Positions 1 through 64,000 of a DNA stretch of 64,000 bases are shown here, piece after piece. The notes under the pieces were generated by a model. It ran no database searches, was not told the origin of the DNA, and saw only the letters and a list, made by a program, of their open reading frames with translations. A program made the translations under genes and the position numbers. The stretch is from Ceratorhiza oryzae-sativae (taxonomy: Eukaryota; Basidiomycota; Agaricomycetes; Cantharellales; Ceratobasidiaceae), in NCBI GenBank assembly GCA_030998015.1, contig JARWMV010000020.1, positions 248,001-312,000 of the forward strand, in the 5' to 3' direction. Numbering within the stretch: the first letter of the stretch is position 1; the number at the start of each line of letters is the position of its first letter.

Positions 1-684
1 CCTGCCAGAAGCTTTGCAGGTAGCTTTGTTCTCCTCCTAAGCCAATCCAAAATATTCTCAATACTGATTTTGGATGGCAGCTATAAAGGTACATTAGTCT
101 TCATTTTGGCTAGTGATGAATCCAGGATCATGACAATCACATGTGACTGATCATCAAGAACCACAAGGAGCTGAAATGAGTGGTTAAACTATTAGCAAAG
201 CAATTTGGAGCAGGTTTTATTACTTACAGTTTTATTTGTTTGGTAGGGCTCAGGGCACTGTCAGTCAAGAACAGGAGGAGGTCATGGTTGGGAGCAGGTT
301 CAGGATCAACAATGGAGGTGGGATGGATTGCAAATTGCATACTCATGTGACTGCATGCACACCTGATATCACCAAGTTGGCTCACCACTACTTGCCACAA
401 TGAATTGTGTCAATAACTCTGGGTCTATCTCTGAGTCTATCTCTAGTACACTAGGTTATAAGACTGGAAAAAAGTACTTACTCTTGCAGCTGTGGTGAAT
501 GCTGGTGTAAACAACAAATCTATTGACATCTTTGCAAAGAGTCTCAAGCATGCTGTCTCTCTGAACAAGCTGAACTAGAGCCTTGTATTGATAACCTGTA
601 TGCTGCCAAATAAATTGAATCAGATGAGAACTCTAGAGCTAACACAGATGGGTCAAATGAAGATCACACAGACTATATGTGAAT
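1..684. repeat. CpG-free repeat fragment, probably a decayed transposon
   Basis: No CpG dinucleotide occurs from base 1 to base 684; the first is at 685-686. TpG and CpA are frequent. This composition matches the transposon island at 34.4-55 kb and differs from the host genes next to it. No reading frame is long enough to name a family, and no match to the other elements of this window was noticed. The fragment is cut by the window start. Transposon origin is inference from composition. Confidence 0.5.
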
Positions 685-2299
685 CGGCAAGTTATTTTAT
701 TTATTTATTTTGGAAAAGCGGATCTACCAGCACAAACAAGTTGCATGGAGCATATTTGTGAAGAACTTAAGTGATTCATATCTGTATAGTCTTGCGATTG
801 ATATGCCTTGCTAGATTCCAAAATCACTCTTCACTCCCCCACCTCCCTAGGTTCCAGCTCACCCAAAACATCCATGAACGAATCGTTGTGCATTTTCATT
901 GCAAACTCAGCCCCAATAGGACATTTAAATAAAGGTTCTATGTTGCTTCTCAACGAGGTAATCATTGGGGAATGCTCCGAATCGACAACCGAGGGGATCG
1001 TAATTGTATTTGAAGTGCTCACGTAGCAAATGCCCTATTGTCTCACGGTAGTCATGATAGTTTGTTTGTTTGGGTGAGGTTAATCAGATTATGGTGTTCT
1101 ATCTATTAGCATATTAGAGTTTATGTGTGAAGTCGACAGGAACGCCAGCCAACCACGAGAGCCGACAGAAATGGTCGAACTGACCGGCTATGGACGCCTC
1201 GACTTTACCGTCGCACTTGTCCTACCGGCCAACCCTTCTTTCGGCATCGACGACGGCCAAACACACGTCCTCGCCCATAAAACCGAAGCAAAAGACGCAT
1301 ACGCGACGCTACGATCAAACGAATGACGTATATGAAACTCAGATGATCGTTCGTTCTCGACATAACGTCGGTAAAGCACGTGGGCGGACGTGTCGAGACT
1401 TGAGGTGTCAAACCAGGAGGAAAATGGGCGATTATCGATCGGAGTGGCTCGCTCGTGCAGACGGTATTCTACCAGGAGCAGCTCGAGCTCGAGCCAGGAG
1501 AGGCTTCAAACGTAGTAAATAACTAATTCATTATCTTTTCCTCATGTCAGTCGCGCCGGTTTAAGATTCACCTCCCACGCATACACCTACATCCCGAGGA
1601 TTTAGGAGATCGGATTTAGGCGACCAGACTTAAGGGATCGGAATAAGGGGTTGGGATTGGGGTCGGAATGAGGGGAGTCGGAATTAGGAGGTCGGAATTA
1701 GAGATACGTACTATAGTGACATTGGCATTAGGTGTCGACTGACACCTAACTTTAGGTGGTTTCTTTTTCGTAGTGATATATGTCGATAGCCTTACGGAAC
1801 AGGAACACGGGTTGACTGTGAATAGCAAGATCTTGTCGGTTCCTTGGATCGGGTAATTGATAAGACGTGGGCGACAGATAAATCTATTAATGTGTGTGGA
1901 CCTACTGTTGAGGGCAGCATTGAAATTAAACACTATCGAACTTGCCTCCCGTGCGGTGTACATTCAAGTGTATATGCATCAGCAGCGTCCATTATTTTCC
2001 ATCAAGTTCAATCCTACTACCGTGCGAACCCACAGCTTGTTGTGAAGTGGCGATCGAGAATAGTTACCTTTTGGAGACATAATTTGGGGGTCTGCAGAGA
2101 ACGGCGCAAACTTGCATATACAAAAGAGAGTGGCTACAAAGTGGTAACGAATACAAATTGCCACGAATCGGCCACACCACTCACCTCTTCAGACAGTTGC
2201 TCAATTTTGCTTTTGTAGATTTAGTTGGACAAAGACGTAGCATGGATAAGTGAGCATGGCTGTGATGTTCGTCAACTGTGCCTGGTGCCCTCTAATCGC
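685..2299. other. No supported gene; contains a short degenerate tandem repeat
   Basis: CpG returns to host level here. Several short frames exist (for example on the minus strand at 831-1022) but none shows a recognisable domain, splice structure or codon pattern. The only clear structure is the tandem repeat at 1596-1702, listed separately. Confidence 0.5.
1596..1702. repeat. Degenerate short tandem repeat (about 13-15 bp unit)
   Basis: About seven to eight imperfect copies of a unit close to GGGATCGGAATTAGG follow each other, with variants such as CGGATTTAG, CGGAATAAG, CGGAATGAG and CGGAATTAG. The copies vary in spacing by one or two bases. No open frame or known repeat class was recognised. 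Confidence 0.6.
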
Positions 2300-4651
2300 A
2301 TGCTTTGTGCGTTTAGGCATTGGGATAGCTCAACAAAAATCGTCGTTGGGATCGACATCGGAACAACCTACAGTGCAGCCTCGTTTGCATACCTGATTGA
2401 AGGTAACGCCTAGAGCAGCTGTAGAGTATAGTGTTAATAGTTAGATAGGCCAACTACCCAGGGTCACGCGCGTTACCAAGTGGCCTAGCCAACGGCGCGA
2501 TGCAGAACGGGCTAGCATACCTAGTTGGATCTGGTATAATGCAGAGGGCAAGGTATGGCTAAGTATTGCCGCAAAGTATCCACTCCTCAGGTTTTTCGTA
2601 GCCTGTCAAATTGGGTGTTGAAGCAGCTGATGAGGAGATAGACGACGTTGCCTCAGAGAACGGGTGGAAGCTAGTGAAGCATTCCAAACTCCATCTACAT
2701 CCGAAAGATATGAGACCCCCCGGAGGTTTTATATTATCTGGTGAGTAGGCCGGAAACCTAATGGGAATAATTAATCATAATTGCTACCAGCGTTACCGGA
2801 TCGCCTCAATGTTGACGACGTCTACTGCCATTTGCTTCGCTACATGTTTGATCATGTCAAATCCTTCTTCTATAGGGAGATCTTCAATGGCCAGGAGGTT
2901 TGGGATAGATACGCTGGTTCAATGGACATTGTGATTACCCACGCGAACGGATGGGGAATACATGAGCAGTGACGGCTACGGGCAGCCGCAATCAAGGCGA
3001 AGCTGACATCCGCCGACAAGGCAAATACCCAGATCAATTTTGTCAGCGAAGCGGAAGCCTCGATTCATTTTTGTATTCATTCATTGAGGCTTTCCTCATC
3101 CATTATGGTAGGTCATTGATCTTTGTTTGGCGCCCCAAGCTTCACAACACAGTACTTTTGATAGGATGACGACAAGCTCATTGTATGCGATGCTGGGGGG
3201 TCGACAGTGGATACTACCGTCTATACGGTGAATTCAGTGCAGCCTGAACTTCTGATTGAAGAAATCAAACTATCTGCTTGTGAGAGGGCCAAGGGCACGT
3301 CGTATTTTAATACTCACATTTGACTCGGTTCAGGTATCCAAGCTGGCTCGATATTTGTGGACGAGGCCGCCACCGAGCACCTTCGCTCGAAATTGGAAGA
3401 TGCAGGGTTGAGCAAGAGCGAAGTCGACAGCTACGTCAAGAAAGGAACCGAGGAATTCAGCGAGATGGTTAAACGGAGTATGATGGGGTAAAGACAACCA
3501 TGGGATTTAAGATAGGAGAGAGATCGTTCAATAAATCGAATGTCGGCATCACAAATGGGAGGATGCGATTGCCGGGGTACGCATGGGTCGTCAAATGCAC
3601 GTGCAAGCAGATCATATTGATCATCCCCAGCGAGACAATCAAGTCGTTTTTTGACCCTTGTGTCAACAAGATATTGGAGTCCGTCCAATCTCAGGTGAAG
3701 AATGTCGAGAACCCTGTGAGTTTTGATTAAGATGTTGGTGCATGGAACTCTTTGGAATGATGATAGTACCTATTCCTGTCGGCGGTTTTGGGGATAACGC
3801 GTACCTCCAGAACAGCATGAAAAATCTCTTGGGCGATTCTGCGAAATTTAAGACCAATAACCGGCCAGGGTATTTCCTTATGTACTTGCTTTACATCAGC
3901 GCCTCTTACATACACGAATAATAAGCTAAAGCTGTTGCAGATGGAGCTGTGATCTGGGCAATCTGCCGAAGGGTCATCAGTCGAGCAGCACGTTATTCAT
4001 TTGGTGTACCTGTTGCAGTACCCTATGATCCCTCTAAACCGGAGCATATTAAACGTAAACCCAGCTTGAGTCCTCTTGGGACAATGATCCCTGGAGGATG
4101 GTCTGAGATAATTGCAAAGGTCAGCCTGATTCCACCATTGAAAATAATCACGCTATAACCGCTGTACCATAGGATACAGTTCTGAGCGCTGATTCTGTAG
4201 TTGGAGTAACCTATTGCCGCCCGCTCATGGTTGCACGGCCCGAATTTGCTGATTTCTCAGTGGTTCTATACTCTACAACGCTCCCAGGAGATACTGAATT
4301 CATGAAAGACGAAGATGGTTTGGGTTTCCAAGCTCGATTAACATCATTTTCTGACTACACTGGGAATTAGGGTCGGTGTTACCCGACTTTCACGAAGTCG
4401 GCACAATAACTGCCGATACGCAGGAACTTGTAGGACACCTTGATATGACATTTAACCCAATCGTTGGGGTGTTCTGGGCGGTGTCTTTTAAGGTATGCAT
4501 TCAATTCGGAGGTACCGAACTCAAAGCCTACATCGAATGGGAAGATGAAAAGGTATCGTACCATTCGCTTGACGCAAGGTCATGAACTTAAAAAGATTAG
4601 GGAAATATACAGAAGGGCAAGGCATTGATCACCCCGGCTTCTGTGGTTTGA
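2300..4651 (+). pseudogene. HSPA12-type Hsp70 family gene, broken by a stop and a frameshift
   Basis: Spliced pieces align along the whole length of the fungal HSPA12-like Hsp70 family (actin-like ATPase fold). Exon 1 (2300-2402) holds the first phosphate motif GIDIGTTYS. Exon 5 (3165-3279) holds the second, VCDAGGSTVDTT. Further exons give NGRMRLPG, the VGGFGDN motif near 3790, DGAVIW near 3940 and a C-terminal beta part ending at the TGA of 4649-4651. Introns are 45-60 nt with GT-AG ends (2403-2448, 2553-2601, 2741-2790, 3108-3164, 3280-3333, 3577-3630, 4553-4600). Two lesions stand out: an in-frame TGA at 2970-2972 where the family has a basic residue, and a one-base frame change in the G run near 3486-3488. 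The phase also fails at the 3715/3767 junction. Start chosen as the ATG in frame with the first motif. A sequencing error could explain one lesion but hardly all three. Confidence 0.75.
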
Positions 4652-7121
4652 TTTTGAGTGTATATTCTGTCAGGAAAATGATATAACCGTTTGCAAAACT
4701 ATTTTCCAAGCACCGAGGCGAATTTGAGATTTGTTCGTCGGCCTGGACAGAAAACCGGCGGTATTCCTTGAGTTCCGAGTCAATCATCAAAAAATAAAAC
4801 TCAAATGAGCCAGAGGAGCGACCAGAATCCAATGTTACTGATATTCTATGAACAAATATACTTTACAAAAAGATATATTGTTGCAGCTCTTTCGGCCCTT
4901 AAAGCCGCAAAGTGGCGAATTGGGACTAACCATGCATGGTGGAGGTGCTTTAGGTGGTTTTGATTACCTGGACGATGTTAAGTTGTCGCTAACCGTTGAT
5001 ATCTATACTACAAATATATTTATATATCACGCTATATGCGTGGAGCGCAGTGTGCTTAAGACGAGTAAAATTATCTTATATTCAAGTGTGTGAATGACTA
5101 CCTGCGGAGCGAAACAGAGCTCCTTGTATACACGAAAAAGAGACGTTCTAGTACATCGTAGAACGTTAGAGTACGTACGGGGTTCGTACTACACGACACA
5201 TGCGATTGCTAGTTCATTCCGGTATATTCGATATACATTTATGTATTTGTACATTTGTATTCTACACTAACTGCCGCTGAAGGGGTTGAATTCAACTGGT
5301 TGGTTTTTTGACTTCCTATAAATTTCAGCTAGGAGTACTACATACAAATCTGATCGATTATTGAATATAGTATATCCTCTCGCTAGCTCTAACAAGGCAG
5401 CCTTCTGTTGCCAAAACGCGCAAATCGCGTTCAGCGAGCCAACCAACAATAGCCAATTTTTTCTCGACGTTTGTAAATACTTTTGCAAATTGGTGTAAAT
5501 AGTGAATTATGATACATTCTTCACCATAATCGCTATGCTCAGCTGTGTGGTCCACATATGTCCCTAGTAGCAGCTAGAGGCGTCGATAAGAAACTTTGCT
5601 ACATTTATATGCTCTCATCGGTTGCATTTACATGAACGTAGGCTACCAAAAATAAAAAATCCCAACAATAGACGTCGAGTGCATATAGTCACCTTCTTTA
5701 TTCGGAGCGGATTCTCCCCCGCTCCCGGAAATCCTATTATTGATATTCGTTTAGAAGTCGGGGCTCATGTTACTGCCATCTGCACGAGACATGGAGGGGG
5801 GGATGGAGAGCAATATGGAGGCGACAAGCACTTTTTTCTAACTACTTGCGCGAGGCTAAACTCCCGAGTGACGCCTAAAGAAAACGCCCTCTAACACGGA
5901 TAAACTGAATTTAATTTCTATTCTAGAGTCTAATCAAATCCAGAAAGCAATCTGGACGCCAGATTCTCCTTTCTTGTTCGTTTCTAAAATGGCTTTGTTG
6001 ATGGTACTCCCCACTCGACCTAGTCGTTCCGGGTCGGAAGCTTGGGTGCATATGAGCCTAGAATAAGCGGCCTATTTGTGAAATTTAAAAGTGCTGTAAT
6101 GAGGCACAACGTGGCTGGGCCGCCCAGACTGCGACGGCGGGATTACCCCTACAAACACATCCTAGGTGGCACTGAGCTCAACCATGTAAATATATGATCA
6201 CGCTACAATTATTTGATTTATGAGTCACATTATTGTGTCCAAAAGTGTGCTGCTTTCCCAAGCTCCAGTCGAGTCGAGGTATGGATCCAAGCAGTCAGCC
6301 AGATACACTGTTATTTTGGCCTTAGCTTCAGTTGCTGGTATTTCTGGCACATAGGTCCGGAGGCTAGTCGCACTGCGAGAAAATATTTCTTCTACGACGT
6401 TCGAGTCCACATGTTGCGTCCCTTGTTCGACGCTGAACCTAAAGCAGGCAGCATGCGGGGAAGATGAAAGGCGTCCCAACGTTCATGTTATGCGCTGACA
6501 TCACAAAAACCATGCTGCAGCGGACACGCCCAAGTCATGATTTTCATCACGCTGTTTTCAAGCTTGCATTCTGCGTGGGTCGGAAGTGGGGCTGTTATCC
6601 AGCATTGGAGTATTCTGATCACCCCCATGAATCGCCTGACGTACTTTCCCGCTCATTGACAATTGAATATCAGGTATAGGTATATGGGTGGAAAGTGAAA
6701 ATAGCCATCGGATTATCACAAGATCGTAGATGTGGCCTTGGACTAAATCCGAGCCTGATGGCTAATGGATACTTCACCACACTTGGTGCGACCCGTCGAC
6801 ATGATGGTGGGTTTGACACGTGACTCGCGGGAGTCGGCCCGCCGGTTGACATATGGACCCTCCCAATTTTTGCATACCAGCGCCTCCATTGTTGCAACTC
6901 AAAATGCGAAAACCTCCACTCTGCTCGGTCTATCCCCGTCTATCTCCGCGGGATATCCCTTTTATCTCTGGTCCCATGACATCCAAATTTTCGTTTCATA
7001 CCATCTAGCCGAGCCGAGTCACTGCGGCGATTTCCGGTCCCACGGGCTACAAGAGGGCTCAGATCCACCATCACCTTGGATCGGTTCTTCCTCGCTCGCG
7101 CTTTGCTTGGACAAGGATAAA
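4652..7121. other. Intergenic; no supported gene
   Basis: Frames in this stretch (such as 5622-5894, 6213-6467 and 6464-6679) are short, overlap in both strands and show no domain. A CACGTG box lies at about 6818 upstream of the oxidase gene. Composition is host-like with normal CpG. Confidence 0.45.
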
Positions 7122-8558
7122 ATGAGTCATATAGTGGTAATTGGTGCAGGTGAGCCTACTGTCTCGAAGCCGTGTCAGGGCTTCGAACCACCACGTCTTT
7201 GCAGGAGTCGTCGGGCTCTCAACAGCCCTCAAAATCCAAGAGCTTGGCCATAAAGTAACGATTCTGGCGGAGCACCTCCCTGGAGATAAAAAGACGATCG
7301 AATATACCAGTCCGTGGGCGGTATGTCCATTGATACTTCAACGATCGCTCCATAACATAGATGGTATTTAGGGTGCTCACCACGTGAGCCTCGCAGGAGA
7401 CGATGTCAGACAACAGGGTATGTCCTTCGCAGCCAGCAACCACTCTCCTGATGTTTTGCTAGGTATGGATCGAGAGACCTTCCAGGTTATGTGGAAAATG
7501 TCAGAGCCAAACGACCCCGCTGCGCACTGCTTCATGCGCATTCAAGAGTTTGAGCACTTTATTGGAACGAAAGATCAATATGCTGGGATACAGGTTATGC
7601 CTGATGTAAGTTTATCAGTGCGTCTGATATGGATGGTTTGTTCAGTGCAAACAGTTTCGAGAGCTCGAGGCCAATGAGCTCGCACCATCCTCGGATGCGG
7701 GGTATACATTTACAACCCTTACTATCGATACCGCCGTATATCTTCCATATCTACTTTCGGTGTTCCTGGGTAAAGGAGGAGCTATCGTTAGGACAAAAGT
7801 AATGCACGTTTCCCAGGTCGCTCAAGGATCATACACATCCACCAAACCTGGTAGGTTGAGTCACTCTCCATCGATGATACTACTGATGGCATACTTCAAC
7901 TCAAGATGCGATTGTGGTTTGCGCCGGGCTCGGTGCTCGTTCATTAGGGGGTGTTGAAGACAAGGATGTGTATCCTATACGAGGCCAGGTTGTACTGATT
8001 CGTGCACCATGGGTCAAGTTTGGATGTACTCAGAGCAACATCAACAAAACCTGGACATATGTCATTCCCCGTCGAAGTGGAGATGTCAGTCTTGGTTCAA
8101 ATATCCCGATGGATAGCCTCTTATCATATCTTTTTCGGTCAGGTTATCCTAGGCGGAACCTTGGGACACAATGACTGGTACCCCCATCCTCGCCCAGAAA
8201 CGACAGACGATATCATTGCGCGGACCTTGTTGATTGCCCCTGAGATCGCTCCGCCCGAATCTCGTGCAGAAGGAAGAACCCCAACCGTAGGAGACGTCAA
8301 GTCGATCGTGATTGAGGCTGGATGTGGGTTGAGGCCAGCGCGACATGGAGGTATAAGGCTGGAGACCGGGAGTGTGGAATGGCAGGGTGGTAAGACGCCG
8401 CTCGTATTCAACTATGGGTAAATCGCTTCGCCAATGTTTTTCGAAACAAACTAATACTTTCCTGTAGACATGGTGGATATGGATATCAGTCGTCTTGGGG
8501 ATCTGCGCGACTTGCTGTTGATCTGCTGACGACGGCTTTGACCAATCCGGCCAAGTGA
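7122..8558 (+). CDS. D-amino-acid oxidase (FAD-dependent), copy 1
   Basis: Predicted flavoenzyme that oxidises D-amino acids to 2-oxo acids, ammonia and hydrogen peroxide. Eight exons join in one frame: 7122-7149, 7205-7320, 7372-7417, 7463-7605, 7646-7850, 7906-8084, 8143-8417 and 8468-8558. The N-terminus is the FAD-binding Rossmann motif [14 protein letters not shown], split by intron 1. The middle holds the family segment ending [15 protein letters not shown]. The C-terminal half has the [13 protein letters not shown] segment, which in the family carries the arginine that binds the substrate carboxylate, and a closing [11 protein letters not shown] flavin-binding stretch. The last residues are NPAK, so there is no SKL-type peroxisomal signal, unlike many fungal relatives. 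The next gene is a tandem paralogue with the same exon layout. The start ATG lies in the conserved MxxIVVIGAG context. Confidence 0.9.
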
Positions 8559-8798
8559 CATACATGAATATTCGTATTTGTTTCAATGAATTTTGAGTAT
8601 TCGAGTGGAATTGTTGGACTCGTTTGAAAACCAGCGGACCAAATAAGGCGAATTACGTCGGTTGATACCTCAGCCTATCACGTGTGATCGCCATCTCCGA
8701 AATTCCGAGCAGCCAACCACCACTGCTGTCGTATCGGCCCCGGTTCAACGCATATTAACTGTACCTCGAGGCTCCTGGTTGGATTTCTGCATATAACT

Positions 8799-10258
8799 AT
8801 GACCAATATTGTTGTTCTCGGAGCCGGTATACAACACCTTGAGGCTACAAGTTCATCGGAATTAACTTGATTACCAGGTGTAGTTGGACTTTCGACAGCC
8901 CTCAGGCTACAGGACGACGGTTATTCTGTTACAATCATAGCAGAACATCTCCCTGGGGATAAGAAAACGATCGAATATACTAGTCCGTGGGCGGTGAGTA
9001 TTTCCTATTTACTATGTTTCCGCGGACATTAGTTTATCCTTGATGGGATGCGCGTAGGGTGCGCATCATGTGAGCCGCGCAGAAGGGGATAAGGTTCAGC
9101 AAGGTACGATTTTGACACTAAATGATAGGACAAAATTGATATATATTTTTAGCGTACGACAAGCGGACGTTTGAAGTTATGTGGAAAATGTCAGAGCCAG
9201 AACATCCGGCCTCTGGTTGCTTTATGCGATTGCCCCAAACCGAGATATTCGTGAGCCAACCGAGCGCTACGATTTCTTGTTACGACTATATGCCAGGGGT
9301 AAGTTGTACACGACAGCTTAGTTAAAATCTAAATGATTCGACTTGATACAGCATACACAATCGACAGACGAAGCAAATTCAAAAGTCACAGTGCAATTTG
9401 AAACAGTCACCATCGACACGAGTGTGTACCTGCCTTACCTCTTAGCTACCTTTCTGGGCAAAGGGGGTCGTATCGTTCGTGCAAGGGTTGGACACATATC
9501 TCAAGTCGCACAAGGATCATACACTCAAAAACCCGGTAGGTCATGGTTTTGTGGGTCTATCGCTATGAGAGACTATTCAACCGGCCCTTGTCGATAGACT
9601 TGATCGTGGTGTGCACTGGGATCGGCTCTCGATCGCTCGGGGGCGTTGATGATCAAGACGTATTTCCTATCCGAGGTCAAATTGTTCTGATTCACGCGCC
9701 ATGGGTCAAGTTTGGGATTTCGGAAAAAACACCAGAGGGTATATGCTATATCATTCCTAGGCAAAGCGGTAATGTAAGTTAGAGAACTTGCGTTGCTGTG
9801 GAAACTTACAATTTGAGATTTAAGGTTATCATTGGCGGAACATATGGGATAGATGACTGGTATCCACATCCTAGACCGGAGACGGTCGACAAGATCATCA
9901 AAGATACTCTGGCGCTCTCACCGCTCATCGCACCCCCTCAAGCCCGGGAGGGCGGTCGGACTCCAACCGTGGCTGATGTCAAGGCGATCATAGTTGAATC
10001 CGGCTGTGGTTTACGCCCAGCCAGAAAGGGAGGTGTAAGGCTTGAGGTTGGCCAAGTCAGATATCAACAAGGCGGAAGCGAGGAAAGTGTTCCGGTGGTA
10101 TTCAACTATGGGTATGTAATAGAATTCTGGTTGGAATCAGGATAAGGTCTAACCTGTAACCCTGGGTTATTTGTAGACACGGGGGGCAAGGATACCAGTC
10201 CTCTTGGGGTACAGCCGAAAGAGCTGTCGAACTTGTAAATGCGGCGTTGAAACAATAA
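8799..10258 (+). CDS. D-amino-acid oxidase (FAD-dependent), copy 2
   Basis: Tandem paralogue of the preceding gene, 240 bp downstream in the same direction. Eight exons at 8799-8826, 8878-8993, 9058-9103, 9153-9298, 9352-9535, 9598-9773, 9825-10111 and 10177-10258 keep the frame. Exons 1, 2 and 3 have exactly the same lengths as in copy 1 (28, 116 and 46 nt) and all junction phases agree. The FAD motif reads [14 protein letters not shown]. The substrate-site segment GLRPARKGGVRLE and the C-terminal HGGQGYQSSWG are present. The protein ends ALKQ, again without a canonical peroxisomal tripeptide. Protein divergence from copy 1 is substantial (roughly 60 percent identity by eye), so the duplication is not recent. 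Function rests on family motifs only. Confidence 0.9.
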
Positions 10259-10706
10259 ACTACCGAGTTTGAGATGTGCGGTGTCGAAATAATAATTGCT
10301 GCGCACAGGAGCCGACGGATCGATAAATTAAAATGGCAAGTTCAGGGCGACACACATTAGGACTAGAACAGTCTACCTCTTCGCTCGCAACAGGCGCCAA
10401 GGACACAGGTCTCTCAAAACCGCGCGGCTCGCGCGCCCTCCTAGAACCCGACAACCATCAGCCACCCCATACCTTGGTATTTGTGCTTTCAATGTTCGTT
10501 TGTGCTGCGCACCTTTTCCGTCATACACTGATCGTTCTGAAACTTAGTCACAGTGATTTACAAACGACACAGCACCCGGCGCCCAACTTTGGATTGCTGC
10601 ACTGCGCTACGGCTGGGTGCGATAGATAGCTGCGCCGAGCCGTCTCGGAGGCGTTGTATATATATTATCGCCATAAACGAAAAACGGTAGCGAATCACTC
10701 AGTACG
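10259..10706. other. Intergenic, probable promoter of the first Zn2Cys6 gene
   Basis: No gene recognised. An AT-only stretch TATATATATTA at about 10656-10667 lies some 45 bp upstream of the ATG of the regulator gene and is a possible TATA element. The rest is unremarkable. Confidence 0.4.
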
Positions 10707-12584
10707 ATGTTTTTGAACGGTCCCAATCGGTCCACTCGTGGATGCTTGACTTGTAGAAAGAGGTGAGGATCAACTTAGTCGCAGATTTCGTTTTTGTTGG
10801 ACTGATGGGACTAATATCAGAAAGAAGAAATGTGACGAGACTAGACCGATATGTCAGCGTTGTCGTGGCGGTAATTTTCATTGCCTCGGTTACGAGATCT
10901 CGAGGGTGCCTGAGCTCGGAAATCAGGCACAGAGAGATCCACCTACATGGCTTGCTAGTTTATTTGGGCATCCAACCTCGACCCAGTTAGTTTCGATTGA
11001 TTCTTGTTATTACTCACCTGGAGTAAGCCTCGGTTCCGGAAGTAGATCATTCCGCTTATGACAAAATGTTACAGGGGAATATGAGGCTGTTGTCCAGAAA
11101 ACCCATGTACTGGAACCCAGTTGAACATGTGATTCCATATGGCTGGCCGGAGCGTGTTCCGCGAGGCGTGCGAAACAACCCATTCACGCGCGAGGGGATA
11201 GTATCGTTGATCGTCTCCCAATGTGAGTTGATCTATCACCTTTTTCGCTCTAGCAGCACGGATTTACCCTAGGAGCGCCTCAGACCTCAGACTGTCCATG
11301 CGAGTCATGTTCAGACCTTTGCGAATCATTAAAGAGTCTGATTTAACAGACCATATTGCGAACAAGATATCTGATGCCAAATGCTGGTCATGGTATCTTG
11401 GCGCAACTGTTACTATGGCTTTATTCGACGGCTACCAGATTGATAAGCTGGTTGGTTTGATAGATCGGTTTATTCGCCGTATTACTGCGTCTGATGGTTC
11501 GATGTCGTGGCGAACGGATACCCCAGGGTTACTTGACAAGCTATCTTGCTTGGAGGATGTGAGTACGTTATTCTCCAGTTCTCGTGCATTTTCTGACTTG
11601 ATTCATTCCGATAGCTCGTACACTACGTTCTCATGACCTCTAACAGCATAGCTGCCTACTCTCTCTTGAAGCTCTGTGCCCCAGTCTTTCTCCAATTGGC
11701 TGCCAAGGTGCCTCACATCTGGACTTCGGCTTCAGCCATCTCCATTGCTCATGCTCTCCACGGACCAACACATGAGATGAGAAAATTTGTATTTTGGGAT
11801 ACTATGATGGCAGTTGCGTTCGGGAGCAGCCCACTGTTACATTACGACGCGGTACTCGATCCCGCGCCCCCCCATCTTGGACACAACAGCATGATTCTCG
11901 AGTGGGTGTATGGCTATCCTGCGGAAATTGTGGTGTTATTAGCGAACGTGAATGGGTGGAGGGCGTCAAACCGGATGGAAGGCACGTTCATCAGCCATAC
12001 CAGTGGATGGATGGAAGTTGAAGAACGAGCGAAACGATGGGTGGCGGAAATTGATCGGGAAGATGAAGCTCAAGAAATTATCGCTCGACTCGCCGTTCAA
12101 GAAAGCATGAGGCAAGCGGCCCTCATATACCTGTATATGGTGAGCATGAGCGCATTTATGGCAGGCTTTAACACACGTGACACAATATAGGGTATGTGTG
12201 GAGTGGACTCAAGCGATCCGCGTGTAGAGGCAGCGGTTCGACAGGTCGCACAGTTGGCGTCTATGATTGAGCCCGGAAACTCATTGGGGTTGCACCTGAT
12301 GATGCCTTGCCTTATTGTACGTCCGGCGAGTTCTTATTGGGCCTGTTCCCTAACTCAAATGAGCTGACTGCTAGGCTGGAGCCGGAGCTCGCAAAGAACA
12401 GCACCGCTCCGTGTTTCGGGGTAAGCTTCAAGCGTCAAGAAACGAGGCTGTATGGTGTCTGCGGGGAGAGGATTTTGTGCGTGTTCTCGATCATCTATGG
12501 CATGGATCTGGGGCTGGTGGGCGTCCAATTACGTGGGAGGACTATGTAAACTCCAGATGCGCGGTCTTACCAATCGCTGAATGA
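10707..12584 (+). CDS. Zn2Cys6 fungal transcription factor, copy 1
   Basis: The N-terminus carries a binuclear zinc cluster: six cysteines in the order C-X2-C-X6-C-X5-C-X2-C-X6-C within GCLTCRKRKKKCDETRP and QRCRGGNFHC, with the usual intron inside the cluster (10763-10820). Seven exons fit: 10707-10762, 10821-11022, 11075-11222, 11284-11558, 11615-12139, 12191-12316 and 12375-12584. The long C-terminal part (LQLAAKVPHIW, MRKFVFWDT, IARLAVQESMRQAALIYLYM, GMCGVDSSDPRV, MMPCLI) is the alpha-helical fungal-specific regulatory region common in Ceratobasidiaceae regulators. It is expected to act in the nucleus; target genes are unknown. The downstream gene is its tandem paralogue. Proximity to the oxidase pair is suggestive but does not prove a regulatory link. 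Confidence 0.88.
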
Positions 12585-13036
12585 GGTTTACGATAAGACT
12601 GTGACACGATGGCGTGATCATGTTTCATATTGTATCTATTATATGTATAATTTCGAACTTGGCTGTACTCGCTCAGGCAAATTAGAGAAAGGCTTGTTGG
12701 CAACCATTCAAACACACTCAATTATGTTATTTGGTTGTCGGTTGTCTGTCCTCGCACCGCCACCTCCACCTTATGCAAATTTGCTTCCCTCGGGATTCCA
12801 AGCCCGGCGTCTGGCTCCAACCATGAGCCTGCTATTACATTGACCAACAATGTTTGGCTGTACTCCTCAACGCTATCACTCACCCCAAGGCGGTGTTTCA
12901 TCGCTTGCTTCGGCGCAGTCTGCTTGTTGATCCACATTTTGATCGAACTCTTCACTACTGCGGTCTTGGTGTTTCGTTTTATATATCGCCGCAATTTGCT
13001 CGAGCCTGCCTCAACACTCAAATCCTCTGTTGGGCT
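12585..13036. other. Intergenic between the two Zn2Cys6 genes
   Basis: Nothing supported. Open frames on both strands here are unspliced, without domains and overlap the first exon of the next gene. Confidence 0.5.
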
Positions 13037-14888
13037 ATGATGGGTACTCCTGTTCCAAATCGTTCGTCCCGTGGTTGTTTGACATGCAAGCAAAGGTAAC
13101 TTTTGAGTCTCCTCCAGTCCAAGATAACTCTAACTCCTCGCATGAAATTCTGACAGGAAGAAAAAATGCGATGAAACTAGGCCAACTTGCAATCGATGCC
13201 GTGAGGGCGACTTTGATTGTTTGGGATATGACCACTTGAAACTACCGAAACAAGCCTCAATGTCTCGTCAACGCAACCACAACACGACACTGGCAGTTGG
13301 TACTTCTACCTCTTGTTTACCGTGCGTTTCTGGCATATACCCCAGTAATAACCTTGAAATGATCTCGACCGACGTAAGCACATTGAACGGGATTACCAAC
13401 CTATCGCCCCTAATAATATAGACTTCCTGACGTGTTTCCCAGAGTATAGCCATTTGGCGGCAAAGCGTGCAGCCCGTGTCACCTACTCCGAGGAGCATGG
13501 TCATGGACGCGATTGAGCCCCAGAGCCTATCCTCGCTTGTGGTATCGCAGTGTGAGTGGATCGGTCACCAGAACTACCATTTCTCTTACGTCACACACAT
13601 TTGCAAAAGTCGGACGCCTTGGATCTCGGGTGATATTTGGACCTCTTCCGTATCAACTCGAGGGGGCTCTTGCGGGACTCGCAGAGCAATCCCCAGAAGT
13701 CAAGCGCTGGTCTCTGTATCTTGGTGCAAACCTAATCCGAGGACTACTAGAAGGAAACTACTTGCCGAATTATGTTCCCTGGATCGATCGCTTCCAACGT
13801 CAAGTAGCGAGCTCGTTGGTCGCACAAAATCTGGGCCTATCGGAGCTGGAGAGTAGGCTTTCGTGCTTGGAAGATGTAAGTTTGTGCCGTTGCTCAAGTA
13901 GCAGTATCTTCATGTGGGACTGCACAGCTCGCCTATTATACATCGATGATATTGGACAGCCGGGCCAGCTACGCTATCTTCAAGCAGTGTTTGCCTTTCT
14001 TTCTCCAGCTTGCTGCCAAGGTTCCAGATATCTGGGCTGCAGAATCGGCTATATCCATCTATCAGGTTTTGAACTCGGAAACTATTTCTTATCAGATGCG
14101 GAAGTTTGTACTCTGGGACACCGTTTCTTCTACTGCATTCGGCATCGCGCCGTTATTGCACTACGACACGAATTTCCACGATTTGCCGCAGAACAACGAA
14201 CATATCAAGATCCTAGAGCAGAGCTACGGGTGCCCGAGGGATATCATCGTCCTATTTGCGAAGATCAACTCATGGCAGGTTTCAACTTGGGCCAAGCTGG
14301 TGGACGAACGATCGGAAGAATGGGCTGACATCGAGGAGAGGCTGAAACGCTGGACTCCGAATATTGATCCCGACCTTTCCTCAAATGTAATTGGGCGGTT
14401 CGCTATTCAAGAGAGTTGGCGGCAAGCGACGTTTATATACCTCTACATGGTTAGTTTGACTGTTTTTCTCTAGCTCGACGCTAATCATAATCATGACGAA
14501 GGGAATGTGCTCTGCAAATTCGGGTGACCCGCGCGTGGAGTCTGCTGTACACCAGGTCGTCCAATTGTCCAAAACAGTCGAACCCGGAAACCCGTTAGAA
14601 ATCCATTTATGTATGCCATGCTTGATCGTAAGTTTGTTCTTCCTGATGCACTATGTCATAATCACATGATAACTATAGGCCGGTATTGCCGCACGCCGAG
14701 AGCATCACCGAGCGTCGATGCGTAAACGGATCGATGTTTCACGGAATGAGAATGTGTGGTGCTTGCGGGGAGCAGATTTTGTACCGGTCCTGGATCATTT
14801 ATGGCAAGGGGCCGGAGCAGGAGGTGAATTTGTGACATGGGGTGACTACGTGACTTCAAGATGTATTGTGCTACCGATTGGGGGATGA
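13037..14888 (+). CDS. Zn2Cys6 fungal transcription factor, copy 2
   Basis: Tandem paralogue of the preceding regulator. Exon 1 (13037-13095) and exon 2 (from 13157) encode the zinc cluster RGCLTCKQRKKKCDETRPTC, then NRCREGDFDC, again split by an intron at the same codon as in copy 1. The body repeats the same blocks: VVSQ then GRLGSRVIFGPL after an intron, RLSCLED, FFLQLAAKVPDIWAAESA, MRKFVLWDT, IGRFAIQESWRQATFIYLYM, GMCSANSGDPRVESAV, MPCLI, and a C-terminal WCLRGADFVPVLDHLW ending at TGA 14886-14888. Two adjacent ATGs open the frame; either could be used. No lesion was seen. Nuclear DNA-binding regulator by family; the target is unknown. Confidence 0.88.
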
Positions 14889-15593
14889 ATATTTCGAGGC
14901 TCACAGTTTGAGGGATAATTTATGGAGGGCAAATTGATAGCCCTCGTAATTATTTTCATTAGCTGAGTCTTAGGGGATATCAAAGCCGCAATTGTAGACT
15001 TGAGGCGCTCTCGGGCTCTAAAACGATCGAAGGGGTCAGACGGCATAGGGGCGTAGGCTCGTCTGCCGGGCATTGCTCGGAGTATTAGGATTCAGGCTCA
15101 GGGGCCGATGATGGGGCGGAGTAGAAGGCGGTCTCCTATACCACAAACTGCTGCAACTGTCTTACATAGCCGCGGGCTGAGCGGATAGAATAAACAGTAT
15201 TTCAAAAAAAATTAGCTGAGTCTTTGGTGAAATATTTAATGCGTTTTGAGGGCTCTGTGACGCGATTTTGTAAACATGCCGTGCTCTAACATGAAGATAA
15301 ATAACTTCATTATACCAAAACTCTTGTGTGAATGTACATTAGCCAGTCTGAGCTAGCTACATGGACCCTTCCTACAATGGACCAGCAAGAGCCTGCTGAC
15401 ATTCGCCGATAATCATACATTCACTTGTGCACTCCCGACGGCAACGGCAAGTTACCAAATATTTCTTTCAGTCAAACGCTGTAATCCAATGGATCTCCCA
15501 GCTCGTAAGACTGATCTCCTTCTATCTGCCTCGCATTGGAGAGGTTTGAGGGCCGTTCCAGCTGATGGATGTGCCGGCTTCGAGTGAACCTTG
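14889..15593. other. Intergenic between convergent genes
   Basis: The 3' ends of the regulator (plus) and the receptor (minus) face each other here. I looked for a short pheromone-precursor frame ending in a CaaX box on both strands and saw none. Confidence 0.5.
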
Positions 15594-16881
15594 CTACCCT
15601 ATCGCACGAAACATATAAGGCAAGACAAAACTACCTGAAGGCCATGTTACACACCAATTCCACTGGTTCCCTTCAATATTTGGAGCTCGTGATATGAAGT
15701 GGGACAATGACACCAGATTCTGAAAGACTGTTTTGTACTGCCGACCAACTTCGCGGGGTATACCAAAGAAGGCGAAGAAGATAAATGCGCCACCAGGAAC
15801 CGACCACCGCATGAGTGCAAGGCCGATGAATCTACCCGGCATGCGCTCAATCTCTAGAGGGGCAGCCAGAACCTCTTGAACGTGTGAGTGCATGACCTCC
15901 CATGATGCCCAACTGTAGGATCGCAGTCTGGAGTTGTGTACGAGAACAAAGAGGGATAGTGGGGTAGTGAACAATATGTCCATTGCTACTAGAGCCATGA
16001 GCCTGAAGAATCGAGATAAACTTATGTCTGAGCCTGATTCGGAAAGAACTCGGGCGAACTGTCGGTGCGACCGCATAAGTTCATGGATTGTAAGGACTGG
16101 TTTGCGAGCGAATGAGATAAAGCTGAATAAAGCGAGAATATCACGCACCCGCATAAAGGAATGACACGAAGCTAATGATCACGGGCCATAGTTGGCCGAA
16201 AATTAGAGCCAAGGGGGTAGCGTACGCCGCTACGTATGTTATGTGAAAAAACTCGACCGCACAAGTCAGCAAGCCAACGCACCTGGCCAACATCCCACGT
16301 TTTCTAAGATCACATATCGAAATTCTTGAACCGCGTAATCTTCACAGTTTCAAAAAATTAAAATCCCACGAAAACTCCCCAGACGCACATGGGGGAAGCA
16401 TAAGTAAGGGTACTCCTAAGCCTATGATTAGGTCGATCATATACGCTCTTTGTGTCTGATGTTTCATGTTCAGCCATTGAGGCTATGGGATCCTCCAGGT
16501 CGTACTCACTGGGGCAATGGGCAAATCGTCCTGCTTCAACTTTGCGATACGATACAACCTGCGCTGTATGCATAATGAGGACGCGGGTATACCTACACTC
16601 AGGCAAAGTACGAATCGGGATGCTTGGGTTCCATTGGTCATTCAGTCCAGCCAGGCCACATCACATAGCATAAACGCACATATATCGCACCAAATAGGTA
16701 CGGGGTCGTCCATGTTGCCCGCCCAAACGATAGAGTTTATCATGAATACCAGGCAACCTGTGCAGCTCCATCCAAGGAACAAAAGGGTACTTGAATTGCG
16801 TGCTTTGCAGTGCCAAGGCAACAGGATTAGACATAGGAAAGCGCCAAACCCACAGACAACTGGGAAGGCTGGATCCCACAT
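15594..16881 (-). CDS. STE3-type pheromone receptor (7-TM GPCR), copy 1
   Basis: The first exon (down from ATG 16879-16881) encodes a hydrophobic first helix (FPVVCGFGAFLCLILLPWH), then KARNSSTLLFLGWSCTGC and NSIVWAGN, the standard start of basidiomycete STE3 receptors, followed by PIWCDI. Later exons give SVGIPASSLCIQRRLYRIAK (helix 3), the cytoplasmic MRSHRQFARVLSESGSD, LSRFFRLMALVAMDILFTTP (helix 5) and RWSVPGGAFIFFAFFGIPRE (helix 7). It is expected in the plasma membrane, sensing a farnesylated peptide pheromone and signalling through a G protein. The C-terminal tail after helix 7 is short; another small 3' exon may be missing from my model. Its tandem partner lies 426 bp upstream. Confidence 0.85.
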
Positions 16882-17306
16882 TGTCGAGAGCGAGTGGGGA
16901 GTTGATATGAGGGAGACCGACGAAGTGACTGATTCGTATTATAGGCAGCTACTGCGTTCCGCTTACTACCATTCAAGACCATATCTCGATCTTGGGGCTG
17001 TTGTACATCTTATGTCTTACCAGGTAGGTCTCTCTGGGGATGATGCCCGACGGCTGAATAGATCTAAGCGCCATCAAAGGCTCCAAAAGGGGCTGAAAAT
17101 CATCATCCAAAAATTAGGGTTTATTGCCCGGCGATAAAGCAGCGTGCTGAAATTACGGGGCTGCCAGCGAAAGGCTGTCCGCGTGTATGATCCACCCGAT
17201 GAGATGGAACCTAGACTCGATCTAATGATTCACGTGCCAGACAACGAAACACATTTCTACCAAGGTTCACAAAATTGGGAAGCCGAGACATTCAGTAGAC
17301 AGTCCA

Positions 17307-18755
17307 CTAAACACAAGACTCAATATCCGGTCTTGTGATGTCGTGGGATGAAATGGGAACGCTCATATCGCCATGAGGCTTATGACCATCGGCGTTTTCG
17401 GTTACAGGAGCTGAAATGGTATTTCCTCCTGGACTATTTCCACGTTCGTCTTGGGTGGCCCTAATCGCTTGTCGGTCAGTTGGAAGGGATAAGCCGCGGA
17501 ATGTATCATGTATTCCACAACACGCACCGGCTCGTCGCATGACGACTAAATTTAGCTACCAGGGGGCCGAAACCGATCAGTGAAACAAACTTCCAGAAGA
17601 AGGATTGTTGAATAGCCTTGGCTTCTCTTGGCAATCCGAAGAAGGCGAAAAACACAACGGCGCATCCTGGAACAGACCAGCGGACGATTTCAAAGGCTCG
17701 GCTCATGCTTGGCAACGCGCGGGTCATCTCTTCAGGAGTAATGACGACCTGGTCAATATTCTCATGCATGACTTCCCAAGATGCCCATGTGTACGGTAGT
17801 GCCCGGGCGTCTTCTATGAGCACGTAGAGCGAGAGTGGTACGGTGCACATCACATCGAGCGATACGAGGGCCATGAGTCTGAAATATCGAGATAGGTTGA
17901 AATCTGAGCCCGAGTCGGATAAAATTCTTGAGAATTGGCGGCGCCGCTTCATGAATTCATGGATGGTTAGCACTTGGAGGGGGTTGGTGAGCGGCGACAA
18001 CAAGGTGATTCAAGCACATACCCGAATACACAAGTGATACGCAGCTAATTATAACCGGCCAAAGCTGACCGAGAATCAGAGTTAGGGGGGTGAAAAAGGG
18101 CGCTAGATTTATCCCATCTGACAGACGCCCTCAACGGATATAATGGTTGACCTACCTGGCCAACATCCAGAATTTTCCATTATGTCGTATCTAAACGCCT
18201 GAACAATGTGGTCTTTGGGGCGGGTTACACCTGCATATGCTGTATTAAAAATAGAGTGTACTTGCATTGAGGCAGCATCAGGAGAGGTAGCCCTACACCT
18301 ATCACCAGATCAACGATGACCTCTCTCTTCGCCTGGGATTTGCTGGTGAGTTATGAGCAGCAAGCGTTGGGGTTCAAATCACCTCCGCACTGGACAGGGG
18401 ACCGCCTTTCATTCTCGCGATGCGGTATAATCGGCGCTGTACGCACAACGAAGCTGCGGGTATGCCTACGCTGAGACAGAGCACAAAGCGGGATGCTAAG
18501 TCAAACCCTGTTAAGCAAAGGCCCAAATTCCCCGAAAACGGAATTATGCTTACATATGTCGCACCAAACGGGTGCGGAATCGTTGGTGTTTCCAGCCCAG
18601 ATGATGGAGTTGATCATGTACACGATGCAGCCTGTGAATACCCATCCGAGCAGCACAAGGGTGCTTGAGTTGCGTGCTTTCACGTGCAAGGGTAGTGATA
18701 TTAAGCAGAGGGCTGCCCCAAATCCGCAGACGACTGGGTAGGCTGAGTTGCTCAT
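17307..18755 (-). CDS. STE3-type pheromone receptor (7-TM GPCR), copy 2
   Basis: Same architecture as the neighbouring receptor. It begins at the ATG complementary to 18753-18755 with YPVVCGFGAALCLISLPLH, then KARNSSTLVLLGWVFTGC, NSIIWAGN and PVWCDIC. Downstream exons carry MKRRRQFSRILSDSGSDFN, LSRYFRLMALVSLDVMCTVP and RWSVPGCAVVFFAFFGLPRE. A likely intron (about 17463-17529) joins helix 7 to a polar tail that runs to the TAG at 17307-17309. The extracellular loops differ from copy 1 more than the helices do, as expected if the two bind different ligands. In basidiomycetes such receptors sit either in the P/R mating-type locus or elsewhere as non-mating paralogues; the window does not decide which. 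Confidence 0.83.
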
Positions 18756-20106
18756 CGTCAGAGTGAGAGGAGGCGACAGCTGAACGAGGGTTGATCGGTT
18801 ATTAAAGTGAACTGGAGCCTGGCTGCACTGCCGCTTGCAAGATGCTATGCCATATTCAAAGCCCCAGAGCTATGGCATATGGTCGTCTATTCGGGCTGCA
18901 GCCCCCTTCCAGGGTCGAGACATGATGATTTGCATCCATTTCAAGCCGAAGATCCAATGGCGCCTGCCGAATTTGTGAACAATCATATCTCTGATCAGTC
19001 AAACTAATCAGCGAAGCATGAGCGCTCTACCTCTTACAGGTCGCATGACGCTACCTCTTCCCTATAATCTCCTAACGAGCGGGGATGTCCAAGACCGAGG
19101 CAGTGTTGATATATGCCATGTGGCGCGATGTGTGATGGGATCTCGATGCAGTGCCGTGAGATGCGAGTTTCGGCTCAGAGCTATCATCGCGAAGGCACGA
19201 TGCCATGCCCTTAGAGTTGTATCTTTCATCGGGCATGTGCGCTATGGTTACTCGTGACATCCGGGGTGTGCATTTTTGAGTGTATTGGACATGAAAATCC
19301 GGGCGGAATTCACATTAGGTGTGTGAGGCTTTCGAATTCGCAACTGAATAGCTCATGGGAAATTGAATTGCACTTGGCGAGGTTTAAAATCTAATTGAAT
19401 GGGACGACGCCAGTGCGTTGGCGGAATCTCCCACGTGAGCAATGCGTTTTTGAAAGAAAACATGTGTTCAACGAGATACAGGCGCGAAATTCCAAACTGC
19501 TCGGAGGAAAAGAAAAGAGTAGCACAAGGAGTGGGAAGACAAATGCAGACAGAAGGGTGAGGAAGAGACAGGTATGCCTCGCAAACCACGTGACGTGCTC
19601 TAAACCTCTGTAATTTTATGGTGTAATTGAGGTGCTTCTGCCTGTCACCGTCCCGTCCTCTGTTCTCCTCTTCTGGTTCCTCTTTCTCCTGCCTTTTCTC
19701 TCTCCCTCCGAGCTGTTTGACCTCGTGTTCATCTAGCTCGTTAAATATGGATTTAAATAAATTGAAAACCACGTGACCTTGGCACCATGCAAGCGCCCTG
19801 CTGACATCAGCGATATGGCTCATCCATCGAAAGCCCCCAGGCTGGGTGTGGCCACCACCGTCTTCTGCCACGGTGAGCAGCAGACAACGGCCGCAACTAA
19901 TCCCTAAAATCTGACCCATTAATTGAAAAGCGCAGGAAAACAATTTCCTCTTCCCCTCGGCCTTGACTGGAGAGCAAATCTGACTTGTCACACAGTGAGC
20001 ACAAGACAAATCTGTCATTTTGGGCACAAAAGAGCTAATCGAACAATTTGTACGTCATATCGCAGCGCAAGCTCGATGCGATAATCATTGGTGGTCTTGC
20101 GAACAA
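18756..20106. other. Intergenic, bidirectional promoter region
   Basis: Lies between the divergent receptor (minus) and kinase (plus) genes. A 224-codon frame on the minus strand (19353-20027) has no ATG-proximal homology, no introns and a low-complexity acidic stretch; I regard it as spurious. Three CACGTG boxes lie in the half nearest the kinase (separate entry). Confidence 0.5.
19432..19775. promoter_or_regulatory. Three CACGTG boxes upstream of the BUR1-type kinase
   Basis: CACGTG occurs at 19432-19437, 19587-19592 and 19770-19775; the last two share the extended form ACCACGTGAC. CACGTG is the classic site of bHLH factors of the Cbf1/USF type. Three within 350 bp is far above chance for a 6-mer. 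No binding data; a regulatory role is inference. Confidence 0.4.
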
Positions 20107-23100
20107 ATGTCGACTCTTTCCAAACGCCCCCACTCGCCTTCGCGGCGTTCGACATCCCCCCCAGCCAAACGCCGCGCCCATTCGCCCGAGGAGGGTGAGG
20201 TGGACGACAGCACCGCCAACACCCCCGCCGGCGTCAAACCCCGCAGCCCCAGCTCGAGCGGAACGAGAAGTACAAGTCCGGGCGAACCAACCGCCAACTC
20301 GCGACATGCATTTCCCTTTCGCACCCGAGACAAACCCCGAGATGGCAGCGGCGGAGGGGGAGATTTTTATCGGCCCTCTCCACCCCATCGACGGCAGCCA
20401 CAGCCCATGTACGACTCGTACGTTCCCGGTGATGGCGGTCGGGCTCGCTCGCGGTCGGGTTCCAGATCGAGGTTGGATTCCAACTCGCCGGTTGCGCGGC
20501 GCCATCGGTTGCCGCCCCGGCCTGTGTCTCCGAACGCGTATGGCGAGAGGGAGCGGGACAGGAATGGGTACGACCGCAGCGGCCCGCCTGGATACGATAG
20601 GAATAATGGCTCGAACGGGTACGATAGAGGCTATCCGTACGACCGCGGCAACAACAATGGCGTCGAGCGCAACGGGCATGACCGCTGGCAACCGCGCGGA
20701 CGAACACGGAATCCGTACGCCGATTCAGACGGTGCTATTCGACCCCTAGATACCCCCGGAGCACCCGCTGTTGATGAACGGGTTGGGATCGAGGACAGTG
20801 CCTGGGCTCGAGACCGGGACCGGGACCGGGACCGTGAGCGGGACCGCGAGCGGGGAGAACCAGGTCGGCCGGATCGTGAGCGGGATCAACATTGGGGTGA
20901 CCGGGACCGGGACCGGGAAAGAGACAGAGGGCGGCAATGGGATCGTGGTCCGCACCCAGGAGACCGAGACCGAGCGAAACCCCGAGTCCCGCTTGCCAAT
21001 ATACCGCCAAATCCGAATCCTCCACAAGCGCCTCCGGTAGACCCAAAAATCACAGACACGCTCAACGATACGATTGCTCGGATTGAGCGCGAGGCGAATG
21101 AGGCGGATGCAAAGAAAGAGGTCAAGGAAAGAGTGAGTGTTCTTTTAAATTCACGAGCGTGATAGCGGTTGCAAGCTGAGGATAAGTTAACGATGGATTT
21201 GTGGAATGAGGCGCCACGACATGTCTTCGTCTATATTTGTTGGATGTAACCTTGTTCAAGCGCTGACGAATACGTTCCCAGCCTCGAGTTCTGCGTCGAA
21301 CCCCCGAACAAGAGATGCAAGCCTACGGACGACGGTTCGTAGGCACCAGCCAACTACGGGACTACGCAATATCAGAAAAGTTGGGCGAGGGTACCTTTGG
21401 GTGGGTACACAAGTTCATCCCTAAATCATCCGAAACATTCAGCCCTTCCATCAAACTATACAAACATCGTGATGCTTCGTCGAACTCTTCAATCCCAATC
21501 TAACTATTTCCATCAGTGAGGTACACAAAGCAACACACATCGTATCCAAACGCGTGGTTGCGCTCAAACGAATCCTTATGCACAACGAAAAAGAGGGTGT
21601 CCCGGTCACAGCACTTCGAGAAATCAAGATCCTAAAGATGTTGAGTCACCCATCGGTCGTTACGGTCTGTGACATGGTTGTCGAGGCTGGTGTGTTTGAC
21701 TGTACGATACGCAATTGTTAGCTTTTGCTGACGGGTCGCTTGACCTTGTAGCCACACGCGACCGAAAGGGTTCGATTTACATGGTATTTCCTTATATGGA
21801 TCATGATCTTGCCGGTCTACTCGAAAATCCCGCCGTCAAGTTTTCCCCGAGTCAGATCAAGTTGTACATGAGGCAGTTGTTGGAAGGAACCGAGTACTTG
21901 CACAGGGTGAGTACGTCCCCGCCGCGGTTTGTTCATCTTCTCATCTCGTTTCAGAACAAAATCCTTCACCGCGATCTCAAAGCCGCCAACCTGCTGATCA
22001 ACAACGAGGGTTCGCTCCAAATCACCGACGTTGGTCTCGCACGTCCGTACAGCACGAGCAATCCAGGTTGGGACACTCGGGGCGAATCCGCGGAATTCGA
22101 TGCGCTCAAGGGCGGCGTCGAACGAGGCGGAGGAGGGGCAAGATATACCAACTGCGTCGTCACGCGGTGGTACCGTCCGCCGGAACTGCTCATGGGCGAA
22201 GCGCGGTACGGGTGTGCGATCGATTTATGGGGAGTAGGGTGTATCATGGGTGAAATGTGGATCCGCCGACCGATCCTGTGCGGCAACTCGGACGCGGACC
22301 AGCTCGACAAGATATGGGACCTCTGTGGCACACCCGACGACTCGATTTGGCCTGGGTGGAAAGATCTGCCTGGGATGGATGGGGTCAAGCCTGGATTTAG
22401 GACCAAAATCAACTCTAGGGTTAGGCAGTTTTTTTCGTCTCAGTGAGTTTTGTTTTTCGTTGTTTGAAAAGCCGGATGTTTGACAAGGGTCGGGTAGGAC
22501 CTCCATGGACGAACACGGTATTGACCTGGTCTTCAAGCTGCTGACACTCAACCCCGCGAACCGAATCACCGCATTCGAGGCGCTCGACCACGATTACTTT
22601 TGGTCCGAACCGTTGCCGTGTGATCCTAGCTCGTGCGTGTACCTCTTCATTCGACAAATTTGTCCTTGAATTTGACAGTTCACAAGGTTGCCCAAGTATA
22701 CGTCATCCCACGAGTATGATAAACGTAAAAAGCATGAGCAACCTGTGCAGCCTCCTCCGATGGTCGTTCCTGGACCCGGCCCGGTGTTTCATCCGTCACA
22801 TGGGATGGGGATGCACGGCCCGCCGGGGGGAATGCATGGTCCACCGGGTGGAATGCACGGCCCTCCGGGTACGCATGGTCCCCCTGGTCCTGGACCCGGC
22901 TTCCGCCCGCCCGGAGGATGGGGAGGTCCAAATGGTGGTCCGATGCATTATAATAATCAACATCGCGGTCGAGGTGGCGGTGGCGGCGGCGGCGGCGGTG
23001 GCGGCGGCGGCGGCGGTGGTGGTGGGTACGGACGAGGTGGGCGACACTACCATAATAATGGGCCCCCTGGTCCCGGAAACCCCCCGCCTATCAACTTTAG

Positions 23101-23311
23101 CGGTTACAATCGCCCCACGAATGGAGATGGATCTGGCCTTCCGCCACCACTTGGGACGCACAGTCGAGAACATCGACAGGCGAGAGAGCGGAACATGCGT
23201 GGGCGAGGAGGAGGGGGTGGTGGTCCGCCCAGGGAGTTTTCGGGAAAACCGCCGCAGGCGCAGCCGCCACCTCCTTCGGGTGGGGACGCGGATATGTTGC
23301 CCTATGGTTAG
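20107..23311 (+). CDS. BUR1: BUR1/CDK9-type cyclin-dependent kinase with RS-like N-terminus and Gly-rich C-terminus
   Basis: Predicted transcription-elongation kinase (P-TEFb/BUR family) acting on RNA polymerase II and Spt5. Exon 1 (20107-21132) encodes 342 residues rich in Arg, Ser, Pro and Asp, with SR and RDRDRDRER repeats. The kinase core starts at exon 2 (21282) with KLGEGTFGEVHKA, VVALKRI (ATP lysine), PVTALREI (the PSTAIRE-type helix, close to the PITALRE of CDK9), HRDLKAANLL (catalytic loop), ITDVGLARP, and the T-loop segment VVTRWYRPPELL. The C-terminal exon is Gly/Pro rich with an 18-Gly run and ends at TAG 23309-23311. The ATG at 20107 is the first in frame. Oddity: the magnesium motif reads DVG, not DFG. 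The aspartate is kept, so activity is possible. CDK12/13-like assignment is the alternative, given the RS region. Confidence 0.87.
22973..23026 (+). repeat. GGN microsatellite coding for 18 glycines
   Basis: An uninterrupted run of GGT and GGC codons inside the last exon of the kinase gene. Such runs vary in length between strains. Confidence 0.85.
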
Positions 23312-23538
23312 ATATGTTGGTTTGGTACAAAGGGGGAAGAGGGGAGGATGGGGTTGCTTGTATGGTTTGGCTTTGTGTATAGACTGATCGGTGATATCCA
23401 TTTGTGTCTTTTTCTCTGGCATCCCTTGTCCTTTGCAATGTAGTTAGTATCACGCTTACATATTTGTTTACATGCATAGTTTATTTGTCTTGTTTCGAAC
23501 TGGATTCATGATTGGCGAAAACATGTTGATATACATGA

Positions 23539-26500
23539 CTAGGCACGGTAACATTCCTTCCATCGCTCTCCTAACAATGCACTGGTAAAATCGAGCCTTA
23601 CGGTGCCGGTCCTGGATATAGTTATCGTATTCTGAGGGTGCAGCAGACCAGGTCGAACTTCTGCGGGCAGCCAAATCAGGCGTGAGCCATCCTTCCGAAC
23701 CACCCACCCAGTACTCTCCAGTTTCCATTCTGGGTTACAAGTTTTTGCAGCGAAAATAGCAAAGACACGAAGAGCCGGTTGAGAATTGTATTCTAAGATA
23801 TGACATAATTGCATACCTCGACCCTCAGGGCTCGATTCCGCATTCCAAACTCGAATTGTGCGATCGTGCGAGCCAGAGACAATGTGCGAACCGTCAGGTG
23901 AATAGGCTACCGAAACGACCTGGCCTCCATGTCCTAAAAGTAGCCTTCCCAATGGATTGTGATTATGTGCGTCCCAGATTCGGATAGTAAAATCTTCGGA
24001 CCCAGAGACGACGTGCGCACCGTCGGGAGAATAGGCTACAGAGAGCACCCGATCGGTATGGCCGTACATTGGGGGACCAAACGCCGAGCCTGTATATGTG
24101 TCCCAGATCCTAACTGTCAAACCCGAAGAACCAGAAACGATGTATTTGTTGTCTGGAGAGTATGCAACCGAGTTGACTGCTGATTCGTGGCCTCTGAGCG
24201 GATGTCCGTGCATATCTCCCGTCTGTGCATCCCAGATACGGATGGTGCAATCGTCGGAACCTGACACAATGCTCAAGCCGTTGGGAGAATAGGCTACTGA
24301 TCTAACCCAGTCCGTGTGGCCAAAGAGTGGCATTCCCAGCATTTCGTAGGTTGTGGTGTCCCAAACACGAATGGTCAGGTCTTCGGAAGCAGAAGCAATG
24401 CGGGTTCCTTCAGGAGAAAAGGACACTGAATAGACACGGCCATCATGCCCTACCAATGGGGCTCCTTTCACTACACAGGCGTGTGCATCCCAAATACGAA
24501 CAGTTTGATCGCTCGAACCAGAAATAACGAATCTTCCGTCTGGTGAGAAAGCCACTCAATTCACCCAGTCTGTATGCCCAACTAGTGGTTGACCAATAAC
24601 TTGAGCTGTTCGAGCGTCCCATATATAAATCAGGCCATCACTTGAACCAGAGACTATACGTGTACCATCAAGTGAATATGCTACCGACTTGACACGATCT
24701 ACGTGACCTGTGAACGTTTGCCTGAGCAGGGTTTCGGCAAATTGCGCGCTCCACAGGCATACGTTGCAATCATCGGAACCAGAAGCAATATGCAAGCCGT
24801 CAGATGAGCACACTACGGAATTCACTGTGTCGGCGTGTCCCTGGAGCAAGGCATCCCGAGCCTCGCCGGTTTTTATATCCCAGATTCGAATTGTGCGATC
24901 ATCAGACGCAGATAGTATGTATGCACCATCGCGAGAGTATGTGACTGACCGAACCCAGTCCGTATGCCCCGTGAGTGTTCTTCCATTTCGATTTTGTTCC
25001 AAGTCCCAGACGCGAACCGTGTTATCATCGGAGCCAGAGGCAATACTAGTGCCGTCGGGCGAATATGTGACGGAGTAGACCCAGCCTGTGTGGCCTTGAA
25101 GAATAAAAAGTCCATTGAGCGCTTGTGCATTCCAAACACGGATAGTGTGGTCGCCAGAGCCAGATATAACAAATGCACCATTTGGGGAATAAGCCACCGA
25201 GCTGACAACGTTCGTGTGGCCTTCATGTGGTTGCGTGATTGCTTGACTGGTGTGCACACCCCATATACGAACTGTGTAGTCACTGGAGACGGAAGCGATG
25301 TGTTTACCGTCAGGGGAGCACGCCACGGATTCAACCCAATCCGTATGGCCATTGAGTGGTTGTCCGAGTAAATCCCCAGTTTTGATGTCCCATATTCGGA
25401 TGGTCTGATCTGAGGACCCGGATACGATGAAATCATTGTTAGGAGAGAACGCGATTGAGTTGACCCAGTCTGTGTGCCCTTGCAATGGATTTCCAATGAT
25501 TTCACCTGTGTGAACGTCCCAGATATGTACAACACCTGAGACAGAAGCGGATGCGAGCAAGGCTCCGTCGGGTGAAAATACAACACAAGTTATCCTGGTG
25601 AGTCCTCTGCATACGAGCATCGGTGCTAACTCACGTTGATACATGCCGATCCCCGTGACCTCGACCAAACCGGCCATTCGCTTTGCATAGCTCAAGGATA
25701 CTGTCCTGTGGCTTGGCCAGAGTGGGAGAGCTGAGACATATAAATGCGGGGTGCTTTCTGATGCAGGGCTGGATGCATACTCGGCCGCAAAACGCCATGC
25801 GTCTTGGGCCAAGGTTATCATTTCTTGGGATACATTTTCTTTCTATCGAAAATATGAATTTATATTCACAATTAGTGTGAAAACCGACCTGCAACCACGA
25901 TTCCAGTCTGTGTAGCAATCGTACAGCCGTGTAGATATTCTGTTTTAAATTCATGACCTCCATCCAGAGAAGCAGCCTCGTAGCCAATAGCTCCATTAAA
26001 TCACTCTGAATTTCCGAATTCCTAGAACTGAGTTCCATGTGAGATTCCCAGTGCTTGATGCATAGAATAGATGCGGCGAAATACAGGAATCAATTCGATT
26101 CGCTAATTCCGAAACCTCACTATCGAGCAAGTGGGACGATTCGAGCCCACAGATATTGAAAGGTGGATCAGGAGCTCGGATCAAATCAAAGCATAAGCGT
26201 GTATATCGACTATGCTCCTTCATCACGTCGCAGTGAAATTCCCTAGCGCATAGTGGATCGATTAAAAAATCCCGAAAAGATTCGTGTAGTGTCGTTACGA
26301 GACCAGTGCGATCCGAGACATGTAAAACCGATAACAGTGGTGCTAGCGCAGCATGGACCATTTCAGCATCGTCTAATTGTAGCATGCCAGTAATAGTTCC
26401 TATAGTGATGGGTTCTTGCGCGCATATGATCATGTGAAGAATTCGAGTGATCAAGTTATACTCCCAGGTTTCGACTCTTTCTTTATCCAGCCCCGCCTGA

Positions 26501-28452
26501 AGAATGGTCCAATATAGGCTATCAATATCCTTCATACTGTTGTTTTCTTTCCGCATAGAGCCGTCTAGTATTAGTTTCAGTCTGCGCATCCTCCAAGGAC
26601 GATTACCATGGTCGATGTAACGAGCTACAGTAGCCGCATATATGAACAAGACTCCAGATTGCTCAGCTATTGTCCTCATTTGCTCACTTTGAAGTTGGAG
26701 ATGACCCAGCTTCTCTGTTAAGAATTTCATAATATCTGCCTTGACGAGTAACTGTTCCAATTCGTGCAATCGTAGTTCCGGTTGGATCCGACCCCCTCGC
26801 TCTGTTTTCATGCGAGAAACGATGTTTTTCTCTGGGCGGCTAGTCAAGAAAAGTTTGATAGGTAGACCATTTGCACTACCAAGCAACGTCAATAGCATCA
26901 GATCCATGCTAGTATGGTTCTCGCACTCATCCAGCGCATCGATGACAACCACAAGATCATGAGGCAAACTCTTTTTGACTTCACCCAGAGGTGCAGCTAT
27001 AAGGTATTCAAACTGGCGAGATATTTTTTGCTTGTCTGCATCGGGGTGTTGTTCGAGAGCTCGAGAGATCACATTTCTGAGAGGACGAGAGAACCTGGCA
27101 AGTTGGTATGCAATGCTTGGGAGTATCCGACTCACATCACGGCAACTAGGAAGCTGCCGTGAGCAAAAAAAGCTAGCAGCTAGTTTTCCCGAATCTTCAA
27201 GGCGCTGGCATAGCGTGTATGCGATCGTCGTTTTTCCAGTTCCCGCCATGCCATTGAGCCAGTAGAGACGCTGACCGTCTTCACTTTGAGCCCACGCAGC
27301 CAAATCGTTGAGGACCTCAGTTCGAGTATTTGGTGCGCATCCATTTCTCCGCAGGCCCTCGGACTCTGCCGAGTTGTATACCGCTGCGAAAGAGGGAGAT
27401 ATTGACTGAAGCCTAAACTCCTACATCGAATCTAACATTAAAAGCTTGAGATGGTATAATCGACGGGCTTACCGTTGTTTGTTCATTAACTATTCTCCAC
27501 GTGTTCATATTGGTGTTCAACTATCGGCGCTTAGGATGGCTACAATGGGCCATCTGAAAGATGGAGACTTACTGACAGTCGAGTTAGATGTTCGTTCATC
27601 CGTTTATAGCAGTCCATTATCAGGTCTAGGTCGTCTGTTGCAGCAATCAGCCAGGAGGTGCGGCCTCTGTTTTGGATCTTCTGTATCATGTGGATCTCAT
27701 GACGATATCCCTCGTTTGAGCGTTAGCTTTGAAACATGATGCTAGGATATTAATCGAAATTACCGTGTAATACTATCGATGACTGGTGACATCAGAGAAT
27801 GCGGGTGTACACCAATGTATTCCGAAAGATCTTGGCATAAATTGTCCAACCTTGTTCTGAGCTATTTGTAATCATTTTGGACTTGGGCTTCATGCTTGAA
27901 TCAAATCGTTTGGGGTTGGTCCAGATATTGAAGACTCGAGGTCCTTACCTCGAAAGCTTCAACAATCTCAGCAAGTCCACTGATCGCTAACTTGAGAGGT
28001 CCGAAAACCTCGGCTCCAGAATCGAGTACTCCCCGTAGCCTCCTAAGCCCAACCCATACAGTACTCTTAGGGCTAGTGGCACCCGGTTCGGTTTGGTTAT
28101 TGTCTCTTGTGGAAGATACCGTAATTGGCCGCACAGCCGGGGGAAGGGGAGAAACGGTAGCACCACCCCGTTCTAGAGCAGTATTACCACAGTGCTCAGA
28201 AAACGAATTGCCACGCTCTGTGTTAAATATACTACCAGCTGATTCTTTTTGTGAGGACGATGTAGCTCGTGATTCTTCCTGGGGAAATATTGCGGGCCCG
28301 GCACGGCCGAGCTCAACACTGGATGATCCGACAGCCCCAGGAGTGTCAGGAAACTCGGAGCCATTATCAGAGGCGGGCCCATCACCACCCTCCAGCCGAT
28401 GTCGCACATTTTTGCGAGCGGTGCGAATGTTTTGCCTTAGACGATGAAACAT
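23539..28452 (-). CDS. NACHT-WD40 NLR-like receptor, reading frame interrupted
   Basis: Predicted signal-transducing ATPase of the fungal NLR (NWD) class, implicated in self/non-self recognition. Order on the minus strand: N-terminal exon from 28452 with the family block VWVGLRRLRGVLDSGAEVFG; small exons with LNTNMNTWRIVNEQ (about 27480); the NACHT domain with Walker A GMAGTGKT (27229-27252) and Walker B VVVIDALDECE; a helical linker; then 14 WD40 units of about 43 residues from about 25600 to 23800, which would give two seven-bladed propellers; and a C-terminal block VRKDGSRLIWLPAEVRPGLL. An in-frame TGA at 24556-24558 sits between WD40 units 8 and 9, and the frame shifts near 26000 between the linker and the WD40 part. 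Both need checking; the gene is either a pseudogene or carries sequence errors. Function is inferred from the family. Confidence 0.8.
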
Positions 28453-29197
28453 AATTTGGGGAAGCGAGCGATGGCGGTAGACTCGATCACAACAGAACTG
28501 GCGATTGATAGACTACAAGGGGCTGCAGTATCGAATTTTTAGATAAACAAGATGTTCCAAGGGTTCCTGGATCAGCTGTGGTGGCACGGTTCAGGTTGTA
28601 TCAGAGGCGGAGCTTCACCACAGCATCGTTTGCCGATGGTGGCCGAGCGCCTACTCATTGGAAATTATGTTACGCGAGCATTGCTGACTGGCTCAGTGGT
28701 ACAGACGAGGTCACTTCACACGACAACATTGAACAGGCTCATGCACTTCAAGCATTAAAGCGCATGTAGCCGCATTTATCCTTATTTCTGAGTTACTAGT
28801 ACATTTATGTGTCGCTTATGTATATAATAAATTGTTCTTCTCTTATGTACAAGGCGAGCTAGGGCACATTCTCCCAATGTCATGTAGGCGACACCATCAC
28901 TAGCAACCACTTGCCAGGATCTAGGAAGTTATGGTTCGATAGAAGTGATATTTACTCCTACATACATGAATCAATTGATTCAGGCAACGAGAATTCTTTA
29001 GTTTCATCTTTCGTGCCGGGGAATGAACCGTAGCAGGGCACATTTATTCTGTTACAGAGTTTTCGAGCAGCAATCGGGCAGCTTCATTTCGCACTCGGAT
29101 AACGCATTTGAACGGTTTCGGCCGGCTGAGCCCCCCCAAAATATCGAGTACATCAGTCATCAACACTACGTGCTAGCAATCGAAACGAACAAAAGAC
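28453..29197. other. Intergenic; nothing recognised
   Basis: Upstream region of the NLR-like gene and downstream region of the P450 gene. Overlapping small frames at 28552-28769 lack any support. Confidence 0.5.
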
Positions 29198-31083
29198 TCA
29201 CACAATCTTGGAACTATTAAAAAGCTTCCACATACCCTCCGAACAGCGGCCTCCCACCGCCTCAACATCCCTCAATAACTCCGGACTGGCCGCAAAGTCG
29301 AACACGGCAAGCAGTCCGGCGCAGTTGATAAACGTACTATCGTACGCGATATGGATCCCTGGACATACACGTCTTCCGTATCCAAAAATGTATTTACGCG
29401 GGTCCGGCTCCGGGGTGGACTGTATATAGCGTTCGGGGCAGAATGTGTGTGGGTCGGAGTAGGTGTTTGGATCGTGTGCGATGGCCCTGATATCTGATGA
29501 GTTGCTAAGTTTATGCGTACTTGCCAATTTCACCTACCAGAAATTGGGCTCGATTGAAGACCCTTTGGGAATCAGGTACCCTCGGAACTCAATATCCTCG
29601 TCGTTGGAGTGAGGTATAGCTACGACCCAACCAAAAAAATCAGTTGAGTCCGACAAATCAATGAGACGACTAACATAATGGTACGACGGGATAGTACCTC
29701 ATCGCCTCCTGAAGAACCGCCTCGACGTAAGGGAGCGAACCTCGGTCGTGCACGGTTGGCAACCGGTCCCGACCTATCACTCGGTCAATTTCTTCTTGAG
29801 CCTTCTTGACTACTTCGGGGTGAAGAGACAGAAGAAAGATGAGTGTAGCCAAAATGCTAACGGTCTGTCACAAAAACCTGTTAAACAAGTCCCATATTCA
29901 AAACTGGTATGGTCACCGTGGCCGTTCCACCTGCAAAAAGGTATAACCTCAATACTGTTGGCAAGATTTCGAATGGTTCTTACCTCCAAATAACGAAGCA
30001 GCAGACCACTTGATCAAATCCACATCTTCGTCCGATGCATTCGGCCCTCCTTTCTTCTCCAGCAACTGAGACGTAAACGATGACGTCATAACTGCATTTC
30101 TCCGCTTTGGAACAAAATCCCATCCAGTAAGGTCTCACGGGAAGGAAGAAGCCAGCTTACAACGGCCCCCATAACTGTATCAAACGGAACATTCGCGTAT
30201 TCCAACCGCCTTCGAAGCCCCTCGCCGGCTACCTTTTGAAATTCACCTCCTGGTGCCCAGGACGGATAATATCGGACTAGGGAACGAGCTGAATGAGACG
30301 GAGATTGACACAAAATTGAGACTCACGAAATGGCAATGAGTTGACCCAGCGATGGGTCGCTAATCCGTTTTCCATATAAATCTGTCCTGCTCGTACGGCA
30401 CCTACAAGCGGGTCATTTTCAACGATATCATGCCCGTATGCCAGTCGCATGATGAATCGTGAGGCGCTGTCATCGATGTGGTCCATGAAATCCTCGGGAG
30501 TCTTCGCGAGAGCCTTTAGAAACATGAGGAGATTGCTGGAATGCAATGAGGAGTACGTCCTCGCTTGAGATGGCTGTAGTACCAGTGCCATGGTCTTGCG
30601 AAGTTGACGGTGTCGGTTGTTGTGACTGTGCAGCACGGTGCTCGTATTCCATCCCATGCTTTGAGAAAATGCCTTCAGCTAACTTTGCAATACGGCATAC
30701 TGTGAACGCACAGTTCGCGGACAAACACGTTCCTAGGTCGGTCTGCTGTCTCCGATGCCCTCTTTTCAAGTAGCTCCATGACGGCGGATTCGTCGTTGAG
30801 CATGATGACGGTGGCTGAAATCGTTTGTAGGCATACAACGTCACCTGGAGGTCTTCCGTCAAGGAAGAGTCTGAAGCCGACAGCCGCACGACCTACCGTA
30901 CACCTTTTTGTACTCGACTGCAGCCCTTACGGGCCTGTGCGGCGCATTGATTTCTGCTACGTTCCCCCATAACCAGTGTCCTGGCGGCCCAGGTGGAAGA
31001 GAGAGTCGACGCCTACTCTTCACGCGAACAAACAATCCTAGTAACACGAGCGCGCAGCAGATCGCCAACAGCCAGTCCTCCAT
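29198..31083 (-). CDS. Cytochrome P450 monooxygenase
   Basis: Starts at the ATG complementary to 31081-31083 with an N-terminal membrane anchor ([15 protein letters not shown]) followed by a basic stretch and the proline hinge [13 protein letters not shown]. Later exons carry [26 protein letters not shown] (C-helix region), the K-helix ExxR in [13 protein letters not shown], the PERF-like FCPERY, and the heme-binding loop [10 protein letters not shown] with the axial cysteine. Several introns of about 50-60 nt interrupt the gene. The layout resembles the basidiomycete CYP5144/CYP64-like group (O-methylsterigmatocystin-oxidoreductase-like annotations), but the substrate cannot be told. Expected in the endoplasmic reticulum membrane with a P450 reductase. 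The last residues before the TGA at 29198-29200 are FNSSKIV, slightly shorter than many relatives. Confidence 0.87.
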
Positions 31084-32535
31084 CGCAGAAAGCGCAGGCA
31101 AGGGGGGAGAGCTGCGGTGGGGAGCTGCGGAGAATACATGTATTTTGTCTCGGCGGCGACAGGCTTCGCAATGGAGGCTGAAGGATAGAAGATGCCCCAC
31201 GTGCACAAATTCCGTTTCAATTCGGCATCAGTGGTGGTGCACAAAGTCGAGTACAGCCACTCCCCCTAGTCGCTCACGTAATATAGGCCACAAGGTACCT
31301 CTGCTTCTTGGCTATTTTCACAACGATAAATATCTGCGTACGTCTTCTGATTTATCCTCTAAGCGAATACATTGTCATCTGGTTCCTCAGCGGCAGCCGC
31401 AACAATTATCGCATGAGAATGTGAAAGACGCCGAACCAGCATAAGTGCCTCCTTGGACGCTCAGTAATATCTTTCCTGAAGTCTGGACCTTCCCCGAGCC
31501 TCCGGAAAGGACTAATACATCGGCTTCGTCACCAGCTTTAGCGAAAGATTGTTTCATTGAGGTATAATACTGAAAATTTGGTCCATGATTCTTCGAATAA
31601 CAGTGAGTACTAGAACTTTATCTCCGTGACAGGCCTTGCTAAATTTTCAAGGTCCGACTCTACACCAAGGTCCTGTCCCACCGGTGCGGATGGGGTAACG
31701 TAAATACTACTCGGCTCTTTTCAAAGCTTTATACGACTCACGAACGAGGATCGACCCGGATATGTGAATAATACACCTGCCATAATATCTGGACTATATG
31801 CTACCGCACATAATCAAGGTACGGCCCATGAGTTAACGAGCCCAACAAAGCCCGGGGCTCGGGATGTCCTGATTAACGAACCTTTGGCAAATTTGTGTGT
31901 CATTTGCTCGTTTCTTCCCCTGATCTCGGATTGCACCGAATATGCACTGGGCAAACCCTCAGCAGGGTGGGGGTGGGAGGGAGTTGTCGCCCCTGGAGAC
32001 ACAGGTATAACCAGGACCATCAGTCGAACTGTCTGGAAGAGAACTGAATAATCGGCACTAACCCTAACGTGTGCTGCCAAGAGCTCGTGTCGATCGAGCA
32101 GGGGGTCGATCGTTTCGGAGGGTACTTCGGCGGCCGGGAAATCCGGACAGTGGCGCAGAGTATGGAATAGTGAACAGCGGAGCTGGAAAAGATAAATGAA
32201 CAGGGCGGTGTAGTAATTAGGGGCCGAGATAGCCGTTCGGCTCAGAGAGTGCTTTGGATGCAGTGGGAAGGGAGGAGTCACTAAGTGAACCAATCAAATA
32301 AAGATGATAGCCAAATTAGGAACTGATCAAAATCCGTGGGCGCGTCGACGTCAAGTCTCAGATGAAAGTCTATCACGAGCCCCATGACTATCTATCAATG
32401 GGAAAGCCTAATCTGGTCCTGAGCGCTTATGGCTGGCCTTGAGTACTTGAACCACGTCTTCTCACTCCACTCAGCCCACCCGCCTACGTGCCCGAGACAC
32501 TCTCAGTCGACTTGAAATCGCTCGCCGTATATACT
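31084..32535. other. Intergenic between divergent P450 and actin-like genes
   Basis: No gene supported. Opposing frames at 31764-32051 and 31814-32293 are shadows of each other without domains. Confidence 0.5.
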
Positions 32536-33914
32536 ATGGCTCATATTGTACGTGTTCCTGTTCGCTATCTTCTACCGATCTCGAGCGCATCATGGGTCAC
32601 CATAGGTAATCGACAATGGATCCCACTCATGCAAAGCCGGCTGTGAGCTTGTTTCCTGATAATGCATTCCATATCGTACTAGCAACTCGCCGTTTTGGCA
32701 GTTTGTGGCGAGGAAGGTCCACGCAAGATCCTTCCGTACGTCTCTTGCACTTGCCCGGGTCGCTTGTCCTGACCTATGGTCAAGCACCGTTATCGGTCGC
32801 CCCCGTCATTTTAGTTCGGCGCCAGGTATGGGACCCAAGGATGCCTTCGTCGGGTAAGAATATCTGTGCTCGTTTTATTCGATGATGTGATTTATTTTCT
32901 TGCTAGTGATGAGGCCCAATCCAAGCGTGATATCGTCAATATCAATTATCCCGTGAAGCAAGGCGTTGTCACCAACTGGGACGACATGGAGAAGATCTGG
33001 CATCATATCTTTTACGACGAGCTTTGTACCAACCCTGAAGAGTCTAACGTTCTCCTCGCCGAAGTTCTGGGCAACCCCAAGGCGGATCGTGAAAAGGCAA
33101 TTCAGGTCATGTTTGAGACCTTTTATGTCCCGGGTTTCTACCTCGGTGTGCAGGCTGTCCTCTCTCTTTATAGCTCAGGTGTGATGACGGGCGTTGTCCT
33201 TGACTCTGGGGAGGGATTGAGCCGCGCCGTTGTGGTTGTAGAAGGACAGTGCGCTACTAATTCCGCATCGCTGTTGGAACTGGCTGGAGGTGCTGTGACT
33301 GATTACCTCGCCAAGGCTTTGAAGCAAAGTGGTCATTCGTTCGATGCCCCTGCGGGGTACGACCAAGCCCGTCATATCAAGGAAAAGCTCTGCTATGTTG
33401 CGCTCGACTGTGAACAAGAACTGGGGAACTCGGATGCTAAAAGGAACTACGAGTTGCCTGATGGAAATACCATTACCGTGGGCAGCGAGCGATTCATGGC
33501 GCCGGAGTTATTATTCAACCCATCTCTCGCCAGTAAATCAGGGGCTGGTATTCATCAGATCACGGTAGACTCAATCATGAAAGTCGACCCAGAATATCGT
33601 CCTGATATTTTCCAAAACGTGATTGTCTCGGGCGCATCGACCATGTTTCCAGGTTTTGTTGAGCGCATGCAAAAGGAACTCAAGGCGGCAGCACCCAGCG
33701 TTTCGAAAATTAATATTATAGGAAAACCTGAGCGTAACAATGCTGTCTGGGTCGGAGGTTCAATTTTGGGTACGTGTCTATTCCAAGCCTGAATGACCAA
33801 AGCCTAACGCACTTGTGGGATCCAGCCTCAACGTCGTCTTTTTCGGCGCAATGGTGCACAAAAGAAGAATATGACGATTCTGGCCCGTCAATTGTCCACC
33901 GGAGTCAGTGCTAG
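32536..33914 (+). CDS. Divergent actin-family protein
   Basis: Spliced exons cover a full actin. ATG 32536-32538 and a first short exon are followed by VIDNGSHSCKAG, GEEGPRKILP, VIGRPRH, GMGPKDAFVG, then the long exon from about 32910 with DEAQSKRDIVNINYP, TNWDDMEKIWHHIFYDEL, VQAVLSLY, LPDGNTITVGSERFM, SGASTMFPG and VWVGGSIL. A last exon after an intron at about 33771-33826 gives STSSFSAQWCTKEEYDDSGP and ends SIVHRSQC. The gene length is normal for actin. Unlike conventional actins, which are nearly invariant, it has Gln for His73 (YPVKQG), DSGEG for the DSGDG phosphate loop, an altered D-loop and a non-standard C-terminus. The introns are intact and no stop interrupts the model, so it may be a functional paralogue or orphan actin-related protein rather than the housekeeping gene. 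Confidence 0.82.
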
Positions 33915-34166
33915 ACCCATTTTTTCTTTATGGCGCCGCTCTAACGATTACTCTAGAGTGTATATAGGCGTTAAGTGCGATAGGCGACTCGTTCCCTAAA
34001 GAACTCTACATGAAAAATCAATCTAAAGCAATATGTAAAACTGATGGCTGAGAATTGTGAACGTGTTGAATCCATAAGAAAATGCCTTTGCCAGCAAGTG
34101 CAGTGCGCGTTTGTCTTACTGCAGCCTCCACCTTGAAGCTGATACCGCTCAGAAGAAACACGAATA
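33915..34166. other. Short host spacer before the Tc1 element
   Basis: Host-like composition with CpG present. Ends in the TA dinucleotide (34165-34166) that is repeated at 37031-37032 on the far side of the Tc1 element. Confidence 0.5.
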
Positions 34167-34382
34167 CACTGGGTCACAAATGTAACGCGGCGCGTGCCTC
34201 AAAATCAGTTGATCCGGCCTTGCGTAGAAATTACTGTATATCTTACTTTAGCGTAGTAGTGAAGGTTTTTTGCGCTAGGCTAGCGCACCTATGCTCCAAG
34301 CTTTGCGGGAATCTGATGATTTCCTGCGGAGAAACGGTGCGTATAAGATCAGGGTAGCTGCATTACATTTGTAACATGGCTA
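34167..34382 (+). repeat. Left terminal inverted repeat of the Tc1 element (CpG retained)
   Basis: 216 bp, matching the reverse complement of 36815-37030 along its whole length. It contains 13 CpG dinucleotides, including CGCGGCGCG near its outer end and GCGCTAGGCTAGCGC in the middle. Nearly all of these positions are TpG or CpA in the right repeat. Confidence 0.88.
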
Positions 34383-34479
34383 TAAATAACCAGCCGTCCG
34401 ATGAAATATCTCGTTCTCACACCCACTACAGTGTATACTCTCATTTTTTTCAGTTTTTATGCCAACCTACAATGAATTG

Positions 34480-36790
34480 CTATGCTACACCCAAGACTTG
34501 TGCTCGAGTCAACCAGCTGAGGCACCAGGGGATGTTGTTTTGCAAGATTGGCCTGCTTGTTAGTGTCCACCTGACCACTGCAAGTCGTATCTATGAATGA
34601 AACCACAAAACACAAATTTTAATGTCTGTTGCAGCTAAGTCAGGCCATCCTCGTATCCTGAGTGATTCTGATGCTAAACCTGCAGTGCTCTTGCTTGCTC
34701 ATGGCCACACACACAGCACAGTTCAGCTTTGGAACCAATTTTTCACCCATGTCAGTGTACAGACCATCCATTGGAGTCTTAAGGGAATTGGACTATGAGC
34801 ATTTGTACAACATTGTGTACCACTTATTACCCACCGAAACCAGCACAAATGCTTCAAGTGGTGTCAAGAGTGATCAACCTGGACATCAGCTGATAGGGCT
34901 TGACAGATGTACTCAGATGAGAAGAAATACAATCTCTTCAGGTCAGATGGGCACCATTACACATACAGGACTATTGGAAAGTCCATGGATCCTCACTACA
35001 CCCAAAAAACTGTCAAACATGGGGTGGGAGCATCATTACTTGGGGGGTGTCACTTGGCAAAGTGTGGGGCAACTTGCTTCTAGGGACTCTCAAGGACATG
35101 CATATGTGAAAAAACCAGGTGGTATTCCAGCAGGACAATGACCCAAAGCATACTTTGCAGGTGGCTTGTGGCTGGTTAAGTGCCCAATCAATCTCTGTGC
35201 TACCATGGCTGGCCCAAAGCCCTGATTTGAATATTGTTGAGGATGTATGGAGCTACATAGACTGTCAGGTACACTACAGATGCACACCACCAAAGAATTT
35301 GACAAAGTTATGGGAGGCTATTCAGGAAGAGTGGTATTGTGTTTCCCAGTCTGTTATTGACCATTTGTATGAGTCTATTCCTGAGCAAGTTCAAGCTGTG
35401 AGTGAGGCACATGGATGTTATGGATCATTAACATTTTCTATTATTTTATTCTGCTCTGCCAACCTCAATTGATGCCTCTGTAATTAAATTGTGAAATACT
35501 TGAATTTGTATGCATTCCAAATTGTACTAAATTAGGTCCCATTAGATAGTACAAAATCCCCACTTTCCAACAAATATTTTATTAAGATTTTACAATAAGA
35601 TCTCAGAGAGATATAGAGGTTGCAATATTTCCCCTTATCAGGAAATATTGATTACAACATTGCACCACTCATATCTCAGCAACCACTTATGCTATCAACA
35701 TGATCTTATGCTCTATCAATAGCTAATCTTTGGCGGTATCTCCTGCCCAAAGATCATCATGATCCACCAGATCCTCATGCCAGAATGGTCTGAGGATCAT
35801 TAGAATCTTACTGGACCATCAATCAAGATCTAATGACTCCAGTGAGTCAGGAGAGCTTTCCAAATTGATACAGAAGCTTCTCTGACTCACTTTATGACTC
35901 ACTGAGATGTAGCCTCTGTTCATTACATGTATATACTATGATAATATGATCTACAAGCCAATAGCAGGTCTCAGATGCATCAATGCCTTTGATCCACACC
36001 CTGCCTTTACTCTCTTATCCTATACTGGGCTAGGGTGTATCCCAAGTATAGCAGTACCCTCTTTTGATGATTGCACTGGCATGCATGCATCTATTTGGCT
36101 CTGGAATGCCCTCCTCAGGGTATAAAAGGACTTCCTCTGAGGCCCTTCCAGACCACCCACTCTTACTCATCACCCAGACTGGTTATTGGTTTCTTTTCTC
36201 TTTCTATTTCTCTTGTCTGTGTGTGATCTCTTATATAACTAGTACTGGGGAATATAGTACCATATTAGTTATACACTGTCTGATTCATTGTATCTTATAT
36301 ACAGGGATTTATAAGGATACAATATTGCCTGATTGAGCTTGACATTAAGTACCAGCTATTAGAGGAAATCTAAGTACCTGTAGCTGAGGAAGTTCACACA
36401 TTAGGCAGCCCTCCATCTATCCAATAAGCTATTGCTTAAGTCTAGTATTAAGATTAGTATCAGTTAGTCCAAGCAACTAGGGCTGAACTACATTTAAGAT
36501 ATCTAAGGGAATCTGACCATTGTAGTCTTACTCTTTATACCTATAAATTAGTCAGTTTACACTGTGAAAGATTAAGACTACCTTGATTGTTACTTGATTG
36601 CATTGCAACTACTTTGAGCCTTCTTACTCTAGTTTAAGAATTATTGAATACAATTAGTGTATACTAACATATCTACAATTGCTTAAGCTCTAGATATTCA
36701 AGTGTACCCTGACCTGTAACAATGGAGGAAATACTTGGTTTGAATCTTTTTTGGCCCTGTATGCTCTTATTTGCATGTTTTCTATGTATT
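34480..36790 (+). pseudogene. Tc1-type (DD34E) transposase, decayed and interrupted
   Basis: Pieces in different frames line up with Tc1 transposases. About 34490-34600 gives a helix-turn-helix part with VNQLRHQGMLFCKIG and TTASRIYE. About 34905-34960 gives VYSDEKKYNLFRSDG with the first catalytic aspartate. 35119-35410 gives QQDNDPKHT with the second aspartate and LAQSPDLNIVEDVW with the glutamate. The C-terminus (AHGG and following) resumes after the solo LTR at 36724. Frame changes between the pieces and the inserted LTR make it non-coding. It would have cut and pasted the element at TA sites. Confidence 0.8.
35416..36723 (+). mobile_element. Solo LTR A (1308 bp) inside the Tc1 transposase
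   Basis: Begins TGTTATGGATC and ends CTGTAACA, with the 5-bp direct repeat ATGGA on both sides (35411-35415 and 36724-36728). A TATAAAA box at 36121-36127 gives the direction. It is nearly identical, inverted, to solo LTR B at 50165-51473 over its last 900 bp. No internal retrotransposon sequence adjoins it, so it is a recombination remnant. It splits the last codons of the Tc1 transposase. Confidence 0.87.
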
Positions 36791-36814
36791 ATTGTACAGA
36801 ACAGCATATGGCTG

Positions 36815-37030
36815 TAGCTATGTTACAAATGTAATGCAGCTACCCTAATCTTATATGCACTGTTTCTCCTCAGGAAACCATCAGATTCTTGCAAAACTTG
36901 GAGCATAGGTGTGCTAGCCTAGCATAGAGAACTTTCACTACTAGACTAAAGCAGGGTATACAGTAATTTCTACACAAGGCCAGATTGACTGATTTTGAGG
37001 CATGTGCTGTGTTACATTTGTGCTCCAGTG
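36815..37030 (+). repeat. Right terminal inverted repeat of the Tc1 element (CpG lost)
   Basis: 216 bp, reverse complement of the left repeat. It contains no CpG at all. Positions that are CpG on the left are TpG or CpA here, for example GTGCTGTG against CGCGGCGC. Confidence 0.88.
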
Positions 37031-37046
37031 TACAACCAGGTGCAAG

Positions 37047-37430
37047 AAGAAATTTCTATGTTATCTAGGCTCTACAACATAACTCCAAAAGAAAACAATG
37101 AATCAACCCAAACACAGCAATGCTTATCCAAGAAGAGCCAAGACCTGGGTGCACAAGTGGAGGTTGGCCTCAACAGACACCTTGAAACCTACATCCTGCA
37201 ACCTAAAAATGCATACCATATTTATTACACTGAATTAACAAACACTGATGAAACAACTCACAACTTGGTGACAATCAAAAAACTGCCAGAGATCCAGACA
37301 TCCAAGTTGACAAGCAAGAGGTGAATGGCAGCATCAAACTTGACTGGGATCACAACCATAGCCTCAATACTGAACTTGGCTGAGAGAACAATGAAACCAC
37401 AACCTAATAGAGCACAAGTACATTAAATCA
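37047..37430 (-). pseudogene. Decayed partial copy of the secreted-protein gene at 55.9 kb
   Basis: The stretch aligns in the same orientation with about 55890-56260, that is with the last exons and last intron of the intact gene listed at 55902-56739. A typical matching block is CAAGTGGAGGTTGGCCT against CATGTGGAGGTTGGCCT. Most differences are TpG or CpA where the intact gene has CpG. The copy lacks the 5' exons and is cut by an LTR at 37450. It is non-coding. Confidence 0.72.
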
Positions 37431-37449
37431 AAAGAACAAGCCATATTTA

Positions 37450-37604
37450 TGTCATGACCTACTCAGCAGTCATAACAGAACAAGGGAGTCAATCTACTAT
37501 GAGTAGCAGTTCCTCACAAGGCAAAATAAGAGGTAAACAAGTTCACATGACCTTGGGTGCTTATCTTGATGCTTACCAACTTGCTCCTCTAAAATCTCTC
37601 CCAT
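37450..37604 (+). mobile_element. Fragment of an older LTR related to the Gypsy LTR
   Basis: Starts TGTCATGACC and follows the same order of motifs as the first 200 bp of the adjacent 5' LTR: CAGTCATAAC, AACAAGG then AGTC, TTACCAACTTGCTCCT, CTCTCCC. The 10.4-kb Gypsy element appears to have inserted into this older relative. The continuation on the far side (from 47974) is not clear to me. Confidence 0.55.
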
Positions 37605-38257
37605 TGTTATGACCCACACTAACAGTCATAACATAACAAGGAGTCTAGCCTGTAGTGTATAGCATTTTCCCCATGGTCAAACAAGCTAGAAACAGGTCAT
37701 GTGACACTGGCACTTACTGTGGTTACCCAACTCACTCCTGCAATTCTCTCCTTTGTAACTTGGAGCAAGGAGCAAGTTGTCACATGACTTCAGTGCTTAC
37801 ATGGGTGCTTACTGTGGTTACCCAACTTGCTCCTGCAATTCTCTCCATTGTAACTTGGAGTGAGGAGCAAGTTATCATGTGACTTCTGCACTTAAACCAT
37901 GTGACTCATGGACCCTGCGCAGCTCTATAAGGTTTGGAGCTGCAACAACCCTAAGAGCAACTTACATAACTCCTCATGCTATCATGTGACCCCCAATCAA
38001 CAATCACCCAGTGGCCCTTCATGTCACATGACCAGTAAACATTGTTGACTGTGGAACTGTCTGACTTGCCTCACATGAGGATATATAAGAAAACCAAAGC
38101 AAGGTTGATGGCCCCAGCTTGCTTTATCTTGTCAACCACAGGGGCCACTTGTACATAACACTAGATACATCAATATATACTATAGGAAAACACATAAGAA
38201 TGTAGCCACTACTTAAGGGATCAACAAGACAACAGAAGAGACAGAGGGGTCTCAACA
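37605..38257 (+). repeat. 5' LTR of the Gypsy element
   Basis: 653 bp, begins TGTTATGACC, ends GGGGTCTCAACA. TATA-like TATATAAG at 38082-38089. Contains an internal direct duplication with a 95-bp period (CTTACTGTGGTTACCCAAC at 37713 and 37808) and several CACATGAC or CATGTGAC sites. Confidence 0.93.
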
Positions 38258-38376
38258 TTATAAAGCAAGCTTCATACTTAACTAGTGGCAAGACAGATAT
38301 TTTGCACAAATATCAAGGGTTGAGTACAAGAGATACCAACTAACCTCTGTGTTACATAAGAGAACAACCAGCAACT

Positions 38377-40284
38377 ATGGTGCAGCAGAATACAGGAAGA
38401 GTTACTAGATCAATGAGCCAAGCAGCTAATCATCCACCAACAGAACCCACACAACCCCCACCACAGGTGGTACCTCAAGAAGAAGAACATCCAGACACCA
38501 CACTTACAGGAATGCCAGGAGGAATGCCCTGCACTAAGACAGTGCCATTCTTCCAACCAACCCCCCAGAGACCAATCCATATTGGTAGTGAGCCACCAGA
38601 GGAGGTAAGGCCTCCCCAAATACCACCAGTAACATCCCAGCAGGAACCAGAGGATGACTCAACAGATGAGGTGGAGAACATGACCTGCATCATGTATGAG
38701 CAAGGGGGCAAAATCCTCAATCCTGAAGAACCTGAAACTCCAAGGTATTTTTCTGAACCACCAGAAACCACAACATCACAACCACCAGGGGGGAACCCAC
38801 CCTGGAGAACCAGTAACCCTGTCCAAATAATTGCCACCACCCTAAGGGGTGGACTATTCACATTAAGGGAAAACACTCAGCATGAAATACAGAAGGCAAT
38901 TGGGGTTACAGAGCTGAATTGGAAGGTCCTGGAACAACAAGAGAGAAGACTAAAGGAAATGGAAATTAATGTGGCAGGAGGATGAGACAATGCATACATT
39001 GCTGCAAAAGCAGCCCAAAATGTGGAAGCAAACATCAAGAACCTGGAGGGACATATGGAGGGATGGAATTCAACCATCTGAGAGGTAAATACACCTATAC
39101 AAGAACAGACAAAAGTGATACAGTCTACACACAGCTGCTTGGACCATTTAGAGGAGATCTCCACTGCCATTGAGCAGTGAACCACTGACATAGCAAATGA
39201 ATTAAGGAGGGAAGCCCCCCCTGCAGAGCAACAAACACCAGATAGGGATGAACCTCCAACTCAACCAGGGTCTTGATCATCCTCCCCAACCCCCTTTGCA
39301 AGGAGGTCATTCCAAAGGGAGTCCACAGTCAGGCCCTTAGCCACACCAGTGGGTCAAGGCAGGAAGGAACCAGAAAACCCATCCTTTATGAATCAGACTA
39401 CCCTAACAAGTGCTACCATCCCCAAGCAGGCATGGGCAAAGAAACCAGAGGCCTTCAATGGGAGGAAGGGCAAGGAGGCCAAAACATTCCTGACCAAAAT
39501 GGAAATATACTTTGGGGACTATGAAGAAGGAACCTTCAATGATAATAGGAAAATATCCATCACCTTAATGAACATGAGCAGTGGTGATGCAGCAAATTGG
39601 GCACAGCCATTCTTAAAGAAAATCTCCAACAAGGAGGACCATGAATTCTTAAGGTCTTGGTCAGCCTTCAAGGCAGCATTCCTAAGCAACTTCCAAGACC
39701 CTGTCAAGAAAGAAAAGGCAATTTGGGAACTAGGCAAACTAAACCAAATCAAGAGTGCCCAATTGTATGCCACCCAGTTCTGCATTTTGGCACAAGAAGT
39801 AGACTGGAATGAAGATGCACTCATTGACAGGTTCAAAGAAGGATTGAAACCAGGAGTGAGGCAGGAACTGCTAAGAATGTCTATGTATGGAGCAGGAAAT
39901 CAACTGACCCTGGAGGAATGGATTGCACTGGCATGCAGGGCAGATGACCTAATATGTTCCAATAGAAAGCTCAACACAGGAGGAAGCACCAATCAGGGAG
40001 CCCCAAACTGGGGCTTGGCCAGCAGAACACCCCTTCAGGCCAAGGTCCAAACAGGGCAGAATGGGACATACACTGGTCACTGGCCAAGCAGTGCTGTCAG
40101 GATACCAAATGAGGAAAAAGACCAATGGAGAAAGGAGAAACTATGCATCAAATGTGGCAAGCCTGGACATGTGATGAAGGACTGCAGAGGACAATGGACC
40201 TACGACAAGGGCAAAATTGTGGGAAAGGCCAGCACCAAGAAGGAAACTAATGAACAAAAATCAGATTCAGAGTCAGAAAACTAA
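38377..40284 (+). pseudogene. gag: Gag polyprotein of the Gypsy element, four premature stops
   Basis: One frame runs from ATG 38377 to TAA 40282-40284, about 636 codons, interrupted by four TGA codons: 38983-38985, about 39079, about 39177 and about 39274. The N-terminal third is Pro/Glu-rich with an LEQQERRLKEME coiled-coil-like end. The middle has the Gag capsid signature (KPEAFNGRKGKEAKTFL, YFGDYEEGTF, AANWAQPFL). The C-terminus has a CCHC zinc knuckle, CIKCGKPGHVMKDC, for RNA packaging. The pol frame overlaps in -1 just before the gag stop, so a frameshift or re-initiation would have been needed for pol. Confidence 0.88.
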
Positions 40285-40301
40285 TAGGATCTACTGAATC
40301 C

Positions 40302-43300
40302 ATGTCAGTCGACCCAGTAAACACCCCAGCAGTCAATGTATATTCCCTTAAGAAATCAAGTAACCAATCTATAATATACACAACTGTTGAGGGAATCATG
40401 GAACCAGCTAGAACACTGATAGACTCAGGATCCTCTTGTAATTTCATGGACTCTGAATATGTCAGAAGAAAGGGAATCCTAACAGAACCTCTCAAGGCTA
40501 AGAGGTCAGTGATTGCAATCGATGGGAATGAAATCAAGGATGCAATCTCAGATAAGGCCAAACTACAAATTGAGGTAGAGGGCAAAACACTAAAATGCAC
40601 CTTCTACATAATGGACCTAGGGGACACACAGGTAATACTGGGTAAAGACTGGCTGGAAGAAGCAGAACCAGTCATTAAATGGAAAGATCTGTCCATATTG
40701 TACAAGGACAATATTGTCAGCAAAGCAGCAGAAGAAGTACCCTTAATTCCAGAGGAATTCAGGGATTTCATAGATCTGTTCCAGGAAGAGGGATTTAGCA
40801 AGCTCCCAGAGCATTGGCCCTTTGACTGTGAAATAGAATTTGTCAAAGGAGCAGAACTCCCCAAACCTGCAAAGATATACCCAATGACCCCAGCTGAATC
40901 AGCAGCCCTAAAGGAGTACACAGACAAGGAACTTAGGGATGGAAAGATAAGGAGGAGTAAATCAACCATCGTAGCCCCATGTTTCTATGTGAACAAAGCA
41001 GATGGAGGTTTAAGGTTGGTAGTAGACTACTGGAAACTAAATGCCATTACAAAGCCAGATCAATTCCCCATGCCAGTGCAAGAGGACCTTGTGGAGAAGC
41101 AAAAAGATGCCACAATATTTACAAAGATGGACATCTGTTGGGGCTTCAATAATATACAGATAAAGGAAGGGGACAAATGGAAAACAGCCTTTAGGAACAA
41201 ATATGGGATCTTTGAATACACAGTAATGGCATTTGGACTAAGGAATGGGCCCTCAATATGGATGCAATTCATAAGCTCCATATTTGAAGATCTCATAGAT
41301 GTGTATAGGGTGGTATACATGGATGACATACTAATATACTCCAATAGCTGAGAGGACCACAAAGAACATGTGAGGGAAGTTCTGAAACATCTCAGAAAGC
41401 ATCACCTATTTTTGAAACCTCACAAATGCAACGTCTTCACAACAAGAACAAGCTTAATTGGAATTGTGATAGCCCCAGAGGGCATATCAATGGAGAAAGA
41501 AAAGATCAAGGCAATAGTGGAATGGAAGGAACCCACCACTGTCAAACAAACCCAATCATTCTTAGGCTTTGCAAACTTTTACCACAGATTTGTGCCCAAC
41601 TTTAGCACAATAGCAAAGCCCCTGACAGAACTAACAAGGAAGGATGCCAAATGGAACTGGACTACCCAAGAACAAGAAGCTTTTAATGAGATCAAGAAAT
41701 CAATGGCAAGAGACCCAGTCCTCATACACCCAGACCCAAATAAGCCATACATTCTAAAAACAGATGCCTTGGGAGTAGCCAAAGGGGCAATCCTGAGCCA
41801 AAAGGGGGAAGATGGAAGGCTGCATCCAATAGCTTACTTATCAGAAAGCTTCACCCCACCACAAAGGAACTATGATACACACGACAAGGAGTTACTTGCA
41901 ATAGTCTGGTCACTGGAGTATTGGAGACTGTTCCTGGAGGGAACCAGAATACCCATTACAGTATATACAGACCATCAAAACCTCCAATATTGGCAGGAAG
42001 CCAAGATATGGAACAGAAGACATGCTAGGTGGCACCTGACCCTAGTGTCATTTAATTTCCAAATTGAATACTGTCCAGGGAAGCTATCACAAAAACCAGA
42101 TGCCCTGTCATGAAGGCATGGCCATGAGGACACACCAGATGAGCCACAAGTCATGATATCACCAGACAGATTCATTGGATTCAAGGCAGAGGTAAGGACA
42201 AACTTCCTACAGGAAGTAAAGGAAGCACAGGAAGAGGACACATCAATATCAGGCTTGATGCAAAGCATGTCACACAAGGTCAGTCTGCCACCAGCAATAA
42301 GGAAGGAGCTCAAGTGGTACAGTATGGAAGACAGTCTACTACAATATGATGGGAAAATTTATATACCAGAGGACAGTAATTTATGTCTAGAAGTACTGGA
42401 CAGACACCATGACTCACCAGTGGCAGGACACCAGGGGCATGCCCAGACCCTGGAGCTCATATCCAGGTAATACTATTGGCCAGGATTGAAGGCACAGGTA
42501 AATAGATATGTAGACCCCTGTGAATTCTGCCAACAAAGCAAGGGACACAAACAACCAGCACCCCTTAAGCCCCTACCAACACCAGAGAAGCCCTGGGAGG
42601 ACATAGCATATGACTTTATTGTCAAATTACTAATATCAAGAGGCTATGATAGCATTTTGACAGTAGTGGACTGTTTCTCAAGACAAGCACACTTCATCCC
42701 ATGCATTGAATTGACCAATGCAGAAGACCTAGCAGAAATATTCATCAGGGAAGTCTGGAAACTGCATGGAACACCTAAGACAACAGTATCCAACAGAGGA
42801 CCCACATTTAACAGCCAATTCCTAAGGGCATTATACAAGAACTTGGGGATAGAACCTAGATACTCCACAGCTTTTCACCTGGAGACTGATGGACTGTCAG
42901 AAAGAACAAACCAATGGGTGGAAGGATTTCTGAGAACCTTCTGCAATTACAGGCAAGATGACTGGGCAAAATGGCTGCCAATAGCAGAATTTTGTCACAA
43001 AAACCACAAGAATACAGCCACAGGCCAATCAGCATTTGAAACAGTCTATGGCACTAAGCTAGCATGGGAAATTCTAAGCAGGACTGGCACTGGACAAGTG
43101 GTGCTGGCAGCAGAAACAATGAAGAACCACATGAAGAAGATATGGGATGAGGCTAAGGCAGCCATGGAAATCCACAAAGGCATAGAAGGTCAAGGGACAG
43201 AGTTCAAAGCAGGGGACAGAGTATGGTTAATGCTAACTAACCTATCCACTAAATGCCCCTCAAAGAAACTTGACAATAGGAAAGGGGGCCCTTTCACCAT

Positions 43301-43742
43301 CACAGAAAAAATATCTTCACATGCATACTGCCTGGATCTACCCAAAACAATCAAGGTACACAATGTATTCCACATAAACCTCTTATCCCCATTCAAGGAG
43401 GACAAAGATTTTGGAAGGACCCAGGCAAAGCCTCTGCCAATCATAACAGAGGAAGGGCAAGAGGAATATGAAGTGGATCATGTGGTCAACTGGGAATGGC
43501 AGAAGGGCAAACTGTATTACCAGATCAGGTGGAAAGGGTATGATCCAATAGAAGACACAATGGAACATGCCAGCAAATTTGCCAAAATGAATGACTTGCT
43601 GGATGACTTGCACAAGTGCCTACCAGATGCACCAATACCAGGACAGCAGAGTCATAGGATCAATGACTTGAGAGGGGGGGGAAGCAAGAACAAACAGACA
43701 AGGAGGAGGAATATAAGGCAAGGGAAGGGGGACAGGACTTAG
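40302..43742 (+). pseudogene. pol: Pol polyprotein (protease, RT, RNase H, integrase, chromodomain), three premature stops
   Basis: One frame from ATG 40302 to TAG 43740-43742, broken at TGA 41349-41351, TGA 42111-42113 and TAA 42468-42470. Domains: protease with IDSGSSCNF; reverse transcriptase with KMDICWGFNNIQIKEGD and the intact YMDDIL box; RNase H with ILKTDALGVAKGAILSQ and YTDHQNL; integrase zinc part RHHDSPVAGHQGH and CEFCQQ; integrase core with VVDCFSRQAHF, then VSNRGPTF where the second catalytic Asp is Asn, and LSERTNQWVE; chromodomain YEVDHVVNWEWQ and LYYQIRWKGYDP, which would target insertion to heterochromatin. Arg-to-Trp (VVDYWKL) and Arg-to-Cys (DICWG) changes are also of the CpG-loss type. 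Confidence 0.92.
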
Positions 43743-43801
43743 TGACCCCTTCCTTGCCATAACCATCCTACCAACACTAGCCCCCCCCCCAAACCTTCAC
43801 C

Positions 43802-44620
43802 ATGAGCAACCACTATGCCCTACTATCTGATGGATATGCAGCTTCAGTTGAAAGGACCCAATCTTGGAGGGGTAAGAAGTACCCTTTCAAATCAGTCAAA
43901 CATGGAGGGCCCTGGGTGGATGCCCACCTATGCTCTTCACTGGAAGAAGCAAAGAGGTATGCACAAAGGATCCTGCCTGGGGCTAATCTAGACTATATTC
44001 CCCAGAAAGAAAGGGATGAGCAGAACTGGATTGACACACAAGTATATCTGGACCCAAATAGAGGCCCCCTCACATGGTGCCACTCAGGGGCACCAAAGAC
44101 ACAAAGTGCCATTATGTGCACCAAGATGTATGTAATAGATAACCTGGTTGGCTCCACAGTAGATGCAGTGGCCAAAGCAGCCAAGCAGCAGGGAAGGAAT
44201 GGGCAACCAGCCATCAGCATGCCAAGGGAAGAAGGGGAGATAACAAAGGATATGGTGGATTGGCTGAACACACAAGTGAGGGAATGGCATGAACTACCAC
44301 CTGCCCCATACTGGGGACTCCTCAAAGCAACAACAAGGGCAGACATGTACAACCTAATCGCCAGGAAGGGGGCCACCCCCAAAGATTTTGAAGACTGGCT
44401 ACAGGTCCACCCCAGGGAGGAGGAAGAAGAACTACAAAAGCTTGGGGATAGCATGGAGTCCCTAGTGCTTCTGGAAGGTAATGGGGAACCAGAAAAGGTG
44501 GCACCAAGACTTACAACAACTGGAGAATGGCAGGGGTGGGAGAACAAAGAAATGACAAGGGACCTGGAGGAAGCATCACAGGAGGAGCTGCAGCCACTCC
44601 TTGCACAGGGTGCCCCATAA
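43802..44620 (+). CDS. Unknown protein encoded between integrase and 3' LTR
   Basis: Intact 272-codon frame with a normal ATG, 59 bp after the pol stop. It starts MSNHYALLSDGYAASVE, has GGPWVDAHLCSSLEEAKRYA, then a middle part with GEITKDMVDWLNTQ and a Glu-rich C-terminus. The first 60 residues have a remote likeness to the RNase H1 N-terminal (viroplasmin-like) fold in spacing only; I do not claim it. No zinc, helicase or transmembrane motif. That it stays open across 819 bp, while gag and pol have seven stops, is notable but may be chance. Confidence 0.5.
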   Translation: MSNHYALLSDGYAASVERTQSWRGKKYPFKSVKHGGPWVDAHLCSSLEEAKRYAQRILPGANLDYIPQKERDEQNWIDTQVYLDPNRGPLTWCHSGAPKTQSAIMCTKMYVIDNLVGSTVDAVAKAAKQQGRNGQPAISMPREEGEITKDMVDWLNTQVREWHELPPAPYWGLLKATTRADMYNLIARKGATPKDFEDWLQVHPREEEEELQKLGDSMESLVLLEGNGEPEKVAPRLTTTGEWQGWENKEMTRDLEEASQEELQPLLAQGAP

Positions 44621-44708
44621 CCAAAGAAAACCATAAATGATCCAGACCCTTACTTTTTCCACAAGTATCTCAGAAAACTAGTAAAATATATTCTGGTAAT
44701 ACACAATA

Positions 44709-45296
44709 TCACCTCTGTCTACTAGAGGAAGCCTGTGAATAAGACTTATCAGCCTTCTGTTTGCTCTTTTTCACAGGGACATGTCCAGTGGGCTGATCCT
44801 TAGAGGAATCACCCCTGGACTGGATCTGACCAGCAGAGGAGTGGGTAAGCCATGGTGCCTCCCCCCCAGGGTAATCATGCATGAAGTTAGTGAGAGGCTC
44901 AGACCCCTCAGACCCAGAAGGTTCAGGGGGATGCAGAGTGGGAGCCTGACCCTCCTTGAAGAACTCAGCAAGGGCAGCCAGGTGTTCAGCTGTTTCCTCA
45001 GCACCTAACAGGGAAATGTTAACCAGGTTGCATGCTGAACAAAAAAAAGAACATACTGGGAAGGCCCACTGTAAGCCAGCTACCCACACCACTTTTGAAG
45101 TCAGCAAGGGCAGCATTGCAAATGGCAGCACAGTAGGCACAGTAAATCTCAGAAGGAAGAGACCAGCAAGTGCAGTCCAGTGGATCATAGTTAAGGGTGA
45201 TACTGCACATGATGAAGTGAATGAGAAGGAAGGGGGGGCCAGAGTTGCAAAGAAAAGCCCTGCATAGTTGGACAACAACACCAAACAACAAAACAA
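44709..45296 (-). CDS. Antisense open frame in the Gypsy element, unknown function
   Basis: A 195-codon open stretch on the strand opposite to gag-pol. The upstream end has no ATG and reads hydrophobic; the part from about 45000 down looks like protein: AEETAEHLAALAEFF, then an acidic Pro/Ser-rich segment, YPGGEAPWL and a basic Lys/Ser-rich end before the TAG. A spliced gene with its start further upstream is possible. Antisense genes between integrase and the 3' LTR are known in some LTR elements, usually without known function. Confidence 0.4.
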   Translation of the reverse strand: MFCCLVLLSNYAGLFFATLAPPSFSFTSSCAVSPLTMIHWTALAGLFLLRFTVPTVLPFAMLPLLTSKVVWVAGLQWAFPVCSFFCSACNLVNISLLGAEETAEHLAALAEFFKEGQAPTLHPPEPSGSEGSEPLTNFMHDYPGGEAPWLTHSSAGQIQSRGDSSKDQPTGHVPVKKSKQKADKSYSQASSSRQR

Positions 45297-45536
45297 TGAG
45301 CCATGTGACCCAGCCTAGTCACATGACCATACACTATCCCATTATACTGGAGGGGTTGGAGAGGGGGCACCAACTGGAGACAACAAGCAGAGGCCCTGAG
45401 TGTCAGCAAGGAAAAAGGCCAATGTGAGGAGCAAAGGAAGGGCACCCCTCAGAGATGCATCATCACCAACCAGAGGGGCAGTGTTGAAACAATCACATGA
45501 CCAGTAAACAATGAAAAAAGAGTTATTAAAGGGGCA

Positions 45537-45823
45537 ATGCCAACTGGAGTGATATGTCACACCCATATGCCCACCCCCCAGCCATCCAATACTCAACTAT
45601 CCCATGATGAACTTTATCAACAATGGACTGAGCAAGGGAACACCAGAGCTAAACAAGTAAGACAAACTACAGAGGTTGGTCTTGCTGTTGCCAGGGCCCT
45701 GGGAAGCAAGCCCACCCCCAAGCTAAGTTCTTTGCAGCCTACCTTGATGGATCCCAAGCCTGAAGAGCAGAGGTGGCAAGGGCAAAGCAGTGCCAAGATG
45801 CCAAAATTTCATGTGCAATCTTG
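45537..45823 (+). CDS. Small open frame upstream of the Rep-like gene, possibly its 5' exon
   Basis: Open from ATG 45537 for 95 codons, polar, with no known motif. A GT-AG pair at 45884-45944 (GTAAGC to ACATAG) lies between it and the open Rep frame, so an upstream exon of the Rep gene in this area is possible. Frames do not connect simply. Weak entry. Confidence 0.25.
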
Positions 45824-45927
45824 AGCAGCATTATTAACATGGAGTACATTGAGGGACAAGCCAACATCAGGGCTAGTGGCTTGGTAAGCAGCCTGTTACA
45901 AAAGAAGCCTAGCAGAATAACCTTTGA

Positions 45928-46968
45928 TATACACATATACATAGGTACAAGGCCTTCTGCCAGAGCTGGCCCAACCACTGGGCCACATTGGCAGTAGTAG
46001 AACAGCACAATCCTGAGGAACCAAACTACAACCCTGAGTACCCCCTCCACATCCACACCCTAACAATCAGCCAAGAATGCAAGGGTGGATGGAACACCCA
46101 GAATGCCAGATTCTGGGACTTCAAGGGGAATCACCCCAACATCCTGCCAAAGGATCTAAAGGATGGACTGGGGGGGAATCCAGCATGGGATGCCTTCAAC
46201 TACCTATGGAAGGCTGTGGGGGAAAATGGGGAGGAAGTGGAAGATCTGATGGCAGGGGATCTGACCCTTGAAGGATTGGAGGAGATTCTGCAAAAGGGAC
46301 AAGGAGGAAAGCAATCAAGGCAACAAGCAGACCTGGAGGATGGGGAGGAGATTGTAGGGGCTGCCACCAAGGAGGAGTTTTACTGCACATACAAACAACT
46401 CCGTCCCCTTCAGCTAACAATAGCATGGAACTCTGTATGTGCATATGCAGACTATACATACAAGAAGGATGCAGGACTCCTTGAGGTGATTCTGGTGGAA
46501 CTGGAGATACCAGGGGAGAGGAAGCATGTAGACCAGGTGGACAAGTGGTTCAGGGAGGACCTACAGGAAAGAAGGGCAGGAATGCAACACCACATCCTAG
46601 TAATCAAAGGAGAAACAGGAACAGGGAAGACAGCCTATGTGCAATCAAAGAGGTCCCACAGCTGAATGTGCAACACATGGAATGTGGGTGCATTGTCAGA
46701 AGAGGCTGACATCTGGATCCTGGATGATATGGTGGCCACTAATGGCAAATACTCACTCAAGGCTCTGAGCCTGTATGAAGTGGACTTCACAGGGTGCTAC
46801 AGCCATGTGAAAACTATGAAGGTCCAGCCAACCATCATACTGGGCAACAGCCAGACAGCCATCACCAAATGCTGGTCTGACATAGAAGGAGAGGAAGGAG
46901 AAAGATGGGTGGCAAAGAATGTGGAATGGGTAAACTCAGGGAGCCTGCTGTTCTTTGTATTCCCATAA
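45928..46968 (+). pseudogene. CRESS-DNA-virus-type replication initiator (Rep), interrupted
   Basis: Open from 45928 to a TGA at 46663-46665, then open in the same frame to 46968. It shows the two-domain Rep layout. HUH endonuclease: a candidate motif I (aromatic residues followed by SWPN) at 45955-45975, motif II with two histidines, HIHTL, at 46048-46062, and motif III YLWK with the nicking tyrosine at 46201-46212. Superfamily-3 helicase: Walker A GETGTGKT at 46609-46632, Walker B IWILDD at 46711-46728 and motif C IILGN at 46834-46848. In the viruses this protein nicks the origin and drives rolling-circle replication. Closest general likeness is the geminivirus/genomovirus side of CRESS Reps, which have colonised fungal genomes before. 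There is no proper start codon in frame and one stop, so this copy is not functional. It lies inside the LTR element. Confidence 0.8.
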
Positions 46969-47084
46969 AATACTACATATTGGGTGTTGCATGCCAGCAT
47001 TAGAAGCCTAACCAGATAAGACAAGCCCAGGCATGTCAAGACCATGGCGGCAAGCAAGGGGAGGATAAATAACCTCATGTAGCA

Positions 47085-47175
47085 TAAGGGTTAAGGGACC
47101 TGGCCTGACATGACTTACCTCATCCAAATGAACCACTTCAGGTCAAGGGTCATGAGTTTGAGTCCAGCACCCTTA
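47085..47175 (+). other. tRNA-like sequence, degenerate
   Basis: 91 nt with a perfect 7-bp end pairing (TAAGGGT at 47085-47091 with ACCCTTA at 47169-47175) and a stretch GAGTTTGAGTCC close to the polymerase III B-box, plus a loose A-box. The length would fit a tRNA with a long variable arm. The T stem does not pair well. It could be a decayed tRNA, a SINE head or coincidence. Confidence 0.25.
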
Positions 47176-47301
47176 ACCCCCTTGATGCATGAGATTTACC
47201 CCTTTTTTTTTATGGGAAAGAAGGCTAACAAAAAGAGGGGGGGGAATGAGGCCAGGGAACAACAATGAGTGTTACATCTCAAAATCCGCCAAGATGCAAC
47301 C

Positions 47302-47316
47302 AAAAGAGGGGGATAA
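47302..47316 (+). other. Polypurine tract of the Gypsy element
   Basis: AAAAGAGGGGGATAA directly before the 3' LTR, as expected for the plus-strand primer of reverse transcription. Confidence 0.75.
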
Positions 47317-47968
47317 TGTTATGACCCACACTAACAGTCATAACGTAACAAGGAGTCTAGCCTGTAGTGTATAGCATTTTCCCCATGGTCAAACAAGCTA
47401 GAAACAGGTCACATGACTCTGGCACTTACTGTGGTTACCCAACTCACTCCTGCAATTCTCTCCTTTGTAACTTGGAGCAAGGAGCAAGCTGTCACATGAC
47501 TTTGGCACTTACATGGGTGCTTACTGTGGTTACCCAACTCACTCCTGCAATTCTCTCCATTGTAACTTGGAGCAAGGAGCAAGTTATCACATGACTTCTG
47601 CACTTAAACCACATGACCCATGAACCCTGTGTGGCTCTATAAGATTCAGAGCTGCAACAACCCTAAGAGCAACTTACATAACTCCTCATGCTATCATGCA
47701 ACCCCAAATCAACAATCACCCAGTGGCCCTTCACATCACATGACCAGTAAACATTGTTGACTGTGGAACTGTCTGACTTGCCTCACACAAGGATATATAA
47801 GAAAACCAAAGCAAGGCTGATGGCCCCAGCTTGCTTTATCTTGTCAACCACAGGGGCCACTTGTACATAACACTAGATACATCAATATATACTATAGGAA
47901 ACACATAAGAACATAGCCACTACTTAAGGGATCAACAAGATGACAGAAGAGACAGAGGGGTCTCAACA
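47317..47968 (+). repeat. 3' LTR of the Gypsy element
   Basis: 652 bp, same termini as the 5' LTR and followed by the target duplication CCCAT (47969-47973). Differences from the 5' LTR are mostly TpG on one side and CpA on the other. Confidence 0.93.
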
Positions 47969-50097
47969 CCCATGGTTTACATAAGCAAATTGCCATGAAA
48001 AGTGGTACACATTCTGTGCTACATTGACCATCTTATCAAGCAATTTGTAAGTGTTAAAATGAATGAGACAGTGCATGATGTAATGTAATATAGATTAACA
48101 AATCAATATCTCAACATACAGCCTGAGAAACTGAATGTTTGATACATGCACAGCAAGCCTCAGCATTAAGCAGAAACTGAAGCAACAGGGTGAGTTTGAA
48201 TATATCTCAAGGCCATCTCTGAGACTAGAGCCCTCCTTTTTGTCATGAGCCATGATCAAAGGTCTCATGGCTAACCATCATTTTTTCCTTTGTTCACCAC
48301 TTTTGTCTTGTGGCTTGACCACCTTCCCTTCATGAGTAAGCACCTCCACTTGCTTACTGAGCCATGCTCTATTTTTAGTCACTCACTTACTGATCACAGC
48401 CATTTGCCTTGCTCATCTTACTACCTGTCACAAGATGATGCACATATATCCACTCCATAATATTTTCTTGATTTATTATATTTTATGAGATCATTTTCAA
48501 AACATACTTGCCTTTTATGGTACATCTGTATCATGTGACTCATGGAATGTTCCAGACTGCTGACTGGGATGTATTTCAACTTTGATGTGAAATTCCACAG
48601 CTCTGCAGCAGCTTCTATCTCTTATCAGATGTGACTCACTGTATGGACTTGTTTGTTATGATGTGGCTTGTAGAATGTATATTAACTTGGTCATGTTTGC
48701 AGAGGACTCCTCAAGAACTTGTCCTCTTGTTGAATCCAAGTTCTTTTCTTTTACTCTCTATTTTGCTTGTTGCCTGACTTGTTGTTGTCAACATCAGGTC
48801 AAGTTCTTTTCAATCATAAGTCTCAGTATTGCCTGGGATATGTCTGGAACACCATCAGCATTGTCTTAAGATAACCCCCTGTTGCCTTCCCCAATCCTAC
48901 TCCACCCCTCCACAGTTACAAGACATTGTTGCCCTATATGTGCCTCTGTGAAACCCCTGCATACCTATATCACAGTTGGGTCCCTCACACATCATAACAA
49001 GCTTTGGTTCTCTAATCTCTTCCATCAACAAGATGTGGGGTCACTCATTGCCCTTAAGTAGTTGAGCAACAGAGGTCACCTTCCTATTCCAATAGACTCA
49101 GGAAAGGGTCTATCTTTTCTCTCTGGGCTCTATCTGGTCCTTGCTCAAGTACATCTCTGATGGAACACACAGCCCTTAGTGGCACAAAATTTTACAGAAG
49201 ATCAGCACTGTCACCTTTGTGGGTGGTTCAGACACTTATCCATCCATTTTTTTACCCTCAACTTGGTCAAAGAATCCTTGAGGAGGCCAGGCACATTAAC
49301 TTCAACTGAGTCAAAATTGTTAAAGTCCATCCCCAGAAAGTCAGACAAGCCCAACAAGCCCATGTTACTGAACCAGGAGCCCCTGAGTGCAAGATCTGCC
49401 ACCAGCCAAACCAAGCCACCTTCCCAGCACACTGCCCCTACTGTCCTAAGAAGGACAAATTTTTATACTACTACACCATCCCCCATCATCAGCTCTAAGC
49501 TGGAGAACCTTGGCCAGCAACTTCTTTGTCACCTGTTAGATACCATCCACAACTTCCAAGAAAGGTGTCACTACTACCAAAACAAGTACAAAGAAATGCA
49601 GGAGAAACTTCATGAGGCTGAGGCCCACTGTGCACATCTAGTCAAGAGACTGCACAAACATCAGGAGGATTACCTGTCCCTTCTCCATGACCACCATGAG
49701 CTACAACAGCAGGTTTGTGAAACAACTGCACCCCATGAGTACACATTTCCTGTTTTCTCAACCCCATCAGACCTCCCTCACCCTACCTTCCTAAGTGGCT
49801 CAAGCTTGCCAATTCAAGGGGAGGTGATCTTTCAAACAACCCAAATTGATTTTCCCCAAGGAAGCTCTCCTTTGGGACCCAACTAAACTAAAAAGGGTCA
49901 AGGTACTGTGTTGTTGTCAGGATATCAAAAGTTGGGACTTGGACAATACCTGGTTGAGATTTGGCAAAATTGAAAACTTTAAATTCTATAAACTTGTGTG
50001 CAGATCAGAAACCTTCTGGTATTACAATAATCCCCAATTTCCTGTACTTCCTCACTGCCTTTGTTGCCTATAAATCTATTTGAGAATCTCCCAAACA
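47969..50097. other. CpG-free decayed transposon sequence, including an unassigned open frame
   Basis: No CpG-bearing host sequence and no intact gene. A plus-strand open stretch at 49179-49886 has a coiled-coil-like middle rich in His, Gln and Glu. An overlapping frame near 49390-49450 shows CKICHQ and HCPYCPKK, a zinc-finger-like C-X2-C pair. This suggests a frame-shifted transposon protein; the family is not recognised. The region just before 50098 may be the leader of the older gag. Confidence 0.45.
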
Positions 50098-51914
50098 TGG
50101 TGTCACAAACTTCTGCTCCAGCATGGGCAAATATGTCAGATAGTGACAAAGTCATCTACATGCTTGTTATGGGTCAGGGTACACTTGAATATCTAGAGCT
50201 TAAGCAAATGTAGATATGTTAGTATACACTAATCATACTCAATACTTCTTAGACTAGAGTAAGAGGGCTCAAAGTAGTTGCAATGCAATCAAGTAACACT
50301 CAAGGTAGTCTTAATCTTTCACAGTGTAAACTGACTAATTTATAGGTATAAAGAGCAAGACTACTATGGTCAGGTTCCCTTAGATATCTTAAATGTAGTT
50401 CAGCCCTAGTCACTTGGACTAACTGATACTAATCTTAATACTAGACTTAAGCAATAGCTTATAGGATAGATGGTGGGCTGCCTAATGCATGTACTTCCTC
50501 AGCTACAGGTACTTGGATTTCCTCTAATAGCTGGTACTTAATGTCATGCTCAATCAGGCAATATTGTATCCTTATATAACTCTGTATATAAGATACAATG
50601 AATCAGACAGTATATAACTAATATGGTACTTTATTCCTCAGTACTAGTTATATAAGAAATCACACACAGGCAAGAGAAATAGAAAGAGAAAAGAAACCAA
50701 TAACCAGTCTGGGTTGAGTAAGAGTAGGAGGGTAGTCTGGAAGGGCCTCAGAGGAGGTCCTTTTATACCCTGAGGAGGGCATTCCAGAGCCAAATAGATA
50801 CATGCATGCCAGTGCAATCATCAAAAGAGGGTACTGCTATACTTGGGGTACACCCTAGCCCAGTATAGGATAAAAGAGTAAAGACAGGGTGTGGATTGAA
50901 GGCATTGATGCATCTGAGACCTGCTATTGGCTTGTAGATCATATTATCATAGTATATACATGTAATGAACAGAGGCTACATCTCAGTGAGTCATAAAGTT
51001 AGTCAGAGAAGCTTCTGTATCAATTTGGAAAGCTCTCCTGACTCACTGGAGTCATTAGATCTTGATTGATGGTCCAGTAAGATTCTAATGATCTTTGGGC
51101 CATTCCGGTGCAAGGATCTGGTGGATCGCGATGATCTTCAGGCAGCCTATACCGCTGAAGATTAGCTATCGATAGAGCATAATATCGCTTTGATAGCATA
51201 AGCGGTTGCCAAGATATGAGCAGTGCAATGTTGTAATCAATATCTCCTGATAAGAGGAAATATTGCAACCTCTGTATCTCTCTGAGATCTTATCGTAAAA
51301 ACTTAATAAAATATGCGTTGGAAAGCGGGAAATTTGTACTATTTAATGAAACGGAAAATAGTACAATTTGGAGTGCATACAAATTCAAGTATTTCACAAA
51401 TTAATTACAGAGTCATTGCTTGAGGTTGGCAGAGCAGACTAAAATAATAGAAATATGTTAGTGATCCATAACAATGCTCCAATTGATGGATGAGTTTTGT
51501 GAGTGAACCAACAATCTCCAAAATGATATAGGAGATGTTGAGCATAACAACAAAACATACACAGATTCACTTGAAGCAAAGCTCATCTCAAATCAAACCA
51601 AAATTGATGCTGATGTGGCTGGTTTGGCCACTAATGTCAATAACTTGGTTGGCATGTTGACCATACTACAAACTACCATTGCACACATTGAAGTGCAGGT
51701 TGGCACTTCTACAAGTGGGCAAAATATGGCCCCAGCTCAACCTTCTACCCAACCCCATGCCACTGCAAGCACCACTACCAGTGGATCAACCACAAAGGTG
51801 AAAATGGCTGCCCTGCAAAAGTTCAATGGCACTAAGCAGGAGGACACAATCTCATTCAGAATTGCATGTGCTTGATACATTAATACCAACATGAGCAGGC
51901 ATTCAGCTGATCAG
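50098..51914 (+). pseudogene. Older Gag gene fragment, split by solo LTR B and cut by a chromovirus LTR
   Basis: An ATG at 50098 opens a frame reading SDSDKVIYM up to 50164. The same frame resumes after solo LTR B at 51474 (LQLMDEFCE, then a stop) and continues with IDADVAGLATNVNNLVG and MAALQKFNGTKQEDTISFR, the start of a Gag capsid domain. It ends abruptly where the minus-strand LTR begins at 51915. Two later insertions in one gag give a clear order of events. Confidence 0.7.
50165..51473 (-). mobile_element. Solo LTR B (1309 bp), inverted copy of solo LTR A
   Basis: On the plus strand it reads TGTTATGGGTCAGGG to ATCCATAACA, flanked by the 5-bp repeat ATGCT (50160-50164 and 51474-51478). 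Its reverse complement matches solo LTR A from end to end. It is inserted within an older gag gene. The part at 51106-51356 keeps 11 CpGs. Confidence 0.87.
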
Positions 51915-52448
51915 TGTTGGAGCTACAACCTGATGAGATAACCCAAATGTCTGAGTGGACAATGGGAGACCTATAGGCAATGATGCTGTAGGTCTAAGTC
52001 ACAACATCAAAGGGTAGACATGCAACAAGGAGGTGGGTTGTGATAAGACACCTGGAGGAGGACTTATAGTATGGGCACTATGTTCTAAAGAGAGCTGGGC
52101 AAAGGCTGCTTGACTATGTGTCTCACAGGTAGTAGGGGAATAAGACAGGAGGTCAAGTTCTGAGGCTTAAGGCTCTCAGACTCTCCCTTATATATTTATA
52201 TGAGTAGCTAATATCAAATACACCATGGTGTGAGACAACTATCATATGATATCAGAATGGTGCCACATAACAGAATATTCTGGAAGATACAAACAGAGTG
52301 TAAACAATAACAATGTCATGTGATCTCATGTAAGTAATTCTATGCATATATCTGATTAACTGGGACTTGTCCAAAATCATAAAGAGAGAGAGATATAAAA
52401 TATAATAAAAATCATAATAATTTCCATGTCATGGTCTAGGTCATGACA
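51915..52448 (-). repeat. LTR of a truncated chromovirus
   Basis: Read on the minus strand it starts TGTCATGACC at 52448, just after a purine tract GGGGGGGAAG, and ends in CA at 51915. So it is the 3' LTR of the element whose pol follows at 52449-55050. No partner LTR is visible, so no target duplication can be tested. Confidence 0.7.
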
Positions 52449-55050
52449 CTTCCCCCCCATTAAGGTCCAAGTGCATTGGGATGTAGTTGGTGGAATTCTT
52501 TTACCCTTTCAGGGGCATTCTTGAGTTTGGCTTTAGGCAACCAAAGATTCTCCTCTGGCCTGTAACCTTTCCACTTGACATAGTATTCCAACCTTCTTCC
52601 AAACTTTCAAGAGTCAAGGATTTCTTCAACCTCAAATTATTCTTCTCCTTTGGGAGTGACCACTGGTGGTGCAGGTACTGGTTGCCAGTTATAGTTGTCC
52701 ACTGGTTTAGGGAATAAGAGCAAGGTGTGGAATACTGGGTGAACCTTCATGGACTTGGGTAGTTCCAGTTTGAAAGTATGTTTCCCAATTTGTTCCAACA
52801 CTTTGAACAGTCCAAAACACCTATTATCCAGTTTTTTGGAAGGGCATATGGTTTTAATATTTGATCTGTCTAGGAAAACCTTTGATCCAACTTTGACCTT
52901 GGGAGCATTGCAATGTTTCCAATTATAGTATTTGGAGTATGTTCAGTTTGCAATTGTTAATGCTGCCTTAGCCTCTTCTTGGATTTCTTTGAGGTGTTTG
53001 GCATATTGATCAGTGGCAGGTACCTGGCTTTCTTTGGTATCACCCACAGTGAAGTCTGGGTTATAACCATAGCATGTGAAGAACAGTGAGTGTTTTGATC
53101 CAGAGTGCTTCCCATTATTGTATGCAAATTCCACCATAGGCAAAGCTGCAACCCAATCTGTCTGTGTATGATTTATATAGTGATGAAGGTAGATTTTGAT
53201 GAATTGGTTTAGTCTTTTGCTTTGCCTGTCAACCTGTGGTCTATATGCCATAGAGTAATGTGGTTCAATATTTAGGTGTTTGTACAGTTGGCAGTGGAAC
53301 TTGGCATTGAAGTTGGGACCTTGATTGGATATGGTTTTGTGGGGTAATCCATGTAATTTCCAGACAAAGTTTACAAATAGATTTGTGACATCTACAGCAG
53401 TGGCCCCTGAGTGTGTTGGAATAAAGTGTTTCATTTTCAATAATCAATCCACTACTGTGAGTATTGCATTGTATCCTTCTGACATTGGTAATCTGGTGAT
53501 CAAGTTGTAAGTGATTTCCTCCCATGGTTTATTTGGTAAGTCTATGGGTTGGAGGAGACCAGGAGGGGCTTGATTTGAGTGTTTGTTTTGGATACACAAG
53601 TCACATGCCTGTATATAGTTGACCACAGATTTCTTCATTCCAGACCAATAGTAATCTCAAGATAAGAGATCTAATGTCCTGAAATGCCCTGGGTGCCCTA
53701 CTGCAGGATTGTCATGTCAGCTTTCTATGACAGCTCGTCTGATTTCTGACTCATTTGGTATGTATATGTGGTCATGGTAGTACAACAAGTCATCTTCTAG
53801 ATGCCAGCCTTTAACTGGAATGTTTTCCTCAAGGGACTTGAGTATCTTGGCTATGGACTTATCATCTGGTAACACATCCCTTATTATGTCATTGAGGGAA
53901 TGGTCTGTAAGAATTGTCAAAATGAAAAGCTCAGGGCTGATAAGCAGTGGGATTTCACCCCCCTCTTTAGCTACCTTTCTCTGGAGTGACTCCTGACAAG
54001 ATAGGATATCTGCTTTGCCATTTTGTGCCCCTGTTCTGTACTTGATTCTATAGTTGTGGTTGGCCAGGAAGCCCATCCACCTTGCTTGCCTTTGGTTTAA
54101 GTCCCTTTTTGTTTGGAAGAACTCTAGATTTTTATGATCTGAGAGTACTATGATTGGGATTTCTGAACCTTCCAGCAGGTAATGCCATTCTTTGAATGCT
54201 CTTATCATGGCTAGTAACTCTTTGTCATGTATGTTGTAGTTACATTCAGCTGGTGATAGAGTTTTGGAATAGAAGGCAACCAAGTGCAGTTTTCCATCTT
54301 TGCCATGCTGGTTAAGGATGGCCCCAGTGGCAAAGTTGGATGCATTGCACTCCATTATGAACTCCTTTGTGATGTCTGGTTGGATTAGGACTGGGGATTC
54401 AATTAGGGCTTTTTTGAGAATTTGGAAAGATGCTTCCTCATTCTTGCCCCATCACCAAGGAACACCTTTCTGCAGGAGTTGGTACATAGGCCATGCTCTA
54501 CCCACAAAGTTCTCCATAAATCAGCAATAGTAATCAAAAAATCCTAGTGCTTCCTGAACTTCTTTTACATTGCATGGTGTTTCCCAGTTAACCACTTCTA
54601 TAACCTTTTTAGGATCTGTTTTAACCCCTTCACTGTTTGCAATTACACCCAGATACTCCACTTCAGAAGTACTAAAAACACATTTTTCCAGGTTGCAGTA
54701 TAGCTGGTGCTTCCTAAGTCTGGATAGTACTTCCCAGATGTGTTTTGTGTGGTCTTCAGGATTTTTGGAAAATATCAATATGTTGTCAAGGTAGACAATG
54801 ACCAACACATCCAATAGGACCCTGAAGATTTCATTCATGAAGTTTTGGAATGCAGCTGGGGTGTTGCATAGGCCAAAAGGCATGACCAAGTATTCAAATA
54901 GACCATATTTTGTTTTGAACACCATTTTCCATTCATCTCCTTCTTTAATTCTGACCAGATTATAGCCAGATTTAAGATCTAGAGTTGTAAATATGCATGC
55001 TCCTCTCAATTTCTCTACCTGCTCAAAATTGTTAGATATTCTACACAAAT
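52449..55050 (-). pseudogene. Truncated Ty3/Gypsy chromovirus pol
   Basis: Minus-strand order from 55050 down: reverse transcriptase starting in mid-domain with [40 protein letters not shown], then [11 protein letters not shown] where the second Asp of YLDD is Asn; RNase H (CNASNFATGAILNQHGKDGK, DHKNLEFFQTKRDLN); integrase zinc part (CDLCIQ); integrase core (NQGPNFNAKF, again Asn for the second catalytic Asp); and a chromodomain near 52500-52620 with YYVKWKGYRPEENLW. Several stops break it, including a TGA at about 53441-53443. Protease, gag and the 5' LTR are missing; the 5' end is cut at about 55050 against host-like sequence. Confidence 0.85.
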
Positions 55051-55901
55051 ATTCTGTACACTTCTGTGCATAATATTTACTAATGCATTTAGCTTCTAAA
55101 TACAGTATATCGCCCAGGGTCGAAGCTCAAAGATGTTTTGGTCTAGCGCTGCATTTCTTTTGTGAGCCAGTGTACATCCAGTCTCATAGACGTTTTCAAT
55201 CCTGCTCGGGTTGAGAGATTGGTTTAAAATGCTGAATTCAGAGGTGTAGATAATCGAAAACTTACCACATTTTTTTGAGTCATATGGAGCCATCGACATT
55301 ATGGAGCTGCAGTGCGAGCAGCATTTAGTGAAGGGGTTGTGTGCGACTGGGCGATGGAGCAAGACGACAAACATGGCTTTAGTGATCGGCGCTTCCTACA
55401 GGGTTTATGGCCCTTAAAACCTGTCAGTCCGTGGCGGCTCATTTATGGGGGGAGAAGGAGCAAGCAAGGTGACGACACGCTCGGCTGCAGTGTGGCCTTG
55501 TTACATAGCTGTCGGTCATCCAAATCTGTAGCTGCCACTTCCAGGAAGTTTCTAAGCCACAGCAAGTGACGTTGAGTGAATGCCCAATATGAAGCACCTT
55601 GAGTCCAAAGTCAATGCGAAATCCCGAGTGCACGAGAGTCGATGATAGATCGGCTAAATCCTGCCCCAGTTAATTTTGAACATCTACCAATCCTACAATA
55701 TGGGGAAACACAGTTCAGAATACAGGAAGCAGAATCGACAGCGGAGTACTGATATATGCGCACGATGATGAGCAAAAGAAAATGAAAAACGTGTTGATCC
55801 GATTGACGCGGCATGTTCAACCCTCACTAATAATCAAGCAAAGTATCGGCCTTTGTTAAATCAACTCTGCTCCTTCGAACGAAATGACACTATTCCATTA
55901 T
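55051..55901. other. End of the transposon island; host-like sequence resumes
   Basis: CpG reappears at about 55108. A minus-strand frame at 55096-55374 reads CCSHCSSIMSMAPYDSKK and might be part of a gene, but nothing supports it. No other feature seen. Confidence 0.4.
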
Positions 55902-56739
55902 TTAGATTCTATGACATAAACCCCCAAAAACAAAACAAGACACGATCGAGGCAACCACATTTATCCAAGGAAATATCAAGACCTGAGCGCACATGTGGAG
56001 GTTGGCCTTGACGAACAGCTTGAGGCTGACATCCACCAACCTAGATGTACAACCAGTCGTTAGTATGTAACAGGGGCATTCGCACGCGAAGAAAAACTCA
56101 CAACTTGGCAACGGCACCAACGATACCCGAAATGCAGACGTCAAGGTTGACGAGCAAGAGATGAACAGCGGCGTCAATCTTGGCGAGGATCGAAACAATG
56201 GCGCTGACTCCAAACTTGGCATAGAGAACGACGAGGGCTTTGACCACCACCTAGAATAACCGCGTTGAGTCAAGCGCATACTTTGGGCTTGCGTCCGAAT
56301 TTACATACCTTGATGATGGCAGCCACCTCGGCGGCGATACGAGCCTGGAGAAGCATGTTCACGTTGACCTTGGTACCAACAGCAAGAATGAGCTCGGCAG
56401 CATGCTGGATGTGGCCGATGAGGATATCAGCCTGGACAGCGGCATCGCCGACGACATTCACGTTGGCTAGAGCGGCAGACCGAAAGATGAGTAGGTGGGC
56501 ACTGCAGAAATGAAGATGGCGGTCTTACCGAGGATGTCAACGGTAGCCTTGACGTCGACCCCCAGATCGGCCACAATTTTGAGAGCGCGGTCGCCAGGGC
56601 TGTATGAGCGGCTTTCGTTGCCATATCCGTAGTCACGGACCGCCAAGCCTGAGATCTTGGGGGTAGGGGCGGCGCAGGTCAAGAAGCTCAGAGAGAGAAC
56701 GAAAAGAAGGAAGCTGGTGAGACGAGCGAATGCGAGCAT
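55902..56739 (-). CDS. Small secreted protein, Rhizoctonia-type, unknown function
   Basis: Four exons on the minus strand from ATG 56737-56739. Introns at about 56528-56469, 56309-56252 and 56108-56043 have GT-AG ends and keep the frame. The first about 23 residues form a signal peptide (FLLFVLSLSFLTCAA). The mature protein alternates amphipathic and hydrophobic helices (DRALKIVADLGVDVKATVDI, QADILIGHIQHAAELILAVG, ARIAAEVAAIIK, VSAIVSILAKIDAAVHLLLV) with a C-terminal Cys-containing part (ANLHMCAQVL). No catalytic motif. The exact 3' end is uncertain because the last exon may be spliced once more. A decayed copy of its 3' half lies at 37.05-37.43 kb on the other side of the island. Role in host interaction is possible but unproven. 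Confidence 0.75.
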
Positions 56740-57460
56740 TGTGGATTGTAAGGAATGTGAGCGAATCTCTGAATGAAATCGGGATGCTGAAACCTCGGAT
56801 GAAATGGGTTTGGGGATTTGGGCTACTTTTCGCATCAGATTAGTATTATATTTGGCACGATAACGAGTGCTTTTTGGGATGTAATGTTAGTATGTTTACG
56901 TGTCCCCTTTTTGGTACGATTTTGAGCGGTCCGAGAGCAGTATTTTTTTACCGTTTTCCCTACGAATCAGCATATCTCTAATGTCGGACGATTCGTACGT
57001 TCTCGCGCAACCGGTAGAGGCCCAACATTCTCGTTTTCTGGTACACCGCAGATAGCCCTTTCTGGTACCAATATCACCGTCTTTTTGATTGAAGCTCGTG
57101 TATTCCATGGGGAAAACCCGCACGAATCGTTAGAGTTAGCTCGGCCGAAACTCATACGCCAGACACAACACGAATTGCACGGGATAATGAGGCAAACAGG
57201 GGTATATATTCGGTACGATATGTATGGATACCAGGACACGCAAATTGAGAAAATCAGACAATACTCGCGGAGAACGGCACACGACATGTAGGAGAAAACG
57301 GACTGCAAAATCGTGTGTACAACTGGGGCGTTTGGAACTGACAGGCAGTAGGATTCAAGCGGAAGCTAGTCCGGTGAGGACCGAAAGAAACGGGTATTCA
57401 GTAGCAATTCGAGAGGTGAAAAAGACCAAAATTGAACCAACATCGACGTCATATACGCAA
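56740..57460. other. Intergenic; nothing recognised
   Basis: Upstream of the secreted-protein gene and downstream of the low-complexity gene. Short overlapping frames on both strands without support. I looked here for a CACTA-type transposon end and did not find a convincing one. Confidence 0.45.
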
Positions 57461-59806
57461 TTACGCACCATCGCCATCGCCCTCCGCTTCATGAAAGCCG
57501 TCGTCACTCTCATGAGCATCCTCGGGCTCCTCCGGTTCCAGCGGCTCCGAAGGCAGTCGCGCAGCTGGTTTCTTGCCCTTCGCCGAAGATTTGGACAGCG
57601 CGGTGGGCTTTTGAAGCGCCGCGGAAGTCTGATCCATGGCAGCGAGAGCGGCGTTGCTCGATCGCAAGCCTTGCCTGCGCATCGGCCGTTTAGCGTCGGG
57701 ATTGGGCTCTGGGTGGTCGGCGTGGCAGTTCGCAGCATCAGCGGCATTGGCCGGGGGAGGAGTCGGTGGAGGCACCGGCCTCATTTTGGGCTGGACCGAC
57801 CGCGTACGCAGAGGCTCAGGCGCAGGCTCGTCCTCAGTGGGACCGTTCGGCTTGGCCGTTGAACCGTGGGTGGACGGATCGACCTTTGGGAGCTTGCGCT
57901 GGCGAGCTGGAGCGGCGATATCTGGCTCCGTGTTTGTGCTGGTACCGATGGGCGGCTTGGTCGAAGAGCGGGTAGAGCCAGACGTAGGACAGGGTTTGGC
58001 GGCGGTGTTGGTTGTTACGCCGTTCGCCTTCGCCTTAGCTGGGGCCTTGGGCTTGGGGGCGGGTTTGGGCTCGGGTTCGGGTTCAGGCTCGGGTTCGGGT
58101 TCAGGCGGGTTCAGGCTCGGGTTCAGGCTCGGGTTCAGGTTCGGGTTCGAGCTCGGGTTCAGGCGAAGGCGGGAGCTTGGTCTTCCGAGCCCTCTTGGGC
58201 TGGGGGAAGGATGCGGAGGCGAGGGGATCAGGAGGGAACGCCGAGTTACGAATAGGTGCGTCTGGAGATTCCTCTCGACGACGTTTGAGCTGGGAAAGCG
58301 GTTGTGGGTTGGCGTAGGAGCCAGTAGACACCGGCTGAGTTCGACGCAGACACGGGAGTTCAGCGTGAGCTTGCAAGATCGGTACTGAGCGATGCAGCGC
58401 ACTTACAAGTTCAGCCTTGACCTTTCTCCGGGGTTGCTCGGGCTCCGTGTCGTCAAGGTCCATGGTAGCGACATCGGCAGGTTCAACCAAATCGAATCGA
58501 GCCAAGGCGGGGTTGTCTGTGAGAACGCGTTACCCAGGACTGACACGACCCCAATAATTGGACTTACCCAGATTGGCGTCGTCTAACGCAAGTTCCAGAG
58601 CAAGTGCGCGCTCCTCCACTTCGCGCTTAGCTTGTAGTTTGTGGCCACGCCGGTGGTTGAACTTCGTTTGAAGAAGCCGGGTTGTCGCCCAGCGATCTTC
58701 GAAGTTCAGCAAGCCCGGGATGCGTTTCTCGAGCTACAAAAATAATGAGTAGATAGAACATGTTGACCGAGAACAGAAGACTTACAATGCAGCTTCCAAG
58801 AGCCAGATGGTCGCCGCTTTGGCGCTTCCAGATCTTGGTAAAGTCGAACCCACAGAGGCCGGCCACTTGCCGCGCCGCATCCTACAATGAACAAGGTAAG
58901 CGTCAATGAATTGATGCATGAACGAGTGCTAACCTGCATGTTGAGCCAAGTTTCCCGATCCGTCGCGCCGAGTCCATAGCGGATCCGGGCAATTGTGCGA
59001 TCGGTGTCCTTCTCCGGAAACGGGATCCACCGAGGAGCATTGACTCCCACAATGGGTGGGAGATCTCCGGGCCTCTCGGCGGGGTGATCCGTGATGGGAG
59101 CTGGACGGGGGTTGGTGTGAAGACGAGCGCTGGATGGGCCGGGACCGTCAATCGGGCGAGGGGTGTTGGCCGGGCGAGAGGCATTAGCCGGGCGAGAGGC
59201 ATTGGCCGTGCAAGGAGCATTGACGGAACGGCGAGGGATGGGCGTACGAGAGATGTCATGAGGTCGAGCGACGTTGGCAGCAGCGCGAACAGCAGTCGTG
59301 CGGGAGGTGGATGCCGAGCCAAACGCGCCAGGAGTTGCGCCCGACATTCGCTCGAGTCGACGCATCATTTTTTCGTGTTCAATACGAGACTGCTCAATTG
59401 TAGCCTTGAGCTCGCGGATCTCGTCTGACGTTTGAGTGTGTTAGCGGACACTAACGCATAGGCAAGGCGACTCACCAGATTGGGCATCACGGACGGCACG
59501 CAAGGTGCGTGGATCTTCTTCCTCGGCTGGATCTGGCTCGGCGTAGTCGTCGTAGTCACCTTCGTCATCGTCGTGGGGCCAATAGGTGGCTGAGTCCTGA
59601 CCCTCCGCGTCTAAGTCGTAGCCCTCGTCATCGTCGTCGTCGCCCTCTTCGTCCTGCACGTGCAATGTGACCAGTCGGCCTTTGGCCTTCGCCAGGGCGA
59701 GCTGCGCGTTACGGGTTTGTTTTTGGCGTTCGTCGTCGTGATCCCAAAGGCCGCAGGGGCGGCCAGGAGCTTTGCCCTTGCCTTTCGTGTTTTTCGCGTT
59801 GGCCAT
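57461..59806 (-). CDS. Low-complexity protein next to a Tnp2 transposase, possibly the second CACTA gene
   Basis: Multi-exon frame from ATG 59804-59806 to TAA 57461-57463. It begins with a basic segment (AKNTKGKGKAPGRP), then a strongly acidic Asp/Glu stretch, a helical DEIRELKATIEQSRIEHEK, Pro/Arg-rich linkers, a better ordered middle (PRWIPFPEKDTDRTIARIRY, VAGLCGFDFTKIWKRQS, GLLNFEDRWATTRLLQTKF), and a C-terminal part with PEPEPEPE repeats and many Lys/Pro. No catalytic motif recognised. It is divergent to the transposase gene with about 1.1 kb between them, a layout compatible with a CACTA element that carries a DNA-binding helper protein. That role is inference. Confidence 0.6.
58060..58165. 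repeat. GGGTTC/GGCTCG short tandem repeat coding for PEPE
   Basis: Repeated hexamers GGGTTC, GGCTCG and AGGTTC on the plus strand encode alternating Pro and Glu in the minus-strand gene. Likely length-variable. Confidence 0.75.
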
Positions 59807-60898
59807 AGCGTTTGAGAGACGAAAAAAGGGATGGGGCGTTGGAGTGAGCGGGGTAACAGAACAGCGAGATTTGAGCCTACCGTGTGTACGAAGGATGAGG
59901 CCATATAGGCCTGGGGACAAGACTACGCCGCATATCGTGGTGGTCGAGTTGCTGTTAGGTTTGAGGAGACGAGCCCCGGATCGGAGGGAGCCCTGTTCCG
60001 GTAACCGGAGCCCGACGACCGGTTGGAGTAGGGCTGTGAGTACAGCACGGTTCTGGTCAGCACCGGGCTAACAAGACGAGACGTTTCTTACCGGATTTCG
60101 TATGATACCTGCTACTCTGCTCGCGGTCTGAGGCTGTTCGGTACGTACCTTGGTAGTTTTTGAGAGCGTTGTTAACCTCTTGCGTTACAGGTTATACAGG
60201 CGCCAAGGGGTTGATCCCTGATTATGTGAGTGCTTGTTTCCGAACATGCCACGTCACCTACCACAACACTCGTCGGGCTCGATGCTGCCCGACGAGGCTC
60301 TATCCCATCGTGATGGTCACCGCTGCCGTCAACCACACCGACGACAAACTTGTCGACAACAACCACGCCCACAACAACCCTGTCTGCGCTGTCACTGCGA
60401 GACCTCCTGTACCAACACCATCAAACTGGTTTACGGCGTGGGCGATATGCCGGTAAGATAAGTTTTTTCCTGTTTCAATTGTCCTCCCGGTTCAACGCTA
60501 ACCTCACAACGAGCTGCGCAGTTCTTCTGGTCGCGGAGGGGCTTTTGCCTCCGTGACTGTTCAGTACTCTCGGTAGCAGCATCTCCCAGTCCGACCCAGC
60601 CGGGATGCGTTTCAGGCGTACGCTCATTGTCCCCCTCCCCACACTTTCTTTGGCTGCGGCCTCGCCATCCGGCCGCCCTGTTCGACCCCCACGAGTTTCT
60701 CTACATGAGTTTCAGTCTACACACTAGTCAGTTTTTCTTTCGTTTATCCATTCACGGGGGCTGACCAAATCGTATTAGAGGACATCTAGCGACACGGATC
60801 TGCATTCGTTCTGCACCTCCCCAACCTGCCTGGCTCTTGCTCTGCATGTACGTCTTATCTCCATTTTACTCCATTGTTAATGCTAATATCCTTGTAGT
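59807..60898. other. Bidirectional intergenic region with 5' UTR intron of the transposase
   Basis: Between the divergent genes. A GT-AG intron at 60848-60897 ends two bases before the transposase ATG, so part of this region is transcribed leader. Frames at 60160-60456 and 60234-60461 have no support. Confidence 0.5.
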
Positions 60899-63800
60899 AT
60901 GGTGTGCTCCAAACGACATTGCTCTGGGTGCAAGCGCTTTGTCTCCTTACGTACCATCCGCCGTCATCTCAAGCACGGGTGCGACCGGCAACGACGACGA
61001 CACTCCCACCTGGTTGCCGCTGCCAATGCCATCATTGAGCGTGCCGCGAACGAAGGTCGCGTTCGTCTGGACCCAAACCCACGACCTCCTACCCGTCCAT
61101 CTCGCCACTATGGTCGGCGTGAGCCTCCGCGTAGCCCGCCTCCTCCTGCGCTGCGTGACCGCTTGGCCCGCCCACCTTGTGATCCACTGGTGGATCTCCC
61201 TCGGTACTCTCCAGAGGTTGTGCATCCAGATTTTCGCCACGACACCTTCGGTGCTGGTCCCGGTCCCACTTCCTGTAGTGCTTCTCCTCGATTTGCGCCT
61301 CAAGTTCCAAGACCCCCTCCGGTTGACGAAGATGACGAAGGCACCCAATATACGTTGCGCGATATTTTTCCTTGGCTCGAAAACCTGAATGCTGAAGAGT
61401 ACCTCGTTAACGAGTTCCTCTCGCAACTCGTGCGCACTGGTGGTTAGTCTCTTTTCGTAACTCAAACTTGGAACTAGCTCAATTGTTTGCATAGACCACA
61501 AGCTCCCCGAGCACCAGAGGCTTCTTGTCCAGGCGTTCAACCTCAAGGTCTCAACAGACATTAGTGGGATATCATACAGCAAGCTCCGCCGTGCCTTCCC
61601 CGACCGACTCGGTGACCTCCCCACCGAGTCCAAGCTCCGAACTCGCATTGGGGTTATCTCGGGCTTACGTGGGAGCGGCATTGACTGTTGTGTCAATTCG
61701 TGCGTTGCTTATACCGGCCCTTACGCCAAGGAGGTGATATGTCCGTACTGCTCCGAACCGCGCTACCGACCCGACCCTCACCGCCCTGGCCGCTGTATTC
61801 CACGTCGGCAATTCCAATACATCCCCCTTATGCCACGGCTCATTGCCTACTACCGGAACCCCATAATGGCGTGCAGGATGCGGTATCGCTCGGAACGGCA
61901 GACGTCACCGGACTTACTATCTGACATATTCGATGGCTCATTCTACCGCGAGTTGCTAGGCCGCCGTGTTACTGTCGGGGCTGAGACCCTTGACCACCGC
62001 TACTTTTCTAAGCCAACTGATGTGGCTCTGGGTTTATCGACGGACGGCTTTGGGCCATTTAAATCCCGCAAGCAAACGTGCTGGCCGCTAATCCTTTTCA
62101 ACTACAACCTCCCGCCCTCTATCCGTACCCAGCTTCAGCACATCCTATGCGTTGGCGTCATCCCTGGCCCGAATGCCCCAAAGGAGCTCACGACTTACCT
62201 TGAACCCCTCGTTACCGAGCTCGAAGATTTGGCACGCGGAATTCCTGCCTTCGATGTCGTCGACGGTCATACATTCTCCCTACGTGCCTACCTTCTTACG
62301 GCCTTTGGCGATATGCCGGCTATGGCCAAGCTCATGTCCATGAAAGGTCCAAATGGTAAATTCCCATGCCGTGCGTGCAAGATTGAAGGTGTAAACCAGG
62401 GAGGGGCCGGCCGCGGCAAGCAAACCCTCTATGTTCCCCTTTCCCGACCCTTCGTTCTGCGTGACAAGATTCGATGCTATGATCCTCTGAATCTCCCTTG
62501 CCGCTCTCACACCAACCACGTCCAGCAGGCACTTGATGTTCAGGGTGCTGTCAATGATGCTGCTGAGCAGGCCCTCTCACGGGACACTGGCGTTAATGGC
62601 CTTTCGCCCCTTGCACGTCTGGCCTCACTGGAGTTCCCAACCTCGTTCCCGCATGACTTTATGCATGTAATGTTTGAGAACATCCTCCCGACGCTCATAG
62701 GGCTCTGGACTAGGCGTGGTCGATGGTCAAAATTTGGATCCAACAACGAGGATTACCGACTACCAGATGAGGTCTGGACTGCGGTCGGTGCTGCATGCGC
62801 TGATAGTGGTGACACAATCCCGGCGGCGTTTGGTTGTCGCATACCGAACCTTGACACAAAACCACGAGAGACCACATCAGAGAGCATGTTGCTCTTTGCA
62901 ACGCTCATCGGTCCCGCTCTCCTCCACCGCCGCTTCGTGCGCCCCCGCTACTACGACCACTTTGTTCGGCTGGTCAAGCTGATCAAATTATGTATTGGAC
63001 TTGACGTCAGGCGTGTCGATGTAGATGAGATCCGGCAAGGGTTTGCACAGTGGGTGCAGGACTACGAGAGGTATGAATTCCCTGGTGTATTGTGCTGGTT
63101 TCTTGGCGCTGACCAAACCATTGCTGTGGCATATAGATATTACTATCGCGATGACCGTACCCGTCTCCCAGCTTGTACACTCCCCCTCCACGCTCTCCTT
63201 CATATAGCTGACAACATCGAGGCAATGGGCCCCGTGTGGTGCTATTGGGCCTTTCCAATGGAGCGGTTCTGTGGTGCCATTGGTCGTGCCAATAAAAGTC
63301 GACGTTACCCTTACTCGAGCATCAACCGACATGTGCTCCAACTATCCCAGCTCAGTCAGATCAAGCACTCGTATGGCCTTGCCGAGGAGCTCGATCTTGA
63401 GATGCGTCAAGAGAACATTGCAACAGGCACACGCTACAACGCGTACGAAGATCTTGTCTTTGTGAAGCCTAGGCGTGAGCGCCCTATACAGGGTCCCTTG
63501 ATCCGCAAGGTCGCCGAGTTCATTTCTACTCGAATCCCTGTCAGCGCCGCTTTCATCCAGAACAAGCTACTCGACCACCCATTTGTTGCCTGGGGCAAGA
63601 TGCAGCGGATCACTAGGAACGAGGCAGGCGATGTTACTGGCGGGGATCTCATTCGGGGGCACCATATCGTGGCTAACAACTGCGAGTCGCGTGATGCCTC
63701 GCACGTCATGGTAGGTTTTTTTTACGCAAGTATTATTGTCACTAACCCCTTGACTATTCTGTAGTACTGGTCAGTTAACTCGCACTGGCGATGGGTTAGA

Positions 63801-64000
63801 GGTCCAGCTGTGGTTCTTGACGAGGAGACATTTGGCTACGGTCGCGCCGAGCAGTTTCTTGTGATTGACGCAGCTTTCCTGCGACACGTTACTGAGTGTG
63901 CTGGTGTGTTTTATCCACATCTAGATGACCTGGTGCTTGCCGTCGTATCCCCGATTCCCTATCTCCGCCACATTGCCTCATCTGGAATTACCCAGTACGG
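60899..64000 (+). CDS. Tnp2-family (CACTA/EnSpm) transposase, runs off the window
   Basis: Exons 60899-61442, 61495-63710 and 63765 to beyond 64000 join in one frame without a stop. The N-terminus has a zinc-finger-like CSKRHCSGCKRF and RRHLKHGC. The core has the typical Tnp2 blocks: CPYCSEPRY, PRRQFQYIPLMPRLIAYY, LSTDGFGPF with an acidic residue of the catalytic centre, a second zinc pair PCRACKIEG, FPHDFMHVMFENILPTLIG, and the C-terminal MERFCGAIGRA. This enzyme moves CACTA elements by cut and paste. Intact introns and frame suggest a recent or active copy. Its CpG content is host-like, unlike the dead elements at 34-55 kb. The 3' end and the element termini are outside or not recognised. 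Confidence 0.88.

What the first reader, a model, noticed from the sequence alone, without database searches (positions are those of the whole stretch)
45928..46968. A CRESS-virus-type Rep gene carried inside a Ty3/Gypsy retrotransposon
A rolling-circle replication initiator with HUH motifs (HIHTL, YLWK) and an SF3 helicase (GETGTGKT, IWILDD, IILGN) lies between the chromodomain and the purine tract of an LTR element with a perfect 5-bp target duplication. Endogenous Rep genes are known in fungal genomes, but I know of no Gypsy family that carries one as cargo. If it is a stable part of the family, the element joins a reverse-transcribing and a single-strand-DNA replication module. It sits in frame-preserved form with all motifs legible, although the copy around it is heavily decayed.
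Basis: partly seen in the sequence, partly recalled or inferred. Interest (0 to 1): 0.93.

Follow-up and report, generated by a model that had tools for sequence, protein, structure and literature searches.

The report
Retrotransposon family with viral Rep gene
A large family of LTR retrotransposons in a Ceratobasidium-like fungus carries, as a conserved gene of its own, what looks like the DNA-replication-starting protein of small circular single-stranded DNA viruses, so two different ways of copying mobile DNA meet in one element.

Summary
The window copy (37605-47968; LTRs 94% identical, CCCAT target duplication) is a Ty3/Gypsy chromodomain element with a geminivirus/genomovirus-like Rep gene between integrase and purine tract. 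Rep is no one-off insertion: the genome gives 151 Rep matches; 89 of 104 integrase hits have Rep downstream on the same strand; six apparent exceptions that I fetched all hold Rep remnants. Rep is under purifying selection (dN/dS about 0.06 between two lineages, 0.07-0.13 between deeper ones; 0.86 between decaying window-type copies). HxH, HPN and YxxK are invariant in 36 of 36 copies examined. Two more distant Gypsy copies run from chromodomain straight to the LTR, without Rep. Named relatives of the protein are all from Ceratobasidium; ten literature searches gave no description. The Rep assignment rests on seven ordered motifs plus weak profile matches; structure prediction failed. The role (most likely nicking and unwinding the element's own DNA) is inferred: no origin and no rolling-circle footprint was found.

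The parts
37600..37604 (.). target site duplication CCCAT, left
37605..38257 (+). 5' LTR (TGTTATGAC...CAACA)
   Evidence: starts with a perfect 9-bp stem hairpin
39277..40284 (+). gag (Retrotrans_gag, Ty3_capsid, zinc knuckle)
40254..42113 (+). protease, reverse transcriptase, RNase H (interrupted)
42471..43742 (+). integrase, Tf2-1-like SH3, chromodomain
43781..44620 (+). ORFX, unknown conserved ORF of the family
   Evidence: no Pfam match at E<=10; 43% identity to the ORF in L009
45537..45883 (+). Rep exon 1 (start inferred from the first ATG of the frame); motif I LLTWS at 45831-45845; in-frame TGA at 45822-45824
45884..45944 (+). Rep intron (inferred), GT..AG, 61 bases; same position in L002, L003, L004 and L005, precisely absent in 19 other copies
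45945..46968 (+). Rep exon 2: motif II HIHTL 46048-46062, GRS-like FWDFKGNHPNI 46111-46143, motif III YLWK 46201-46212, Walker A 46609-46632, Walker B WILDD 46714-46728, motif C IILGN 46834-46848; in-frame TGA at 46663-46665
47074..47195 (+). conserved 122-nt hairpin between Rep and the 3' LTR
   Evidence: z -5.2; 8 of 34 consensus pairs with changes on both sides
47302..47316 (+). polypurine tract (by eye)
47317..47968 (+). 3' LTR
47969..47973 (.). target site duplication CCCAT, right

Best explanation
A lineage of chromodomain Ty3/Gypsy retrotransposons carries, between pol and the purine tract, a 3.5-kb module that holds an unknown gene (ORFX), a CRESS-type Rep of the geminivirus/genomovirus lineage and a conserved hairpin. 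It has kept the module as part of the element through amplification and through recombination between copies. Shown: presence in nearly all copies tested, purifying selection, invariant nuclease residues, and an intron that most copies lack precisely (hence, by inference, passage through a spliced RNA). Inferred: the element makes Rep from a spliced transcript, and Rep nicks and unwinds the element's own DNA (its cDNA, LTR circles or integrated copies) through its HUH tyrosine and SF3 helicase, raising the amount of element DNA or opening it for integration. I put about 0.95 on Rep being a fixed, selected gene of the element, 0.88 on its being a CRESS-type Rep, and 0.5 on the DNA-level role.
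For: Family and place. Rep identity: ordered motifs and GRS (published genomovirus motifs in PMC4459443 Table 1, PMC8309985 and PMC11052389, passages seen); Gemini_AL1_M over nearly its whole length just before Walker A, E 0.001 in P0009 and 0.026-0.057 in L006, P0008, P0022, P0024 and P0036; hhalign to six plasmid/inovirus Reps, E 0.0013-0.0017 over the helicase. Selection: variants shared by five or more of 17 copies are 85 synonymous to 16 nonsynonymous; without CpG transitions 73 to 14; pairwise dN/dS 0.055-0.061 at dS 0.54-0.63, and 0.07-0.13 between deeper lineages, some with saturated dS. Both HUH histidines, HPN, the tyrosine and the lysine of motif III are invariant in 36 of 36 copies, which argues for catalysis. 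Intron present/absent. Module absent from two more distant Gypsy copies.
Against: No origin shown: a scan for perfect 9-bp stems found no nonanucleotide in a loop in the window copy or L009; the one nonanucleotide-like match lies in pol of the window copy, outside any hairpin. LTR-terminal palindromes are not special: one of the two Rep-less copies seems to have a 5-bp one (by eye). No clear excess of neighbouring copies: 11 Rep pairs within 14 kb against about 6.3 expected, 7 on the same strand; the abutting copies in L015 and L020 look like nested insertions. Motif I has W for Y and lacks Q. Gemini_AL1_M stays below its cut-off and is missing at E<=0.5 in 5 of the 10 proteins; in L006 PRMT5_TIM (0.017) and in P0024 Jiv90 (0.0048), both short partial matches, score better. 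No sequence match to solved Reps, PF00799 found nothing here or in its controls, and both structure models were poor.
Confidence: 0.55

Rival explanations
1. Rep is a regulator: it binds element DNA and host factors to counter silencing or methylation, or to push the cell towards S phase, as geminivirus Reps are known to do (recalled), with no rolling-circle step.
For: Copies decay in good part by transitions at CpG, so methylation-linked silencing is plausible in this genome; no origin or tandem footprint was found.
Against: The nuclease residues, not needed for such a role, are invariant in 36 of 36 copies.
Confidence: 0.25
2. Rep helps the ordinary retro cycle by nicking: at target DNA, at LTR ends, or as a chromatin-targeted nickase, without amplification.
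For: The gene sits where accessory genes such as env sit in other elements (recalled); a derivative with one shared internal deletion (L009 positions 490-4137), which lost RT and RNase H, keeps a long open Rep frame in L019 and L020.
Against: Rep-less relatives have integrase and chromodomain and do without it.
Confidence: 0.15
3. Accidental insertion of an endogenous viral Rep into one copy, now a passenger.
For: The window copy is decayed, with two in-frame stops, and window-type copies evolve near neutrally (dN/dS 0.86).
Against: Shared by many copies and several subfamilies at the same place; dN/dS about 0.06.
Confidence: 0.02
4. The protein is another P-loop ATPase, not a CRESS Rep; the HUH-like motifs are coincidental.
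For: No Pfam model over its cut-off; weak P-loop matches to nSTAND3 (11 of 15 members, against 7 of 15 for Gemini_AL1_M) and AAA; folds uninformative.
Against: Seven motifs in order, including GRS, 0 of 200,000 shuffles; match to the geminivirus Rep central domain in the right place; HUH, GRS and motif III residues invariant.
Confidence: 0.08

Closest known systems
Geminivirus-like transposon of Tuber melanosporum (Liu et al. 2011, PMC3198968; passages seen)
   Same: a geminivirus-like Rep gene multiplied in a fungal genome as part of a transposable element
   Different: 37-bp terminal inverted repeats and transposase ORFs, no target duplications, described with an interrupted Rep; the passages mention no LTRs
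Ty3/Gypsy chromoviruses of fungi
   Same: gag, PR, RT, RH, INT, chromodomain, LTRs, 5-bp target duplication
   Different: 3.5 kb with ORFX, Rep and a hairpin between pol and purine tract; two more distant copies in the same genome lack it
Genomovirus and geminivirus Reps
   Same: motif order, GRS-like HPNI motif, central-domain similarity; a Rep intron is drawn for gemycircularviruses (figure legend in PMC4459443)
   Different: motif I LTWS instead of LTYxQ, overall sequence barely related, no circular genome or capsid gene seen, encoded in a retrotransposon
Helitrons (recalled)
   Same: a mobile element that encodes an HUH nuclease and a helicase
   Different: here an SF3-type motif set, one tyrosine, LTRs and integrase-type target duplication

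Membership tests
Ty3/Gypsy chromovirus | gag-PR-RT-RH-INT order with chromodomain | tested here: met
Ty3/Gypsy chromovirus | LTRs, purine tract, short target duplication | tested here: met
CRESS-type Rep | HUH motifs I, II, III in order before an SF3 helicase (Walker A, B, C) | tested here: met
   motif I deviates (W for Y, no Q)
CRESS-type Rep | HUH fold and SF3 fold | tested here: inconclusive
   models with mean pLDDT 34 and 44, no Foldseek match at E<=0.001
Geminivirus/genomovirus Rep lineage | GRS motif between motifs II and III | tested here: met
   FWDFxGxHPNI, compared by eye with the table in PMC4459443; HPN invariant in 36 of 36 copies
Geminivirus/genomovirus Rep lineage | Pfam Gemini_AL1 and Gemini_AL1_M above cut-off | tested here: not met
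   Gemini_AL1_M 19.5 bits at best against a cut-off of 24; Gemini_AL1 none, though that search rang in no control genome
Geminivirus/genomovirus Rep lineage | place in a Rep tree | not tested
   no reference gemini/genomovirus Reps could be fetched
Genomoviridae / Geminiviridae (virus) | small circular ssDNA genome with capsid gene | tested here: not met
   integrated LTR element of 10,364 bases; ORFX has no match
CRESS rolling-circle replicon | origin hairpin with nonanucleotide nicked by Rep | tested here: inconclusive
   none recognised in the window copy or L009; activity not testable here
Geminivirus-like TIR transposon (Tuber) | terminal inverted repeats and transposase | tested here: not met
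   LTRs and retroviral-type integrase instead

The most novel reading that the evidence does not exclude
A dual-mode mobile element: it moves by reverse transcription and integration, and between those steps multiplies its extrachromosomal DNA by Rep-driven rolling-circle or rolling-hairpin replication, so that one reverse transcription gives many integrable copies. This would be a natural union of a retroelement and an ssDNA replicon.
Probability: 0.3. Interest if true: 0.96.

Novelty: new variant of a known kind. Interest (0 to 1): 0.88.

Why it matters
Retroelements and rolling-circle replicons are regarded as separate classes of mobile DNA. Here what looks like a rolling-circle initiator has been kept under purifying selection as a gene of an LTR retrotransposon, in many copies, with relatives of the protein in several Ceratobasidium isolates. 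It makes directly testable whether LTR elements can amplify as DNA, and shows one way in which ssDNA-virus and retroelement genes come together. The relatives are annotated only as 'hypothetical protein', so transposon and viral-gene annotation would gain a Rep family.

Tried and rejected
Accidental single insertion: rejected. LTR-terminal hairpin as a Rep-specific origin: weakened, because one Rep-less Gypsy copy also seems to have a terminal palindrome. Tandem arrays as rolling-circle footprint: the abutting copies in L015 and L020 read as nested insertions, and the number of close pairs is not far from expectation. The 122-nt hairpin as a tRNA gene: ARAGORN (window and seven loci, bacterial settings) and Rfam (window, L009, L018) found nothing there; Rfam's only match, mir-1976 at 43715-43760 below its gathering score, lies elsewhere. 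The reverse-strand ORF at 44709-45314: similarity in relatives is patchy, not followed. ORFX: no homologue at E<=0.01 in the large protein collection and no Pfam match, so it could not be used to test linkage in other species. Structure of Rep: two AlphaFold2 jobs gave mean pLDDT 34 and 44, so the Foldseek results are set aside. Viral contigs: no relative; two motif scans for reference Reps gave four contigs of 13-46 kb, not used, and none. A tree with geminivirus and genomovirus Reps was not made, because I had no such sequences and would not type them from memory.

Limits of the counts. Of the 15 integrase hits without a listed Rep I fetched four, and of the 13 hairpin hits without one six (the same four and two more); the other 11 and 7 were not looked at. 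Five of the 89 integrase-Rep pairs are more than 7 kb apart and may join neighbours. Hairpin lists were capped at 40 each. The 17 copies come from the top of the hit list, so they lean towards intact ones; for I added 12 other copies, ten of them picked by hand from lower ranks, 36 in all, 22 of them without stops in exon 2 as aligned. L010, L011 and the window copy were left out of the mapping as too divergent from the reference L009. One row (L041) is frameshifted; its pair with L006 gives dN/dS 0.48 and is not counted. The codon-model run printed no omega; pairwise values are used.

Full report
What is there. The window copy is a Ty3/Gypsy element with LTRs at 37605-38257 and 47317-47968, 94% identical, flanked by CCCAT on both sides; 35 of 37 LTR mismatches are transitions. 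Pfam finds gag, protease, RT, RNase H, integrase, a Tf2-1-like SH3 domain and a chromodomain in that order. Downstream lie an unknown ORF (ORFX), the Rep-like gene, a strong hairpin and the purine tract.

The Rep gene is larger than reported. Aligning 24 copies showed an intron-like GT..AG stretch at one codon in five of them (window, L002, L003, L004, and with another length L005) and its precise absence in 19. In the window it is 45884-45944; exon 1 carries motif I (LLTWS), and exon 2 carries motifs II, GRS, III and the helicase motifs. Two in-frame TGAs, at 45822-45824 and 46663-46665, break this copy; copies with uninterrupted frames exist in the genome. The likeliest history is an ancestral intron, lost when a spliced RNA was reverse transcribed. 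Two other proteins, P0022 and P0044, have an insertion at the same place that looks like an unspliced intron.

Is it a Rep? Published genomovirus Reps have motif I (uuTYxQ), HxH, GRS (for example FDVEGFHPNI), YxxK, GxxxxGKT, uuDDu and uxxN (passages of PMC4459443, PMC8309985 and PMC11052389). The family has LTWS, HVHAL, FWDFEGxHPNI, YLWK, GETGTGKT, WILDD and ILGN in that order. The ordered set occurs in 0 of 200,000 shuffles, and in 13 of the 81 family proteins, many of which are fragments. Pfam Gemini_AL1_M matches nearly its whole length just upstream of Walker A, below its cut-off (19.5 of 24 bits, E 0.001 in P0009; 7 of 15 members at E<=1; 5 of 10 proteins at E<=0.5). Short partial matches to nSTAND3, PRMT5_TIM and Jiv90 are as good or better in some members. 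A profile of one Bifidobacterium plasmid Rep and five inovirus Reps aligns over Walker A and B and on to a conserved RY, E 0.0013-0.0017 but with a probability of only 16-18%. Against: no match to solved structures by sequence, PF00799 silent (also in its controls), and two failed structure models. I hold the assignment at about 0.88.

Is it part of the family? The genome (48.8 Mb) gives 151 Rep matches, 150 of 206 first-look candidates having been scored. Twenty flanked stretches have the same order, with parts missing in some. Of 104 integrase hits of the family, 89 have a Rep hit on the same strand within 12 kb downstream, 80 of them within 3.5 kb; by my arithmetic about two would be expected by chance. 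Of 80 hits of the hairpin (two capped lists), 67 have Rep within 1.5 kb upstream. I fetched six of the 13 hairpin exceptions, four of which are also among the 15 integrase exceptions; all six contain Rep remnants, down to 68 residues in L046. The remaining exceptions were not examined, so copies without Rep may exist, but none was seen.

When did it come in? RNase H hits fall into steps of identity to the window copy: 87-100%, about 65-75%, about 55-58% and about 45-50%. One copy of the 56% step (C243) and one of the 45% step (C252) were read past pol: the chromodomain ORF is followed at once by a purine tract and an LTR-like start, and no ORFX or Rep hit better than E 0.13 is found in the next 4.5-5 kb (LTR starts judged by eye). 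Rep remnants lie about 3-5 kb downstream of a 58% hit on C241, which may be a decayed family copy. The simplest reading is that the module was gained within the Gypsy tree of this fungus's ancestors; loss in the two relatives is not excluded. Named protein relatives are all from Ceratobasidium (AG-Ba, 394, 395, 414, 428, UAMH 11750); the rest are unnamed jgi, lgn, ena or ncbi sequences (about 8,000 candidates scored in each). Whether these lie in the same element could not be tested. That the window's own fungus is a Ceratobasidium relative is inferred from this.

Selection. In 17 copies mapped on L009, Rep variants shared by five or more copies are 85 synonymous and 16 nonsynonymous, against 41 and 47 for singletons; differences by codon position are 246, 211 and 963. 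Leaving out CpG transitions, shared variants are 73 to 14. Pairwise dN/dS is 0.055-0.061 between two lineages and 0.07-0.13 between deeper ones (dS up to 2.4, so rough), but 0.86 between two decaying window-type copies. HxH, HPN and YxxK are invariant in 36 of 36 copies; the Walker A lysine in 35, the two Walker B aspartates in 34 and 31, the motif C asparagine in 35.

Modules. Along the element, gag-pol is 97.7-100% identical to L009 in 300-base windows in both groups of mapped copies, while the ORFX 3' part (79-88% in one group) and the Rep helicase half with hairpin (84-88% in the other) each come in two alleles that split the copies differently. This is a mosaic, as expected from template switching between packaged RNAs. 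A derivative with one shared deletion (L009 490-4137) keeps a long open Rep frame in two fetched copies.

Mechanism. Shown: a conserved gene with intact catalytic motifs, with an intron in some lineages, fixed in an LTR element. Inferred: it acts on the element's DNA. An amplification role predicts an origin and multimers. I found no nonanucleotide hairpin and no clear excess of neighbouring copies. The conserved 122-nt hairpin next to Rep (window energy -47.9 kcal/mol, z -5.2, 8 of 34 consensus pairs with changes on both sides in 12 copies) is a candidate site but may as well work in RNA.

In print. Ten searches of the held library listed no paper whose title or abstract start tells of a Rep in an LTR retrotransposon; passages of PMC3198968, PMC8309985, PMC11052389 and PMC4459443 were seen, no paper in full. 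The nearest is the Rep-bearing inverted-repeat transposon of Tuber (PMC3198968).

Noticed in passing
47074-47195; L009 8417-8539 and others: Strongly folding 122-nt hairpin, with a B-box-like GGTTCGAGTCC in many copies, conserved across subfamilies between Rep and 3' LTR; not recognised by Rfam or ARAGORN.
   Followed up: partly
43781-44620; L009 4952-5851: ORFX, conserved between integrase and Rep (variants shared by five or more copies: 41 synonymous to 8 nonsynonymous), with no relative found.
   Followed up: partly
L009 5401-6300 and 7501-8700 against L012-L028: Mosaic alleles of ORFX and of the Rep helicase half on an almost uniform gag-pol backbone, suggesting recombination between packaged RNAs.
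   Followed up: yes
L019, L020 (C164, C143); also C186 and C3 integrase hits: Deletion derivative with identical breakpoints in L019 and L020 (most of gag, RT, RNase H and the integrase start lost), Rep frame open; integrase hits on C186 and C3 start at the same residue.
   Followed up: partly
L018 6980-7597 and similar: An open frame of about 206 aa overlaps the start of Rep in another frame in many copies; whether it is a gene is unknown.
   Followed up: no
37605-37633 and 47317-47345: The 5' LTR starts with a perfect 9-bp palindrome stem (one mismatch in the 3' LTR); weaker forms in other subfamilies and perhaps in one Rep-less Gypsy copy.
   Followed up: partly
44709-45314, - strand: 201-aa open frame on the reverse strand with patchy similarity in relatives.
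   Followed up: no
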